The notes beneath the pieces were generated by a model that saw nothing but the letters and a program-made list of their open reading frames with translations, had not been told where the DNA came from and did no database searches. A stretch of DNA of 52,181 nucleotides from Atopobiaceae bacterium (GTDB lineage Bacteria > Actinomycetota > Coriobacteriia > Coriobacteriales > Atopobiaceae). Made by a program: the position numbers and the translations under genes. Of the stretch, positions 1 to 52,181 are shown one piece after another (position 1 is the first letter of the stretch; each line of letters opens with the position of its first letter). The stretch covers positions 1 through 52,181 of the forward strand of contig JAFWMI010000299.1 in assembly GCA_017513965.1 (NCBI GenBank), given 5' to 3'.

Positions 1-1
1 C

Positions 2-403
2 AAGCCCAGTTCCGAATGGGAGTTCTCCAATACGGACAAGGCCATAAGCTCGAGCGAAAACGGGTGGTACGACAACAATTCAAACAACAACTACGACTAC
101 TACAACAACTATGACTACAACGCATACGGCTACGGCACCGAAGGCTATTCTGCCGACGGAACAGGCGGTGACCAAACAGGCACAGGCACAAACTATCAGG
201 ATCAGTCGACAGGCACAGGCACAAACTATCAGGATCAGTCGACAGGCACCGGCACTGACTATGGGCAGGATTCGTATGGGACAGGGACTGGCACTGGCAC
301 CGGGTACGACCAAATGGGCACCGGTGGCACCGGCATGCAGGACACCACCGGCTATACCGACAACACTGGGTACGACTACGGTGGATTCAACAACGGTTTT
401 TAA
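2..403 (+). CDS. C-terminal part of low-complexity secreted/surface protein (5' truncated by window)
   Basis: The open frame enters from the left edge and ends at TAA 401-403. The visible 133 residues are rich in Tyr, Asn, Gly, Thr and Gln, with no globular domain. An 11-residue unit, TGTGTNYQDQS, is repeated exactly twice (176-208 and 209-241) and decays into a third copy with many Thr-Gly pairs. Such tails occur on Gram-positive cell-wall proteins, including class A penicillin-binding proteins, but nothing here identifies the N-terminal domain. Two other frames are also open here only because of the biased composition. A strong hairpin follows the stop codon. Confidence 0.7.
   Translation, partial: KPSSEWEFSNTDKAISSSENGWYDNNSNNNYDYYNNYDYNAYGYGTEGYSADGTGGDQTGTGTNYQDQSTGTGTNYQDQSTGTGTDYGQDSYGTGTGTGTGYDQMGTGGTGMQDTTGYTDNTGYDYGGFNNGF
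176..241 (+). repeat. Two exact tandem 33-bp coding repeats
   Basis: Two identical in-frame 33-bp units encode TGTGTNYQDQS twice. A diverged third unit follows immediately. The multiple-of-three unit keeps the frame, so copy number could change by slippage and alter the tail length of the surface protein. Confidence 0.9.
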
Positions 404-423
404 GAACATGCGCTAAAGGTAGT

Positions 424-457
424 GAGCGGGGATTTGCCTCAAAGCAAATCCCCGCTC
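424..457. terminator. Strong intergenic hairpin between converging genes
   Basis: A perfect 14-bp stem (424-437 with 444-457) closes a 6-nt loop. It lies between the stop of the first gene (403) and the stop of argR on the other strand (479), so it probably ends both transcripts. The T-tract is weak on both sides. Confidence 0.7.
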
Positions 458-478
458 GTCGTTTACATGGCCGCACTG

Positions 479-916
479 CTAACGTGTCGTTGCTCTCAGC
501 TTATTCATAAGGTCGCACATCATGACGGCGCTTGAGTTGTTTCTACCAATGGCCAGAACGGTATCGTTCCCTGCGACCGATCCCATAACCTCTGTTAGGT
601 CGGCAGCATCAACCGCCGCCGCAACGCCCGGGGCGGTACCCGGTTGCGTGTGAATTACTACCAAGTTGTTGGCACACTCCACGCCCGTAACAAACTCCGA
701 CACCATCCGCTGCAAGTGCAGGTCTTCGGCAAGCACATAGATTCCCTCTGGCAGCTTCCTCAACCCCATATCCGCGATGTCGCGGCTGGCAGTTGCTTGC
801 GTACACGTAAAGCCCTCAGCCCGCAACTCCTCTACAAGATCCCGTTGAGTTCTAATGGCTTTGTTGCGCACAATCCACTTTATTGCCTCTTGCCGACCGT
901 TACGCTTCTTCGCCAT
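479..916 (-). CDS. argR: Arginine repressor ArgR
   Basis: The product is 145 residues, normal for ArgR. The N-terminal winged helix (about residues 1-70) contains the IRTQRDLVEELRAEGF and TQATASRDIADMG segments typical of the ArgR DNA-binding domain. The C-terminal oligomerisation and arginine-binding domain carries GTAPGVAAAVDAAD and GNDTVLAIGRN, matching the conserved GTA and D-T-hydrophobic core motifs. The family represses arginine biosynthesis and often activates catabolism as an arginine-bound hexamer. I chose the internal ATG at 914-916 because GAGGGAGA lies 6-8 nt upstream; an in-frame ATG 16 codons earlier has no such site. No arginine genes are adjacent, so it appears to act in trans. 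Confidence 0.93.
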   Translation of the reverse strand: MAKKRNGRQEAIKWIVRNKAIRTQRDLVEELRAEGFTCTQATASRDIADMGLRKLPEGIYVLAEDLHLQRMVSEFVTGVECANNLVVIHTQPGTAPGVAAAVDAADLTEVMGSVAGNDTVLAIGRNNSSAVMMCDLMNKLRATTR

Positions 917-1168
917 GCCAGTCTCCCTCGTTCGCTCGCTCTTTGTTCTTCCATGATTGTGCATAAAACTAGCAGAACATAAAAATTTGTCAATATCACA
1001 CCTTGCATTGAGCCGTGATAAGAAACATCTGCGTGCATAATTTGCGAACTTCTGCCGAAGAACTCCACTAAATAACAGGATTAATCTAGCACCGGCATCG
1101 ATACGGGCATATCATGATGTAAACACAACGCACAATGGATGCTTCCATAAACTACCGGAGGATCAATC
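917..1168. other. Divergent intergenic region between argR and the membrane C39-like gene
   Basis: This AT-rich stretch carries both promoters. Two similar sequences, GTGCATAAAACTAG near 958-972 and GTGCATAATTTGCG near 1033-1047, could be ARG-box-like half sites for autoregulation, but the match to known ARG boxes is loose. No RNA gene or small ORF is evident. Confidence 0.35.
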
Positions 1169-2422
1169 ATGGCCTATTCAATGCGCGACGGGCAGCGAAG
1201 CTCGAGGAGCTCACGCAACTCCAACCGGACGCGAAGTCGTTCCGATCGCCGCTCGGGAAGAGGCTCTTCAAGAGCCGACTCTTCCAGACCTCAGAGCAGG
1301 CGGGGAACGCTCACGCAGCCCGATACGGGCTATCGCTTGCATTCTCGTCGCGTCTCGCGGCCGAATGGTGCCGGCGGAGGGCTTTCGGTACTGCTTCGTC
1401 CGCGCGTGCTTTTGTTCGTTGGCATTGTCATCTTGGTCATCGTTGTGCTTGTTATGGGCGTATCGAGCTGCATACGGAGGAATAACGAGCAGGAGCAGCA
1501 GGCGATCGAGGAGGCAAAGCCCAAGAACGAGCAGGACGGCCGCGTAGCCGCGGGAGTGTCTGCCGCCATGACGTCCAAGTTTACCGAAGCACTCGACCAA
1601 AACGACCTCTTGGCCAAGATTGCCGCAACCGCCGATGAGTATGAGGACGAACGCTTGCTCACCCTCGCGTTGAAAGAGCCTGCTTCCAGAGAGTTCATCG
1701 CAGCGTATCCAACGTCCGATAAATCGAGCAGGCCGTATACCGACCAAGTTTCCCGCGGTGAGGTTCCCGAACTCTACAATTGGGATTCGCGCTGGGGCGC
1801 AGTGACCTACGGCAATGGCCCCCTGGCAGTTACCGGATCTGGCCCCACGACGCTCGCCATGGCATACATGGGCCTTACCGGCAAAACCGACTTCTCCCCC
1901 ACCGAAATAGCCCAGCAGGCGAGCAAGAGCAATTACGCAGACGGTGACTCGGGCAGCAAGGGCGAGCTGTTCTCCAAGCTCACCACGTCTATGGGCCTCA
2001 AGGCCGAGCAGCATGAGCCCGCCGCCGAGACATTCCTGTACTCGCTCAACGAGAACACCATCTTCGCCGTAGAGCTCAAGGCCTCAACGCTCACGGACGA
2101 AGAGCACTGGGCACTCATGGTCAACATCAGCGAGGATGGTAGCGTTACGCTCTTTGACCCCACGTCAACGCAGGTATCCAATACTCCGTGGAGCGTGTAT
2201 ACCATTGCCAGCTCGAGCAAGACGTCCTACTCGCTAAGCGCGTCCGACGAAACCCTTGCCGAGCTCGACAAGGGCAACAGCACCACGAACGGCACGCTCG
2301 CCACCAATGCGAGCACAACGAACTCAACCACCAGCTCCACCAATGCCACCACAGTCGACGAACTCGGCGCATACGACAGCACATATTCCGACTTTGGCTC
2401 GGTGGATGAATACACGTACTAA
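1169..2422 (+). CDS. Membrane-anchored C39-like peptidase-domain protein with Cys-to-Ser change
   Basis: The 417-residue protein starts at an ATG preceded by GGAGGATCAATC. Residues 1-70 are an Arg/Ser-rich cytoplasmic tail. A single hydrophobic segment (about 80-102, ending MGVSSC) anchors it, and the rest is extracellular. Residues about 205-335 resemble the C39_2 papain-like fold: NWDSRWGAVTYGN, then GSGPTTLAM at 223-231, HWALMVNISEDGSVTLFDP with His313 and Asp330. The catalytic position that is normally Cys in a GCGPT-type motif is Ser224 (TCT), so the domain is probably inactive or acts as a binding domain. The C-terminus is a Thr/Ser/Asn-rich tail. No processing partner is adjacent, and the function is unknown. 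Confidence 0.8.
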   Translation: MAYSMRDGQRSSRSSRNSNRTRSRSDRRSGRGSSRADSSRPQSRRGTLTQPDTGYRLHSRRVSRPNGAGGGLSVLLRPRVLLFVGIVILVIVVLVMGVSSCIRRNNEQEQQAIEEAKPKNEQDGRVAAGVSAAMTSKFTEALDQNDLLAKIAATADEYEDERLLTLALKEPASREFIAAYPTSDKSSRPYTDQVSRGEVPELYNWDSRWGAVTYGNGPLAVTGSGPTTLAMAYMGLTGKTDFSPTEIAQQASKSNYADGDSGSKGELFSKLTTSMGLKAEQHEPAAETFLYSLNENTIFAVELKASTLTDEEHWALMVNISEDGSVTLFDPTSTQVSNTPWSVYTIASSSKTSYSLSASDETLAELDKGNSTTNGTLATNASTTNSTTSSTNATTVDELGAYDSTYSDFGSVDEYTY

Positions 2423-2453
2423 ACGAAGAGCACGGCCAAACAGGCCGAAAAGG

Positions 2454-2491
2454 GGGCGCCCCTTTCCTCCCGAGGAAGGAAAGGGGCGCCC
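2454..2491. terminator. Bidirectional terminator hairpin
   Basis: A perfect 15-bp stem (2454-2468 with 2477-2491) has an 8-nt loop. It is flanked by AAAA on the left and TTCTT on the right, and sits between converging genes (stops at 2422 and 2515). Confidence 0.85.
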
Positions 2492-2514
2492 TTCTTATGC
2501 GTCCTTATCGCGAA

Positions 2515-4236
2515 CTACGAAAGAACGGCCTCTGCAGCCGCCTGCAGCTTGTCGCGAACGGCCTCGGACTCGGCGCGCGTCGCGCCCTTGGAGAACAGGT
2601 AGGCCTTGACCTTGGGCTCGGTGCCCGAGGGACGGAAGATGATCTTGTTGTCGTCCTCAAGACGGAACTCGATGACGTTGGTGGGAGGCAGCACCTGAGC
2701 AGCTTCCTTCTGCAGGCCACCCACGCGCGGCATCTCGACGCCCTTGCCGTAGTCGGTAATGCCCGTTACCTTGTAGCCAGCCAGCTCTGCGGGCGGGTTG
2801 TCGCGCAGGCCCTGCATGATGTTGGCCATCTTCTCCGCGCCGGAAGCGCCGGGGAAGCTTGCGTTGACGGTGCCGTTGAGATAGTAGCCATACTTCTTGT
2901 ACAGCTCCTCCATGGCCTCATAGAGGTCCATGCCACGGGCAGCGTAATCGGAAGCCATCTCGACCGCCAACATGGTGGCAACGATGGCGTCCTTGTCACG
3001 TGCGTGCGTGCCAGCGAGGTAGCCGTAGGACTCCTCGAAGCCCATGAGATAGCGGTCCTCTTCGCCTGCGTCCTTGAGCTGGTCAATCTGGTCGCCAATG
3101 AACTTGAAGCCGGTGAGCACGCGACGGACCTCAAAGCCCCAGTCCTTGGCAAGCGCGTCGGGCATGGAGGACGATACGATGGTGGTGACGCCCACCTTGC
3201 TGGCAACGTCCTCGCCATTCTTCTGTGCCTGCTGGGCAAGCCAGTCCATGAGCAGGACGCCCATCTCGTTGCCAGAAATCAGCACGTAATCGCCGCCGTG
3301 CGGAATGGCGGTGCCCATGCGGTCGGCATCGGGGTCGGTAGCCACGAGCAGGTTGGGCTTAACCTCGTCGGCAAGCTTGAGCGCGAGCTCAAGAGCCTCA
3401 CGGAACTCGGGATTGGGATACTGGCACGTGGGGAAGTTGCCATCGGGATTCTTCTGCTCCTCAACCACGGACACGTCGGTGACGCCAATCTCGCCGAGGA
3501 TCTTGGTTACGCACTCCATGCCGGTACCGTTGAGCGGGGTGTACACGACCTTGTAGCCATCGGCTGCCTTGAAGCCAGGAACGGAGACCTTCTTCACGTT
3601 CTGGATGAAGGCGTCGATGACCTCGTCGGGCGTCCACACTACAAGACCCTTCTCCAGAGCCTCGTCGAAGTCCATGATCTCGACGTCGAACGGGTTGACC
3701 TTGGCGATGGTGGCGCTGATCTCGTCAGCGGCCTCGTTGGCGATCTGGCCGCCGTTGTCGTTGTAAACCTTGTAGCCGTTGTACGGCGCAGGATTGTGAG
3801 AGGCGGTGAGGACGATGCCGGCGCTGGTCTTGAGATAACGGACCGCAAAGGACAGCGTGGGGACCGGCTCGATGCGCGGATACACGTACACCTTGATGCC
3901 GTTGGCGGCGAGTACGCCAGCCGCGACCTTCTGGAACTCCTCGCCCTTAAGGCGCGAGTCACGAGCGAGCGCGAGGGTGGGGTTCTCATAGTGAGCGTTA
4001 AGGTAGTCCGCAACACCCTTGGTCGCCTGAGCTACCACATACTCGTTCATGCGGTTGGTGCCAACACCCAGCGTGCCGCGCAGGCCAGCCGTGCCAAACT
4101 CGAGGCTGCGATAGAACGCGTCGAACAGCTTGTCCTCGTCGTTTGCGGCGATGAGCTCGTCCAGCTCCTGCTTGAGGTCGGGGATGGTTACCTTCTCTTG
4201 CCACTCGTCAATCCTGGCCTGAACTTCTGCGTCCAT
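2515..4236 (-). CDS. Phosphoglucomutase/phosphomannomutase family enzyme (PgcA type)
   Basis: This alpha-D-phosphohexomutase interconverts hexose 1- and 6-phosphates and supplies sugar phosphates for glycogen and cell-wall polymers. The 573 residues match the long Gram-positive PgcA-type length. Visible motifs are FGTAGLRG near residue 48, the phosphoserine loop TASHNP with catalytic Ser146, the metal loop DPDADR at 301-306, the sugar loop GFEESYGY, and the C-terminal phosphate loop RPSGTEPKVKAY. The start is the ATG at 4234-4236, preceded by GGAGGG; the frame stays open a further 54 codons upstream without family similarity. A long antisense ORF over this gene is only its shadow. Substrate preference (glucose or mannose) cannot be told from the sequence. 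Confidence 0.93.
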   Translation of the reverse strand: MDAEVQARIDEWQEKVTIPDLKQELDELIAANDEDKLFDAFYRSLEFGTAGLRGTLGVGTNRMNEYVVAQATKGVADYLNAHYENPTLALARDSRLKGEEFQKVAAGVLAANGIKVYVYPRIEPVPTLSFAVRYLKTSAGIVLTASHNPAPYNGYKVYNDNGGQIANEAADEISATIAKVNPFDVEIMDFDEALEKGLVVWTPDEVIDAFIQNVKKVSVPGFKAADGYKVVYTPLNGTGMECVTKILGEIGVTDVSVVEEQKNPDGNFPTCQYPNPEFREALELALKLADEVKPNLLVATDPDADRMGTAIPHGGDYVLISGNEMGVLLMDWLAQQAQKNGEDVASKVGVTTIVSSSMPDALAKDWGFEVRRVLTGFKFIGDQIDQLKDAGEEDRYLMGFEESYGYLAGTHARDKDAIVATMLAVEMASDYAARGMDLYEAMEELYKKYGYYLNGTVNASFPGASGAEKMANIMQGLRDNPPAELAGYKVTGITDYGKGVEMPRVGGLQKEAAQVLPPTNVIEFRLEDDNKIIFRPSGTEPKVKAYLFSKGATRAESEAVRDKLQAAAEAVLS

Positions 4237-4302
4237 AGCTGCAGCCCTCCAAACTTGTTGTGTCTCGGTGGCACCTACGGCAGCCACACGATTTTCCATA
4301 CC

Positions 4303-4315
4303 TAGAATGATTCTA
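4303..4315. promoter_or_regulatory. Short palindrome upstream of the phosphohexomutase gene
   Basis: TAGAAT-G-ATTCTA lies 67 nt upstream of the phosphohexomutase start, in the region shared with the divergent rRNA methyltransferase gene. It could be an operator; no regulator is known for it here. Confidence 0.3.
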
Positions 4316-4448
4316 TCCGCTTGAGAAAGACGTGGAGGCAAGGTAATGGTCGGCGGCTGTTGTTGACAGTCGGACGGTTCTTTTGCCAACCTAGACAAGA
4401 GAACAACACATTGCCACGCTTCGCAATGCCATACGTATGAGGTGCCCC

Positions 4449-6713
4449 ATGGAATTCTTTGCTACCTGTCCGGCCGGATTTGAGTCATTGCTCCGCGATG
4501 AGCTCGTCTCGCTTGGCACACAACGCGTTCGTCCGCTGCAAGGGCGCGTGTCGTTCGAGGGAGACCTCGAGCAAGCGTATCGCGTATGCCTGTGGACCCA
4601 TCTAGCCTCACGCATCATTGCGGTCGTGGACCGGTTCCCCTCCGCAGATGCCAACGAGCTCTACAACGGCATGGGCAACATCGCCTGGGAGGCCCACCTA
4701 ACCTCCGGAAGCACGTTTTGCATAGATGCGTCTGGCACAAACGCGCAGCTCAAGAACACGCAGTTTGTGGCGCTTCGCGCGAAGGACGCGGTGGTGGATC
4801 GCATGGTCCAGCACACGGGCGCCCGTCCGCTTGTGAATGTTACATACCCAGACCTGCGCATTGTGGTGCGCATCTCGCGCAACCATGCGACCGTTGGCAT
4901 AGACCTTGCCGGAGACCCGCTCTTCGTACGCGGATACGAGCAAGCGCGCAATGTCCATGGCCTTAGGCCAGACTACGCAGCCGCGTTGTTGGCGCTGGGT
5001 AACTGGAAGGCTCAGCTGGCACACGAAGCCACCGCCCTCACAGATGCGTCCCCTACGCCCAGCACCATACTTGTTGAGGCCGCCCTACAAGCAGCGCATT
5101 GTGCGCCAGGCGCGCTGAGAGTGCGCTGGGGTTTGTTTGGCTGGGCACGGCACGACCAACAGGCATGGGACAAACTCGTGGCGGAGACCCAGGAGGCAAG
5201 ACGTGACCTACGCGATCGGATGCTTTGCCTGCCAGCCGACTCCGCATCAAGCGCCACCAAGGTGAATGGCATGCTGCGTGCGGCCGGGCTGCAAACACGC
5301 ATACACGTTATGCCACAAGAGCCTAACGCCACGGCCGGTGTCGGCATAGTAGCCTGCGACCTCTCCGCAATCCGGCAAGAGGATCTTGCTCGCGAGGCCA
5401 ACGCCCTTGCAGGGTTTACGCATCTGGTACATGCACTGCAGGCGAACGAAGCCCTGGTGGCTACGCGCGACCAGCTTGCCACCCGATACCTCAACAGCGA
5501 GCCTGCCTCCACCGTGCAAACCCGCGCGGGTCAGGACGCGCTGTGGCTCCAGACGTTCGATTCGCCCGCATCGTACGAACAGGGCCAATACGTCTCGATT
5601 GCACCAGACAAGCACATTCCCGTACTTGCTTCCTCGAGCGAGCAGTTTGCCTCGCGTCTCAAGAAGGTAGCGCGCCTGCGCGCAAAGTGGGCGCGGAGGG
5701 AAGATGTGACCTGCTATCGCGTGTACGATTCAGACTTGCCAGACTACGCCGTGTCCATCGAACTATACCAAGGGACCGACCCCCAAACGGGAGACCTGAG
5801 CGGAGAACGCTGGCTCGTAATATCGGAATACGCCGCTCCAAAGGAAATCGACGCCACGCAAGCAAGAAGCCGCCTGGCAGACGTGCTCGCCATTGCCCCC
5901 GCAGTCCTGCAAGTACCCGCACGCAACGTATTCCTGCGCGTGCGCCATCGCGAGAAGGGTGGGTCCCAATACGCCCAAGAGGGATCGCGTCACATCAAGA
6001 CCGGTCGTCGGGCCGGAGACTTACCAGCCGGCGCCCATCTCATAGACGAGGGAGGACTCATCTTTGAGGTGAACTTCTCTTCCAGGCTCGACTGCGGCAT
6101 CTTCCTGGACCATCGAGAGACCCGCTCCATGCTTCGAGAAATGGCCAAAGAAACCAAGGGATCCAAACGCTTCCTCAATCTCTTTGCCTACACAGGCACG
6201 GCAACATGCTTTGCCACTGATGGAGGCATGCTCCATACCACCACGGTTGACATGTCGCGACCCTCATTGGATTGGGCGCGCCGCAACATGGGCCACAATG
6301 GATTCGTAGGCAGGGAGCACGAATTCGTGCAGGCGGATGTAATAGCTTGGGTTACCGAGCAACGCCACACCAAGAACCGCTGGGACCTCATTTTTTGCGA
6401 TGTCCCCACGTTCTCCAACTCACGCAGAATGGGCAAGCGTTCGTTCGACGTTCAACGAGACCATGCGGAGCTGCTCATTGGTGTTTCTCGTCTGCTCACG
6501 CGAAACGGCACATGCCTGTTCTCGTGCAACCTGCGCAACTTTAGAATCGACGAGGAGAAGCTTCAACACGCTGGCGTGGCCTGCGAGGATATTACCGACC
6601 AGACGATTCCCGAAGACTTCTCGCGCAACAAGCGCATACATCACGCATACCTCGTACGCAGAGTCCCCGGCACGCAGACGCAAACCAAGAATAAAAAGCA
6701 GATTGCCCGTTAG
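4449..6713 (+). CDS. rlmL: RlmKL-type 23S rRNA methyltransferase with degenerate RlmL half
   Basis: The protein aligns along its full length with bifunctional RlmKL: an N-terminal THUMP-type region (FATCPAGFESLLRDEL), an RlmL-like domain, then an RlmK domain. In the RlmK half the SAM motif FLNLFAYTGTA (near residue 575), TTTVDMSRPSLDWA and the catalytic-type CDVPTFSNSRRM (near 650) are intact, so m7G methylation of 23S rRNA (position 2069 in E. coli) is likely. In the RlmL half the segment matching DPMCGSGTLLIEAA reads DASPTPSTILVEAA, and the NPPYGER motif is replaced by CDLSAIRQE. The m2G activity (position 2445) therefore looks lost. The start is chosen at 4449, where GAGGTG lies 4-6 nt upstream; an in-frame ATG at 4437 is also possible. 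Confidence 0.88.
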   Translation: MEFFATCPAGFESLLRDELVSLGTQRVRPLQGRVSFEGDLEQAYRVCLWTHLASRIIAVVDRFPSADANELYNGMGNIAWEAHLTSGSTFCIDASGTNAQLKNTQFVALRAKDAVVDRMVQHTGARPLVNVTYPDLRIVVRISRNHATVGIDLAGDPLFVRGYEQARNVHGLRPDYAAALLALGNWKAQLAHEATALTDASPTPSTILVEAALQAAHCAPGALRVRWGLFGWARHDQQAWDKLVAETQEARRDLRDRMLCLPADSASSATKVNGMLRAAGLQTRIHVMPQEPNATAGVGIVACDLSAIRQEDLAREANALAGFTHLVHALQANEALVATRDQLATRYLNSEPASTVQTRAGQDALWLQTFDSPASYEQGQYVSIAPDKHIPVLASSSEQFASRLKKVARLRAKWARREDVTCYRVYDSDLPDYAVSIELYQGTDPQTGDLSGERWLVISEYAAPKEIDATQARSRLADVLAIAPAVLQVPARNVFLRVRHREKGGSQYAQEGSRHIKTGRRAGDLPAGAHLIDEGGLIFEVNFSSRLDCGIFLDHRETRSMLREMAKETKGSKRFLNLFAYTGTATCFATDGGMLHTTTVDMSRPSLDWARRNMGHNGFVGREHEFVQADVIAWVTEQRHTKNRWDLIFCDVPTFSNSRRMGKRSFDVQRDHAELLIGVSRLLTRNGTCLFSCNLRNFRIDEEKLQHAGVACEDITDQTIPEDFSRNKRIHHAYLVRRVPGTQTQTKNKKQIAR

Positions 6714-6756
6714 CCCGCACTCATAACCAGCGTGCCAACGGCAACTGTCAGCATAT

Positions 6757-6801
6757 TACCATTACTTTTCTGATGTTCTGGCATAGAGACAGATATGGTA
6801 A
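6757..6801 (+). promoter_or_regulatory. Inverted repeat upstream of the muramidase gene
   Basis: TTACCAT (6757-6763) and ATGGTAA (6795-6801) form an inverted repeat with about 31 nt between arms, just upstream of the muramidase start. It may be an operator or a weak hairpin; the preceding gene ends at 6713. Confidence 0.3.
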
Positions 6802-6841
6802 AGTTGATGGATTACTGTCGCTTAATCGTTGGAGGTGTTCC

Positions 6842-9403
6842 ATGGCAAAGGAACTCAATCGTCTTCTTACGTTTGTGATCGCGCTTGCTCTTTGCGCCAC
6901 TTGCACTCCCACTGCAGGCATTGCCGAAGAGCTGCAAAACACGAACGACCAAGACGAAGCGATGCCCGTCCTCATGTATCGTTTGCATGCCCAGGGCGAA
7001 GCAGATCTCTTGGAAGACGACCCTTGGTACATGTATGACGCAGACAGCCAAGAGTCAACGGCATTCGAACAAGAACTCGACTTTGCCCCCGGGGAGGAGG
7101 CTCTCCCAAACGACACGCAAGACGCTGAGGCCGCGTACGACGAAACACTCGCAGTGGCAAGCGATGAGACCCCTCTGCCCGCTTTTGACAATATGCCGGC
7201 AGCCGATGAGAACACCAACGAAAGCATGGCAACGCAAGCCGAACAAGAGGAGCAGCCTTCGGACGGTGAGGACGCCGCACAGCAGACCAACGGCAACGCA
7301 TGCCTTGATGGCGTACAGCTCAAGCTCTCGGATGGTTTTGCTGGCGTCTTGTACCGCATACGCACGCTCGACGGCTCGTGGCCTGAGGCGTGGGAGCACG
7401 ACGGCACCTATGTATTCGCAGAAAATGGCATCTCGGCAATCCAGATTCGCCTGAGCGAAGAGCTCGGAGCGGAATACGACGTGTGGTATCGCGCCTGCAC
7501 GAAGACTGGCGAATGGCTGGGATGGGCACGCAATGGCGAGGACGCGGGTTCCAGCAGCGAGCTTCTTGCCAGCATGCAAACCGTCATCCTCAAAAAGGGC
7601 GAAGACGCACCTCAGGACAGCCAGCTCCCTGCATACAAGACGGATGCCGAGCAGACGCCCTCCCAGGCCGACGAGTCTTCCGTAACGGAGGAAGTATCCG
7701 AGGAGGCAGAGCTCGAGACGTCCGAGAGCGTAGCCGTTCAGGACGTCGAGGTCATCGAAGAGAAGACCTCGAATAAAACAACGACGAACAAAAACACCCT
7801 GAAGACGCAAGCGAGCACCACAACTCCCTATGTTGCCTACAGGACTCGCATGCGCGCAGAGAAATGGAGCAAGTGGGTCAAGAACGGTGTCACAAGCGGC
7901 GGCGTAGACAGTGGCCGACGCATGGAGGGCGTACGGCTCAAGCTCAAGGGCGTCGAGGGCGGCATTGCCTATAAGGTTTGCTTACAAAACAAGAAGTGGT
8001 CCCAAGGCTGGGTACGCAATGGAAAGGTTGCAGGCATGCCCGGCAAGGAGATGCGTATTGAGGCCATACGCATCAGGCTCACCGGTGCGGCCAAGAGGCA
8101 ATACGACGTGTACTATCGTGCATACGTTCCCTTCATCGGCTGGATGGGATGGGCAAGCAACGGCGCCGTCGCCGGCTCAACCGGGTTCTCGTATCGCATG
8201 GAAGGCTTGCAAGTCGTCTTGGTAGAGAAGGGCACACAAGCCCCATCCAACGCCGATGCCGTTACGCCCATCCCCTGCTTTGGAAACATAACTGTCTCCT
8301 ACGCAGCCAATCTCAAAAACGATGGTTGGCAGCCTGAGGTAACTGACGGTACGGTTGCCGGCGTGGCAAACAAGAGCTCTCGCATACAGCAGCTCAGTGC
8401 AAGCCTCTCGGTGGGAAACGGCATTCGCTACGCCACCTGCACCAACGGAGGGTCGTTCTCCAAATGGCAGCATAACGGCGCAGTCGCGGGAACAAGCGGA
8501 AAAAACCTTACCGCCGTTCGCTTCCAACTCCGGGGAGCCATAAAGTCTCATTACAACATTTGGTATCGAACGTACGTTAAGGGTAAGGGATGGCTCGGAT
8601 GGGCCAAGAACGGCAAGAAGGCCGGATCTGACTCCGCACAAAACCCCATAGGCGCGATCCAGATCAAGGTACTCCGCAAATCGGCAAAGGCACCGGGCAC
8701 CACGTTGAGAGCCTATGCGATCACCAAGCAGCTCAACGGCGTGGACGTGTATGGCGGAGACTACAGCCTCGGCTTTAACGCCAAAACCGTTACGGCCGAC
8801 TTCGTGATCATCAAGGCCACGCAGGGATATGGCGACATCTACTACTCGCCCAAGAACGGCTACAAGCAGCTTGCAAATGACGCCCTTGCATCAGGAAAGC
8901 TGATTGGCTTCTACCACTACGCGGAGGGCCGCGACGCCAAGAAGGAAGCGCAGTACTTCTATGACGCCATCAAGGAGTACAAGGGCAGGGCCATAGCCTG
9001 TCTTGACTGGGAGGGATACGGCCCCAGCGATCCCAACAATCCATACTTTGGCTCTGGCATCGACGTAACATGGTGCAAAACCTTCCTCACCGAGATTCAG
9101 CGCCTCTTTGGCGGAACGCCCTTCCTCTACACGGGCAAGAACGAGACAAACACCTACAACTGGTCCTCTGTCGCCAAGAAGTTCCCCCTGTGGGGCGCCG
9201 AGTACGCATACGAGGACTACGTGTACCAAGGCTACGAGACCAATCCATGGCAGTCCTCAAGGCCGTGGGGAGCATGGGGTTCCAAGCCGACCATCTTCCA
9301 GTACGGAGCCGTAAACCCCAAGCCCAATAACGGCGGCGTCAACAACTTGGACGCAGACGTCTTCTATGGGTCCGTCTCCGACTGGAAGGCGTATTGCAGA
9401 TAA
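6842..9403 (+). CDS. Secreted ChW-repeat muramidase, GH25 lysozyme domain
   Basis: The 853-residue protein begins with a signal peptide (KELNRLLTFVIALALCATCTP) cut near TAGIAEE. An acidic, Glu-rich linker region follows. Several clostridial-hydrophobic-Trp (ChW) repeats occur at about residues 150-250 and 335-630, recognisable by recurring GW.GWA.NG..AGS and WYRAY/YYRAY segments. The C-terminal GH25 domain begins near residue 640 (LNGVDVYGGDYSLGFNAKTV) and includes VIIKATQGYGD, GFYHYAEG and the catalytic-type ACLDWEGYG, so it should cleave the glycan strand of peptidoglycan. ChW repeats are thought to bind cell-surface polymers. The start at 6842 follows TTGGAGGTGTTCC; an upstream in-frame start would spoil the signal peptide. 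Confidence 0.93.
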   Translation: MAKELNRLLTFVIALALCATCTPTAGIAEELQNTNDQDEAMPVLMYRLHAQGEADLLEDDPWYMYDADSQESTAFEQELDFAPGEEALPNDTQDAEAAYDETLAVASDETPLPAFDNMPAADENTNESMATQAEQEEQPSDGEDAAQQTNGNACLDGVQLKLSDGFAGVLYRIRTLDGSWPEAWEHDGTYVFAENGISAIQIRLSEELGAEYDVWYRACTKTGEWLGWARNGEDAGSSSELLASMQTVILKKGEDAPQDSQLPAYKTDAEQTPSQADESSVTEEVSEEAELETSESVAVQDVEVIEEKTSNKTTTNKNTLKTQASTTTPYVAYRTRMRAEKWSKWVKNGVTSGGVDSGRRMEGVRLKLKGVEGGIAYKVCLQNKKWSQGWVRNGKVAGMPGKEMRIEAIRIRLTGAAKRQYDVYYRAYVPFIGWMGWASNGAVAGSTGFSYRMEGLQVVLVEKGTQAPSNADAVTPIPCFGNITVSYAANLKNDGWQPEVTDGTVAGVANKSSRIQQLSASLSVGNGIRYATCTNGGSFSKWQHNGAVAGTSGKNLTAVRFQLRGAIKSHYNIWYRTYVKGKGWLGWAKNGKKAGSDSAQNPIGAIQIKVLRKSAKAPGTTLRAYAITKQLNGVDVYGGDYSLGFNAKTVTADFVIIKATQGYGDIYYSPKNGYKQLANDALASGKLIGFYHYAEGRDAKKEAQYFYDAIKEYKGRAIACLDWEGYGPSDPNNPYFGSGIDVTWCKTFLTEIQRLFGGTPFLYTGKNETNTYNWSSVAKKFPLWGAEYAYEDYVYQGYETNPWQSSRPWGAWGSKPTIFQYGAVNPKPNNGGVNNLDADVFYGSVSDWKAYCR

Positions 9404-9420
9404 CGCAGCAATCGCAAAAC

Positions 9421-10254
9421 TCAACGTAACCCGTAGGCCTCGCTCAAATATTGGGCGAGGCCTCCTTGGTTGTTGTCCCCCGCCACATGGTTAGCGACCG
9501 CCATGACCGCAGGTCGTGCGTTTGCCATAGCCACCCCATCGCCTGCAGCCACAAGCATGGGTATGTCATTCTCTGCATCACCAAATGCCACGACGTCTTT
9601 TGTGCTCAAGCCCGCATGGTCGCATATCCAGCCAAGCGCATATCCCTTGGAGACGCCCACCGCCTGGAGCTCGAAGTTCTTCACGTGCCCGCTTGCCACC
9701 GAAAAGCCGGGTACCGCCGCTATGGCCTCACGCAGGGCCTGTTGATCCTGAGGGGTATGCCAAAAGCACGTGATCTTCTCTATGGCGCGCACGCGTGCAA
9801 CGATTTGCGGAACCGTGAGGTCCACCGGTTTGCGCACGCGACGAAGGACCGCAAGGCTCGGTTCGTCTATGCCATAACCGCCCATGGCCTCGTAGCGGCA
9901 TCGCTCTGCCAGCACTTCCCCGTCGGCAAAAACGTCGAAGGTGACCTCGAGGTCTTTAACGAGACCGTAGAGGGCAAGGACCGCCGACTTTTCCATGGCC
10001 TCGAGGTGCAACACCCTCTGACTTCGAGCGTCATGAATCACCGCACCGTTTGAACCCACGGCAAAGCGCGTGGCCTCATGCATAAGGACACGTTCTGGTA
10101 CGGCGCTCACCGGACGACCCGTGCAGGGCACGAAGGGAATACCCAGGCGTGCCAACACGTCCAGCATATGCAAGTTCGCCTGCGGAATGCTCTTGTCGTA
10201 GGCCAAGAACGTGTCGTCCATGTCGGCAAAAACCGCTCGAGGCGCCCCAGTCAT
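9421..10254 (-). CDS. HAD-family sugar-phosphatase-like hydrolase (Cof type)
   Basis: The 277-residue protein has the HAD motif I FADMDDTFL at its N-terminus, motif II PCTGR, a C2-type cap domain, and motif III/IV GYALGWICDHAG...VVAFGDAENDIPML. These are the signatures of Cof-like phosphatases acting on sugar phosphates or flavin/pyridoxal phosphates. The ATG at 10252-10254 lies 4 nt after the stop of the citrate synthase gene, with a GAGG site inside that gene's last codons, so translation is probably coupled. The true substrate cannot be inferred. Confidence 0.9.
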   Translation of the reverse strand: MTGAPRAVFADMDDTFLAYDKSIPQANLHMLDVLARLGIPFVPCTGRPVSAVPERVLMHEATRFAVGSNGAVIHDARSQRVLHLEAMEKSAVLALYGLVKDLEVTFDVFADGEVLAERCRYEAMGGYGIDEPSLAVLRRVRKPVDLTVPQIVARVRAIEKITCFWHTPQDQQALREAIAAVPGFSVASGHVKNFELQAVGVSKGYALGWICDHAGLSTKDVVAFGDAENDIPMLVAAGDGVAMANARPAVMAVANHVAGDNNQGGLAQYLSEAYGLR

Positions 10255-10258
10255 GCCA

Positions 10259-11713
10259 TTAGCCTCGGTCGTCAATCGACGGATAGTCGCGTTTGACAAT
10301 GCAGCTGTTATACGCCGGGCGAATAATGCGCCCCGCCGCATACAGCTCCTCCATGCGGTGCGCCGCCCAGCCCGCCATACGCGCAATGGCAAAGATGGGC
10401 GTGTACATACTATGGGGTACGTCCAGCATGGAGTACACAAATCCAGTGTACATGTCGATGTTGGCGCACACTGGCTTGGTGATGCCGCGCACGTCGCGCA
10501 TGACCTCGGGAGCAAGCCGTTCCACACGCTCAATGAGGTCGAGCTCGTCGCTAATGTCACGCTCCTCGGCCAGCTTGCGTGCGTACTTCTTCACAATCTG
10601 CGCCCTGGGGTCGCTCATGGTATACACGGCATGTCCCATGCCGTAGATAAGGCCCGAGCCGTCAAAGGCCTCTTTGCGAAGGATACGTGCCAAATACGAG
10701 GCGACCTCGTCGTCGTTGGCCCAGTCGTAGACGTTGTGCTCGATGTCGGCGAACATCTCGCCCACCTTGTAGTTTGCCCCACCGTGCTTTGGCCCCTTGA
10801 GCGAGCCAATCGCAGCTGAATAGGCCGAGTAAGCATCGGTTCCGGAGGAAGAGAGTACGCGACAGGTAAAGGTGGAGTTGTTGCCACCGCCATGCTCCGC
10901 ATGCAGCATGAGCATAACGTCCAACAGCATCGCTTCATCGTGAGTAAAGTCGCGCTTGCCTCGCAACACGTCCAGCACCGTCTCGGCAATGGAGTAGCCC
11001 TCGCGAACGGGAGGCACCACAAGACGCTTCTCGTTTTGAGTCGCGGTGATTGCCGCCTGCGCGATGGCCGCAATACGAGGCAACCTGCTCAGCAGGGTAA
11101 TGGCCACGTCTATCTCGTGCTGTGCCGTGGTGTTGTCTGGATCCTCGTCGAAGGAATACATGAGCAGCGTTGCGCGCTGCAGGATGTTCATGATGGAATG
11201 CGATGCGGATGTGCGGGGAAACACGTGCAAAAAGCCCTCCGGCAGCAAACGACGTATGTCCAAGCGCTCGTTGAAGTCGGCCAATTGCTCGCGATTGGGC
11301 AGCTCGCCAGAAAGCAGCAGGTAGGCGACTTCCTCGTACCCAAAGCGCCCGTCCTCCTGAGAACCGCGCACGAGCGCTTCCATATCGTAGCCACGCAACA
11401 CCAGGCGCCCCTCATCGGGCACGACGCGTCCGTCAATCTTCTCGTAGCCATGGACGTTGGAAATGGTGGTGAGTCCCACGAGCACGCCAGAGCCATCCGA
11501 GTTGCGCAGGCCGCGCTTTACGTGCAGATCCCGGTATAGGTTGGGGGGCACTTGGTCCACCTCGGCATAGCCTTCGTACAGCTGATCCGAGACGACTCCG
11601 CGTCCTACGCCCACGCTTGGCATAGGATGCACGTCGCGCATGTTCTCCAGTGCTGATGTCTCTTGTTTCGTTAGAACCGGCCACTTGTGATCTTTGGACA
11701 CATGAAACGACAT
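10259..11713 (-). CDS. gltA: Citrate synthase
   Basis: This enzyme condenses oxaloacetate and acetyl-CoA (or propionyl-CoA in methylcitrate synthases). The 484-residue product has the three catalytic blocks: HAEHGGGNNSTF, GPKHGGAN and GMGHAVYTMSDPRA, then a C-terminal region with NIDMYTGFVYSMLDVP. It is about 50 residues longer than many bacterial enzymes because of an N-terminal extension (about residues 1-60) with LYEGYAEVDQVPPNLYRDLHVKRGLRN. GAGGAGG precedes the ATG. It lies 29 nt downstream of the ACT-domain gene and directly upstream of the HAD gene, so the three form an operon. In an anaerobic coriobacterium it probably feeds glutamate synthesis rather than a full TCA cycle. Confidence 0.93.
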   Translation of the reverse strand: MSFHVSKDHKWPVLTKQETSALENMRDVHPMPSVGVGRGVVSDQLYEGYAEVDQVPPNLYRDLHVKRGLRNSDGSGVLVGLTTISNVHGYEKIDGRVVPDEGRLVLRGYDMEALVRGSQEDGRFGYEEVAYLLLSGELPNREQLADFNERLDIRRLLPEGFLHVFPRTSASHSIMNILQRATLLMYSFDEDPDNTTAQHEIDVAITLLSRLPRIAAIAQAAITATQNEKRLVVPPVREGYSIAETVLDVLRGKRDFTHDEAMLLDVMLMLHAEHGGGNNSTFTCRVLSSSGTDAYSAYSAAIGSLKGPKHGGANYKVGEMFADIEHNVYDWANDDEVASYLARILRKEAFDGSGLIYGMGHAVYTMSDPRAQIVKKYARKLAEERDISDELDLIERVERLAPEVMRDVRGITKPVCANIDMYTGFVYSMLDVPHSMYTPIFAIARMAGWAAHRMEELYAAGRIIRPAYNSCIVKRDYPSIDDRG

Positions 11714-11742
11714 GCGGCCTCCTCGTTTATTTTCCGTGAATG

Positions 11743-12039
11743 CTACAGTCGATACATATAGTTGAAGACTTCTTCTCGCTGCATGGTTATCTGCACGCCG
11801 AGCTCTTTGGATAGCCCGCTGAGCTGTTCCTGCAACTCGGCAAACACTGCCGCGGCATCTCCAAGGTCAACCAGCATGGTCATGGTAAAGATGCCCTGCA
11901 GAATGGTCTGCGAAATATCGAGGATGTTGGCATCATGATCTGCCAACGCGCCGGCAACTGCCGCGACGATGCCCGAACGATCGCTACCGAGCACCGTTAT
12001 GATGGCGCGATTTGTGGAATCACCGCCGCCGATAGCCAT
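11743..12039 (-). CDS. ACT-domain protein (UPF0237 type)
   Basis: The 98-residue protein is a single ACT regulatory fold: RAIITVLGSDRSGIVAAVAGALADHDANILDISQ followed by FTMTMLVDL. UPF0237 members resemble the glycine-cleavage repressor ACT domain and often sit beside a PFL-like (UPF0210) gene, which is absent here. Here it precedes citrate synthase, so a role in sensing an amino acid near glutamate metabolism is possible but is inference. GAAGGAGGACTT gives a strong ribosome site. Confidence 0.88.
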   Translation of the reverse strand: MAIGGGDSTNRAIITVLGSDRSGIVAAVAGALADHDANILDISQTILQGIFTMTMLVDLGDAAAVFAELQEQLSGLSKELGVQITMQREEVFNYMYRL

Positions 12040-12109
12040 AGAAGTCCTCCTTCATGGTGTATGTATGGCACGCTATTTTAGCTCACAATACGCAAAAGGC
12101 GTATGCGCG

Positions 12110-12610
12110 TTAGTTGTTCAAAACTCCCTCATCATCGTAGCGCTCAAACAACATGCGCACGTCGTCTATGGGCATCTCCAACGCAACGGAGAGCTCCTCA
12201 AGAGAGCGCTGGCTCGCCTGCTTGAGTATGCGCTCGTAGACCACGGGAGGCTTCTTGTTGCGAGCCTTCGTTTGGGCAATACGGTGCCTAAACGTCTTTA
12301 CAATGCGCACCGAATCCCTGCAGGACCCGCGACGAATCTCCTGCTTGAAGTGCTCCTCTTCCAAGGCGTTGCTCTTGGCCTCAAAACCATCCATTGTCAT
12401 GGTTGGATACTGCTCTATGATCTCTAACGCCTCATCGTGAGAAAGAATTGGACGAAGCTTGTCTTCGTTCGCCACAGGATAGCTAATGCGCATGGGATGG
12501 CGCTGCCCGATGGGAAGGAGCTGGTACACTTCGATGGGATTCTCTGCCACACCCTCGACCCTGCAAACGCCCTGACCCGGATGAACGATGTATTCGCCAA
12601 CGCTGTACAT
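12110..12610 (-). CDS. carD: CarD-family transcriptional regulator
   Basis: CarD proteins bind the RNA polymerase beta subunit and stabilise open promoter complexes. The N-terminal Tudor-like RNAP-interaction domain is clear: MYSVGEYIVHPGQGVCRVEGV. The helical C-terminal domain follows (SYPVANEDKLRPILSHDEA to the end); total 166 residues, normal for the family. I use the ATG at 12608-12610, preceded by GGAAGGAG; five more codons upstream are open but less likely. An extended -10 promoter lies just upstream. Confidence 0.92.
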   Translation of the reverse strand: MYSVGEYIVHPGQGVCRVEGVAENPIEVYQLLPIGQRHPMRISYPVANEDKLRPILSHDEALEIIEQYPTMTMDGFEAKSNALEEEHFKQEIRRGSCRDSVRIVKTFRHRIAQTKARNKKPPVVYERILKQASQRSLEELSVALEMPIDDVRMLFERYDDEGVLNN

Positions 12611-12631
12611 ACAAACTCCTTCCAATCGCCG

Positions 12632-12646
12632 ATGGTATTATACCAT
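12632..12646 (-). promoter_or_regulatory. Extended -10 promoter of carD inside a palindrome
   Basis: Read on the minus strand, TGGTATAAT gives a TGn extended -10 element (hexamer at 12637-12642), 27-32 nt before the carD start codon. It is embedded in the palindrome ATGGTAT-T-ATACCAT, which would place a dimeric regulator right on the -10. No good -35 is visible. Confidence 0.6.
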
Positions 12647-12754
12647 ATGCCTAGAGTTTTATGTATTTTTCATAATGCATCTTGTGATGCAGGACCCATG
12701 TCCTTATTTTAGATTGTTTCTTTATGTAAGCCCGCTTATACACATGTGTCAAAA

Positions 12755-12794
12755 ACAACAGGAGCGCCTGAGGCAAACAAGCCCTTGGCGCTCC
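12755..12794 (-). terminator. Terminator of the tannase-like gene
   Basis: GGAGCGCC (12761-12768) pairs with GGCGCTCC (12787-12794). On the minus strand it is followed by TGTTGTTTTTG, as expected for an intrinsic terminator 36 nt after the stop codon at 12830. Confidence 0.75.
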
Positions 12795-12829
12795 ACTTGG
12801 TCAAGCTGTTTTGCTTGGAATCACTCTGG

Positions 12830-14737
12830 TTACTTCGCTTCGCAGCACGCAATCATCCATGCTACGAGGTTTTCCTCGGCGGTACCGCTTTCCTCCGCCA
12901 ACTCATGCCCCTGTCCCCACACGGGAGTAAATGCCACATCCGCGACCCCGTCGTAGTGCTTGAGGGCAAGCGAGAGGTTGAGCTCCGTGCACAGGGCCGT
13001 GTCGGTTTGGAAGATGCCCGAGTTTATGCGCCAGTGAGGGGCAACGGCGGCAGTGCCGTATCCATCGTAGGTGCCACTCACATAGTAGAGCGGGTTAAAC
13101 ATGCGCATACGGGTGATCATGTCGGTCTCGAGGGAGTCGAGCTCGATGAGGTCGCCCGTCCACTCGCGCACGAGCGAGTCGTCCCAATCGTCCATCTTCG
13201 CATAATCGTCGCGATGTTCAACGAGCTGGTCGCAAACCATTTGGCTAAAGTGCAGGCAGCCTGCCTCATCGATGCCAAAGAGCTGGTTCTCCACGGTAGA
13301 GCGGTCAATGCCATCGAAGGCGCACACGTCTTTGGCGGCTCGTTTGAGTCGATTCACGAAGTCGGCAATGCTCGAGATGCGCACCGCGCCGCTTCGCTGG
13401 TTATACGTAAGCCACCACGAGTTATTGTTGAGCTCGTTGATGTAGTCTTCCTGCGTCGCGTACACAACGGACTCGATCCGTGTCTTCCCACCATTGGACA
13501 CCTCGTCCTTTTGGACGCCGGTGGCAGCCTGCGCAGACGCATCGCTTGTTACCACCTCCACGTCCGAGGTTCCTGCGCCAGCGCTCAGAAGATTAGGATC
13601 ACCTGGGAAGCTTGCGTTCGTTACGTGGTTGGGCGTATGCGTGTAGGGGAACTTCGTGCGTTCAAAGAAGCTCTGTGCGGATGCCTCGATGCACTTGAGC
13701 ACCTGTTCGTAATAGCTTCCGTCGGCATACATCTCCGCAGACGTCTCGTCCAGCGTAAGCTCTTGGTCGGCTTCGTCACGCAGGTCCATCTCGTTGATAT
13801 ATGCACCATAGGCACGTGCCAAGTCTAGGGACATCGTCTTGGTCCAAGTCCCTTCGGCACGCGTGTTGTCGTTCTCATACTGCCCCATCATCCACTCGTA
13901 CGAGGCATCTGCGGTGTCAAACGAGGTAATGGGGCACCAAGAGGCAGAACCAAAGGTCTTGTCCGAGATTGCGTTGCCTTCTGCATCATGTGTCACGGCG
14001 CCGATGGCTTCCAAATAGGGCGCATAGAGCTCGGAATCGCCGCTCGTGCCCATAAGAGAACTCACGCCACCGCCCATGCTAAAGCCAAAGGTGAAGATGC
14101 GCACGGGGTCAATTGGCAAAACGCTTGCGTTGTAGCGCAAAAACCTCACGGCCGCCTTGAGGTCCACCACCGGCCACGGTGCCCCACCCGAGAACACATC
14201 GTTGCTTCCGCTCTCGAACCCGGAGCTCCGCCCTCTAAAGCCTGCGTAAACGTACACGAATCCAGCGTTCAGGTAGTTGCTCAGTCCCGTGTAGCCGTAG
14301 GAGGTGGGGCTGCTCTGTGGGCCGAGCGTACCCGAGTTTATGGGCATGGCCACTGGGGCGGTGGAGGCCGTAAACCCTCCTACCTTCGCAGACGTGTTGA
14401 TCGTGCATGCGTACGTCTTCCCATGCTCCTTTGCCACAAAGTACGCACCGGGCACGAAGATGGCTAGCGTTTCGCAACTCCCGGAACCAGGCTTGAGGCA
14501 ATAGGGCAGGCCAAGCTGATAAAACACGTCGTGCGCCTTGTCGTACTTCCAGGCGGTAACGTCTATTGCCAAGCTCTCAAACTCGTTGAGGTCAACCTTC
14601 TCCTTGTCCTCGTCCTTGTTCGAAGCGTCCGCATTGGTGCCGGTGTTCTGCTCTTCCCCAGCAGAGGCGCACGCCGTAAGCCCCGCAAGCGCGGCTCCGG
14701 AGGCAAGCGAGACAAACTCTCTTCTGCTACAACGCAT
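12830..14737 (-). CDS. Tat-exported lipoprotein, alpha/beta hydrolase resembling subtype B tannases
   Basis: The N-terminus MRCSRREFVSLASG followed by AALAGLTAC combines a twin-arginine motif with a lipobox, so the folded enzyme should be exported by Tat and lipid-anchored outside the membrane. The body is an alpha/beta hydrolase: oxyanion-type VYAGFRGRSSG, the PVVDLKAAVRFLRYN block, nucleophile elbow GFSMGGG, SWCPITSFDTADASYEW, and a C-terminal WGQGHELAEESG carrying the probable catalytic His. This order matches my recollection of subtype B tannases, which hydrolyse gallate esters. Feruloyl or other ester substrates are possible. The start at 14735-14737 is set by AGGGAGA and the Tat motif. 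It stands alone with its own terminator. Confidence 0.75.
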   Translation of the reverse strand: MRCSRREFVSLASGAALAGLTACASAGEEQNTGTNADASNKDEDKEKVDLNEFESLAIDVTAWKYDKAHDVFYQLGLPYCLKPGSGSCETLAIFVPGAYFVAKEHGKTYACTINTSAKVGGFTASTAPVAMPINSGTLGPQSSPTSYGYTGLSNYLNAGFVYVYAGFRGRSSGFESGSNDVFSGGAPWPVVDLKAAVRFLRYNASVLPIDPVRIFTFGFSMGGGVSSLMGTSGDSELYAPYLEAIGAVTHDAEGNAISDKTFGSASWCPITSFDTADASYEWMMGQYENDNTRAEGTWTKTMSLDLARAYGAYINEMDLRDEADQELTLDETSAEMYADGSYYEQVLKCIEASAQSFFERTKFPYTHTPNHVTNASFPGDPNLLSAGAGTSDVEVVTSDASAQAATGVQKDEVSNGGKTRIESVVYATQEDYINELNNNSWWLTYNQRSGAVRISSIADFVNRLKRAAKDVCAFDGIDRSTVENQLFGIDEAGCLHFSQMVCDQLVEHRDDYAKMDDWDDSLVREWTGDLIELDSLETDMITRMRMFNPLYYVSGTYDGYGTAAVAPHWRINSGIFQTDTALCTELNLSLALKHYDGVADVAFTPVWGQGHELAEESGTAEENLVAWMIACCEAK

Positions 14738-14890
14738 GTGTTTTCTCCCTAGCACAGGTAGATGATCTGGGTTTATTGTACGCATAGCACGACCATTAGA
14801 CCCCTAACCACACGAAAAGCGGGGATATGAGCAGAGCGTCGCAGCCATGGATGCTAGAATCGTGCTTGAGAGAACAAAGGAGGTTTTGTT

Positions 14891-15193
14891 ATGCCCACCC
14901 CCACCAACAACGAGCTTCGTAGGCTTTCCATTCGCTTTGAAGGCGAAGTACAGGGAGTTGGGTTTCGCTGGACAACCAGAAAACTCGCCAACGAGTTGGG
15001 GCTCGCGGGCTGGGTGCGCAACGAATGGGACGGCAGCGTGAGTATGGAGCTGCAAGGCACAAACGACCAAATCGCACGCTTTTTTGGCAAGCTCGCTCAC
15101 GCCTGGGGCTACTACCAGCCCGATTACATAATTGCCGAAAAGGAAGACATTGAGCCGATTGAGGCAGAGAACCTGTTTCGTGTGCGCTTTTGA
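14891..15193 (+). CDS. acyP: Acylphosphatase
   Basis: The 100-residue protein has the full acylphosphatase signature: GEVQGVGFRWTTRKLANELGL, with the phosphate-binding loop and catalytic Arg, then GWVRNEWDGSVSMELQG with the catalytic Asn. It hydrolyses carboxyl-phosphate bonds such as acetyl phosphate. AAAGGAGGTTTTGTT gives a strong ribosome site. It lies upstream of tRNA-Phe but has its own transcript. Confidence 0.95.
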   Translation: MPTPTNNELRRLSIRFEGEVQGVGFRWTTRKLANELGLAGWVRNEWDGSVSMELQGTNDQIARFFGKLAHAWGYYQPDYIIAEKEDIEPIEAENLFRVRF

Positions 15194-15224
15194 GAGGCCC
15201 GCACAATCTTTTCAAAATTTCTTG

Positions 15225-15252
15225 TTGACATGGGCGTAGGGTCTGCTATATT
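15225..15252 (+). promoter_or_regulatory. Promoter of tRNA-Phe
   Basis: TTGACA (15225-15230) and TATATT (15247-15252) are 16 nt apart, and the tRNA begins 17 nt after the -10. This is among the closest matches to the sigma-70 consensus in the window. Confidence 0.85.
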
Positions 15253-15269
15253 TAATTAGCTAATCGAGC

Positions 15270-15345
15270 GGCTGGGTAGCTCAGTTGGTAGAGCAGGGGA
15301 CTGAAAATCCCTGTGTCAGGGGTTCGACTCCCTTCCCAGCCACCA
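15270..15345 (+). tRNA. tRNA-Phe (GAA)
   Basis: The 76 nt fold as a standard cloverleaf: acceptor GGCTGGG with CCCAGCC, D-arm GCTC-AGTTGGTA-GAGC, anticodon loop CTGAAAA with GAA, T-arm AGGGG-TTCGACT-CCCTT, and an encoded CCA end. Its 3' 45 nt form part of the 56-bp duplicated attachment sequence, so the gene stays intact next to an inserted element. Confidence 0.97.
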
Positions 15346-15356
15346 GTGATTCTCCG
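15301..15356 (+). repeat. attL, 56-bp direct repeat
   Basis: Identical to 20614-20669. It begins with CTGAAAATCC in the anticodon arm, runs through the tRNA 3' end and ends 11 nt beyond the CCA. The base before and the bases after differ between copies. Confidence 0.95.
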
Positions 15357-15404
15357 CAGGTAGATGCATATATTTGCACTACCTGCTTTCTTTTAGAATT
15401 ATTC

Positions 15405-15456
15405 TGGCACCACACATAAGCACCATAACTGGCACCAAGGCACGGTTTTTGGTGCC
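15405..15456 (+). repeat. Left array of GCACCA motifs (probable integrase arm sites)
   Basis: Three GCACCA units at about 12-13 nt spacing (15407, 15420, 15432) are nearly the same as an array at 20466-20503 near the other end. The third unit also forms an inverted repeat GGCACCAA/TTGGTGCC (15431-15438, 15449-15456). Direct repeats set near both att sites are typical of arm-type sites bound by the N-terminal domain of tyrosine integrases. Confidence 0.6.
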
Positions 15457-15905
15457 AAAGCGGTGTGCAACCCCCTCATGAGAAAGCGGCAACACAGCGC
15501 AAAAGTGCCGTGCCTCCATCGGTCTGCCAACAAGGATTGTTTGAGGCAATGGTGGGGGGTGTGGTGCATGTCCATGATGCAAAGCATTTCCCTCACCGAA
15601 CCAAATGGAAACGCACAGAATCAATTCTAAGGGGTGTTTGGAGGCAAGCACGATACACATTAGCCATTGGGATTGCATCGCGTCTCAGAGACAAGTGTGA
15701 AGCCCGCAAAACGGTTAACCGCAGGTTTGACGGTTTGGGTACCCCCTACCCCCTAGAATAGGCATCGCCCAAACAGGGACCGGTGCAGGGCATAAATTTA
15801 TTCGCACGTGGTAGTTTTCCAAATCCAAAAAATCCGCACTGCCTTTCTTGGATTGTCGCAGCTTATTCATTGCTTTGGTGCTGTTTCGCATCGAGGCACA
15901 AATGA

Positions 15906-15933
15906 GGGGTGCCGCCACTTAGAGCGGCACCCC
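15906..15933. repeat. Stem-loop in the element's non-coding end
   Basis: GGGGTGCCGC (15906-15915) pairs perfectly with GCGGCACCCC (15924-15933) across an 8-nt loop. There is no T-tract on either side, so a structural role (origin or nick site) is as likely as a terminator for the leftward operon that ends at 16072. Confidence 0.6.
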
Positions 15934-15977
15934 AGCCCACTAGAGAAACCTATGTTATGGCATATATATACGAAAGG

Positions 15978-16104
15978 GGTGAGCTACGTCACCATGCAAA
16001 CGCGCGAAACACGGCAAATCATGGTGAGCTAGGTCACCATGTAAGCCTGTTTTTGCCGTCAGCATGGTGAGCTACGTCACCATGTCATGGTGAGCTACGT
16101 CACC
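15978..16104. repeat. Four iterated palindromes GGTGA-GCTACG-TCACC (iteron-like)
   Basis: Copies lie at 15978-15996, 16020-16041, 16063-16084 and 16086-16104. Each has the arms GGTGA/TCACC around GCTACG (GCTAGG in the second), usually extended to CATGGTGA/TCACCATG. Starts are 45, 43 and 23 nt apart, and the last two overlap the 3' end of the winged-helix gene. Spaced identical palindromes beside a replication-like gene and an AT-rich stretch resemble an iteron origin; a regulator's operator cluster is the alternative. Confidence 0.75.
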
Positions 16105-16581
16105 TGCTTTTTGTTTTTTCGCCCTGTGCTCTTCGATTAGCATGTGTGTGCTTTTGAGTCCGTCTGGCATCGAGAACGCAGGCGTACCGTAGTGGTGCCA
16201 GCGTGAGGACAGGCGGTATAGGTTACGCTCCCGTGTAGCCAGCCCGCTAGAGACACAATCCACAAGACCGTGCGCTATCAGAGCCGCCATGTCACGCGCA
16301 AACCCTCGTTTGTCGCTTTGCCCATAGAGCCTGTACTTTGTTGTGTACAGCCCTCGATTCATGTAAAACAGTCGCTCGTCACCCTCGCCGCCATCAATGG
16401 CATTGTCACGCATAGCCGCACCGTGCGACTCACGACAACAGTACAAGTACAACGTCTTTTGCTTAGCCGTGAGGCTTGTGTACGCCTCGCTGTCTAGTAG
16501 ATCGTAATACATTGCTGCGAACCCGCTCTTGCCCTTCGGTCTGCGCTGCCAGCTTTTTACGGGTTGCTTGCGCCTTGGCAC
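16072..16581 (-). CDS. Winged-helix replication-initiator-like protein of the element
   Basis: The 169-residue basic protein contains FAAMYYDLLDSEAYTSLTAKQKTLYLYCCRE, which resembles the N-terminal winged-helix of phage replisome organisers and plasmid Rep proteins (F-x-x-hydrophobic-LL-S-x-A-x-x-L-S/T). The rest (GFARDMAALIAHGLVDCVSSG) continues the winged-helix pattern. The start is GTG at 16579-16581, preceded by GGGGAGGTGAGG. It is the last gene of the leftward operon, separated from the 68-residue gene by an attenuator-like hairpin. Four iterated palindromes overlap its 3' end. Replication initiation is inference; it could be only a DNA-binding regulator. Confidence 0.55.
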   Translation of the reverse strand: MPRRKQPVKSWQRRPKGKSGFAAMYYDLLDSEAYTSLTAKQKTLYLYCCRESHGAAMRDNAIDGGEGDERLFYMNRGLYTTKYRLYGQSDKRGFARDMAALIAHGLVDCVSSGLATRERNLYRLSSRWHHYGTPAFSMPDGLKSTHMLIEEHRAKKQKAGDVAHHDMVT

Positions 16582-16599
16582 TATGCCTCACCTCCCCAA

Positions 16600-16635
16600 C
16601 AAAATGCGGGTGGGACAAATGAACGCCCCACCCGC
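16600..16635 (-). terminator. Attenuator-like hairpin inside the element operon
   Basis: GCGGGTGGG (16606-16614) pairs with CCCACCCGC (16627-16635) with a 12-nt loop. On the minus strand ATTTTGTT follows. It lies just before the ribosome site of the winged-helix gene, so it could limit read-through into that gene. Confidence 0.6.
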
Positions 16636-16651
16636 TCGAATCGCACGGCGG

Positions 16652-16858
16652 CTAAACCTCGCGCAACTCCTGTACGAGACTCCTTAGGTCGTTGCGCGCC
16701 ACTGCGGCATTGGTGTAGTGGTCGATTGCGAACGCATCGCTACGCATCGACTCGGCATCGAGTACCACCGACATACGGTCAATGATTGCGTCGAGACGGT
16801 CGGCTATCGCGCAGCCATTGACGTTGGCGTTTCGTGTAAGCGTGTTTGTATTTGCCAT
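16652..16858 (-). CDS. Small hypothetical protein of the element (68 aa)
   Basis: The product MANTNTLTRNANVNGCAIADRL... is a short, acidic, probably helical protein (AIADRLDAIIDRMSVVLDAES). I recognise no family. The ATG at 16856-16858 follows AGGGGAAAAG; a longer in-frame version would overlap the preceding gene and has no better site. It lies in the leftward operon between the 180-residue unknown gene and the replication-like gene. Confidence 0.6.
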   Translation of the reverse strand: MANTNTLTRNANVNGCAIADRLDAIIDRMSVVLDAESMRSDAFAIDHYTNAAVARNDLRSLVQELREV

Positions 16859-16928
16859 CTTTTCCCCTTTCGGTTTGCACCCTATTGGCACGAACCATTC
16901 GTAAACTTGCTTGCGTATACCCGTTCGG

Positions 16929-17471
16929 CTATCGCTCTTCAGCAATTCGCGCAAGCTCTCCAAGCAGTGGATGCAGCGCGGGAATGTCCCAAACGCACGG
17001 ATTCATTCGTAGCTTGTCCGCCTTGTCGGGGTGCAGGATTGCCAGCGTTCGAGCGATAACGGGATTCAAGTCGTTTGACAGGCGAACGCGACGCTTTTGC
17101 CGTTGTCCCTGCAAGTCCCGAATGCCGACAAAACGCAAGTGATACACCAGCACGTTTCCCGAAACCTCGTTGTCGTTGGCTGTCTCGGCAAGCTCAAGGA
17201 ACCCGCCCTCAAACCACCGAAACACGTTGGGGTTCGATTTGAACCACTCGCGCAATCGTGGGTATTTCACAAGCCTTGCCTTACTCACGTCTGCCTCGGC
17301 ATAGACTCGCCCTGTTTGGTCGGCATATTCCTCGTTGGCCTCGTCGGTGGTATCATTGGTGCCAGCGTCCGAACCATTGAGTTTAAATCGGCTCATTTGG
17401 TTCTCGTTCTGTCCGTCGTGCTGCTCTCCGCCAAGATTGCCAGCACGACGGGGTTCTTTATCTCTAGGCAT
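16929..17471 (-). CDS. Hypothetical element protein (180 aa)
   Basis: The first 55 residues are polar and disordered-looking (NLGGEQHDGQNENQ, DAGTNDTTDEANEE). The rest is a compact domain with KYPRLREWFKSNPNVFRWFEGGFLELAE, VLVYHLRFVGIRDLQGQRQKRRVRLSNDLNPVIARTLAILHPDKADKLRMNP. I recognise no family; the repeated Trp/Phe and basic patch may indicate nucleic-acid binding. AGGGG precedes the ATG, and it follows the 55-residue gene by 2 nt, so the two are translationally coupled. As the largest unknown in a very small element it is a good candidate for its special function. Confidence 0.7.
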   Translation of the reverse strand: MPRDKEPRRAGNLGGEQHDGQNENQMSRFKLNGSDAGTNDTTDEANEEYADQTGRVYAEADVSKARLVKYPRLREWFKSNPNVFRWFEGGFLELAETANDNEVSGNVLVYHLRFVGIRDLQGQRQKRRVRLSNDLNPVIARTLAILHPDKADKLRMNPCVWDIPALHPLLGELARIAEER

Positions 17472-17473
17472 CT

Positions 17474-17641
17474 TTACCCCTGTTCCTTAGTACCACTGGC
17501 TAACACCTCAAGAGCCAGTGCGTTTATCTCGGTCGCAATCCAGATTGCGTGTAGCGACGGCTTGCCCTCTTGATCGTCGAGCAAAATACGTGCGGCCTCG
17601 ATTAGCTTGTTGGTCGCGATGTGGTAATTCGTTCTGCGCAC
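17474..17641 (-). CDS. Small hypothetical protein with GTG start (55 aa)
   Basis: Reading from GTG at 17639-17641 to TAA at 17474-17476 gives RRTNYHIATNKLIEAARILL..., ending LALEVLASGTKEQG. The preceding gene stops 1 nt upstream, and its last codons (GGAGGTGTAG) supply the ribosome site. The next gene starts 2 nt after the stop. Such tight packing supports that it is real. It looks helical; no family recognised. Confidence 0.65.
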   Translation of the reverse strand: MRRTNYHIATNKLIEAARILLDDQEGKPSLHAIWIATEINALALEVLASGTKEQG

Positions 17642-17642
17642 C

Positions 17643-17867
17643 CTACACCTCCAAGCCTAGAACGTCGTGCAAGAAGTAGTCGCGTGGCACACGCCACGTG
17701 TTACCAACTCGCACGCCTTTGATGGTGCCTCGCTCAAGTTGGTTAAGGATGTGCCGCCTCGAACAGTTGGCAATCTCAGCTACCTCATTGGTCTTGAGCA
17801 TCACGGCTAGGTCGGTGGTGCTCGTGCGTGGCGTGGTAGGGATGTACCCTACTGCGGATTGGCCCAT
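17643..17867 (-). CDS. HTH_17 (MerR-like) excisionase-type DNA-binding protein
   Basis: The 74-residue protein contains LKTNEVAEIANCSRRHILNQLERGTIKGVRVGNTWRVPRDYF, the standard helix-turn-helix 17 / excisionase signature. Such proteins bind DNA as small winged-helix units and act as recombination directionality factors or regulators in integrative elements. The start at 17865-17867 follows AAGGGGG. It is the first gene of the leftward operon and has a GAGTGG-GAAA-CCACTC palindrome 22-38 nt upstream. Its place far from the integrase is unusual for a classical xis. Confidence 0.85.
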   Translation of the reverse strand: MGQSAVGYIPTTPRTSTTDLAVMLKTNEVAEIANCSRRHILNQLERGTIKGVRVGNTWRVPRDYFLHDVLGLEV

Positions 17868-18175
17868 ATGCCATTCCCCCTTTGGTCGTGAGTGGGAAAC
17901 CACTCAGATTGCATTACGCGAAACTCGTGCTTCGCTCGGCATGCAATTTACATCAGGGAATGTAACGAATCAAGCCGTCTACCTGCGGTTATAACTAAAT
18001 GCGTGCGCATTGTAATGGGCGTTTTGGGCATGTGCGTGCGCTTGTGTCGCGCATGCCACGGCAACATGCGACTATGGCTGGCGTTCGTGCGCGACGAACT
18101 GCCGCGATTGTCTCGTTAGGTTCCGTTCCGTCGCGCAGAGGATATGATTTTGATAGTTAACAATCTGGTAACAAA
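17868..18175. other. Intergenic region with operon promoter and operators
   Basis: This holds the upstream region of the leftward operon. A palindrome GAGTGG-GAAA-CCACTC lies at 17890-17905 and a TACCTGCGG motif at 17980-17988. The rest (18000-18175) shows no gene; the HTH regulator gene ends at 18176. Confidence 0.5.
17890..17905. promoter_or_regulatory. Palindromic operator candidate upstream of the excisionase-like gene
   Basis: GAGTGG and CCACTC flank GAAA. The centre is about 30 nt upstream of the start codon, overlapping where the promoter or 5' end should be, and could be bound by the element's HTH regulator. Confidence 0.5.
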
Positions 18176-18700
18176 TCAGCTCAGGTCGATGTAATCCCAG
18201 CTCTTGCAGCGGTCTATGACGTCTCTTAGCTGTTCGCTCAAAAGCTCGCACGCCATCGCATGCCCTTCCTCGCGCCCACCGCTCTCAACTGCGCAAACCA
18301 TTTGCAGCACTGTTCTTTGCTGCTCTTCGTCGAGCGTAAGGAAGTGTGCGACTAGCTCAAGCGTTCGCGCCTTTGCCGCCTCAAACGTCGCATCGAAACA
18401 CTTTGCTGCGTCATGGTCGTACCCAAGAAACTCGTCCGTCAGTCTGCCCATGTCCGCATTCAAACCGTTGCACACTCGCATGTAAACGCCATACGTCATG
18501 AGGTGCGGGTGCCTGAATGCGTTGCATGAGCGTAGCGTACTCTCTGGTACTCCCGTTGTGTTCGCCAACTGCCGCTGTGAGGTTATGCCGCACTCATCGT
18601 AGAGCCTCGTTAGCACCTCGTCCCACTTGTCCGCGCTCTCCTGCGTTCCACCGCCCCAAACCTCATAGAGCCGCCTGTTGTGTATCGGGTTCCGTACCAT
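18176..18700 (-). CDS. HTH regulator of the element (XRE-like, probable repressor)
   Basis: The 174-residue protein has SADKWDEVLTRLYDECGITSQRQLANTTGVPESTLRSCNAFRHPHLMTYGVYMRVCNGL, a helix-turn-helix of the XRE/Cro type (SQRQLANTTGVPESTL as helices 2-3). A helical C-terminal region with FLTLDEEQQRTVLQMVCAVESGG may dimerise. GGGAGC precedes the ATG. Its position between the leftward operon and the integrase side suggests a maintenance repressor; the palindrome at 17890 would be a target. The family match is moderate. Confidence 0.65.
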   Translation of the reverse strand: MVRNPIHNRRLYEVWGGGTQESADKWDEVLTRLYDECGITSQRQLANTTGVPESTLRSCNAFRHPHLMTYGVYMRVCNGLNADMGRLTDEFLGYDHDAAKCFDATFEAAKARTLELVAHFLTLDEEQQRTVLQMVCAVESGGREEGHAMACELLSEQLRDVIDRCKSWDYIDLS

Positions 18701-18743
18701 GCGAAACGCTCCCAGCTATGGCGGGGTTCTTTGCTACAATGAG

Positions 18744-18830
18744 GGTGCGGGTCACCACACACAACCACAGCCCGCACCACACAGACGCGACACGCAGCCC
18801 GCCACGGCCTCCACGTGTCGCGTTGTCTTT
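18744..18830. repeat. Two adjacent GC-rich inverted repeats
   Basis: GGTGCGGG (18744-18751) pairs with CCCGCACC (18771-18778), and ACGCGACACG pairs with CGTGTCGCGT in the following 50 nt. They lie between the HTH regulator start (18700) and the stop of the 57-residue gene (18840). They may end the leftward transcript, or belong to a small plus-strand RNA, since TACAAT at 18735-18740 precedes them. Confidence 0.5.
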
Positions 18831-18839
18831 ATATCGCCG

Positions 18840-19013
18840 TTATACTTCAAGTTCAACTATGGAGCCAACCGCTGTTATGCCTTCCACCACGCTGCTAAGG
18901 AAGTATCGCGGTACCTCTAGTATGCCACCTTGGTACAACGTCTCACCTTCCTCGTTGTAGATACGCACCTCACTGCTAACATACATCACGTTAATTACGT
19001 CTTTCACGATCAT
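18840..19013 (-). CDS. Small hypothetical protein of the element (57 aa)
   Basis: The frame from ATG 19011-19013 to TAA gives MIVKDVINVMYVSSEVRIYN, then EEGETLYQGGILEVPRYF and a C-terminus GSIVELEV. CAGGAGGTTACAA is an almost ideal ribosome site. The alternating pattern suggests a small beta-rich protein; similar short proteins (M-x-V-K-D-hydrophobic, EVRIYD-type strand, final short strand) are, from memory, common in phages and integrative elements with no known function. It is transcribed leftward from just beside the integrase 3' end. Confidence 0.75.
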   Translation of the reverse strand: MIVKDVINVMYVSSEVRIYNEEGETLYQGGILEVPRYFLSSVVEGITAVGSIVELEV

Positions 19014-19066
19014 TTGTAACCTCCTGTATTTGACTGTCGAATATTGCCAACGTCTCTAAGCCGTTT

Positions 19067-19125
19067 TAACGGGTTAGAATGCAAGCGAATGCATTAGAAT
19101 ACGTTTTGGTTTCTTAAACCCGTTA
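19067..19125. promoter_or_regulatory. Inverted repeat TAACGGGTT/AACCCGTTA between integrase and small gene
   Basis: Arms at 19067-19075 and 19117-19125 are 41 nt apart, upstream of the 57-residue gene and downstream of the integrase stop. A TACCTGCGG motif follows at 19148-19156. It may be an operator pair for DNA looping. Confidence 0.45.
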
Positions 19126-19206
19126 GAAACGCTTACAACAAGCCGTTTACCTGCGGAAACGCGCAGCCGCCCACACAGTACGGTATGGGCGGATGTTGGT
19201 AGTTGG

Positions 19207-20445
19207 CTATCCTTCGGTGCCAGTTGCCCTTATGGTGATAACGGGTGCGTCAGCGTTTGGGCGCATGTATGCGCCGCTGTGTTCGGCGGCTGCTTTCTTT
19301 CCGGTGCGCAACGCACTTGCATATGTGTCCACGGTCATTTGCGTGGAGCTGTGTCCTGCGTTGTCGGCAACGTCGCGAACGCTTGCACCCGTCGCAAGCT
19401 GTGCGGTTACGAAGCTGTGTCGCAGTGCGTGGAAGTTGACGCGCTCCCCAGACGTCCCCACAAGTCCCCACGCGCTAGACAGGCTTGCCCACTGTCGGCT
19501 AATAACCGTAGGCACAGCCCAGCCGCCATCGACGTTGCCGCAAACGTACAGCTCATCAAAACCAGTGATGCAGTTGTCGCGCTGCTCAAGCATCATGTTG
19601 CGCCGCCTCTTGAGCATGTCGGCAAGTTGGTTTGTGTCGAAGTCCACCACGCGAACCTTACCCGTCTTTGTTGACTTGTAATAGCTCCCGCCCTTGCCAA
19701 CTCCGATTGCGCCGCGAACGGTGATTGTGCCCGCCTCAAAGTCAACGTCACGCCAACGAAGTGCGCACGCCTCCGCACAGCGCAGCCCACAATGCAGGGC
19801 AATGTAAGACGCAACAACAACGGGTGTTGTCTGCATCGACTCAAGCTGTGCCGTCACGTATTGCATGCCTTCCCTTGTGAGGCTGTTCGGCTCCTTCTTT
19901 GGCATTGATGGCGGGGTGACACGTGCAACGGGATTAACGTCTACGACTTCCTCCTTAATGGCATACTCAAAGACCAGGTGCAAAAGACGGTGACATTTGC
20001 GCACTTGGTAGACGCTCATGCCCTTCTCAAGCTGCCTACGCTCCCATTCGCGAACCTGCTTTGTGGTTACGTCGCACAAAGCAACCTCCCCAATGCTGCC
20101 AAGACGTGCGATGGACTTGCGATAATCCAAGACGGTTGAGCGCTCAAGCATGCGCATGCCATCAACTTGCACGCTCTCACGCATGGCAATGTATGCCTCT
20201 GCATACTCCGCAACGCTTATCTTGGCTTGCTCAGGCTTTGCCGCCTCTGCGTTCATCTCATCATGCCAGATGTGCAAAGCCTTGGTTGCCTGTGTCTTGG
20301 TGCGAACCTCGGCACCAAACGTCTTTGCGGTCTGCTTCCATTTGCCGTCTGCATCCTTGTACTTCAAAACGCCCTTCCACGCCCTGCGCTTGCCGTCCTT
20401 GCCCTTTACCTCCCGCAACATTGAGCTTGTGTACTTTGCCGCCAT
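19207..20445 (-). CDS. int: Tyrosine site-specific integrase
   Basis: The 412-residue protein has an N-terminal arm-binding-type domain (about 1-60), a SAM-like core-binding domain (about 75-175) and a catalytic domain. Catalytic residues are visible: Arg222 (GLRCAEACALRW), His339 and Arg342 (FHALRHSF), His365 (GHSS) and nucleophile Tyr375 (VDTYAS). It should recombine the 56-bp att sites in tRNA-Phe. GGAGG lies 7 nt before the ATG at 20443-20445; the frame is open 14 codons upstream through the repeat array, which argues against the longer start. Its 5' end faces attR, 169 bp away. Confidence 0.95.
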   Translation of the reverse strand: MAAKYTSSMLREVKGKDGKRRAWKGVLKYKDADGKWKQTAKTFGAEVRTKTQATKALHIWHDEMNAEAAKPEQAKISVAEYAEAYIAMRESVQVDGMRMLERSTVLDYRKSIARLGSIGEVALCDVTTKQVREWERRQLEKGMSVYQVRKCHRLLHLVFEYAIKEEVVDVNPVARVTPPSMPKKEPNSLTREGMQYVTAQLESMQTTPVVVASYIALHCGLRCAEACALRWRDVDFEAGTITVRGAIGVGKGGSYYKSTKTGKVRVVDFDTNQLADMLKRRRNMMLEQRDNCITGFDELYVCGNVDGGWAVPTVISRQWASLSSAWGLVGTSGERVNFHALRHSFVTAQLATGASVRDVADNAGHSSTQMTVDTYASALRTGKKAAAEHSGAYMRPNADAPVITIRATGTEG

Positions 20446-20465
20446 CTCTTTGCCTCCGTCCGAAT

Positions 20466-20503
20466 TGGCACCACACGCTAGCACCAAACTAGCACCACAA
20501 GGA
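20466..20503 (+). repeat. Right array of GCACCA motifs (probable integrase arm sites)
   Basis: Three GCACCA units at 20468, 20481 and 20492 closely match the left array at 15405-15443, including TGGCACCACAC at the start. They overlap the integrase promoter region, so integrase could regulate itself by binding here. Confidence 0.6.
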
Positions 20504-20586
20504 CACAGTACAGCATTCCCGTGATTCTCACAAGTACACGTTATGCCAGATAAAGCAGGGTATATGTTCCATATATTCCAACCGTT

Positions 20587-20595
20587 TACCTGCGG
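20587..20595 (+). repeat. TACCTGCGG motif family
   Basis: TACCTGCGG recurs at 17980-17988, 19148-19156 and 20587-20595 on the plus strand (the first two inside CAAGCCGTYTACCTGCGG), at 15354-15362 on the minus strand touching attL, and as AACCTGCGG at 15718-15726 on the minus strand. A shorter TACCTGC is at 15380. It is confined to the element as far as I can see, so it is likely bound by an element protein such as the excisionase-like protein. Confidence 0.65.
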
Positions 20596-20613
20596 TTTTG
20601 TCGTATCGAAGTT

Positions 20614-20669
20614 CTGAAAATCCCTGTGTCAGGGGTTCGACTCCCTTCCCAGCCACCAGTGATTCTCCG
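20614..20669 (+). repeat. attR, 56-bp direct repeat
   Basis: Identical copy of 15301-15356, containing the tRNA-Phe 3' half but not the 5' half, so no tRNA is made from here. Confidence 0.95.
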
Positions 20670-20699
20670 AGGTCAGGGCTTCGCGCTCTGGCCTTTTTT
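20670..20699 (+). terminator. Displaced terminator of tRNA-Phe
   Basis: GGTCAGGGC pairs with GCTCTGGCC (two G-U pairs) over TTCGC, followed by TTTTTT. It directly follows attR, so before integration it ended the tRNA-Phe transcript; the insertion moved it 5.3 kb away. Confidence 0.85.
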
Positions 20700-20721
20700 A
20701 TTATCGTGTCACCTTGCTTCC

Positions 20722-20741
20722 GGTCCCGCTCGCGCGGGACC
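20722..20741. terminator. Hairpin beyond attR
   Basis: GGTCCCGC pairs with GCGGGACC over a 4-nt loop. It lies 10 nt past the stop of the small hydrophobic ORF on the minus strand and could end that transcript, though no T-tract follows. Confidence 0.4.
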
Positions 20742-20750
20742 TTAGGCTGG

Positions 20751-20852
20751 TCAATGCAGCTTGCGTATCGCTTTGATGGCTTCCCATATAATCATCAGCG
20801 GAAGTATCAGCGGACTGAATATGAGTGCAAAGAGCAGTATTACTAGAATCAT
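20751..20852 (-). CDS. Putative 33-aa hydrophobic peptide
   Basis: ATG 20850-20852 to TGA 20751-20753 encodes MILVILLFALIFSPLILPLM then a short charged tail IRKLH. This is one membrane helix plus a basic end. GAGGTG lies 4 nt upstream, and the ATG overlaps the stop of a preceding 22-residue frame (ATGA). It could be a small membrane protein or a type I toxin-like peptide. No antisense RNA was identified. Confidence 0.4.
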   Translation of the reverse strand: MILVILLFALIFSPLILPLMIIWEAIKAIRKLH

Positions 20853-20917
20853 GGCCACACCTCGTACGGGTCGGCGTTTTCTATCAGCTCCCGATACTGC
20901 GGGGTTCTGGTGATCAT
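20849..20917 (-). CDS. Putative 22-aa frame upstream of the hydrophobic peptide
   Basis: MITRTPQYRELIENADPYEV plus WP, ending in the ATGA overlap with the next frame. It lies 25 nt after the HAD gene's stop. There is no clear ribosome site, so it may be a coupled leader or a remnant of a longer gene. Confidence 0.25.
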   Translation of the reverse strand: MITRTPQYRELIENADPYEVWP

Positions 20918-20942
20918 GCGTATGGCGTCAACGTATTGCCTG

Positions 20943-21800
20943 CTAGACGCACATAAAGGCGGGCAGTATGTCCTCGGTGCCACGCTCATTGCACAGCCGT
21001 GCCGCTTCGGCGATCTGCTCGAGGGCGATGGCAACGCCGTCCTCAGCCGAAGCGCCCACATGCCAGCGTGCGGCACGTGTGGCCGATTCGTTGGCGTTGG
21101 CCACGGCGCAGGAGTTGGGAATGTACTCCAGCATCGAGAGGTCGTTATCGGCATCTCCAAACACACAAACCTCGTCGAGCGAGAGCCTAAGCGTCTTGAT
21201 GAGCTGCTTGATTCCCTCAACCTTGCTCCATCCGCGGATAGACACGTCCATCCAGTTGCTTACCGTGTTCAAGAAATCGAACATCGGGAAGGATGACTGC
21301 AGCTCGGCCTGTAAGTCAGCGAGCGCCTCATCGCCAGCGAGGCAAATGATGCCTGCCTTGGCCACGGGGTAGACGGGCAGTGTCTCGTGCCACATGCCTC
21401 CCGCCATAAACGCGCGGTCGTACATGGAACCCATCTCTTCCTTAGACACCCCAATCCAATCACCGAGCCCGTCGGAACGATAGGTAACGAAAGCGCAGCC
21501 AGGCCTTTTTGCCACCATCTGGGCCACCTGACGCAAGGGCGCGTCATCGAGGTTTCTCTCGAAGACAAGGGAGCGTAGGTAGTACACCTTCTGGCCGTTC
21601 ACCGCCACCGCCGTGTTGTAGCAGCTGCGGTCCCCGCCAAAGAAGCCCGCGAGTTCGGAGCGATCGCGCCCGGTGGTCGGGCCAAAGTCCACACCCTGTT
21701 CCTGGCAAGCATGAATCGCGTTGACGGTTCGCGGAGAGACGCGTTCCCGCCCAAAGGGAATGAGCGTGTTGTCCATATCCGAAAGAGCAAGCTTAATCAT
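20943..21800 (-). CDS. HAD-family hydrolase (Cof-like phosphatase)
   Basis: The 285-residue protein starts with MIKLALSDMDNTLIPFG (motif I), has PTTGRDRSEL (motif II region), and ends with KVEGIKQLIKTLRLSLDEVCVFGDADNDLSMLEYI (motifs III and IV). It is a Mg-dependent sugar-phosphate-type phosphatase with a C2 cap. GGAAGGAGA precedes the ATG at 21798-21800. It differs clearly from the HAD gene at 9421. The upstream region carries two inverted repeats that may regulate it. Confidence 0.9.
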   Translation of the reverse strand: MIKLALSDMDNTLIPFGRERVSPRTVNAIHACQEQGVDFGPTTGRDRSELAGFFGGDRSCYNTAVAVNGQKVYYLRSLVFERNLDDAPLRQVAQMVAKRPGCAFVTYRSDGLGDWIGVSKEEMGSMYDRAFMAGGMWHETLPVYPVAKAGIICLAGDEALADLQAELQSSFPMFDFLNTVSNWMDVSIRGWSKVEGIKQLIKTLRLSLDEVCVFGDADNDLSMLEYIPNSCAVANANESATRAARWHVGASAEDGVAIALEQIAEAARLCNERGTEDILPAFMCV

Positions 21801-21845
21801 GGAGATCTCCTTCCGCCAGAGCCAGTTCCATAACCATACCATTAT

Positions 21846-21863
21846 GTCTGGACCATTCCAGAC
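21846..21863. promoter_or_regulatory. Palindromic operator candidate upstream of the HAD gene
   Basis: GTCTGGA and TCCAGAC are separated by CCAT, 46-63 nt upstream of the HAD start codon, where a promoter is expected. Confidence 0.45.
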
Positions 21864-21915
21864 AGGGGCAAAACGATTGACCAGCAACCACTTGTAACTG
21901 TTACCGGTGGCACGC

Positions 21916-21946
21916 ATTACGCACAATGCGCCGAATTGTGCGTAAT
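21916..21946. repeat. Perfect 12-bp inverted repeat
   Basis: ATTACGCACAAT (21916-21927) and ATTGTGCGTAAT (21935-21946) flank a 7-nt spacer. It has the size of an operator or a terminator stem; there is no T-tract. Confidence 0.7.
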
Positions 21947-22078
21947 TCTCTGCTGGACCGGCCGGCTGATGAGGCTCGGTGCCCCAGACGCACGCCCGGC
22001 AGACACTTCGCGCAATCCCACGTGGTCAATACGGCACGAAGAACCCATCCCCTAGCAGCCAGTGATAGGCCACTTTTG

Positions 22079-22141
22079 TGCGCATGCGCGTTTGGCCCCA
22101 CGCGAGAAGTGCGCATGCGCGTTTTGGCCCCACGCGAGAAG
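22079..22141. repeat. Tandem 31/32-bp repeat with TGCGCATGCGCG core
   Basis: Two copies (22079-22109 and 22110-22141) differ by one T. Each combines the self-complementary GCGCATGCGC with GGCCCCACGCGAGAAG. It lies downstream of malQ; function unknown. Confidence 0.8.
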
Positions 22142-22180
22142 AGCTCACGCCAGAAATCGGGCCCGGCGAAATTGGGAGAC

Positions 22181-23671
22181 TCACCGACCGGCACGCCTGC
22201 CATACAGCCTTGTCATGTCGGCAATCCTTCGTGCGAGGTCGTGGGTGAGCTGTCCCTCCTGCAAACGCCATCTCCAGTTGCCGTCAATCGTTCCGGGCGT
22301 ATTGACGCGCGAGGCCGAGCCGAGCTTCAAATAGTCTTGCATCTGCGCAAAGAAGAGTACGGCCGGGCTTTTCATGCCCTCACGCACCATGCCTCGCACA
22401 AGCCCCTCCTCATTGGAAAGGCCCATGTAGCGACGCGCCAAGTCAATGCTCTCCGCGCTTTCCTCGACAAACCATGCGCCGAGCGGGGCGTTGTCGTGTG
22501 TGCCGGTATAGCACACGCAGTTCGTGGGGATGCCATGCGGAATGTGCTCGTTATCCTCACGGCCGTCAAAGGCGAACTGAAGCACCTTCATGCCCGGCAA
22601 GCCAGACGCCAAGAGCAGCTCCATGACTTCGGGCGTCGGCGTCCCCAAGTCCTCGGCAACAAGGTCCACCTGCGGATTGTTCCGTCTCAGCGCCTCTATG
22701 AGCCCAATGCCGGGCCCGTCTACCCAGTGTCCATCCTTTGCCGTCGTCGCATCTGCAGGCACCGACCAGTACCGGGCAAAGCCGCGGAAGTGATCGATGC
22801 GCACCATGTCGTACAAGCGCCCCGCCGCGCGTATGCGACGCTGCCACCAGTCGTAGCCCGTGCGCTCCATGGCCTCATAGTCATACAAGGGGTTGCCCCA
22901 CAGTTGCCCGTCACTGCTAAAGTAATCGGGTGGAACCCCAGCCACCTCAACCGGATTGTTGCGTTCATCCAATTGATAGTTCTCGGGATGGGCCCACACG
23001 TCCGCCGAGTCCAAGGCAACGTATATGGGCATGTCGCCAAAGATACGCACGTTGCGGCTGTGCGCATACGCGCGCAGGCTCTCCCACTGACTAAAGAACA
23101 GGTACTGCACGTAGGTGAACAGCCGGACGTCATCGTCCAGCTCGTGTTCATAGCGACGGCAGGCATCATGACGATGAAGACGAACGTCGACGTCGGGCCA
23201 CGTGTACCACGCCGCCATGTCGAAGTGTCGCTTTAGCGTCATAAACAGCGTATAGTCACCGAGCCAGTCCTCGTTGTTGCGTGCGAATGCCTGCACGGCA
23301 GCCAAATCGCGCTCCCAACCCCGCTCACAGGCAAGACGCAAGAGGTCCAGACGATTCCTGTACAACGCCTCATAGTCCACACGGGCGGGATCGCTGCCCC
23401 ACTCATGAGCCTCCACCTCAGCCTTGGTGAGCAATCCATCGGCAACAAGGAGGTCAAGGTCTATGAAGTACGGATTCCCGGCAAACGCCGACGGGCTCTG
23501 GTACGGAGAGTCGCCATAGCTCGTAGGACCAACGGGCAGAACCTGCCACCACGATTGCCCGGCGTCGGCAAGAAAGTCCACGAAGTCTCGCGCCGCTTGG
23601 CCCATCGTCCCCACACCATATGGCGACGGAAGCGAAAACAGGGGGAGGATGATTCCACTTGCACGCTCCAT
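22181..23671 (-). CDS. malQ: 4-alpha-glucanotransferase (amylomaltase)
   Basis: This GH77 enzyme transfers maltodextrin segments between glucans. The 496 residues match the bacterial amylomaltase length. Motifs: RASGIILPLFSLPSPYG at the N-terminus, SWWQVLPVGPT, GDSPYQSPSAFAGNPYFID, GDMPIYVALDSADVW, MVRIDHFRGF with the nucleophile Asp, LVAEDLG with the acid/base Glu, and CYTGTHDNAPLGAW with the transition-state Asp. AAAAGGGG precedes the ATG. No maltose transporter is next to it, so it may serve glycogen or dextrin turnover together with the phosphohexomutase at 2515. Confidence 0.96.
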   Translation of the reverse strand: MERASGIILPLFSLPSPYGVGTMGQAARDFVDFLADAGQSWWQVLPVGPTSYGDSPYQSPSAFAGNPYFIDLDLLVADGLLTKAEVEAHEWGSDPARVDYEALYRNRLDLLRLACERGWERDLAAVQAFARNNEDWLGDYTLFMTLKRHFDMAAWYTWPDVDVRLHRHDACRRYEHELDDDVRLFTYVQYLFFSQWESLRAYAHSRNVRIFGDMPIYVALDSADVWAHPENYQLDERNNPVEVAGVPPDYFSSDGQLWGNPLYDYEAMERTGYDWWQRRIRAAGRLYDMVRIDHFRGFARYWSVPADATTAKDGHWVDGPGIGLIEALRRNNPQVDLVAEDLGTPTPEVMELLLASGLPGMKVLQFAFDGREDNEHIPHGIPTNCVCYTGTHDNAPLGAWFVEESAESIDLARRYMGLSNEEGLVRGMVREGMKSPAVLFFAQMQDYLKLGSASRVNTPGTIDGNWRWRLQEGQLTHDLARRIADMTRLYGRRAGR

Positions 23672-23784
23672 AACAACCCCTTTTCAACAAGATGCGAACG
23701 ACGGAGTAACCGCTTTGCACCCCTGCCGTATATGAACGTCTCTTTGGGCATCTCGGTTCAAAGCCAAAGCGACCGACCCAAATG

Positions 23785-25974
23785 CTATGCCTCTTCGTCG
23801 AGTCGCTGACGCTCTACGAGCTTGGAAAAGATGCCGCCCTTCTTCATCAGCTCCTCGTAAGTGCCCTCTTCGGCGACCTTTCCTTCGTCAATTACAAGTA
23901 TGCGATCGCAATGCTTAACGGTGGAAAGACGGTGCGCCACCACAACACGCGTGCACTTCAATGAGTCCAGTGAGTCTATTACGTGCTTCTGCGTCTTGTT
24001 GTCCAACGCGCTCGTAGCCTCATCCATCATAAGAATGCGAGGTTTGCTACATACGGCACGAGCAATAAGAATGCGCTGTCGCTGACCGCCAGAGATACCT
24101 CCGCCGCCCTCAGTCACGAGTGTTTGCATACCCATGGGCATATTGTTAATGTCGTCAGCCATGCCAGCAATCTCGGCTGCCTCCCAAGCGTCATCGAGCG
24201 TGGCGCTGGGCGAAGAGATGGTGATGTTCGAGAACAGATCGCCCATGAACAGGCTTCCGTTTTGCATAACCACACCTATGTGCTGGCGCAGCGACCTAAG
24301 GTCCACCTTTTGCACGTCGTAGCGTCCATAGAAAATGGCACCAAGCTCTGGCTTCTCGAAGCCAAGCATCAATCGCAGAATGGTCGACTTTCCGCTACCA
24401 GATTCCCCCACCAGCGCCACATACTCCCCCGGCTTAATCCTGAGCGAAAGACCTTCGAGCACATAGGGAGCGTTCTCGTCGTACCGGAAGGACACATCGG
24501 ACATCTCAACGCTTCCGGAAAGCGACTCAACCGAGGGCTTGTCCTCCGATGTCTCCGGAAACGCCTCGAGGATGGGGCGCACCACGTCCAGCAGCGGTCT
24601 AATCTGGGCTAGTTGGCCAGCAATGCCCGCCAATGCCATTATGGCTCCCGTCACCTGACCGTAAGAGGTGTTAAAGGCCATGTAGTCTGCCACAGACACG
24701 CCGGTTGTTCCGGCCAAATAGTAGATGGTAATGTTGCCAATAAGCCCTGTGAACATTACAAGTGAAGGCAGCGTGCGCAACACGTTGGGGCGATTGTATT
24801 CGGCTTGGGCGTATTTTGCGTATCCGTCCGCCCACTTGGCAAAGGCGCGATCCTCAGCACCGGCCAGCTTGATCTTCTGTATGCCGTTGAGCAACGCGGT
24901 AACCGTACCGGAAAGCTTCGTTGAGGTTTCCATGGCAACTTGCTCATACCTAATGTTCATTTGTGTGACGATCACAGTGAGCACCGCCTGCGTAATGCAG
25001 ACCAAAAGCGCTGGTATGGCGAGTTGAGGCGCGAAGATGCTAATCTGCAGAATGTAGACCAGCGAAAGGCTTGCAGAGAGCGCAGACCCAAGCGCTATGG
25101 TGGTGAGCTGCATCGACAGCATCGTTACAGAAGATATGCGGCTGCCTAGATCGCCCGACGAATACTGCTTGAAGAACGACGTGGGCAAGGCAAGAACACG
25201 AGAGAACGTCGCTGCTTCGGCAACGATGTCGAGCTTTGTTGAGATGCGCTGCATGAGCAGGTTGCGACATATGCCCATAAGCGAGGTGGAGACTGCTACG
25301 CCCAAGAGCATTAATCCTATGGGCAGGATTAGGCTGGCCTGCCCAGAAGGCACCACGATGCCAAATGCCACCCGATTCGCCCACGCGGGTACAAGCCCCA
25401 TGAGCGTTACGGCAAGTGACGCCCCAATCACCAAAAGATAGTCGTTTCGATCAAAAACGCGAAGAATAAAGAGTATGAGGCTTCTTATCCCCATCTCCTC
25501 GGCAGGAAACGGCTTGTAGAACAGCTCCGCGTCCTCGGTAACGTGCTTGGCAACCTCGCGAGTTACCCGTATTTTTCGGCTCGTTCCAGGCTGACGATAA
25601 TAGTAGCCTCGCACGCCGCGCGGTATCAAGGCGATTGGTTCGCCTGTATCCAAGCTGCCGAGCATGGCGCCAAACGCACGATTTTGCCAGCCTTCGGTAA
25701 GACGTACCTTTCGACGCATGGTTCCCGTTGGCCTACAAAGCCAGTCAACCCGCTCCTCAACGTTCTTTACGCTTGGCGGCACCTCGCCAGCCTGTACGCC
25801 ACAGTGCTTCAGGCACACCCTCACGGCATTATCGATTTGCTCTATGTCGTCTTCGGAAACCAGAGGCGCTTGTTTGGAGTTTCCCACGCTCGCAGCGAGC
25901 TTGGCATACGCACGTTCAGTACGCTCCAGGTCCTTTCTGGTGCGCGTCTCGATTTGCGATTCAAGCCAATTCAT
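23785..25974 (-). CDS. NHLM/NHLP-type bacteriocin exporter, ABC protein without peptidase domain
   Basis: About 730 residues. Residues 1-160 form a non-peptidase N-terminal region (RYPT-type fold unknown to me) with RGVRGYYYRQPGTSRKIRVTREV; then six membrane helices from about residue 170; then the ATPase with Walker A GESGSGKST, signature GGISGGQRQRI and Walker B ILMMDEATSALD. This is the second ABC subunit of NHLM systems, which normally pairs with a C39-containing partner, as found directly upstream. The frame overlaps the upstream stop; AAGGA fits the ATG at 25972-25974 better than the one at 25981-25983. Export of a double-glycine type peptide is expected from the family. Confidence 0.88.
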   Translation of the reverse strand: MNWLESQIETRTRKDLERTERAYAKLAASVGNSKQAPLVSEDDIEQIDNAVRVCLKHCGVQAGEVPPSVKNVEERVDWLCRPTGTMRRKVRLTEGWQNRAFGAMLGSLDTGEPIALIPRGVRGYYYRQPGTSRKIRVTREVAKHVTEDAELFYKPFPAEEMGIRSLILFILRVFDRNDYLLVIGASLAVTLMGLVPAWANRVAFGIVVPSGQASLILPIGLMLLGVAVSTSLMGICRNLLMQRISTKLDIVAEAATFSRVLALPTSFFKQYSSGDLGSRISSVTMLSMQLTTIALGSALSASLSLVYILQISIFAPQLAIPALLVCITQAVLTVIVTQMNIRYEQVAMETSTKLSGTVTALLNGIQKIKLAGAEDRAFAKWADGYAKYAQAEYNRPNVLRTLPSLVMFTGLIGNITIYYLAGTTGVSVADYMAFNTSYGQVTGAIMALAGIAGQLAQIRPLLDVVRPILEAFPETSEDKPSVESLSGSVEMSDVSFRYDENAPYVLEGLSLRIKPGEYVALVGESGSGKSTILRLMLGFEKPELGAIFYGRYDVQKVDLRSLRQHIGVVMQNGSLFMGDLFSNITISSPSATLDDAWEAAEIAGMADDINNMPMGMQTLVTEGGGGISGGQRQRILIARAVCSKPRILMMDEATSALDNKTQKHVIDSLDSLKCTRVVVAHRLSTVKHCDRILVIDEGKVAEEGTYEELMKKGGIFSKLVERQRLDEEA

Positions 25975-25975
25975 A

Positions 25976-28132
25976 CTAATCATTCCTTACGAGCTCGGCA
26001 TATGCGCCATCCGCAGCCATTAGCTCAGTATGCGTGCCTCGCTCAACTACCAGGCCATTGTCGAGCACGATGATTTCGTCACAGTCTCGTATGGTCGAGA
26101 GTCGATGCGCCACCACGATGCATGTTATGCCCCGATCGCGGATTCTCCTTATTACGTTTGCCTCGGACTTGGCGTCAAGCGCACTCGTTGCCTCGTCCAG
26201 AATAATGATCGTGGGGTCTTGCGCAAGCACACGGGCAATCTCAATGCGCTGCAACTGCCCACCCGAGTAGTTGCACCCACCAGGAAGGATTCTGCTGTTG
26301 TAGCCGCCCTCACGCCCCATCACAACCTCGTGGATGTCGGCGTCGCGACAGGCGATTATGGATTCGTAGTCCTCTATGGACTCATCCCACAGCTTGATGT
26401 TTGCCGACACCGTGTCGTCAAACGTAACGATGTCTTGGTCAACAACAGCAAGGGAGCCGCGCAGTATTGGACGCGGAACGTCCTCGAGGAGGGTGTCGTC
26501 AAACCTCACCTCACCCGACCATGGCTTGTAGAGTCCGCTCACAAGCTTTGCGATGGTGGACTTGCCGCATCCCGACCCGCCCACAAGGGCCACCCACTTG
26601 CCAGGCTCAATATGCAGGTTGAAGTTTTGAATAAGCGGTGGCTCAAGCGGAGAATAGCCAAACGTCACGTCGTCCAGGTCCACCTTGCCGCGGAGCTTCT
26701 CTCGTTCAAGAGACGAGACGTCGATGGGCTCCTGTGGGTCCTCGGGAACGTCCACCTCATAGCGCATGACGTCCTCGACGCGCTCCATTTGCGTTTGCAT
26801 TTCTTGGACCGTTTGCCCCAGGTTGATCAATTCGTCCATGGGCGCCATAAACGAGGAGAGAAAGCCCGTGAACGCGAGCAGGGCTCCCGGCGTAAACGCA
26901 CCCACAACAATGAGCCAGATTCCCAAGATAAGCACTGCGATATTCGCGATTTGAACAACGAGCGCGGGGATGGCGCCCAAATACTCGTTGAGGAGCGTCG
27001 TGCGAACCGTCGCCTCGTTAACGCCCGCCTGGTAGCCTGCCCACCTGCCAAAGAATCCATTCTCGGCGCCAGACGCCTTAATCGTCTCGATCATCTCCAC
27101 GCCGCTCACGGTGGTGCCATAGAGCTTGCCCGCGCTAATCGCCGAGGCACGGGCAATGTTAACGCGCTTGTTGGAAATATAACGCGCCAAGAAGATGTTG
27201 ACGGCAGCCGTAAGCAGCCCAACGGCCGTTAGCAAGATGCTGTATTGAATCATGATGATGAGGTACAGCACCAGCATAACAATGTTGATGAGGACCGGAG
27301 CCAGCTGGGAAACAAGCGAAAACGCGATGGTTTCGTTGGCAGACTGTCGCTGCTGCAGGTCTCCCACCATACGCTGTGAATAGAATCCCGCGGGAAGATG
27401 CAACAGGTGGCGCATAAAGCGCGATGAGGACACCACGGCTATCTTGCCCTGGATGCGTACGAGGTACACGGCATTGAGCGCGGAGACGATGCCCGTTACG
27501 ATTGCGAGCGCAAGCATAAGTGTCGTAAGCGGCACGAGCCACTCAGTATCTCTTTCCGTCAGAATGCGATCCATGAACACTTGGCCAAGGGAGGTGTTCA
27601 CAATGGCAATCAGCGACGTTATGGCCGCGGTGAGCATAACGAATGCGATTGGGCCACCAAGTCCTTCGAGCCGCTTTCGTGCATACTTAATCGTCTCGGG
27701 CTTCTTGCCGCCCTCCTCGAATGCGTCGGTTTTCTCGAACACGAGCACAATGCCAGTAAAGCTGTCTGCGAATTCCTCAAACGGTATCTTAACCGTACCG
27801 CGGGCAGGATCGTTTATTACGGCGTACTTGCCCTTAAAGCCGTTCAGAACCACAAAGTGATTGAAGTTCCAAAAAATGATACAGGGGAACGCCCCCTTCG
27901 CACGCAATGCCTCAGCGGAATACGTCATGCCTTTGGCAGCAAGGCCGTAGCTGCGGGCCGCCTTGAGTATGTTTACCGCCTTGGACCCGTCACGAGAAAC
28001 GCCACAGTCAACACGTAGCTTCTCGAGCGGCTCCCACCTTCCGTAATAGGCGAGTATCATCGTAAGGCAGGCTGCGCCGCATTCCAGCGCCTCCATTTGC
28101 ATGATTTGGGGAACCTTGGCGACCTTTCCCAT
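25976..28132 (-). CDS. NHLM/NHLP-type bacteriocin exporter with C39 peptidase domain
   Basis: The 718-residue protein joins a C39 peptidase (1-130), six transmembrane helices (about 155-440) and an ATPase. The peptidase residues are all present: Gln12, Cys18 (ALECGAACLTMILAYYG), His92 (FNHFVVLNG) and Asp108 (INDPARG). The ATPase has GGSGCGKST, NYSGGQLQRIEIARVL and IIILDEATSALD, although the signature reads YSGGQ. Such transporters cut the leader after GG and export the mature peptide. The start at 28132 follows AGGGAG inside the 3' end of the upstream fusion-protein gene. No substrate peptide gene is found in the window. Confidence 0.93.
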   Translation of the reverse strand: MGKVAKVPQIMQMEALECGAACLTMILAYYGRWEPLEKLRVDCGVSRDGSKAVNILKAARSYGLAAKGMTYSAEALRAKGAFPCIIFWNFNHFVVLNGFKGKYAVINDPARGTVKIPFEEFADSFTGIVLVFEKTDAFEEGGKKPETIKYARKRLEGLGGPIAFVMLTAAITSLIAIVNTSLGQVFMDRILTERDTEWLVPLTTLMLALAIVTGIVSALNAVYLVRIQGKIAVVSSSRFMRHLLHLPAGFYSQRMVGDLQQRQSANETIAFSLVSQLAPVLINIVMLVLYLIIMIQYSILLTAVGLLTAAVNIFLARYISNKRVNIARASAISAGKLYGTTVSGVEMIETIKASGAENGFFGRWAGYQAGVNEATVRTTLLNEYLGAIPALVVQIANIAVLILGIWLIVVGAFTPGALLAFTGFLSSFMAPMDELINLGQTVQEMQTQMERVEDVMRYEVDVPEDPQEPIDVSSLEREKLRGKVDLDDVTFGYSPLEPPLIQNFNLHIEPGKWVALVGGSGCGKSTIAKLVSGLYKPWSGEVRFDDTLLEDVPRPILRGSLAVVDQDIVTFDDTVSANIKLWDESIEDYESIIACRDADIHEVVMGREGGYNSRILPGGCNYSGGQLQRIEIARVLAQDPTIIILDEATSALDAKSEANVIRRIRDRGITCIVVAHRLSTIRDCDEIIVLDNGLVVERGTHTELMAADGAYAELVRND

Positions 28133-28136
28133 GGTG

Positions 28137-28664
28137 CTACTCCCTATTCCTGAGTATGAGGGAGATGGGTGCCACCCGCTCCACGGTGATCTTTACGGGA
28201 ATCGCCTTTTCTGGTGAGATTTCGGAGGTGTCGCCAGCAAGCGTCACACGATAGACCCAGTCACTTTTTACGAGCGTGCTCGCCAAATAGTCGCTCTTGA
28301 TGAGCCTCTTTGCCTCCACCGCAGACAATGGATTCTCCTCGATGGCAACAACGCTCATAAGCTCGCCCTCTACCCTGGCCTCATCTCCAATATCAACAGA
28401 ACCAACGTCCTTGTCGGAGATAAAGCAGGTAACCTCGCCGTCGTCTGCTGACCCTGCGTCCAGAATCGCTCCTGTAGCAGTGATGTTTGTGGACACCGTG
28501 CCAAGAATGCCCCACGCAAGCAGCGCAAACACAAACAGCAGGCACGACAGAAGAACCATCCAGACGCTTGGGTTAATCACTTGGACGTACTTGTCCAAGT
28601 CATCAGGACTGCGCAGCTTCTCCGCAGCCTGCTTGTTGAATATTGATCCGGAGGACTTGTCCAT
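28137..28664 (-). CDS. Short HlyD-like membrane-fusion protein of the NHLM exporter
   Basis: 175 residues: a cytoplasmic N-terminus (FNKQAAEKLRSPDDLDKYVQVINPS), one membrane helix (about 34-56, VWMVLLSCLLFVFALLAWGI), and an extracellular beta-rich part (TATGAILDAG, DKDVGSVDIGDEARVEGEL, IPVKITVERVAP). It has the start and end of an HlyD-type adaptor but lacks the coiled-coil hairpin, so it is much shorter than usual. In a cell without an outer membrane that hairpin may be unnecessary. It is the first gene of the exporter operon, its stop 4 nt before the next start. The relationship to the TIGR NHLM HlyD family is from context and fold. Confidence 0.75.
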   Translation of the reverse strand: MDKSSGSIFNKQAAEKLRSPDDLDKYVQVINPSVWMVLLSCLLFVFALLAWGILGTVSTNITATGAILDAGSADDGEVTCFISDKDVGSVDIGDEARVEGELMSVVAIEENPLSAVEAKRLIKSDYLASTLVKSDWVYRVTLAGDTSEISPEKAIPVKITVERVAPISLILRNRE

Positions 28665-28766
28665 TACGTGCTCCCCTCTTCAAACGCGACACGCTTCGCG
28701 CAAAGAGACCCATTTAAACGCACATTTAGTTATATACGATTTTGGGACGCTCAACCACAGCGACGG
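28665..28766 (-). promoter_or_regulatory. Upstream region of the exporter operon
   Basis: The 102 bp between the histidine kinase stop and the fusion-protein start are AT-rich. TATATAAC (near 28728) with a weak -35 (TGGTTG, 17 nt before) could be a promoter, but read-through from the two-component genes is also possible. Confidence 0.4.
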
Positions 28767-30038
28767 CTAAATTGAAGACGAGCGCTCCTTAGGGACAAAA
28801 ACCGTAAAGCGTGTCCCAACCTCTTCGCGCGAGAGGACCTCTATGCGGCCCTCGTGGGCGCTTACTATCCATTGTGCAATGGATAGGCCCAAGCCAGTGC
28901 CGTTCTCGCGCACTTCGCGCGCCGTGTCTGCTCGATAGAAGCGCTCGAATACGTGGGCGGCATCCTGCTGCGACATGCCCACGCCCTCGTCCTCCACGCT
29001 AAACGACACAAAGTCGTCGCCAAAGCCGGCGGCGAGGGTAATGGTGGTGTGCGCTGCTGAGTAAGCGCCCGCATTCGCCACCAAAATGCGCATGGCCTGC
29101 TTGAGCATGGCCACGTCGCCCACCACCTCGTAACGGGCGTCCCGCACAGCGCCTTCGGCAAGCGAGAGCACATACGCATGGTTCTCGTCCACCATGCGGG
29201 ACTCCTCCCACACTTGGCTCAGAATCTCGGCCACGTTTAGCTGCTCCCGCTGCAGCGTATTGCGCCCAGAATCGCCTCTTGCCAAGAACAGCAGCTGCTC
29301 AACGAGCTCCTGCATATGTTGGGATTCCGCCTTGAGTGCGCGAATGGACTCCTCGAGCACCTCCTCGTCGGACTTCCCCCAACGATCCAGCATGTTCACG
29401 TAGCCCTGAATAACCGAGATGGGCGTTCGCAGCTCGTGACTCGCGTCCGAGACAAAGCGCATCTGCTGGAGCTTGGCCTCCTGCATTTGGCGCAGCAACC
29501 CATTGAGGGCAACCTCAATAGACTCAAGGTCCTTGTTGCCGGTAGACACATGCGGCGAGTCAACGCTGGCGGATTGGATGGCCTCCTCAAGGCTTTCCAT
29601 CTTGTGTTGGTCGTAGGAGGCCATGTTGCCCAGCTCCTCGGCCGTAATGGCCAGGTCGTTGAGCGGCTGCAAACGGCGACGCACCCTGCGCGTGGAGAAC
29701 GGCAGCGCAGCGAGGCCTATTACCTCCGCGGCACATACCACCACAAGTATTGGCACCATGGGCTCCACGTAGTCCACCAAGGGGAACCAAAGATTGTCTC
29801 CCCCAGGCTGGGGTATCTCGTAACCCACACGCGTGACGAGGGAGTAACCGTCGCGAACGACCACGCTCCCCGCAGGAAGCCCGCGCTTTTGGGCAAGGCC
29901 TGCGCATTGCGCCGAAAAGCACCAAATGATGGTTACGGCTATGAGTGCGTTGACGAGCGCATAGCTCACGAGCCTGCGCCACCAATAGCTCCTCACAATG
30001 CTTCTGGCAATTGAGGTGGTGCGAGCGGGCTTACTCAC
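28767..30038 (-). CDS. Sensor histidine kinase
   Basis: 423 residues with two membrane helices (about 23-44 and 94-115) around a short extracellular sensor, a HAMP-like linker (TRRVRRRLQPLNDLAITAEEL), an H-box SDASHELRTPISVIQGY with the phosphorylated His, an N-box ILVANAGAYS, G1 DEGVGM, F-box FERFYR and G2 GTGLGLSIAQ. The start is GTG at 30036-30038, overlapping the response-regulator stop (GTGA). Signal unknown. Directly downstream lie the exporter genes, so it may control them. Confidence 0.94.
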   Translation of the reverse strand: MSKPARTTSIARSIVRSYWWRRLVSYALVNALIAVTIIWCFSAQCAGLAQKRGLPAGSVVVRDGYSLVTRVGYEIPQPGGDNLWFPLVDYVEPMVPILVVVCAAEVIGLAALPFSTRRVRRRLQPLNDLAITAEELGNMASYDQHKMESLEEAIQSASVDSPHVSTGNKDLESIEVALNGLLRQMQEAKLQQMRFVSDASHELRTPISVIQGYVNMLDRWGKSDEEVLEESIRALKAESQHMQELVEQLLFLARGDSGRNTLQREQLNVAEILSQVWEESRMVDENHAYVLSLAEGAVRDARYEVVGDVAMLKQAMRILVANAGAYSAAHTTITLAAGFGDDFVSFSVEDEGVGMSQQDAAHVFERFYRADTAREVRENGTGLGLSIAQWIVSAHEGRIEVLSREEVGTRFTVFVPKERSSSI

Positions 30039-30730
30039 GAATTGTCACCCCTAACCACATAGCCAACCCCACGGACCGTACGAATGAGCGTAATGCCAAA
30101 GGCGTCGTCAATCTTTGCGCGGAGGTGCCGCACATGCACGTCCACCACGTTTGAGTTGCCCACGAACTCGTATCCCAGGGCAATCTGGGCCAAGCGATCC
30201 CGCGACATTACGATGTTCACGTTTTGCATGAGCGCTTGCAGAATAAGAAACTCGCGCTGCGTAAGCGACACGCGTTCGTTGCCCACCATCACCTCGTGAC
30301 GCTCCACATAGAGCGAGACGATGCCCGAGCGCAAGATCGTCTCCGCCGCAACGGGAGCCTGAGCGCTCGGGCCTCTTCGCTTGAGTGCCGTTCGAATGCG
30401 TGCCAAGAGCTCCTCGATGGCAAACGGCTTGGTCACGTAGTCATCGGCACCCGCGTCCAAGCCTGCCACCTTGTCCATTACCGCATCGCGCGCCGTGAGC
30501 ACTATAACCGGCGTGTCCTTTTCGCGGCGGATGCGCCTGAGCACTTCCATGCCGGAAAGGCCAGGGAGCATGAGATCGAGCAGCACCAAATCGTAGTTCC
30601 CAGAAAGAGCCAGGTCCGCGCCCGTTCGGCCATCAAGTGCCTTGGTAACCTCGTAGCCCTCGTGCGCAAGCTCGAGCTCCACAAAGCGGGCCAGCTTCTG
30701 TTCGTCTTCCACAATAAGAATGCTGCTCAC
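30035..30730 (-). CDS. OmpR/PhoB-family response regulator
   Basis: 231 residues: receiver domain with acidic DE at 8-10, phosphorylated Asp52 (LVLLDLMLPG), Thr in VIVLTARD and Lys in YVTKPF, then a winged-helix output domain (VSLTQREFLILQALMQN...VVDVHVRHLRAKID...IRTVRGVGYVV). The start is GTG at 30728-30730 with AGGAGG 6 nt upstream. The 4-nt overlap with the kinase shows one operon. Twenty-one nt upstream ends a DUF4342-type membrane protein gene. Confidence 0.95.
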   Translation of the reverse strand: MSSILIVEDEQKLARFVELELAHEGYEVTKALDGRTGADLALSGNYDLVLLDLMLPGLSGMEVLRRIRREKDTPVIVLTARDAVMDKVAGLDAGADDYVTKPFAIEELLARIRTALKRRGPSAQAPVAAETILRSGIVSLYVERHEVMVGNERVSLTQREFLILQALMQNVNIVMSRDRLAQIALGYEFVGNSNVVDVHVRHLRAKIDDAFGITLIRTVRGVGYVVRGDNS

Positions 30731-30751
30731 AACGACCTCCTGCGTTCCTTG

Positions 30752-31294
30752 CTATTTGTCGCCCGTCACGTCGCGCGCAAATGACTCGGCAGCGTCTGCC
30801 GCCTTGCCCATAACATCATTCACGCTCACCGAGGAGTGCTTGAGCCCCTCAAACTGGTACTTAAACCCAAAGAACAGGCCCACTATGAGCAGCGGCACAA
30901 CGGCCGGGAGCAGGAACAGGGCCAGTATCACCAGTAGGAGCACGGGGATGGACAGGAGCCTCTCGTCGTGGCGAAACACCACGAACGAAACCTCGAGCCC
31001 TCGAGCGCACAACTTCTTGAACTGCTCCAGGACGCGCTCAAAAACCTCGCTAAAGCGCGACTTCCTGCTGGACTTCTCATACGCCTGCTGCGCACGCATC
31101 ATGTCCGTAGACATGGGCACCTGTGAGGCATCTGTGGTGTGATGGGCCGATTGCTTTTGCGTCTTTCCCTGCCGCTCCAGCAGCACAATGGCATCAAGCA
31201 CGTCGTAGTCGCACTGCTCCAGTGCCATGCGAGCCTCTTCGTACGAAACGCCCGTCTTCTCGCGTACCTTCTCTACCTTGTCGAGCTTCTCCAT
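30752..31294 (-). CDS. DUF4342-type membrane protein with UBA-like N-terminus
   Basis: 180 residues. The N-terminal 40 residues (VEKVREKTGVSYEEARMALEQCDYDVLDAIVLLERQG) match the UBA/DUF4342 fold found in many Gram-positives. A polar linker follows, then a hydrophobic pair (about 118-150, LLSIPVLLLVILALFLLPAVVPLLIVGLFF, written in parts) and a cytoplasmic tail. AAGGAGGGC precedes the ATG at 31292-31294; the frame is open 21 codons further. It heads the operon with the two-component system, which suggests an envelope-stress role, as inference only. Confidence 0.8.
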   Translation of the reverse strand: MEKLDKVEKVREKTGVSYEEARMALEQCDYDVLDAIVLLERQGKTQKQSAHHTTDASQVPMSTDMMRAQQAYEKSSRKSRFSEVFERVLEQFKKLCARGLEVSFVVFRHDERLLSIPVLLLVILALFLLPAVVPLLIVGLFFGFKYQFEGLKHSSVSVNDVMGKAADAAESFARDVTGDK

Positions 31295-31371
31295 GATGCC
31301 CTCCTTCTGTGCGTTACCTTGAGTATAGAATGGACCACGCGCATTAACCCAAGGCACCGCAAAGATTATGA

Positions 31372-32745
31372 TTAGATTAAGCTCCGGCGAGGTAAAGCGT
31401 CACATAGACACCACTTCCATGCAGGTACAAGTTCTATCCTTCCTGCATCCACGACCAAGGTTCTCTGGTCGCGAAGCGTCACGATGGTCCCGCATTCGAG
31501 TCCGCAGCGACGCATCGCAGCCTCCAAGCTTCCTACCTCCCTCTTGTATCTGCCGCGCTGCTCCCGACTACCCTGCGGGTCGCCAATATCCTCGCACACT
31601 TGGATGAGCTGATACTGCTCCTCGAGTTCCACATCCCCCACCACAAAGTCAACCTTCGGGCAGTCGGGGGCGTGATAGCTCGCGATGACGCCATCCCGGT
31701 CCATGCTGTACCGACGCATGAGCTCCAAAAACACAACGGTCTCGAGCCGTTGCCCAACGTCCAAATGACTCGCAGGTGTTACCGACAATGCAAGACCAGG
31801 ATCGACCGCATACGCTTTTCTCACTGTTCGGGGGTTGTCTCGGACCGAGAGCGTGTAGTCCCCCACCCAAAAGACCAGATGAGCGTCTTCCAAATCGTCC
31901 ATAAGGGCATACGCCTTTTCTGTCGAGACCGATATACCCATACTCCTGAGGTTCTTCACCTGTTTGTTGACCGAGAACGAGAGGCCTGTGGAGCGCAATG
32001 CCGTACGCGCCAGCCTACGCGCGACACGGAATTGCACCGTGCCAAAACGCTCGATTACGTCCTTTGTCACGATTTGCTCGGCGTATGCCTGCAGCATCTG
32101 TGTCCTTTGAAGGGGCGAGAGCACCTGAACGGCGGGAAAACCGCCTTGCACCAGATACCCCGAAAAGGCATGTGCCAGTTCGCTAGCGACACGCGAGGTA
32201 TACGTTCCGTTTCGAGAGAACATGTCGACCCCGTGAAAACGGCAATACTCTGCGAAGCTCAGCGGCCACATGCGATGCGTAAGAGAACGCCCGCGAAGCT
32301 CCGTAGGGATGTCGGTCGAGAGGAGCTTGGAGGAGGATCCAGAGAGAACGACCGTTACCTTGCAGTGCTCCGACACATTTCGCACAAAGGCCTGCCAGCC
32401 AACGACCTCCTGTATCTCGTCCAAAAACAGGTAGCATCCCTCGCGAGCGGTCGGGACGAGGTCGTAGTACGCATCGAGCACGTCACGTGCACACGTGGGA
32501 GAGTCCAAGTCCAACCGGTCGTCATCAAAATCGAAGTACAGCACGCGATCGCGTGGGACACCAGCGGCAAGCAACTCGTTGATAAGCTGATATAACGCAA
32601 AGGTCTTGCCGCATCGTCGTACCCCGATGATGCTCAAAACGGGATTGTGCATTGCCGGACTTGGCAACCGCAAACCTCCAAGATCGCGCTCTGTAACAGG
32701 CGGAAGCTCCAGATCCAGATACTCGCTCACGAGCTGTTCGTACAT
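31372..32745 (-). CDS. AAA-family ATPase with DUF4143 domain
   Basis: 457 residues. The AAA_14 domain has Walker A GVRRCGKTFALYQL and Walker B CYLFLDEIQEV near residue 110; LSGSSSKLLS follows as sensor 1. The DUF4143 part (from about 210) ends in a PD-(D/E)XK-like core with CPKVDFVV near 390. These proteins are common, mobile and of unclear role; some are suggested to act in defence or as toxin-like modules. GGAAAAGA precedes the ATG. The gene is preceded by a 13-bp inverted repeat and by lower-GC DNA than its neighbours, which may indicate transfer. Confidence 0.85.
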   Translation of the reverse strand: MYEQLVSEYLDLELPPVTERDLGGLRLPSPAMHNPVLSIIGVRRCGKTFALYQLINELLAAGVPRDRVLYFDFDDDRLDLDSPTCARDVLDAYYDLVPTAREGCYLFLDEIQEVVGWQAFVRNVSEHCKVTVVLSGSSSKLLSTDIPTELRGRSLTHRMWPLSFAEYCRFHGVDMFSRNGTYTSRVASELAHAFSGYLVQGGFPAVQVLSPLQRTQMLQAYAEQIVTKDVIERFGTVQFRVARRLARTALRSTGLSFSVNKQVKNLRSMGISVSTEKAYALMDDLEDAHLVFWVGDYTLSVRDNPRTVRKAYAVDPGLALSVTPASHLDVGQRLETVVFLELMRRYSMDRDGVIASYHAPDCPKVDFVVGDVELEEQYQLIQVCEDIGDPQGSREQRGRYKREVGSLEAAMRRCGLECGTIVTLRDQRTLVVDAGRIELVPAWKWCLCDALPRRSLI

Positions 32746-32753
32746 TCTTTTCC

Positions 32754-32813
32754 AATCTTCTTCGGTTTACGTAAAAGTTAATAACATTTCTTTTTCGTAT
32801 ACCGAAGAAGATT
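32754..32813. promoter_or_regulatory. 13-bp perfect inverted repeat around the AAA ATPase promoter
   Basis: AATCTTCTTCGGT (32754-32766) and ACCGAAGAAGATT (32801-32813) flank 34 AT-rich nt which include the palindrome TTTACGTAAA (32766-32775). One arm begins 8 nt upstream of the start codon. It could be a looping operator or a transcript hairpin that hides the ribosome site. Confidence 0.75.
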
Positions 32814-32879
32814 TAGGAATGGAACGTCACCTTCTTCACTCGATGTAAGGCGTGCCATTCAAGGAGTGCCCGTTTCGCC

Positions 32880-32925
32880 CAAAACAAACGACCGCAAAGG
32901 GAGACCCCCTTTTGCGGTCGTTGTT
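32880..32925 (-). terminator. Terminator of the small secreted protein gene
   Basis: AACGACCGCAAA pairs with the TTTTGCGGTCGTT arm (within 32887-32923). On the minus strand it is followed by TTTGTTTTGGG. Confidence 0.8.
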
Positions 32926-32946
32926 ACGGGACGCACGTGTTAGGTG

Positions 32947-33531
32947 CTAGTACGACAGCCTCTTTGCGATGCCCTTGAGGCAGGTGACCGGCGTGCTGTT
33001 GGTGTACTTGGACGATTTGCCAAAGCTTTGCATCTTGGCCATGTGCTTGAGCGTCGAGCTGCTCGCACCGTCGCCCCCTCTGGGATCCCATGCAGAGACC
33101 ATGATGTACTTGCCCTTGCCAATCTTCGCGAAGAAGCTGTCCGTTCCCTGCGCGGGTTGGTATATCTTAGCCTTACTGCCGTTCTTGAGCCTAACCTTCT
33201 TGCCAACGTAATGGCTATACCCGCTCTTCGTTAACGTCTTCACCAGCCCGGAGTCCACCGCGGAGATATACGCCAACGTCTTGCCCTGCTTCGACGTGAT
33301 GTAGGTCGTCGTTCCGGACTTCGTGATCTTCACCTTGCCGCGCCAGTACTTGGGCAGGGTGAGCTTCCAGCCCTTGCCCTTAACGACGCTCTTAGACGAC
33401 TGGATGGTGAGCACCGCTTGGTCGCCGTCCTGCCGCGCGAGCGCCACCGCGGGCGCGCACTGCACGACCATGAGCAGCGCCAGTGCGACGGCTGCGATTG
33501 CCTTCCCCAAACTCTGCCTAGCGTTCTTCAT
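32947..33531 (-). CDS. Small secreted protein of unknown function
   Basis: 194 residues with a signal peptide (KAIAAVALALLMVVQCAPAVA, cut near ALARQ). The mature part has a basic beta-rich look: LPKYWRGKVKITKSGTTTYI, YVGKKVRLKNGSKAKIY, KIGKGKYIMVSAWD. Similar short secreted proteins occur in multiple copies in coriobacteria, to my recollection, without known role. GGAAGGAGA precedes the ATG at 33529-33531. It lies 34 bp after the ettA stop, so it may be co-transcribed. Confidence 0.8.
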   Translation of the reverse strand: MKNARQSLGKAIAAVALALLMVVQCAPAVALARQDGDQAVLTIQSSKSVVKGKGWKLTLPKYWRGKVKITKSGTTTYITSKQGKTLAYISAVDSGLVKTLTKSGYSHYVGKKVRLKNGSKAKIYQPAQGTDSFFAKIGKGKYIMVSAWDPRGGDGASSSTLKHMAKMQSFGKSSKYTNSTPVTCLKGIAKRLSY

Positions 33532-33565
33532 TTTCCCGTCTCCTTCCTGACGTACCTTATATTGC

Positions 33566-35245
<1,680 letters not shown>

Positions 35246-35599
35246 GCATTGCTCCCGTCGTTATGCCTGCGTTAGTCTCACCATAGTATCGTAACGCCAG
35301 CGCAATCCCCCGCCACGCACGACATGTTCATTGTGACTCGTCTTCTTTGCACGCCAATGACGACCTAGCGACCGCTAACGTCAGTTTTCCGACGTTAGCG
35401 GTCAATGTGGGATTCTAACGCCAAAAAACGGCCAAAAACTTGCGTTAGGACTATCGCGCTCGTTGAGGCAAGAGCCTCTTGGTCATACTACGACTCCTCG
35501 TAGGGTACTTCGGCATCGTACAGCCACGGGGCAAAAAGATTCACACCCGCGAATACTTGCTCGCCTCGCCGCTGGGCTACAGCCCGCGACCCGTCAATA
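35246..35599. other. Intergenic region with CTAACG repeats and a frameshifted coding remnant
   Basis: Two parts. 35370-35458 holds alternating CTAACG/CGTTAG motifs (a perfect 13-bp inverted repeat and a weaker one). 35488-35599 is open on the minus strand and reads like the lost C-terminus of the zinc-ribbon protein (RRGEQVFAGVNLFAPWLYDA then EVPYEES and stop). Confidence 0.6.
35370..35403. repeat. Perfect 13-bp inverted repeat GACCGCTAACGTC/GACGTTAGCGGTC
   Basis: Arms 35370-35382 and 35391-35403 with an 8-nt spacer. A second pair, CTAACGC (35415-35421) and GCGTTAG (35452-35458), shares the same core. The cluster is about 125 nt upstream of ettA and downstream of the zinc-ribbon gene; it could be a terminator, a regulator site or a REP-like sequence. 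Confidence 0.75.
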
Positions 35600-36577
35600 C
35601 TATCGCCCGGCGTTTCCTCCGGCCGCGTTGCTAGTCGTACCATCGCGCTTGAGGTCGCGATAATACGAGAGCTGCTGGTTGGAAGCAAGGTCGATGACGA
35701 CGGGCGTCTCCAGGGCGTTGCCCCAATAGTCGCACACGCGCACGAGGTGGAAGGACTGGCTTGACCTGTTCGATGCGTCCGCTCCCCTCAGGTACACATA
35801 GATTCCGTCCGAGAGCACCACGTAACCGGCGGTGCCTTCGCTGAGCATCTGCGCGAGGTCGTTTTGGTAGATGGCCTGGCCGCGCACTCCGGAGTACTCA
35901 ACGGCCTCGTTGGCAATGTTGCGCAGCTCTTCGTCGGTATGGCCGATCATTACGGCGGGACTTACCTCCTTGCCGCCGTCAGCCAGGGAATAGAGCGCGC
36001 CCTCACCTGCAATGGAGAGCGTGCCGGTGGTTCCCGCGTCGTACACATGAAAGTAATGAACGGCCACGTACTCGTCGTTTACGAGCGTCACCTCGGGATA
36101 CAAACATACGTAAGCCCACGGCTTCCAGCTGGCTAAGCTGTCGCGAGCAGTCTGCACCTGCTGCTGGACGTCTGCGTTTATGGCGTCAGTTGCTGCGGTA
36201 TTGCCGGCGTCTGTGGAAAACACCGGATACCAAATGTCGGTTGAGGCGCTGTCTTCTCCACCCGAGCTCTCGTGCGACCACGTGTAGCTGACCTGTGGGA
36301 CGGTCGGCACCTCCGCTTTGGCTGTCGCCGATTCACTGGTCGTTGTGCTTGCAACGTTTTGCGCAACGGCATTGGCGTCATTGCGCGGGTCGCTTCGCGT
36401 GGCGACCATAGCACCCAACGCTATTGCGACGATGGCAAGGACGACGACAGCAACAACGAGGATCTTTTGTCCCGACCCCGCACGTACCCCCTCCTTTTTG
36501 GAGAGCTTGCGGCCACAGTGCTCACAGAACTTCGCGTTGTCATTTACTGAGCGACCGCAATTTGGGCATACAGACAT
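35600..36577 (-). CDS. Zinc-ribbon, membrane-anchored protein with DUF3298/RsiV-like domain
   Basis: 325 residues. N-terminal zinc ribbon CPNCGRSVNDNAKFCEHCG, then one membrane helix (about 38-60), a Thr/Ser linker and an extracellular domain (about 95-310) containing DIWYPVFSTDAGNTAATDAINADVQQQV and YVAVHYFHVYDAGTTG, a pattern seen in DUF3298/DUF4163-type domains. GGGAGG precedes the ATG at 36575-36577. The protein ends in a low-complexity GGNAGR tail at TAG 35600-35602, while the next frame continues with 38 protein-like residues, so a frameshift near the CCC run at 35605-35607 is likely. Confidence 0.8.
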   Translation of the reverse strand: MSVCPNCGRSVNDNAKFCEHCGRKLSKKEGVRAGSGQKILVVAVVVLAIVAIALGAMVATRSDPRNDANAVAQNVASTTTSESATAKAEVPTVPQVSYTWSHESSGGEDSASTDIWYPVFSTDAGNTAATDAINADVQQQVQTARDSLASWKPWAYVCLYPEVTLVNDEYVAVHYFHVYDAGTTGTLSIAGEGALYSLADGGKEVSPAVMIGHTDEELRNIANEAVEYSGVRGQAIYQNDLAQMLSEGTAGYVVLSDGIYVYLRGADASNRSSQSFHLVRVCDYWGNALETPVVIDLASNQQLSYYRDLKRDGTTSNAAGGNAGR

Positions 36578-36710
36578 GAGGTGCCTCCCACACACGAGCC
36601 TTACCAACACCTCAGATTGTACATCAGCCCAAAAAGGCCCACGCCCACTCACGGCACCAAAGGAGGTCGTTTTAGCGCAAGGTCACTCGAGAGACACCAG
36701 ACGCCAGCTT

Positions 36711-38645
36711 TTATCCAATGCGAGCGCTCAGCAATGCCGCATAGTCGGTAACGTCATTCATTTCCATGCGCTGCAGCCCCTGTTCGGCAAGGTAATCGCT
36801 CAAAGACGGCTCGTCTGGTGACACAACGCCACTGCCTACCTGCTCGAGCGCGGCAGCACCGTCGCCAAAGTCCACACGCGAGACCCACCACGACGTATTG
36901 TTCGAACCGTAAGCGTAGAGCTGCCCCTTGGCGTCGCCTGCGTCCATACCACTATTGGCATATTCCCCCATGAACACAACCTTGTTCGAGGCGATAGTGA
37001 ACACATAACGGCGGAGGTTGGCGGTGGTGGTGCCCGCCTCAACAATGAGCTCGGGGGTGCCGTTAGCGTCGATGTCGTAGATGCCGTAGCCAAGATGGGC
37101 CTTCCACAGACCCTTGCTCTTTGCGCGATACTGCTTCGCAAACACGCCGGTTCCCTGCGTGGCCTGGGCCAAGACAGGTTGATACACATCATAGGGCGTG
37201 TATTTCACCACAACCTTAAAGCTCACGGTAGCGGTCGCGGCTTTATAGTTTGCGTTCCCGGCGGCGCGAACGCGAACCGTAATCTTGTAGCGCCCGGCCT
37301 TGGTTCCCTTCTTCACCGTGATCTTGCCAGTCTTGGCATTGACGGTCACGCGCTTGGAACCCGAGACCTTCTCGTACGTCACCGCGCCTTGGGCACCCGC
37401 AACCGTGATGTTGCGCACTGTTCGAGCGCGATTGGCCCTGTAGTTGACCGTTACGGTAGACTTGCGCACGGAAGCCTCAAGCGGATTCTTGGCCTTCTTG
37501 ATCTTGAACGTGGCCGTGCGTGTACCAGCGTAATTGCCCATACCCGTAACAACAACGCGAGCCGTGCCCACGTTCTTGTTGCGCTGGTACGAGAGGGTAT
37601 AGTCCGTCCCCAGCGTCAACGTCTTCGTTCCATCGGTCACGATCGGCTTGGGCTTTATGGCCTTGCCCGTGTACGCGCGTGTCTTAAGACCGCTCACCTC
37701 AAGCTCGCTTACGTCCTTTGCCTGTATGGTGAAGTTCTTGGTAACGCTGCCGGTATACGCACCCACGCCCGTAACCACTACATGAGCCGTACCAGCGTTT
37801 TTGTTGTTGTCATACGTAACCTCGTAGTCAACGCCCGCATCCAGCGCACGACCACCCAACGTAACCTCAGCGACCTTTGGCTTGCGCGCCTTGCCGTTGT
37901 AGACGCACGAAGAGGTCTTGAGCTTTACCTGAGCGTCTGCAATTGAGACGAGCTCGGGCTCGGAACCATCCGCCACAGCCCGCGTGGTAGCGCCACCCGT
38001 GTAAAAGTGATAGCCCTTTTCAAAGGCTATGGTTCTGCCGGCGCCCAGTTGGATAAAACCGTTGCCCGAGATTTCGTATCCCGGATCGGCCACGCGCACG
38101 CGCGCCGAGTAATTTCCCTCGCACGTGCGCAGATAGTTCCCCTTGCGCTCAAGCACCACGAAGCTGTGTCCGCCGGCACGAATGACGTCGCCCGTACGCA
38201 CCTCGGAGATGTCGTCGAAGTACTCCCCCTCTTCGTAGTTGTCCACGCCATACATATACTTGGCAAAGTCACAGGCATAGGCATAGCACTGCCACGAAGT
38301 CCAGTTGGAGATTTTTGGCGTTTGCCAGCCCCAAGACGTTCCGTCGCTCCACCGCGCGTCTGCCAAAAAGGCATCCGTAAGCGCAAAGTACGTTTGCTGC
38401 GTCATGGGGGTGGACTGCACCTGGAGGTACTGCTCTTCTGCCGGCTCTTCGGCCTGCGCCTGAAGGGCGTCGTCACCGTACTCCTCTACCGACTGCTCTT
38501 CCGCGGCCGTCTCTTCAACGACCGCAGCGTCGTCCTCAGAAACCACAACCAGCTCAACGGACTCCTCGGCCCGCGCCACGACGGGCGAGAATCCCAACGC
38601 CATACATACGATCATCGGCGCCAAAAGCGCACGTGCCATTTTCAT
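36711..38645 (-). CDS. Secreted CHAP/NlpC-like protein with MBG-type repeats
   Basis: 644 residues. Signal peptide (ARALLAPMIVCMALGFSPVV) cut near ARAEE, an acidic region, then a CHAP-like module (about 90-215) with TSWQCYAYACDFAKYMYG (Cys), TGDVIRAGGHSFVVLE (His) and CEGNYSARVRV. Two MBG-like repeats follow (VYNGKARKPKVAEVTLGGRA and AYTGKAIKPKPIVTDGTKTL, each ending YTGSVTKNF or YAGTRTATF), then an Ig-like domain, then a C-terminal region YDIDANGTPELIVEAGT seen in several coriobacterial surface proteins. A cell-wall peptidase or amidase role is likely from the Cys/His order; the substrate is unknown. AAGGAAGAG precedes the ATG. Confidence 0.85.
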   Translation of the reverse strand: MKMARALLAPMIVCMALGFSPVVARAEESVELVVVSEDDAAVVEETAAEEQSVEEYGDDALQAQAEEPAEEQYLQVQSTPMTQQTYFALTDAFLADARWSDGTSWGWQTPKISNWTSWQCYAYACDFAKYMYGVDNYEEGEYFDDISEVRTGDVIRAGGHSFVVLERKGNYLRTCEGNYSARVRVADPGYEISGNGFIQLGAGRTIAFEKGYHFYTGGATTRAVADGSEPELVSIADAQVKLKTSSCVYNGKARKPKVAEVTLGGRALDAGVDYEVTYDNNKNAGTAHVVVTGVGAYTGSVTKNFTIQAKDVSELEVSGLKTRAYTGKAIKPKPIVTDGTKTLTLGTDYTLSYQRNKNVGTARVVVTGMGNYAGTRTATFKIKKAKNPLEASVRKSTVTVNYRANRARTVRNITVAGAQGAVTYEKVSGSKRVTVNAKTGKITVKKGTKAGRYKITVRVRAAGNANYKAATATVSFKVVVKYTPYDVYQPVLAQATQGTGVFAKQYRAKSKGLWKAHLGYGIYDIDANGTPELIVEAGTTTANLRRYVFTIASNKVVFMGEYANSGMDAGDAKGQLYAYGSNNTSWWVSRVDFGDGAAALEQVGSGVVSPDEPSLSDYLAEQGLQRMEMNDVTDYAALLSARIG

Positions 38646-38960
38646 AAGCTCTTCCTTGCCTCGACAACAAGTGCTACATCAACCATGGCATATGCGCGGG
38701 CCTCATGTGTCCCGACCTGCAATTCTGCAGAGAACTACCCCACAAACGCCATAACCTCAACACGCCCAGCACAAGAACTCTCTCAAAACGGCTAACCAGG
38801 GAGGGACAGTCCCCTTTTGGTTAATTCGCGAATTAACCAAAAGGGGACTGTCCCTCTCTGGTTGCCTCCTGTCGGCAGATGGAGAAATGCCAAACGGAGA
38901 AACACCCAACGAGTGCTATTATGAATTTAACTGACCAAACCGCTCCAGAATCGAACTATC
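38646..38960. other. Divergent intergenic region containing a 70-bp palindrome
   Basis: Between the CHAP/MBG gene (minus) and the MBOAT gene (plus). Apart from the palindrome at 38794-38863 no gene or RNA is evident. The MBOAT start has no obvious ribosome site. Confidence 0.7.
38794..38863. repeat. Near-perfect 70-bp palindrome
   Basis: The halves 38801-38828 and 38829-38856 are exact reverse complements with no spacer; after one mismatch six more pairs follow (38794-38799 with 38858-38863). The arms contain GGGACAGTCCCCTTTTGG and the centre is TTAATTCGCGAATTAA. From memory, GGGACAGTCCCC palindromes recur in many genomes and have been linked to REP-like sequences. Confidence 0.95.
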
Positions 38961-40382
38961 ATGGTCTTCTCTAGCTTCGTGTTTCTCTTTGTGTTCCTAG
39001 CGCTGCATTTGCTTGCGTATCGACTTGCCCCCGCACAACACAAGAACAAGGTGCTGCTCATCTCGTCGCTCATCTTCTATGCATGGGGCGGCCCCGTTTA
39101 CGTGTTTTTGCTCGCAGGCGAAACAGCCCTCTGCTGGTTCCTCGCACTCGTAATCGAGCACTCAAAATCACCCGGGCAGCGCAAGGCGGCGCTTGTGGCC
39201 ATGTGCGTTGGCATGCTTGGCCTGCTCGCCTACTTTAAGTACACGGGCTTCCTATTGGGCATTGTTCAGGGCATCTTTGGCGTGCCACACGACATTCCCA
39301 ACATCGTTTTGCCCATAGGTATCTCGTTCTACACCTTCCAGCTCATTAGCTACGTTTGCGATGTGTATCGCGGCAATGTTGAGGCGCAGCCCACCTATTG
39401 GAAGCTCCTGTTGTACTCGTCTCTCTTCCATCAATGCATCGCCGGTCCCATCGTACGCTACGAGACGGTAGCGGGCGAGATAGACCACCGCAGGATCCGC
39501 AAGGCGGAAGTCTACTACGGCGTGCGGCGCTTTTGCGTTGGCCTCGCCAAGAAGACGCTACTGGCCAACGCCTTTGCCAGCGCGGCCGACACACTCGTGC
39601 CCATAGGCGGCGACGCGCTTGCCGCCCAAGCCGTAACGGGGTACTGGCTGGGAATGCTGTGCTACATGTTCCAGATTTATCTGGACTTTTCTGCCTACTC
39701 AGACATGGCCATTGGTCTTGGCCGCATGATCGGCTTCCATTATCTGGAGAACTTTGACCACCCGTACATGGCCTCCTCCGTTCAGGACTTCTGGCGTCGC
39801 TGGCACATTTCGCTTTCGTCCTTCTTCCGCGACTACGTGTACATTCCGCTTGGCGGAAGCCGCTGCTCCACCATTTGCTATGTTCGCAACATGGCGGTGG
39901 TGTGGTTCCTCACCGGCCTTTGGCACGGCGCCAGTTGGAACTACATCCTTTGGGGCCTGTACTTCTTCGTGCTTCTGCTGCTCGAGCGATTCGTGATTCG
40001 CGGACGCCTGCCCAAGGTGGCGGGTCATGCATGCGCGCTTCTTGCGGTGTACTTTGGCTGGGTGCTCTTCCGCTTTGAGAGCTTCTCGGAGCTCGCAACC
40101 GTTATTGCCGGCATGTTTGGCGCCACGCCCGGTGGCTTTTGGAGCCTCTCGGTGCATACGGTATTCATGCAGAACGTGTTCCTCATTATTGTGGGCGTGA
40201 TCGCCTGTACCAACTTGGGCACTGCTATTCGCCAGTTCCTACTCGTTAGGGCACGAAACGTCCAATGGGCTTGCACCGCAGTCACCGTGCTCGACGCCGT
40301 TACTCCGCCTTTGCTGCTTGCGCTCTCCACCATTGCCTTGGCGGGCGCGAGCTACAACCCCTTTATCTACTTCCAGTTCTAG
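38961..40382 (+). CDS. MBOAT-family O-acyltransferase (AlgI/PatA-like)
   Basis: 473 residues with about ten membrane helices. It has the MBOAT core: LPIGISFYTFQLISYVCDVYRG, FPQ-equivalent FHQCIAGPIVRY, FQIYLDFSAYSDMAIGLGRMIG, FWRRWHISLSSFFRDYVYIPLGG and WFLTGLWHGASWNYILWG with the catalytic His. These proteins move acetyl groups across the membrane for O-acetylation of peptidoglycan, teichoic acid or exopolysaccharide. The following DHHW gene (18 nt away) is the expected extracellular partner. Confidence 0.95.
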   Translation: MVFSSFVFLFVFLALHLLAYRLAPAQHKNKVLLISSLIFYAWGGPVYVFLLAGETALCWFLALVIEHSKSPGQRKAALVAMCVGMLGLLAYFKYTGFLLGIVQGIFGVPHDIPNIVLPIGISFYTFQLISYVCDVYRGNVEAQPTYWKLLLYSSLFHQCIAGPIVRYETVAGEIDHRRIRKAEVYYGVRRFCVGLAKKTLLANAFASAADTLVPIGGDALAAQAVTGYWLGMLCYMFQIYLDFSAYSDMAIGLGRMIGFHYLENFDHPYMASSVQDFWRRWHISLSSFFRDYVYIPLGGSRCSTICYVRNMAVVWFLTGLWHGASWNYILWGLYFFVLLLLERFVIRGRLPKVAGHACALLAVYFGWVLFRFESFSELATVIAGMFGATPGGFWSLSVHTVFMQNVFLIIVGVIACTNLGTAIRQFLLVRARNVQWACTAVTVLDAVTPPLLLALSTIALAGASYNPFIYFQF

Positions 40383-40400
40383 CGCATCGAGAGGGCCATC

Positions 40401-41819
40401 ATGCCAAACGCAAAACGCTCCACCACGCAAAAGCAGCCGCGCAGACGGAGGCGTCGGTCCAAGCTCACGCCCGAGCAACGCGCACGTGCTCGCACCATCG
40501 CTCGCGGGCGCAGGATCGGCGTCGTTGCGTCGGGAGTCATTCTTGCGCTTGCGGCCGTTGTGGGACTGCTGTTCTTTGCTCGCCCCACCACCTCGGAGGT
40601 GGAGCGTCGCACCCTAACGGCTTTTCCCACGCTCTCGTGGTCGGGCTTTTGGGACGGGTCGTTTTTCTCGGACCTCGGCTTGTGGTATAGCGACACATAT
40701 CCGGTACGCGAGCAGCTCGTTGCGGCCGACCAGGCCATCGACGGTCTTCATGGCATTACGACTGGCACGCAGATGGTAGGCGGCACCAAGCAGGCAGACG
40801 AACTGCCACCCGCCAACACCACAACCAAGAGCGACTCGACCGCGCAGAACGAAACGACGACAACGACGAAGAAGAAGGAGCGGGAACACGTTGAGGTACC
40901 CGCCGCAGAGGAAATGGCGGCTGCCATTCAGGACCAGATAACCGATGGCCTCTACGTAAAGGGCGACGCCGCGTACAACATCTATTACTTCTCGCAGGAC
41001 GCCGTGGAGGAGTATGCAGATGCCATCAACGCGGCCGCCGAAACCCTCGAAGGCAAAGCACAGGTGTACTCCGTCGTCGTGCCCAACTCGTCGGGCATCA
41101 TGCTCAGCGAGCAGGAGATAAAGGACCTGGGCGGCACCAACCAAGTTGACGCGATTAAGTACTTCTACAGCCTGTACAACGACAACGTGCGTAGCGTGGA
41201 CACGGCAAGCCAGCTGCAGCAGCACACCGATGAGTACATCTACTTCCGCACCGACCATCATTGGACTTCCTTAGGTGCCTACTACGGCTATCTGGCGTTT
41301 TGTGAGGCCAAGGGCATAAAGCCCGAGAGCCGCGACGCCATGCAGCACGTGAACTTTGGCGACTTCCTTGGATCGTTCTACTCGGAGCTAAGCAATGCCC
41401 AAATGGCCGCGAACCCCGATCAGGTGGAGGCGTGGATTCCAAACGGAACCAACGACATGATTCTGTACGACACCGACGGAAGCGAGCAGGAGCTCAACGT
41501 AATCACCGACACGTCCGACTGGGATGTTACGGGCAAGACGATGGCGTTTATCATGGGCGACCAGCCGCTAGAGAAAATCTCGAACCCCAAGGTGACCGAC
41601 GGATCGGCCTGCTTGGTTATAAAGGACTCGTTTGGCGACTTCTTCGTGCCTTGGCTCGTGGACAGCTACTCGACGGTATGGGTGGCAGACTTCCGGTACT
41701 TTGAGGGCAGCATCCCCGACTTCGTGAGCGAGCACGGCATCAACGACCTCATCATCGAGAGTAACGTGTCGCTCGCTGGAGGCGGCGTGTTTGGCCCCGC
41801 CATTCTTGGCAGGTTGTAA
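40401..41819 (+). CDS. DHHW-family protein (AlgX/AlgJ-like acetyltransferase partner)
   Basis: 472 residues: a basic cytoplasmic head (KQPRRRRRRSKL), one membrane helix (about 41-62), a Thr/Lys-rich linker (about 115-155), then an SGNH-like domain with VVVPNSSGIMLSEQE, the name motif RTDHHWTSLGAYYGY and VIKDSFGDFFVPWL holding the probable nucleophile Ser. Such proteins finish polymer O-acetylation together with an MBOAT partner, here encoded just upstream. GAGAGGG precedes the ATG. Confidence 0.93.
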   Translation: MPNAKRSTTQKQPRRRRRRSKLTPEQRARARTIARGRRIGVVASGVILALAAVVGLLFFARPTTSEVERRTLTAFPTLSWSGFWDGSFFSDLGLWYSDTYPVREQLVAADQAIDGLHGITTGTQMVGGTKQADELPPANTTTKSDSTAQNETTTTTKKKEREHVEVPAAEEMAAAIQDQITDGLYVKGDAAYNIYYFSQDAVEEYADAINAAAETLEGKAQVYSVVVPNSSGIMLSEQEIKDLGGTNQVDAIKYFYSLYNDNVRSVDTASQLQQHTDEYIYFRTDHHWTSLGAYYGYLAFCEAKGIKPESRDAMQHVNFGDFLGSFYSELSNAQMAANPDQVEAWIPNGTNDMILYDTDGSEQELNVITDTSDWDVTGKTMAFIMGDQPLEKISNPKVTDGSACLVIKDSFGDFFVPWLVDSYSTVWVADFRYFEGSIPDFVSEHGINDLIIESNVSLAGGGVFGPAILGRL

Positions 41820-41920
41820 CCTCGCGGACCTCGGCCTTAGGTTAACAACTTACAATTCTTTGCATGCTCTGGTAATCTTTATCGCCACCCATTCCAAGCC
41901 AAAGAGAACGGGAGATAAAG
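41820..41920. other. Short intergenic region
   Basis: AT-rich start of a lower-GC segment. GGGAGATAAAG near its end is the ribosome site of the 25-residue frame that follows. Confidence 0.5.
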
Positions 41921-41998
41921 ATGGATGTCCCTTACACCTTGCTTTTGTCTACTTCTCGTTTGACACCATCCTCGGTCGTTGAAGGCTGGGAACCATGA
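41921..41998 (+). CDS. 25-codon frame coupled to, or split from, the next gene
   Basis: ATG 41921 encodes MDVPYTLLLSTSRLTPSSVV then EGWEP and stops at TGA 41996-41998, overlapping the ATG of the next gene (ATGA). It has the better ribosome site (GGGAG, 7 nt upstream). It is either a coupled leader peptide or the original N-terminus of the next protein cut off by a frameshift. Confidence 0.5.
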   Translation: MDVPYTLLLSTSRLTPSSVVEGWEP

Positions 41999-43017
41999 GC
42001 ATATGTCTATGCGGGCTCTCTGCCGACGCTATGCTGGAACTCGCGGCTCAAAACGGAATGGAACTTGAGCCGGCATCACCAGACCTCTCCACCTTTTCTG
42101 CAGACCCTGTCCATGCCGCGAAGGTTTTGAACAAATATGCGGACCAACTACCCAACCCGCTAGAGATTCTTGTGGGCGATGCAAAACAACGCAGGCGTGC
42201 CTCGTCGCTCACGTGTCGCGTGTGGAACGGTAACATGCCTTCCGGCAACGTATACTCAGTGGGAGACGGTCTCTATGTAACATCCCCCGAGCTCACGCTT
42301 TTGCAACAGGCAAACCAACTACATCAAGCAAATCTGTGCCAAATGCTTGGGCGCTATTTGGGTACTTGGACTCCCAAAGCGAGTGCACCGAACGGACAGG
42401 CAGAACGCGCGCCTCTTGTAACCTTTGATTCACTGAACGAGTTTATGCATACAGCAGGCAACCTAAGAGGTACTAACACGTTAAGGCTCGCAATGACATA
42501 TACCAGCGAAGGAGCGGCCTCAGCTGGCGAAACCTCCCTCCAACTTGCGCTCTGCTTACCACCTCAGCTACATGGCATGAATCTTCCTTTGGCAACTATG
42601 AATTATAAGGTCGATCTTTCCGCTCAAGCCCAGAAGCTCTATCCGCATGATTCGATTCGCATCGACCTATGCTGGAGACAGGAGCATTTTGGCCTTGAAT
42701 ACCAAGGCAAGGAGCATGGCACGCAGCTCGGTGCAGACTACGCACGATGGTTTGCCGCACGCGAGGAGGATTATGAGCTTTGGTTTATAGCTAACGAGCA
42801 GCTTGAGAGCGCGGCTCAAATGGGCCACATTGGGCGAGAGGTCGCACGTCGCCTTTCCCTAAATGCGGACACGCGTATATGGCCAACGGAGTCTGAGCTA
42901 CAAGAGCTTCTTGACATCTTGGCAGGCAAGAAGCATCCCAAACCCGTTAGTTATCGCAAGTTGCGCACGATGGCGCGCAGTTCCAGAAGACTTCAGGGAG
43001 AAAAGAATAACGCTTAG
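41995..43017 (+). CDS. PD-(D/E)XK/DUF559-like protein of unknown function
   Basis: 340 residues. The N-terminal 150 residues include VYSVGDGLYVTSPELTLLQQA, a pattern I associate with AbiEi-like or related coriobacterial proteins. The C-terminal part has GETSLQLALCLPPQLHGM, then SIRIDLCWRQEHFGLEYQGKEHG and DYARWFAAREEDYELWFIANEQL, which fits a Vsr/DUF559-like nuclease core (E...D-x-x-W...E-Y-Q-G-K-x-H). Catalysis is not certain. This is the start of a lower-GC stretch, and the ribosome site of this frame is weak, supporting the split with the preceding 25 codons. Such genes form a large paralogous family in the class, from memory. Confidence 0.6.
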   Translation: MSICLCGLSADAMLELAAQNGMELEPASPDLSTFSADPVHAAKVLNKYADQLPNPLEILVGDAKQRRRASSLTCRVWNGNMPSGNVYSVGDGLYVTSPELTLLQQANQLHQANLCQMLGRYLGTWTPKASAPNGQAERAPLVTFDSLNEFMHTAGNLRGTNTLRLAMTYTSEGAASAGETSLQLALCLPPQLHGMNLPLATMNYKVDLSAQAQKLYPHDSIRIDLCWRQEHFGLEYQGKEHGTQLGADYARWFAAREEDYELWFIANEQLESAAQMGHIGREVARRLSLNADTRIWPTESELQELLDILAGKKHPKPVSYRKLRTMARSSRRLQGEKNNA

Positions 43018-43483
43018 AGATAGTGGCTGCAAAATCAATACTTATTATGCTATTTTTTACCGCGTTTTGGGGCACGTGAACCAAAGACGAGTTCTTCTGG
43101 TTCACGTGCCCCAAAGATCTTCCTGCAATCGCAACAAAACCCCAGTTGGTACTGATTTTATTTCGATTATTTATGTGCACGTGAACCCGATTTCACCGAA
43201 GAGTGGTTCACGTGCACCAAAACGCGGTGCACGTGCCCCGTCAAAGGAATGATTGCCGCACAATACGAATCTAAATATACTCTTTACGCTATTTTTACCG
43301 GACGCAGAAGCATGCGGTCGCAGGCAACACGATTCATGCGCCTGTTTCCACAGGCATGGTTCAAGTTCCGGACGCCGTAGACACGTTCCGTCTGTCCACC
43401 TACCGCTATGCTACCATTTGTGCACGGATGAAGGCTTGTTTCGGCCGTCACCTCTCCAATGCCATAGCGGGAAAGGATGGAAT
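43018..43483. other. 466-bp intergenic region with CACGTG repeat cluster
   Basis: No gene is supported. 43066-43239 holds the repeat cluster listed separately; 43240-43483 is the upstream region of the rhodanese gene, without a clear promoter. Confidence 0.7.
43066..43239. repeat. Cluster of five GGTTCACGTGCMCC-type motifs forming hairpins
   Basis: TTTGGGGCACGTGAACCA (43066-43083) is the exact reverse complement of 43098-43115 (18-bp stem). GTGCACGTGAACC (43175-43187) pairs with GGTTCACGTGCAC (43205-43217). A fifth motif GGTGCACGTGCCCC lies at 43226-43239. All share a CACGTG core with GGTT/AACC or CCCC on one side. Confidence 0.9.
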
Positions 43484-43801
43484 ATGGGACTGCTTAACAA
43501 GTTTGTGGGCAAGGGCATCAATGCCCTTGTTGAGGAAGCGCGTCGAGACCCCAACGCCGTCATACTTGACGTGCGCACCAAGCAAGAGTATGAGATGGGC
43601 CACATTGAGGGTGCCATAAACGTACCCATAACCCAAATCGAGCGCGTTGTTACCGAGTTTTCCGACAAGACCCTCTACATCCACTGCGCAAGCGGGGCAC
43701 GAAGCCGCCTGGCAGTTAAGCAGCTCAAGTCAGCAGGCCTTGCAAACGTTCACGACATAGGGGGCATCTCCTCTTGGCGGGGTCCCCTCGTAACCGAATA
43801 A
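43484..43801 (+). CDS. Rhodanese-like domain protein
   Basis: 105 residues: a short N-terminal segment, then a single rhodanese domain with AVILDVRTKQEYEMGHIEGAINVP and the active-site loop HCASGARS (Cys68), ending DIGGISSWRGPLV. It transfers sulfane sulfur or handles persulfides. The start at 43484 follows GGGAAAGGATGG. It is 21 nt upstream of the CoA-disulfide reductase gene, which carries its own rhodanese domain, so they act in the same thiol/sulfur pathway. Confidence 0.93.
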   Translation: MGLLNKFVGKGINALVEEARRDPNAVILDVRTKQEYEMGHIEGAINVPITQIERVVTEFSDKTLYIHCASGARSRLAVKQLKSAGLANVHDIGGISSWRGPLVTE

Positions 43802-43822
43802 CACAACAAGAAGGAGCATGCC

Positions 43823-45475
43823 ATGACCAAGATCGTAATTGTTGGCGGCGTTGCGGGCGGCGCGTCTGCGGCAACGCGTGCACGGAGGCTCGACGAGCAG
43901 GCACAAATCGTATTGCTTGAGCGCGGCCCCTACGTGAGCTTCGCCAACTGTGGCCTTCCGTATTATGTGGGCAACGTAATCAAGGAGCGCAGCAAGCTCG
44001 CCGTGCAAACCCCAAAGAGCCTCCACGCGCGCTTTAACCTGGACGTTCGCGTACTGTCTGAGGTCGTGTCCATCGATGCTCAGGCCCACGAGGTAACCGT
44101 GCGCAACATTGAGGACAACACCACCTACGTTGAGCCCTACGACAAGCTGTTGCTCTCACCAGGCGCAGCGCCCGTAGTTCCGCCCCTTCCCGGCGCAGAC
44201 AACGAGCGTGTGCTTACCGTGCGGAACATCCCTGATGTCGACCGCATGTGCGAGCTGCTGGAGGGCAGCCAAGCACAGCGCTGCGTGGTAATCGGAGGCG
44301 GGTTTATTGGCATCGAGATGGCAGAGAACCTCTGTGAGCGTGGCATTGCAACGTCGGTAGTAGAGATGGCGAGCCACGTAATAAAGTCGCTCGATGCCGA
44401 TATGGCGGCAGACCTGCATCAGGAGCTCCGCAATCACGGAATCGATTTGCACTTGGGCACGAGCGTAACGGCCATCTGTGAGAAGGATGGCACGCTTGAG
44501 GTGGCGACCGACGGCCCGGCTTCGCTTCCGTGTGACTTTGTGATAATGGCCGTGGGCGTGCGGCCCGAGACCGCGCTCGCACAAGCGGCGGGCATTGCCT
44601 GCGGCCCGCGCGGACACATATTGGTGAATGACCACCTGCAAACGAACGTGCCAGACATCTACGCCGTAGGCGATGCCATACAGGTGACTGACTTTGTTAC
44701 CGGTACCCCCACGGCCATCCCGCTTGCAGGGCCGGCAAATCGTCAGGGCCGTATGGCGGCCGAGAACATGCTGGGCGGCGACTGCCGCTATACCGGCACG
44801 CAAGGTTCCAGCGTAGTGAAGGTATTCTCCCTTGGCGCTGCCTCTACCGGCCTCACGGAAGAGGCCGCAAAGACTCAAGGCATCGCATATGACAAGACCT
44901 ACCTCACCCAGGCGCATCACGCAGGCTATTATCCCGGCGCACGCATGATGGGACTCAAGGTGCTGTGGGATCCCACGAGCGGCAAGCTGCTTGGCGCGCA
45001 AGCCGTTGGCCCCGAGGGCGTAGACAAGCGCATAGACGTAATCGCAACCGCCATACGCTTTGGCGCCGACGTACGCGACCTCACGTCCCTCGAGCTGTGC
45101 TATGCACCGCCCTTTGGCAGCGCCAAAGACCCGGTGAACATGGCCGGATTCGTAGCGGAGAACGTGCTGAGCGGCAAGCTCAAGCAGTTCTTCCCCGAGA
45201 ACGTGGCCGATCTGCCCCGCGATGGCTCGGCAACGCTCCTCGACGTGCGCACACCCGGTGAGCACGCTGCAGGAGCCATAGACGGCTTCGTGAACATTCC
45301 CGTGGACGAGCTACGCGCGCGGATTGCAGAGGTTCCGCTTGATAAGCCCGTCTACGTGCACTGCAAGAGCGGACAGCGAAGCTACATTGCCTGCCGGATT
45401 CTTACCGGACTTGGGTTTGAATGCTACAACCTCGCCGGAGGATACGATCGTTGGAGCGCCGCAATGCGCGGCTAG
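43823..45475 (+). CDS. cdr: CoA-disulfide reductase with C-terminal rhodanese domain
   Basis: 550 residues. The FAD/NAD(P)H part (1-445) has IVIVGGVAGGASAATRARRL, the single active-site Cys43 (FANCGLPYYVG), a second nucleotide motif VVIGGGFIGIEMAENL, and VPDIYAVGDAIQV. The rhodanese domain (about 460-550) has LLDVRTPGEHAAGAIDG and HCKSGQRS. This architecture matches CoA-disulfide or CoA-persulfide reductases, which reduce CoA disulfides, polysulfide or elemental sulfur. AAGAAGGAGCATGCC gives a strong ribosome site. Confidence 0.93.
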   Translation: MTKIVIVGGVAGGASAATRARRLDEQAQIVLLERGPYVSFANCGLPYYVGNVIKERSKLAVQTPKSLHARFNLDVRVLSEVVSIDAQAHEVTVRNIEDNTTYVEPYDKLLLSPGAAPVVPPLPGADNERVLTVRNIPDVDRMCELLEGSQAQRCVVIGGGFIGIEMAENLCERGIATSVVEMASHVIKSLDADMAADLHQELRNHGIDLHLGTSVTAICEKDGTLEVATDGPASLPCDFVIMAVGVRPETALAQAAGIACGPRGHILVNDHLQTNVPDIYAVGDAIQVTDFVTGTPTAIPLAGPANRQGRMAAENMLGGDCRYTGTQGSSVVKVFSLGAASTGLTEEAAKTQGIAYDKTYLTQAHHAGYYPGARMMGLKVLWDPTSGKLLGAQAVGPEGVDKRIDVIATAIRFGADVRDLTSLELCYAPPFGSAKDPVNMAGFVAENVLSGKLKQFFPENVADLPRDGSATLLDVRTPGEHAAGAIDGFVNIPVDELRARIAEVPLDKPVYVHCKSGQRSYIACRILTGLGFECYNLAGGYDRWSAAMRG

Positions 45476-45485
45476 GGACCAGGGG

Positions 45486-46124
45486 CTACGGCACTACGAT
45501 GTCGTAGCGCACGACCTTGCCACGCAGCGAGCCACTCGGCTTGGCTCCGGCAAGGCAGGGACCCTTGAGCGGGCGCTTGATCACCACCTTGCGTGGATGG
45601 ACCGCAAGCGCGGCGCCCAAGAGTTCCTCCTCATTCGCACAGGGAAGCTCCAGCTGCTGTATGAGCTGGAGCTTCTTGTTGGTTGCCGCCTGCTTGCGCT
45701 TGGCGGGAAACATGGGGTCCAAATACACCACGTGCGGCTGTTCGTCCAAAGACGCCAACACCTCAATGCTGTCGCCCTCTATCAGCCGCATACGACTCAC
45801 AATCGGCGCCAACTCCGGTTGTCTTGCCGCACGTTGCAAACCGTCGCGAAGCAGGCCGGCGAGCATTGGCTCGCGCTCAACGAGCGTCACCTGCATGCCT
45901 GCGGCAGCGAGCAGCACCGAATCCTCGCCCAACCCAGCCGTCGCATCCACTACACGCGGCACCTCGTCCAGCCCACGCACGCGAGCCGCACGTACGAGCA
46001 GCTCACGATGCAAATTGCTCGCACGAAGACGCGGCAAGCTGCGAGAAAAGTCGCACCTAAGCTCAAGGCCATCACCCACGAGGGCAAGGCCACGCTCGTC
46101 TTCGCGCAAGGTCAAATGCGTCAC
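45486..46124 (-). CDS. rsmJ: RsmJ-type class I SAM methyltransferase
   Basis: 212 residues with VVDATAGLGEDSVLLAAAGMQVTLVEREP as SAM motif I and VVYLDPMFPAKRKQA as catalytic motif IV, both diagnostic of RsmJ, which makes m2G1516 in 16S rRNA. The C-terminus KVVIKRPLKGPCL also fits. It starts with GTG at 46122-46124, overlapping the glycosyltransferase stop (GTGA), so the two are coupled. It is shorter than E. coli RsmJ at the N-terminus. Confidence 0.88.
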   Translation of the reverse strand: MTHLTLREDERGLALVGDGLELRCDFSRSLPRLRASNLHRELLVRAARVRGLDEVPRVVDATAGLGEDSVLLAAAGMQVTLVEREPMLAGLLRDGLQRAARQPELAPIVSRMRLIEGDSIEVLASLDEQPHVVYLDPMFPAKRKQAATNKKLQLIQQLELPCANEEELLGAALAVHPRKVVIKRPLKGPCLAGAKPSGSLRGKVVRYDIVVP

Positions 46125-47098
46125 GACTCGTCCTGCGTACTCGGCGCATCGCTCGTCTCTTTCACAATAAAGAGCGGTCGCGCCTTGGTTTCTAGATAGG
46201 TCTTTGCAAGATACTGGCCAATAATGCCAAGCACGAGCAGATTAAGACCGCCGAGCAATAGGATGACGCTCATGGTGGAAGGCCAGCCCGAAACTGGGTC
46301 ACCAAAGACGATGGCACGAACCACCACGATTATGAGGAACACGAGCGCCAGCAGGCTAAAGAACGCCCCCGCAACCGACGCAAGTGCCAAAGGCGCAGTG
46401 GTAAACCCCACAATGCCGTCTATTGAGTACTTGAGCAGGCTCCAAAAACTCCAACTCGTACTACCTGCGGCGCGCTCGACGTTCTCGTACGAAATCCAGT
46501 ACGTCTCGAACCCCACCCAGCTAAAGATGCCCTTGCTAAAGCGGTTGTACTCCCCCATGCTGAGCACGGCATCCACCATTCGGCGCCGCATAAGGCGAAA
46601 GTCGCGTGCGCCGTCCACAAACTCGGTTTGAGACATCTTGTTAATGATGCGATAGAACATGCGCGCAAAGAACGAGCGTATGGGAGGCTCGCCCGCGCGA
46701 TCCGCACGCCTCGTTGCCACGCAGTCGTACGTCTTGTCGTGGGCAAGGATGTCATACATCTGCGGGAGCAGCGATGGTGGATCCTGCATGTCTGCGTCCA
46801 TGGTCGTCACATAGTCGCCTTTGGCCATCTTGAGCCCGGCATACATGCCCGCTTCCTTGCCAAAGTTGCGAGAGAACGACATCCAACGAACCACAAGATG
46901 CCTGTGCTCCTCGCCCTGCAGCCGCTTCATAACGACAAGCGTTTGGTCGGTTGATCCGTCGTCTACGAGCACCAACTCAAAGCGAATGCTAGGTTCGTCC
47001 TCCCGCATGCCCGCGGCCACCTCTTCGAGGGCAGTGGCAAAGATGGGAAGGCTCTCCTCCTCGTTGTGACATGGTACGACGACCGATATGAGCGGCAT
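46121..47098 (-). CDS. GT2 glycosyltransferase (DPM1/GtrB-like, membrane)
   Basis: 325 residues: a GT-A domain (1-230) with VVPCHNEEESLP, ELVLVDDGSTDQT, FGKEAGMYAGLKMAKGDYVTTMDADMQDPP (metal-binding DADMQD) and DGARDFRLM, followed by two membrane helices (about 232-290). These enzymes load a sugar onto undecaprenyl phosphate for cell-surface modification. GGGGAGG precedes the ATG. Coupled to rsmJ downstream, 16 nt after the deformylase-like gene's stop. Confidence 0.93.
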   Translation of the reverse strand: MPLISVVVPCHNEEESLPIFATALEEVAAGMREDEPSIRFELVLVDDGSTDQTLVVMKRLQGEEHRHLVVRWMSFSRNFGKEAGMYAGLKMAKGDYVTTMDADMQDPPSLLPQMYDILAHDKTYDCVATRRADRAGEPPIRSFFARMFYRIINKMSQTEFVDGARDFRLMRRRMVDAVLSMGEYNRFSKGIFSWVGFETYWISYENVERAAGSTSWSFWSLLKYSIDGIVGFTTAPLALASVAGAFFSLLALVFLIIVVVRAIVFGDPVSGWPSTMSVILLLGGLNLLVLGIIGQYLAKTYLETKARPLFIVKETSDAPSTQDES

Positions 47099-47114
47099 AC
47101 GTAACCTCCCCGGT

Positions 47115-47534
47115 CTAGACGAGCTTCCCGTTGCAGTGATCGATCATGTGCTGAATCATCTGGGCTGTCCAACCCGTATAGTCGCGCTTGCGGGCCTTGA
47201 ACGCACCGTCCACCAGCTCATCGTAGGACACCTTGATCTTGCTGTAGCGCGTAACCTTTGAAGGCTCGTCGCGCGTAAGGCAGCCCTCAATGGTCTTTCC
47301 CGCGCCAAGGCCCAGCATGAGCCTGGGGTTATACATTACATGCGGCTCACGGTCATCGTCTAGATAGGCCACCACGGCTTTGGTTACACCAATCTGATTG
47401 GCGGCAAGACAGGCTCCGTCCTCAAGCGTAAGCACGGTGTCGATGAGGTCTTGTGCAATCCCAGCGTCCTCGGGCGTTGCCTTGGCGCATCGTTGCGACA
47501 GAACCGCCTCATCCTTCACCAGCTCTTTAATCAT
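47115..47534 (-). CDS. Peptide deformylase homologue lacking the catalytic Glu
   Basis: 139 residues, matching the short deformylase subgroup. Motif 1 reads GACLAANQIG (Gln47 present), motif 2 EGCLTR (metal ligand Cys85 present), and motif 3 QHMIDHCNG, where HExDH has become H129-M130-I-D-H133. The metal ligands remain but the catalytic Glu is Met. The enzyme is probably inactive or altered, unless this subgroup uses another base. A housekeeping deformylase is expected elsewhere. GGAAGGAG precedes the ATG. Confidence 0.85.
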   Translation of the reverse strand: MIKELVKDEAVLSQRCAKATPEDAGIAQDLIDTVLTLEDGACLAANQIGVTKAVVAYLDDDREPHVMYNPRLMLGLGAGKTIEGCLTRDEPSKVTRYSKIKVSYDELVDGAFKARKRDYTGWTAQMIQHMIDHCNGKLV

Positions 47535-47768
47535 GGGGACTCCTTCCCATTGGCATCATCAATAGTCGTATGCGCAGTATTGTATCCCACAGCAATCCCT
47601 ACGGCCCGCGAGAAGGCATGCGCCCGAAAGCCCACAGCATTTGCACGCATTCAACCAGAGCCGCAGAGCAATCAATAGCAATCAATAGTTCTGTGCTCAT
47701 ACGCAGAAGGCCTCGCACGGGCGCACCCATGCGAGGCCGGAAGGAAAGGAGGCTGTTTGCGCCCTTCT
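47535..47768. other. Intergenic region with hairpin
   Basis: GGCCTCGCA (47709-47717) pairs with TGCGAGGCC (47730-47738) over a 12-nt loop, downstream of the small membrane-protein gene on the minus strand; probable terminator without T-tract. No gene otherwise. Confidence 0.6.
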
Positions 47769-48104
47769 TTACGATGAGGACTGAAGCGCGTCTAGCATGG
47801 CGTTTACATTGCGGCGGCCGTGGTCGATGCCCACGCGTAGCACGATGGTGACCCCAAGACTAATCACACCCAACACGATTGCAATTACTCCCGCGACTAT
47901 GCCACCGCCTTCCACAAAACCCCAGTAGCCCAAGAGCACTGCTGCGGCTATTGCGGCATATGCAAGCCGCAGCCACACCTGCAGGCGCTGCAAGGCAAGC
48001 GTTTGCGCACGTGCCTCGTTCACGAGTGGATTGTCCGTCTCCACCCATTTGCGCCTGTACAGCTTTTTCTCGCCGGAGTTTTCTTGCGCCTTCACAGTCC
48101 TCAC
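47769..48104 (-). CDS. Small membrane protein, unknown function
   Basis: 111 residues with a basic cytoplasmic N-terminus (SGEKKLYRRKWVETDNPLV), and two membrane helices (about 44-63 and 68-90, the second in GIVAGVIAIVLGVISLGVTI). It starts with GTG at 48102-48104, after AGGAAG. It directly follows the PTS IID gene (18 bp) and may be co-transcribed. No family recognised. Confidence 0.75.
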   Translation of the reverse strand: MRTVKAQENSGEKKLYRRKWVETDNPLVNEARAQTLALQRLQVWLRLAYAAIAAAVLLGYWGFVEGGGIVAGVIAIVLGVISLGVTIVLRVGIDHGRRNVNAMLDALQSSS

Positions 48105-48122
48105 CGTCTTCGCTTCCTGCTG

Positions 48123-48956
48123 CTAGTAGGAGAGTCCCGGGTTGAAGAAGCCCACGAGTACGCCCACGAGGGCGACAATTACGAGCAGTCCCATTACCAC
48201 GGTCGGCGACATCTTACGCTTGGTCATGAGCCACCAGCAGAACCACACAAACACGAAGTTGAGCAGCTTGGGATAGATGGAATCGAGCGTGTCCTGGAGC
48301 ACCAGGCTGCTGTCTGCCGAGAACGGCACCACGAGCGCCGTGGTGATGTTGATCCACGTAGCGGCAACGGCACCAATAACCATGGTACCAACCATAACGA
48401 TGGACGAGCGGAGAGCTGCGGACTGCGGGCCAACGAGTGCCTCAACAGCGGAGCCACCGAGCTCATAGCCCTGGTTGAATGCGAACTTCATGCCAAAGTA
48501 CATGGCGACGTTCCACACCACGATGTAGAACAGCGGGCCAAGCACATTGCCGCCCGTGGACAGGCCGAGTGCAATACCCAAAAGGATGGGGATGAACGTA
48601 CCAACGATAATGGAGTCGCCCAGGCCGGCGAGCGGGCCCATCAGACCAGCGCGGATGCCGTTGATGGTGTCGTCATCGAGGGGCTCGCCATTGGCGCGAG
48701 CTTCCTCAAGACCAACCGTGAGGCCAACGACCATGGTGCCGATTTGCGGCTCGGTATTGAAGAACGTGCGGTACGTGGAGAGCGCCTTGACCTTCTCGTC
48801 CTCGCTGTCGTAGAGCTCGTCCACGACGGGCAGCATGGCTGCCAGATAACCGAAGGTCTGCATGTGCTCCTGCGAGAAGCAGGTGAGGTTGCCGTAAATC
48901 CAACGAAGGAACGCACTGTTGCGCGCCTTCTGCGAAACCTTCTTGAGGTCAGCCAT
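48123..48956 (-). CDS. PTS mannose/fructose/sorbose family IID component
   Basis: 277 residues. The family signature is clear: FLRWIYGNLTCFSQEHMQTFGYLAAMLPV, a GTMVVGLTVGLEEARANGEPLDDDTINGIRAGLMGPLAGLGDSI region, and a C-terminal membrane helix (about 245-272). It joins IIC to form the sugar channel. The ATG overlaps the IIC stop by 1 nt. Confidence 0.96.
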   Translation of the reverse strand: MADLKKVSQKARNSAFLRWIYGNLTCFSQEHMQTFGYLAAMLPVVDELYDSEDEKVKALSTYRTFFNTEPQIGTMVVGLTVGLEEARANGEPLDDDTINGIRAGLMGPLAGLGDSIIVGTFIPILLGIALGLSTGGNVLGPLFYIVVWNVAMYFGMKFAFNQGYELGGSAVEALVGPQSAALRSSIVMVGTMVIGAVAATWINITTALVVPFSADSSLVLQDTLDSIYPKLLNFVFVWFCWWLMTKRKMSPTVVMGLLVIVALVGVLVGFFNPGLSY

Positions 48957-49822
48957 TATATGTCCTCCTCTTCCTCGTCATCGAACGATGCCGCACCCTC
49001 TGCTGCAATTGCGGGACGGGCGGTCTTGAGCTGCTCCACCTTGAAGTTCAGCAGTGCGAAGAACACGGCGATGAGGGCGGAAGCGATGAGGTTGCAACCC
49101 ATAACGGCCGCAAGCGTAAAGCCTAAGCCGAAGGTGACCCAGTCAAGCGGCTTCTGCACAACCTGCTTGCACAGGATGGCAACACCGACGGCGGGAAGCA
49201 ACGAGCCAACGGTAAACAGCGTCTTCATGGCAACGCCGTCCATGGGGAGGTAGTCCTTCATGAGGCCAACCATGGACTCGCCGGCCATGCAGATAACGAC
49301 CGTGGGGATAAAGGAGAACGCGATGTGGCTGATCCAGGGAAGCACGAAGTCGACCATGGGGATGGTCTTCTTGATGCTGGCCCACTTGCCAGAGTCCATG
49401 GCCTTCCAGCCAATGCCCTGCCACACGAGGTTGAGCGTAGCGGTGCCATAGAACAGTACGGTGCCGAGCGTGCCAACTGCAGCGCCAAGAGAGGCGGCGA
49501 GGCCAGCAGCGGCGTCGGAGGACGGATCGAGACCCTGAGCGCGAATTGCAAGAATGGCAAGCGGGATGCCAATGTAGGTTACCGCACGCACGTCTGCAGA
49601 AACAGTGCCGCCAGGAGTGACGAGTGCGATGTAGACAAGCTGGATGGAAGCGCCCACGATAATGCCGGTTTGTATGTCGCCAAGAATGAGGCCGACCACA
49701 AGGCCGCCTACGAGGGGCCTACCGAGCGTGTAGTTACCAATGGTAGTGCCGCCCATGCCCGGCAACGATGCCAAGCAGGCAAACAGGCCGAGCAATACGG
49801 CCTGGAACATGCTAATTCCCAT
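48956..49822 (-). CDS. PTS mannose/fructose/sorbose family IIC component
   Basis: 288 residues with about eight membrane segments. Motifs include FQAVLLGLFACLASLPGMGG, LGRPLVGGLVVGLILGDIQTGIIVGASIQLVYI (conserved in IIC-man) and PGGTVSADVRAVTYIG. The C-terminus is acidic (FDDEEEEDI), like that of the IIA protein. It follows IIB by 11 nt. Confidence 0.96.
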   Translation of the reverse strand: MGISMFQAVLLGLFACLASLPGMGGTTIGNYTLGRPLVGGLVVGLILGDIQTGIIVGASIQLVYIALVTPGGTVSADVRAVTYIGIPLAILAIRAQGLDPSSDAAAGLAASLGAAVGTLGTVLFYGTATLNLVWQGIGWKAMDSGKWASIKKTIPMVDFVLPWISHIAFSFIPTVVICMAGESMVGLMKDYLPMDGVAMKTLFTVGSLLPAVGVAILCKQVVQKPLDWVTFGLGFTLAAVMGCNLIASALIAVFFALLNFKVEQLKTARPAIAAEGAASFDDEEEEDI

Positions 49823-49833
49823 GAGTCTCTCCC

Positions 49834-50331
49834 CTACTTAACGTTAAACTGTCCGCGGAACTTGGGCCACTCACCAATGGACGCCTCTTTGATAAGGGCG
49901 AACTCAACGGTGTAGCCGGCCTTGGTCATATCCTCAAAGGCCTGAGCCTCTTCGGCCGTAATGGACTGGTTGTTGCCCAGCTTTACGGTGTCGGGACGAT
50001 CGTTGCAGGGACCCACGATTACACGGCGCACGTCGGACGGCTTGAAGCCAAAGTCCACGAGGATGTGCTTCATGTCGAGCGGGTTCTTGGTGATGAGGAA
50101 GTAACGGGTCTTGCTGGCAAGTACCTTGTCGGCGCTCTCCTTGAAGTGGTCCATGGTCCACACGAAGATCTTCTTGTCGGGAGCGGCGCCCTTGTAGGCT
50201 GCCTTGAGCACGGGATTGCTCGCCGCCACGTCGTTAACGGCAATAATGCCATCGCAGGGATACTCCAAGCTCCACCGCGTAACGGTCTGGCCGTGAATCA
50301 TACGGTCGTCAATGCGTACAAAAGAGATCAT
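49834..50331 (-). CDS. PTS mannose/fructose/sorbose family IIB component
   Basis: 165 residues beginning MISFVRIDDRMIHGQTVTRW, where His13 is the phosphorylation site. The remaining IIB fold contains KIFVWTMDHFKESADKVL and VIVGPCNDRPDTVKLGNN. It passes phosphate from IIA to sugar. The ATG at 50329-50331 follows AAGGAAGG; upstream open frame belongs to the IIA gene's 3' end. Sugar specificity unclear. Confidence 0.95.
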   Translation of the reverse strand: MISFVRIDDRMIHGQTVTRWSLEYPCDGIIAVNDVAASNPVLKAAYKGAAPDKKIFVWTMDHFKESADKVLASKTRYFLITKNPLDMKHILVDFGFKPSDVRRVIVGPCNDRPDTVKLGNNQSITAEEAQAFEDMTKAGYTVEFALIKEASIGEWPKFRGQFNVK

Positions 50332-50353
50332 TTTCCTTCCTTTCTTAGAACTC

Positions 50354-50785
50354 CTAGAGCTCTTCTTCCTCTTCGTCATCGAGGGCCAGCTCGATCTTGC
50401 GGGCACCTTCCCGTGCCTCGGTAAGCACGCTTTCCACAAGCGCATCGTCATCAAGGCCATCGTCTATGGCCATGAGCGCCCCAATGGCCATGGGCAACGA
50501 AAGACCGCCAAACGCGATCGTGTTGCCGAGCAGGCCCTTTTGCGTAATTGTGTTGAGCGTGTTTGTGAGCGGCGAACCACCCACGATGTCGCCCAAGACG
50601 ACTACCGAGTCATCCACGCCAATCGGCTCGATCACATCGCCAAGCTTCTCCACAAAGGCATCGGCAGACACGCCGTCCTCCATGGAGTAACTCAGCACGT
50701 TGTCGCGCTCGCCCAGCAGCATGCGTATGACGCTGTGGACGCCTGGCGCCATGGTTCCATGGCTCACCAAGAGTAGATACTTCAT
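50354..50785 (-). CDS. PTS mannose/fructose family IIA component
   Basis: 143 residues: MKYLLLVSHGTMAPGVHSVI with phosphorylated His9, VVLGDIVGGSPLTNTLNTI, and an acidic tail DDEEEEEL. It accepts phosphate from HPr. GGAAGGAGA precedes the ATG at 50783-50785. It is the first gene of the operon IIA-IIB-IIC-IID; separate IIA and IIB polypeptides differ from E. coli ManX, which fuses them. The promoter region was shortened by the upstream IS insertion. Confidence 0.95.
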   Translation of the reverse strand: MKYLLLVSHGTMAPGVHSVIRMLLGERDNVLSYSMEDGVSADAFVEKLGDVIEPIGVDDSVVVLGDIVGGSPLTNTLNTITQKGLLGNTIAFGGLSLPMAIGALMAIDDGLDDDALVESVLTEAREGARKIELALDDEEEEEL

Positions 50786-50930
50786 AGGCACGATCTCCTT
50801 CCCTCTTTCTTTCCCTCTTTGCTCCCTGCCAACTGGGTTTTGGCATGAAAAAACACCCCATGTGCTGGGATTTTGCAGATTTGTCACACCATGACCCACC
50901 CACACTTATTATGGATTTGAGAAATTTGGC
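50786..50930 (-). promoter_or_regulatory. Remaining upstream region of the PTS operon
   Basis: Only 145 bp separate the IIA start from the IS end. A purine-rich stretch precedes IIA; no clear sigma-70 or sigma-54 promoter is visible, so either the promoter is weak or transcription depends on the IS. Confidence 0.4.
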
Positions 50931-50958
50931 ATTTGAATAGTCAACCAGTGTGCGGATA
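50931..50958 (+). repeat. Left terminal inverted repeat of the IS
   Basis: 28 bp beginning ATTTGAATAGTC, exact reverse complement of 52084-52111. The transposase stop codon (50941-50943) lies inside it. Confidence 0.95.
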
Positions 50959-51939
50959 CTTGCGCTTCCTTGAGCTGCGGTAATGCGCATCCGTGAGCAT
51001 CAGATGGCGGAGCACCCTTGCAATTTTGGGCCATTTCTCGTCTGCCTGTTTGACGCGGAACAGGTAGACGTACCAGTCCAGGTATTCTTGGAGGTTCTCC
51101 GGCTTCATCCCGACGTAGCCCTCGATGAACCTTCTTACCCAAGCGCAGAGGCTGTTGACCATCTTCATGCCCTCCAGGTAGTCAGGGTCCTTGGTGTCGG
51201 CCTTGTAGGCGATGCTGGTTCCCTTGACGGCCCTTATGAGGGGGTTGTGGGCACGCTCCTTGTCGTGCAGGAACGTCGTCCCCTCCGCTATGTGGGACGA
51301 CAGAGCGTCCTTGATCCTCTTCCCGCTGGGCTTGCCGTGTCCGCACACCGCAGCGACCGGGTTCTTGTGGACGTCGATTGCGACCGAGACGCATATGAGG
51401 TTTCGCGAGAGCCCCCGCATCGTGCGGTAGCCCGGGGTGTTCTTGAGGATCGAGTCCTCCACGTACATCTCGTCGATCCAGCACCTGTCGCGCAGCACGA
51501 TGCGCTTCTGGTAGCCGCCGAGCGTGGCCATGACCCTGTGCCTCCACTCGAAGGCGGTCTGGTGCGTGATCCCGCAGACCTCGGCGGCCAGGTCGAGCTG
51601 GGCGTTGTAGCACATGAGCCGCACGAACTGCGACCAGGTGGCAAAGTCCTTCTTGGACTCCTCGAACACCGTGCCGGTCAGCGCGGTGTAGGTCCTCCCG
51701 CACTCCGTGCACACCCAGCGCGGCCGCCCCGACGGGGTCGACGAGTCGCGGTGGTTGTGCTCGTGGTGGCACCACGGGCATCTCGGATCGGGCTTCCAGG
51801 CGGCGGCCGCCTCGTCGAACGTCCCGAAGCCAACGTCGTCCCTGCATCTCCTTGCGGCGACGGCGGAGGACAACTCCATGAGCTGGGAGTCCGTGAGACC
51901 ATCCACCATGCCCGCATATGGGTTCTCGCGGCGCGGCAT
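50941..51939 (-). CDS. IS1595-family transposase
   Basis: 332 residues from ATG 51937-51939 (PRRENPYAGMVDGLTDSQLM). A zinc-ribbon CPWCHHEHNHRDS...CTEC near residues 55-78 precedes the catalytic domain with WIDEMYVEDSI, LICVSVAIDVHKNPVAAVCGHG and FLHDKERAHNPLIRAVKG, then EGYVGMKPENLQEYLDWYVYLFRV as in ISXO2/IS1595 transposases. The frame stays open upstream to 52056 with possible GTG starts, so the N-terminus is uncertain. It appears intact. Confidence 0.93.
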   Translation of the reverse strand: MPRRENPYAGMVDGLTDSQLMELSSAVAARRCRDDVGFGTFDEAAAAWKPDPRCPWCHHEHNHRDSSTPSGRPRWVCTECGRTYTALTGTVFEESKKDFATWSQFVRLMCYNAQLDLAAEVCGITHQTAFEWRHRVMATLGGYQKRIVLRDRCWIDEMYVEDSILKNTPGYRTMRGLSRNLICVSVAIDVHKNPVAAVCGHGKPSGKRIKDALSSHIAEGTTFLHDKERAHNPLIRAVKGTSIAYKADTKDPDYLEGMKMVNSLCAWVRRFIEGYVGMKPENLQEYLDWYVYLFRVKQADEKWPKIARVLRHLMLTDAHYRSSRKRKYPHTG

Positions 51940-52082
51940 GGGTCTGCATCCTGTCCGCCAGCGTGCCCATCCGCCCAGGATGTCGCCAAACACGAAGACG
52001 GATGGGCCCGCTGGCGATTTCGTGTTTGGCGGCACAATCGTACCACCGATTGCCACACCCGGGAATCAAGGGGTTCACGGTC

Positions 52083-52181
52083 CTATCCGCACACTGGTTG
52101 ACTATTCAAATTCTCTAAAGAATCGATGTCCAAGTCTTCCAGCGCCGCGTCGATAAAGCCCATGTCAAAGGCTTTGTTGTG
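52083..52181 (-). pseudogene. 3' end of a gene cut by the IS (continues past window edge)
   Basis: The minus frame entering from the right edge reads HNKAFDMGFIDAALEDLDID then SLENLNSQPVCG and stops at TAG inside the IS terminal repeat. About the last seven residues come from the IS. The visible piece is acidic and gives no family. The original continuation on the far side of the IS is not obvious. Confidence 0.6.
52084..52111 (-). repeat. Right terminal inverted repeat of the IS
   Basis: 28 bp, exact reverse complement of 50931-50958; supplies the stop codon of the interrupted gene. Confidence 0.95.

Follow-up and report, generated by a model that had tools for sequence, protein, structure and literature searches.

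The iterons of RepA_N plasmids sit close behind the region that encodes the DNA-binding domain. Among integrated elements, PICI origins lie directly 3' of rep, and terS can come next (PMC6092414). In the PLE satellite of Vibrio cholerae, RepA is a non-enzymatic RepA_N initiator acting on semi-palindromic iterons, with a DNA-binding domain that covaries with them (PMC7145576, PMC8263062); its N-domain is represented by structure 4ro3 (PMC7145576), and the diversification of the origin has been tied to a phage nuclease that targets it (PMC8263062). Here we analyse a 52,181-nucleotide stretch of DNA from an Atopobiaceae bacterium (hereafter the window) that contains a mobile element with four dyads beside an AT-rich block. 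We read these dyads and this block, with a probability of roughly 0.7, as the origin from which a minimal integrated element resembling phage satellites replicates.

The element measures 5.3 kb, encodes a tyrosine integrase and lies between two 56-bp direct repeats on the plus strand, attL (15301-15356, consisting of the tRNA-Phe 3' end plus 11 bp) and attR (20614-20669). Its integration target is the tRNA-Phe(GAA) gene at 15270-15345 on the plus strand, identified with ARAGORN and Rfam; the tRNA was the only match in the Rfam search. In L076, a sister genome from the same genus, the upstream genes are shared, and a terminator-like hairpin comes straight after tRNA-Phe with no element in between; this empty site together with the att repeats establishes the element as a real integrated mobile unit.

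All element ORFs between the att repeats are on the minus strand. The 426-aa tyrosine integrase (19207-20487; Pfam PF00589, E 1.7e-18) lies nearest attR, followed by a 174-aa CI-like HTH protein (18176-18700), probably the element repressor on the basis of weak profile matches, and an 86-aa excisionase/AlpA-like HTH_17 protein (17643-17903), recognized through Pfam PF12728, PHROG excisionase families and a counterpart in a related element. Beyond these are a 180-aa ORF (16929-17471), a 103-aa ORF with no function assigned (16652-16963) and a 169-aa winged-helix protein (16072-16581), assigned by alignment and predicted structure, which is the proposed replication initiator that would bind the dyads. 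The repeat TACCTGCGG occurs at 15354 (inverted), 17980, 19148 and 20587, that is, at both element ends and in the interior, and GGCACCA/AGCACCA repeats lie near both ends (15406-15451 and 20467-20491); both kinds of repeat are probably integrase or excisionase arm sites. PADLOC returned nothing convincing. With an integrase, an AlpA-like gene and no capsid genes, the element resembles the PICMI of Vibrio, which are ~6 kb in size; PICMI replication involves a primase (PMC10803314), whereas none of the ORFs tested in the window element and its relatives matched a primase or helicase profile.

The array itself consists of four exact 16-bp matches to GGTGA-N6-TCACC, which we number in the direction of the 169-aa gene and give on the minus strand. 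Dyad 1 (16089-16104, GGTGACGTAGCTCACC) lies within the 3'-terminal part of the winged-helix gene, dyad 2 (16066-16081, GGTGACGTAGCTCACC) covers its stop codon, and dyads 3 (16023-16038, GGTGACCTAGCTCACC) and 4 (15978-15993, GGTGACGTAGCTCACC) are past the stop. Three of the four are identical across the 16 bases and the remaining copy carries a one-base change. Their spacing is 45, 43 and 23 on the plus strand, or 23/43/45 when read in the direction of the gene. The sequence-only reading of this DNA had listed four copies at this spacing, and that description holds in full; it had also placed the repeats across the end of the winged-helix gene, which is true of two of them.

Several comparisons indicate how unusual the array is. 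Allowing up to one mismatch, GGTGA-N6-TCACC matches at five places in the 52 kb, where shuffles lead one to expect 1.5. Scored at its fixed spacing, the array reaches 93, the maximum among 500 dinucleotide shuffles being 45 (0/500 close). Across the whole 3.5-Mb genome the motif is present at ten places, the six outside the array being scattered singletons with different cores, and no second array was found elsewhere in those 3.5 Mb.

Among 395 genomes of the order, the 169-aa protein was found in four others (loci L010-L013), MAGs of Eggerthellaceae, Coriobacteriaceae and Atopobiaceae, in which the winged-helix protein is 50-63% identical to that of the window. Three of these loci are complete ~5-kb elements with similar kinds of genes, L010 in tRNA-Ala and L012 and L013 in tRNA-Phe, and L011 stops at a contig end, inside terS. 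The window and L011, which holds the HTH_17 counterpart mentioned above, share the gene order int, CI-like, HTH_17, winged-helix gene, array; in L010, int and the repressor gene are divergent from the rest. The window integrase is 36% identical to that of L012. The 180-aa ORF resembles, over its C-terminal 35 aa only, a 125-aa L012 protein (L012:4615-4992, phrog_13625) encoded just before the winged-helix gene, and these proteins are possibly partners in replication or regulation. To the left of the L012 element, L012:1769-2222 contains a tandem of three imperfect copies, at intervals of 161-172 bp, the last of which enters the attachment site, along with further matches to the tRNA-Phe 3' end, as if integrations or their remnants were stacked there.

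In all five near-family loci the winged-helix gene is followed by the array, with four repeats at the same place in L010-L013. Of 91,125 spacing triples, 23/43/45 is the best in the window and, separately, in each of the four relatives. The letters of the repeats differ, from GGTGA-N6-TCACC in the window to CTGC-N6-GCA(C/G) in L011-L013 and a weaker, only weakly palindromic dyad ending in GCACC in L010. What is invariant across the near-gapless array alignment is a self-complementary 22-bp element, CATNNTG-N8-CANNATG, from which the outermost half-sites of the array depart; dyads 2 and 3 of the window with their flanks are perfect copies of it (16063-16084 and 16020-16041), and in all loci scanned perfect matches are confined to the arrays. 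A CGTATAT 5 bp past the last 16-mer is likewise kept. Because the arrays of L012 and L013 are almost the same and that of L011 differs little, these loci amount to three independent array types (window, L010 and L011-L013), to which the distant locus described below can be added. Looking for repeat conservation in relatives had been suggested beforehand as a check, and its outcome is that position, spacing, dyad core and CGTATAT are kept while the letters have changed. The sites are therefore better described as 22-bp dyads with strict and asymmetric spacing than by the earlier label "iteron-like", which is loose.

Two other interpretations of the dyads were rejected. RNA hairpins or terminators were set aside because the arms become shorter in the relatives at unchanged spacing. 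The form GGTGA-NNTANN-TCACC also looks CRP/GlxR-like, an idea that was dropped because the array tracks the winged-helix gene across relatives while its letters change.

A profile search of other Actinomycetota yielded a single distant homologue, L065, which is 24% identical overall and whose best-matching segment has E 1.8e-7; it is on a contig so short and AT-rich that its genome-bin placement is uncertain. Behind the stop codon of this gene are three perfect 16-bp dyads, CTACTACTTTTAGTAG, at spacings of 24 and 36, and then TATATATA. The layout of gene, 16-bp dyads and AT-rich block thus recurs in L065 with wholly different letters, and the HTH_17 protein is present in all of the elements, L065 included. 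Searches of viral contigs, phage records and plasmids found no relatives, the phages giving tRNA matches only, and widening the search through the integrase led to other elements, with neither the winged-helix gene nor the array. Weak winged-helix matches at two further loci, L059 and L070, lay in other reading frames and were dismissed as noise.

The AT-rich block at 15960-15972 (GCATATATATACG; CGTATATATATGC on the minus strand) begins 5 bp past the last dyad, includes the conserved CGTATAT and is a candidate unwinding element. Duplex stability reaches its minimum for the entire element in the 20-bp step at 15951-15970, beside the last dyad; L010 and L012, however, have AT-rich stretches elsewhere whose stability is lower than that of the stretch beside the array, which counts against an origin. 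As in iteron origins, four equal dyads stand next to AT-rich DNA (CGTATATATATG), and this arrangement is kept in the relatives. Published PICI origins differ in having two repeat sets that flank the AT block; here there is one dyad set on one side, and no second iteron set was found past the block. Further along, at 15906-15933 on the minus strand, is a GC-rich stem-loop with an 11-bp stem, probably a terminator-like hairpin, for which no counterpart was seen after the array in the sequence of the relatives. We rejected it as a component for this reason, and it is probably not part of the origin, so that of the AT-rich DNA and strong stem-loop originally placed beside the array, only the former is retained.

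The 169-aa protein falls in no Pfam, PHROG or NCBIfam family and had no match in a PDB sequence search; nor did it or two of its relatives match the RepA_N sequence profile in an hmmscan of Pfam-A at E up to 1. Its AlphaFold2 model is a winged helix (mean pLDDT 60.5), and residues 25-128 of this predicted fold align with the RepA_N N-domains 4pql, 4pt7, 5kbj and 4pta. Foldseek likewise placed the N-domains of RepA_N initiators first (4pql and 5kbj, with 4pt7 further among the hits), but at E 0.15 or worse. VIA-align gave Z scores of 7.5 for 4pql, 7.3 for 4pt7, 6.8 for 5kbj, 6.3 for 4pta and 6.0 for the PLE domain 4ro3, values in the range of 6-9 that is common for a small winged helix, from a model with a pLDDT of ~60; generic winged helices score equal to or above the RepA_N domains, those of ORC2 reaching 8-9. 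A second structure model, of the L065 protein, was discarded (pLDDT 39.5). The predicted winged-helix fold fits an origin-binding protein but is no proof of one.

The RepA_N plasmid initiators of pSK41 and pTZ2162 are alike in this predicted fold and in having dyad iterons close behind the coding region of the DNA-binding domain, and unlike in that the protein described here has no Pfam match and no C-terminal domain. As to the semi-palindromic repeats that go with RepA_N initiators and converge on an A-tract, dyads are present in the window, L011-L013 and L065, and an A-tract (a central TTTT) in L065 only.

The DNA behind the array is variable. In L012 and L013 the next gene is a terS of phrog_1595 (E 1.6e-12), which also begins in L011; in L010 it is an unrelated phrog_2412 protein; and in the window and L065 no recognizable gene follows. 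Such variable downstream content ties the array to the winged-helix gene and not to what follows. Moreover, an array that persists without terS, in elements whose repressor-like proteins show no similarity (window and L012), disfavours both a terminase site and a repressor operator, and makes the winged-helix protein the likely binder of the dyads, as judged from these sequence comparisons. Near the far end of two relatives, after terS or its replacement, are genes for proteins of 225 aa (L012:6270-6947) and 190 aa (L010:5989-6561) that are candidates for helper interference or packaging.

The chief rival of a replication origin, which we consider unlikely, is that the winged-helix protein is no initiator and instead regulates transcription of late or packaging genes such as terS from the four dyads. 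Winged helices are common regulators, the next gene begins within ~70 bp of the array in all four of L010-L013, the array is upstream of a packaging gene in relatives, and CGTATAT could belong to a -10 element. However, the copies are most alike and most regular in the window, the element without terS, where, as in L065, there is no recognizable gene to regulate behind them; no sigma-70-like promoter was found in 15350-16700; and the genes downstream in L010 and L012 are unrelated to each other. It would also be unusual for an operator to have a strict four-site layout of 111 bp where the gene of its own regulator ends.

It is highly improbable that the array is a packaging signal (pac/cos-like) bound by the terminase small subunit. 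Packaging sites often adjoin terS, and the position of that gene directly behind the array in L012 and L013, and its start there in L011, would suit such a signal, but the array is kept where terS is missing (window and L065) or swapped for an unrelated protein (L010). It accompanies the winged-helix gene every time, and no terS was found in the window element, nor any terS relative in its genome. That genome does have terminase large subunit matches at three loci (G000:C46, C26 and C9; L071-L073), which mark possible prophages and potential helpers.

We give still less credence to the idea that the HTH_17 protein or the CI-like repressor uses the array as its operator or control region. Proteins of these kinds bind dyads, and HTH_17 occurs throughout the elements, but the layout of the array is alike in the window and L012 despite their dissimilar repressors, and the operon separates the array from the xis and repressor genes, which lie far away at its other end. 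Finally, palindrome arrays beside small winged-helix genes are known from partition systems, and TubR does appear low in the Foldseek list, but a centromere-like site for a TubR/ParR-style adaptor has almost nothing to recommend it, as no ParA, ParM or TubZ NTPase gene was seen in any of the elements and partition would be of little use to an integrated 5-kb element.

A replication origin, by comparison, is the reading with the most support, which comes from the conserved 23/43/45 spacing, the linkage to the winged-helix gene, the adjacent AT block, the PICI-like gene order and the RepA_N-like predicted fold; the original proposal of an origin inside an integrated element thus survives without its stem-loop. 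We infer DNA binding, unwinding, replication after excision and helper dependence along the following lines. The integrase and the HTH_17 protein would excise a 5.3-kb circle. The 169-aa protein, whose gene runs into its own binding sites, would then occupy each 22-bp dyad as one homodimer, and four dimers held at the fixed spacing may bend or remodel the DNA, opening CGTATATATATG. A helicase and a primase of the host or of a helper phage would be loaded at the opened AT stretch; neither a primase nor a helicase could be recognized among the element's own proteins. The terS behind the module in relatives suggests packaging by a helper phage, and the element is assigned to a satellite-like family with relatives that carry this gene directly behind the array, a point that had escaped the sequence-only reading.

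Set beside the rep-ori modules of PICIs (SaPI, EcCI; PMC6092414), the locus has the same order of int, repressor, xis-like gene, rep-like gene and origin 3' of rep, with terS in relatives, a likeness that holds for gene order alone, the roles of the winged-helix gene and array being putative here. It also shares repeats adjoining an AT-rich block, and site-specific chromosomal integration through an integrase and att sites, in this case in tRNA-Phe. It is unlike PICIs in its small size, in the lack of a primase or helicase-type Rep, and in its Actinomycetota host (with relatives in Coriobacteriia), for which no helper phage is known. The closest functional parallel, by analogy, is PLE RepA with its iterons: both are satellite-type, with few semi-palindromic sites whose letters shift with the DNA-binding domain, and the likeness in fold is a predicted one. 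PLE differs in that its RepA includes a distinct C-terminal domain, its three ~30-bp iterons occupy an intergenic region of their own, and its integrase is a serine enzyme; in the window the protein has 169 aa, the four 22-bp dyads fall where the gene that encodes it ends, and the integrase is of the tyrosine type. The literature that we searched contained no description of such satellites in Coriobacteriia, an absence that is no proof of novelty.

More tentatively, the module could be an undescribed type of minimal replicon, in which the initiator is a winged helix of ~155-170 aa that stands alone, lacking a catalytic or any second domain, and is encoded just upstream of, and partly overlapping, an asymmetric four-dyad origin. 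The 23/43/45 geometry would be fixed and the specificity letters of each CATNNTG half-site would drift with the protein, in 5-kb satellites of Coriobacteriia and, in a distant version, in another lineage of Actinomycetota. If this is right, it would provide a very small initiator/origin pair for little-studied gut and rumen bacteria, a marker for satellites that searches based on primase or capsid genes miss, and a natural series in which initiator and origin change letters jointly at constant geometry.
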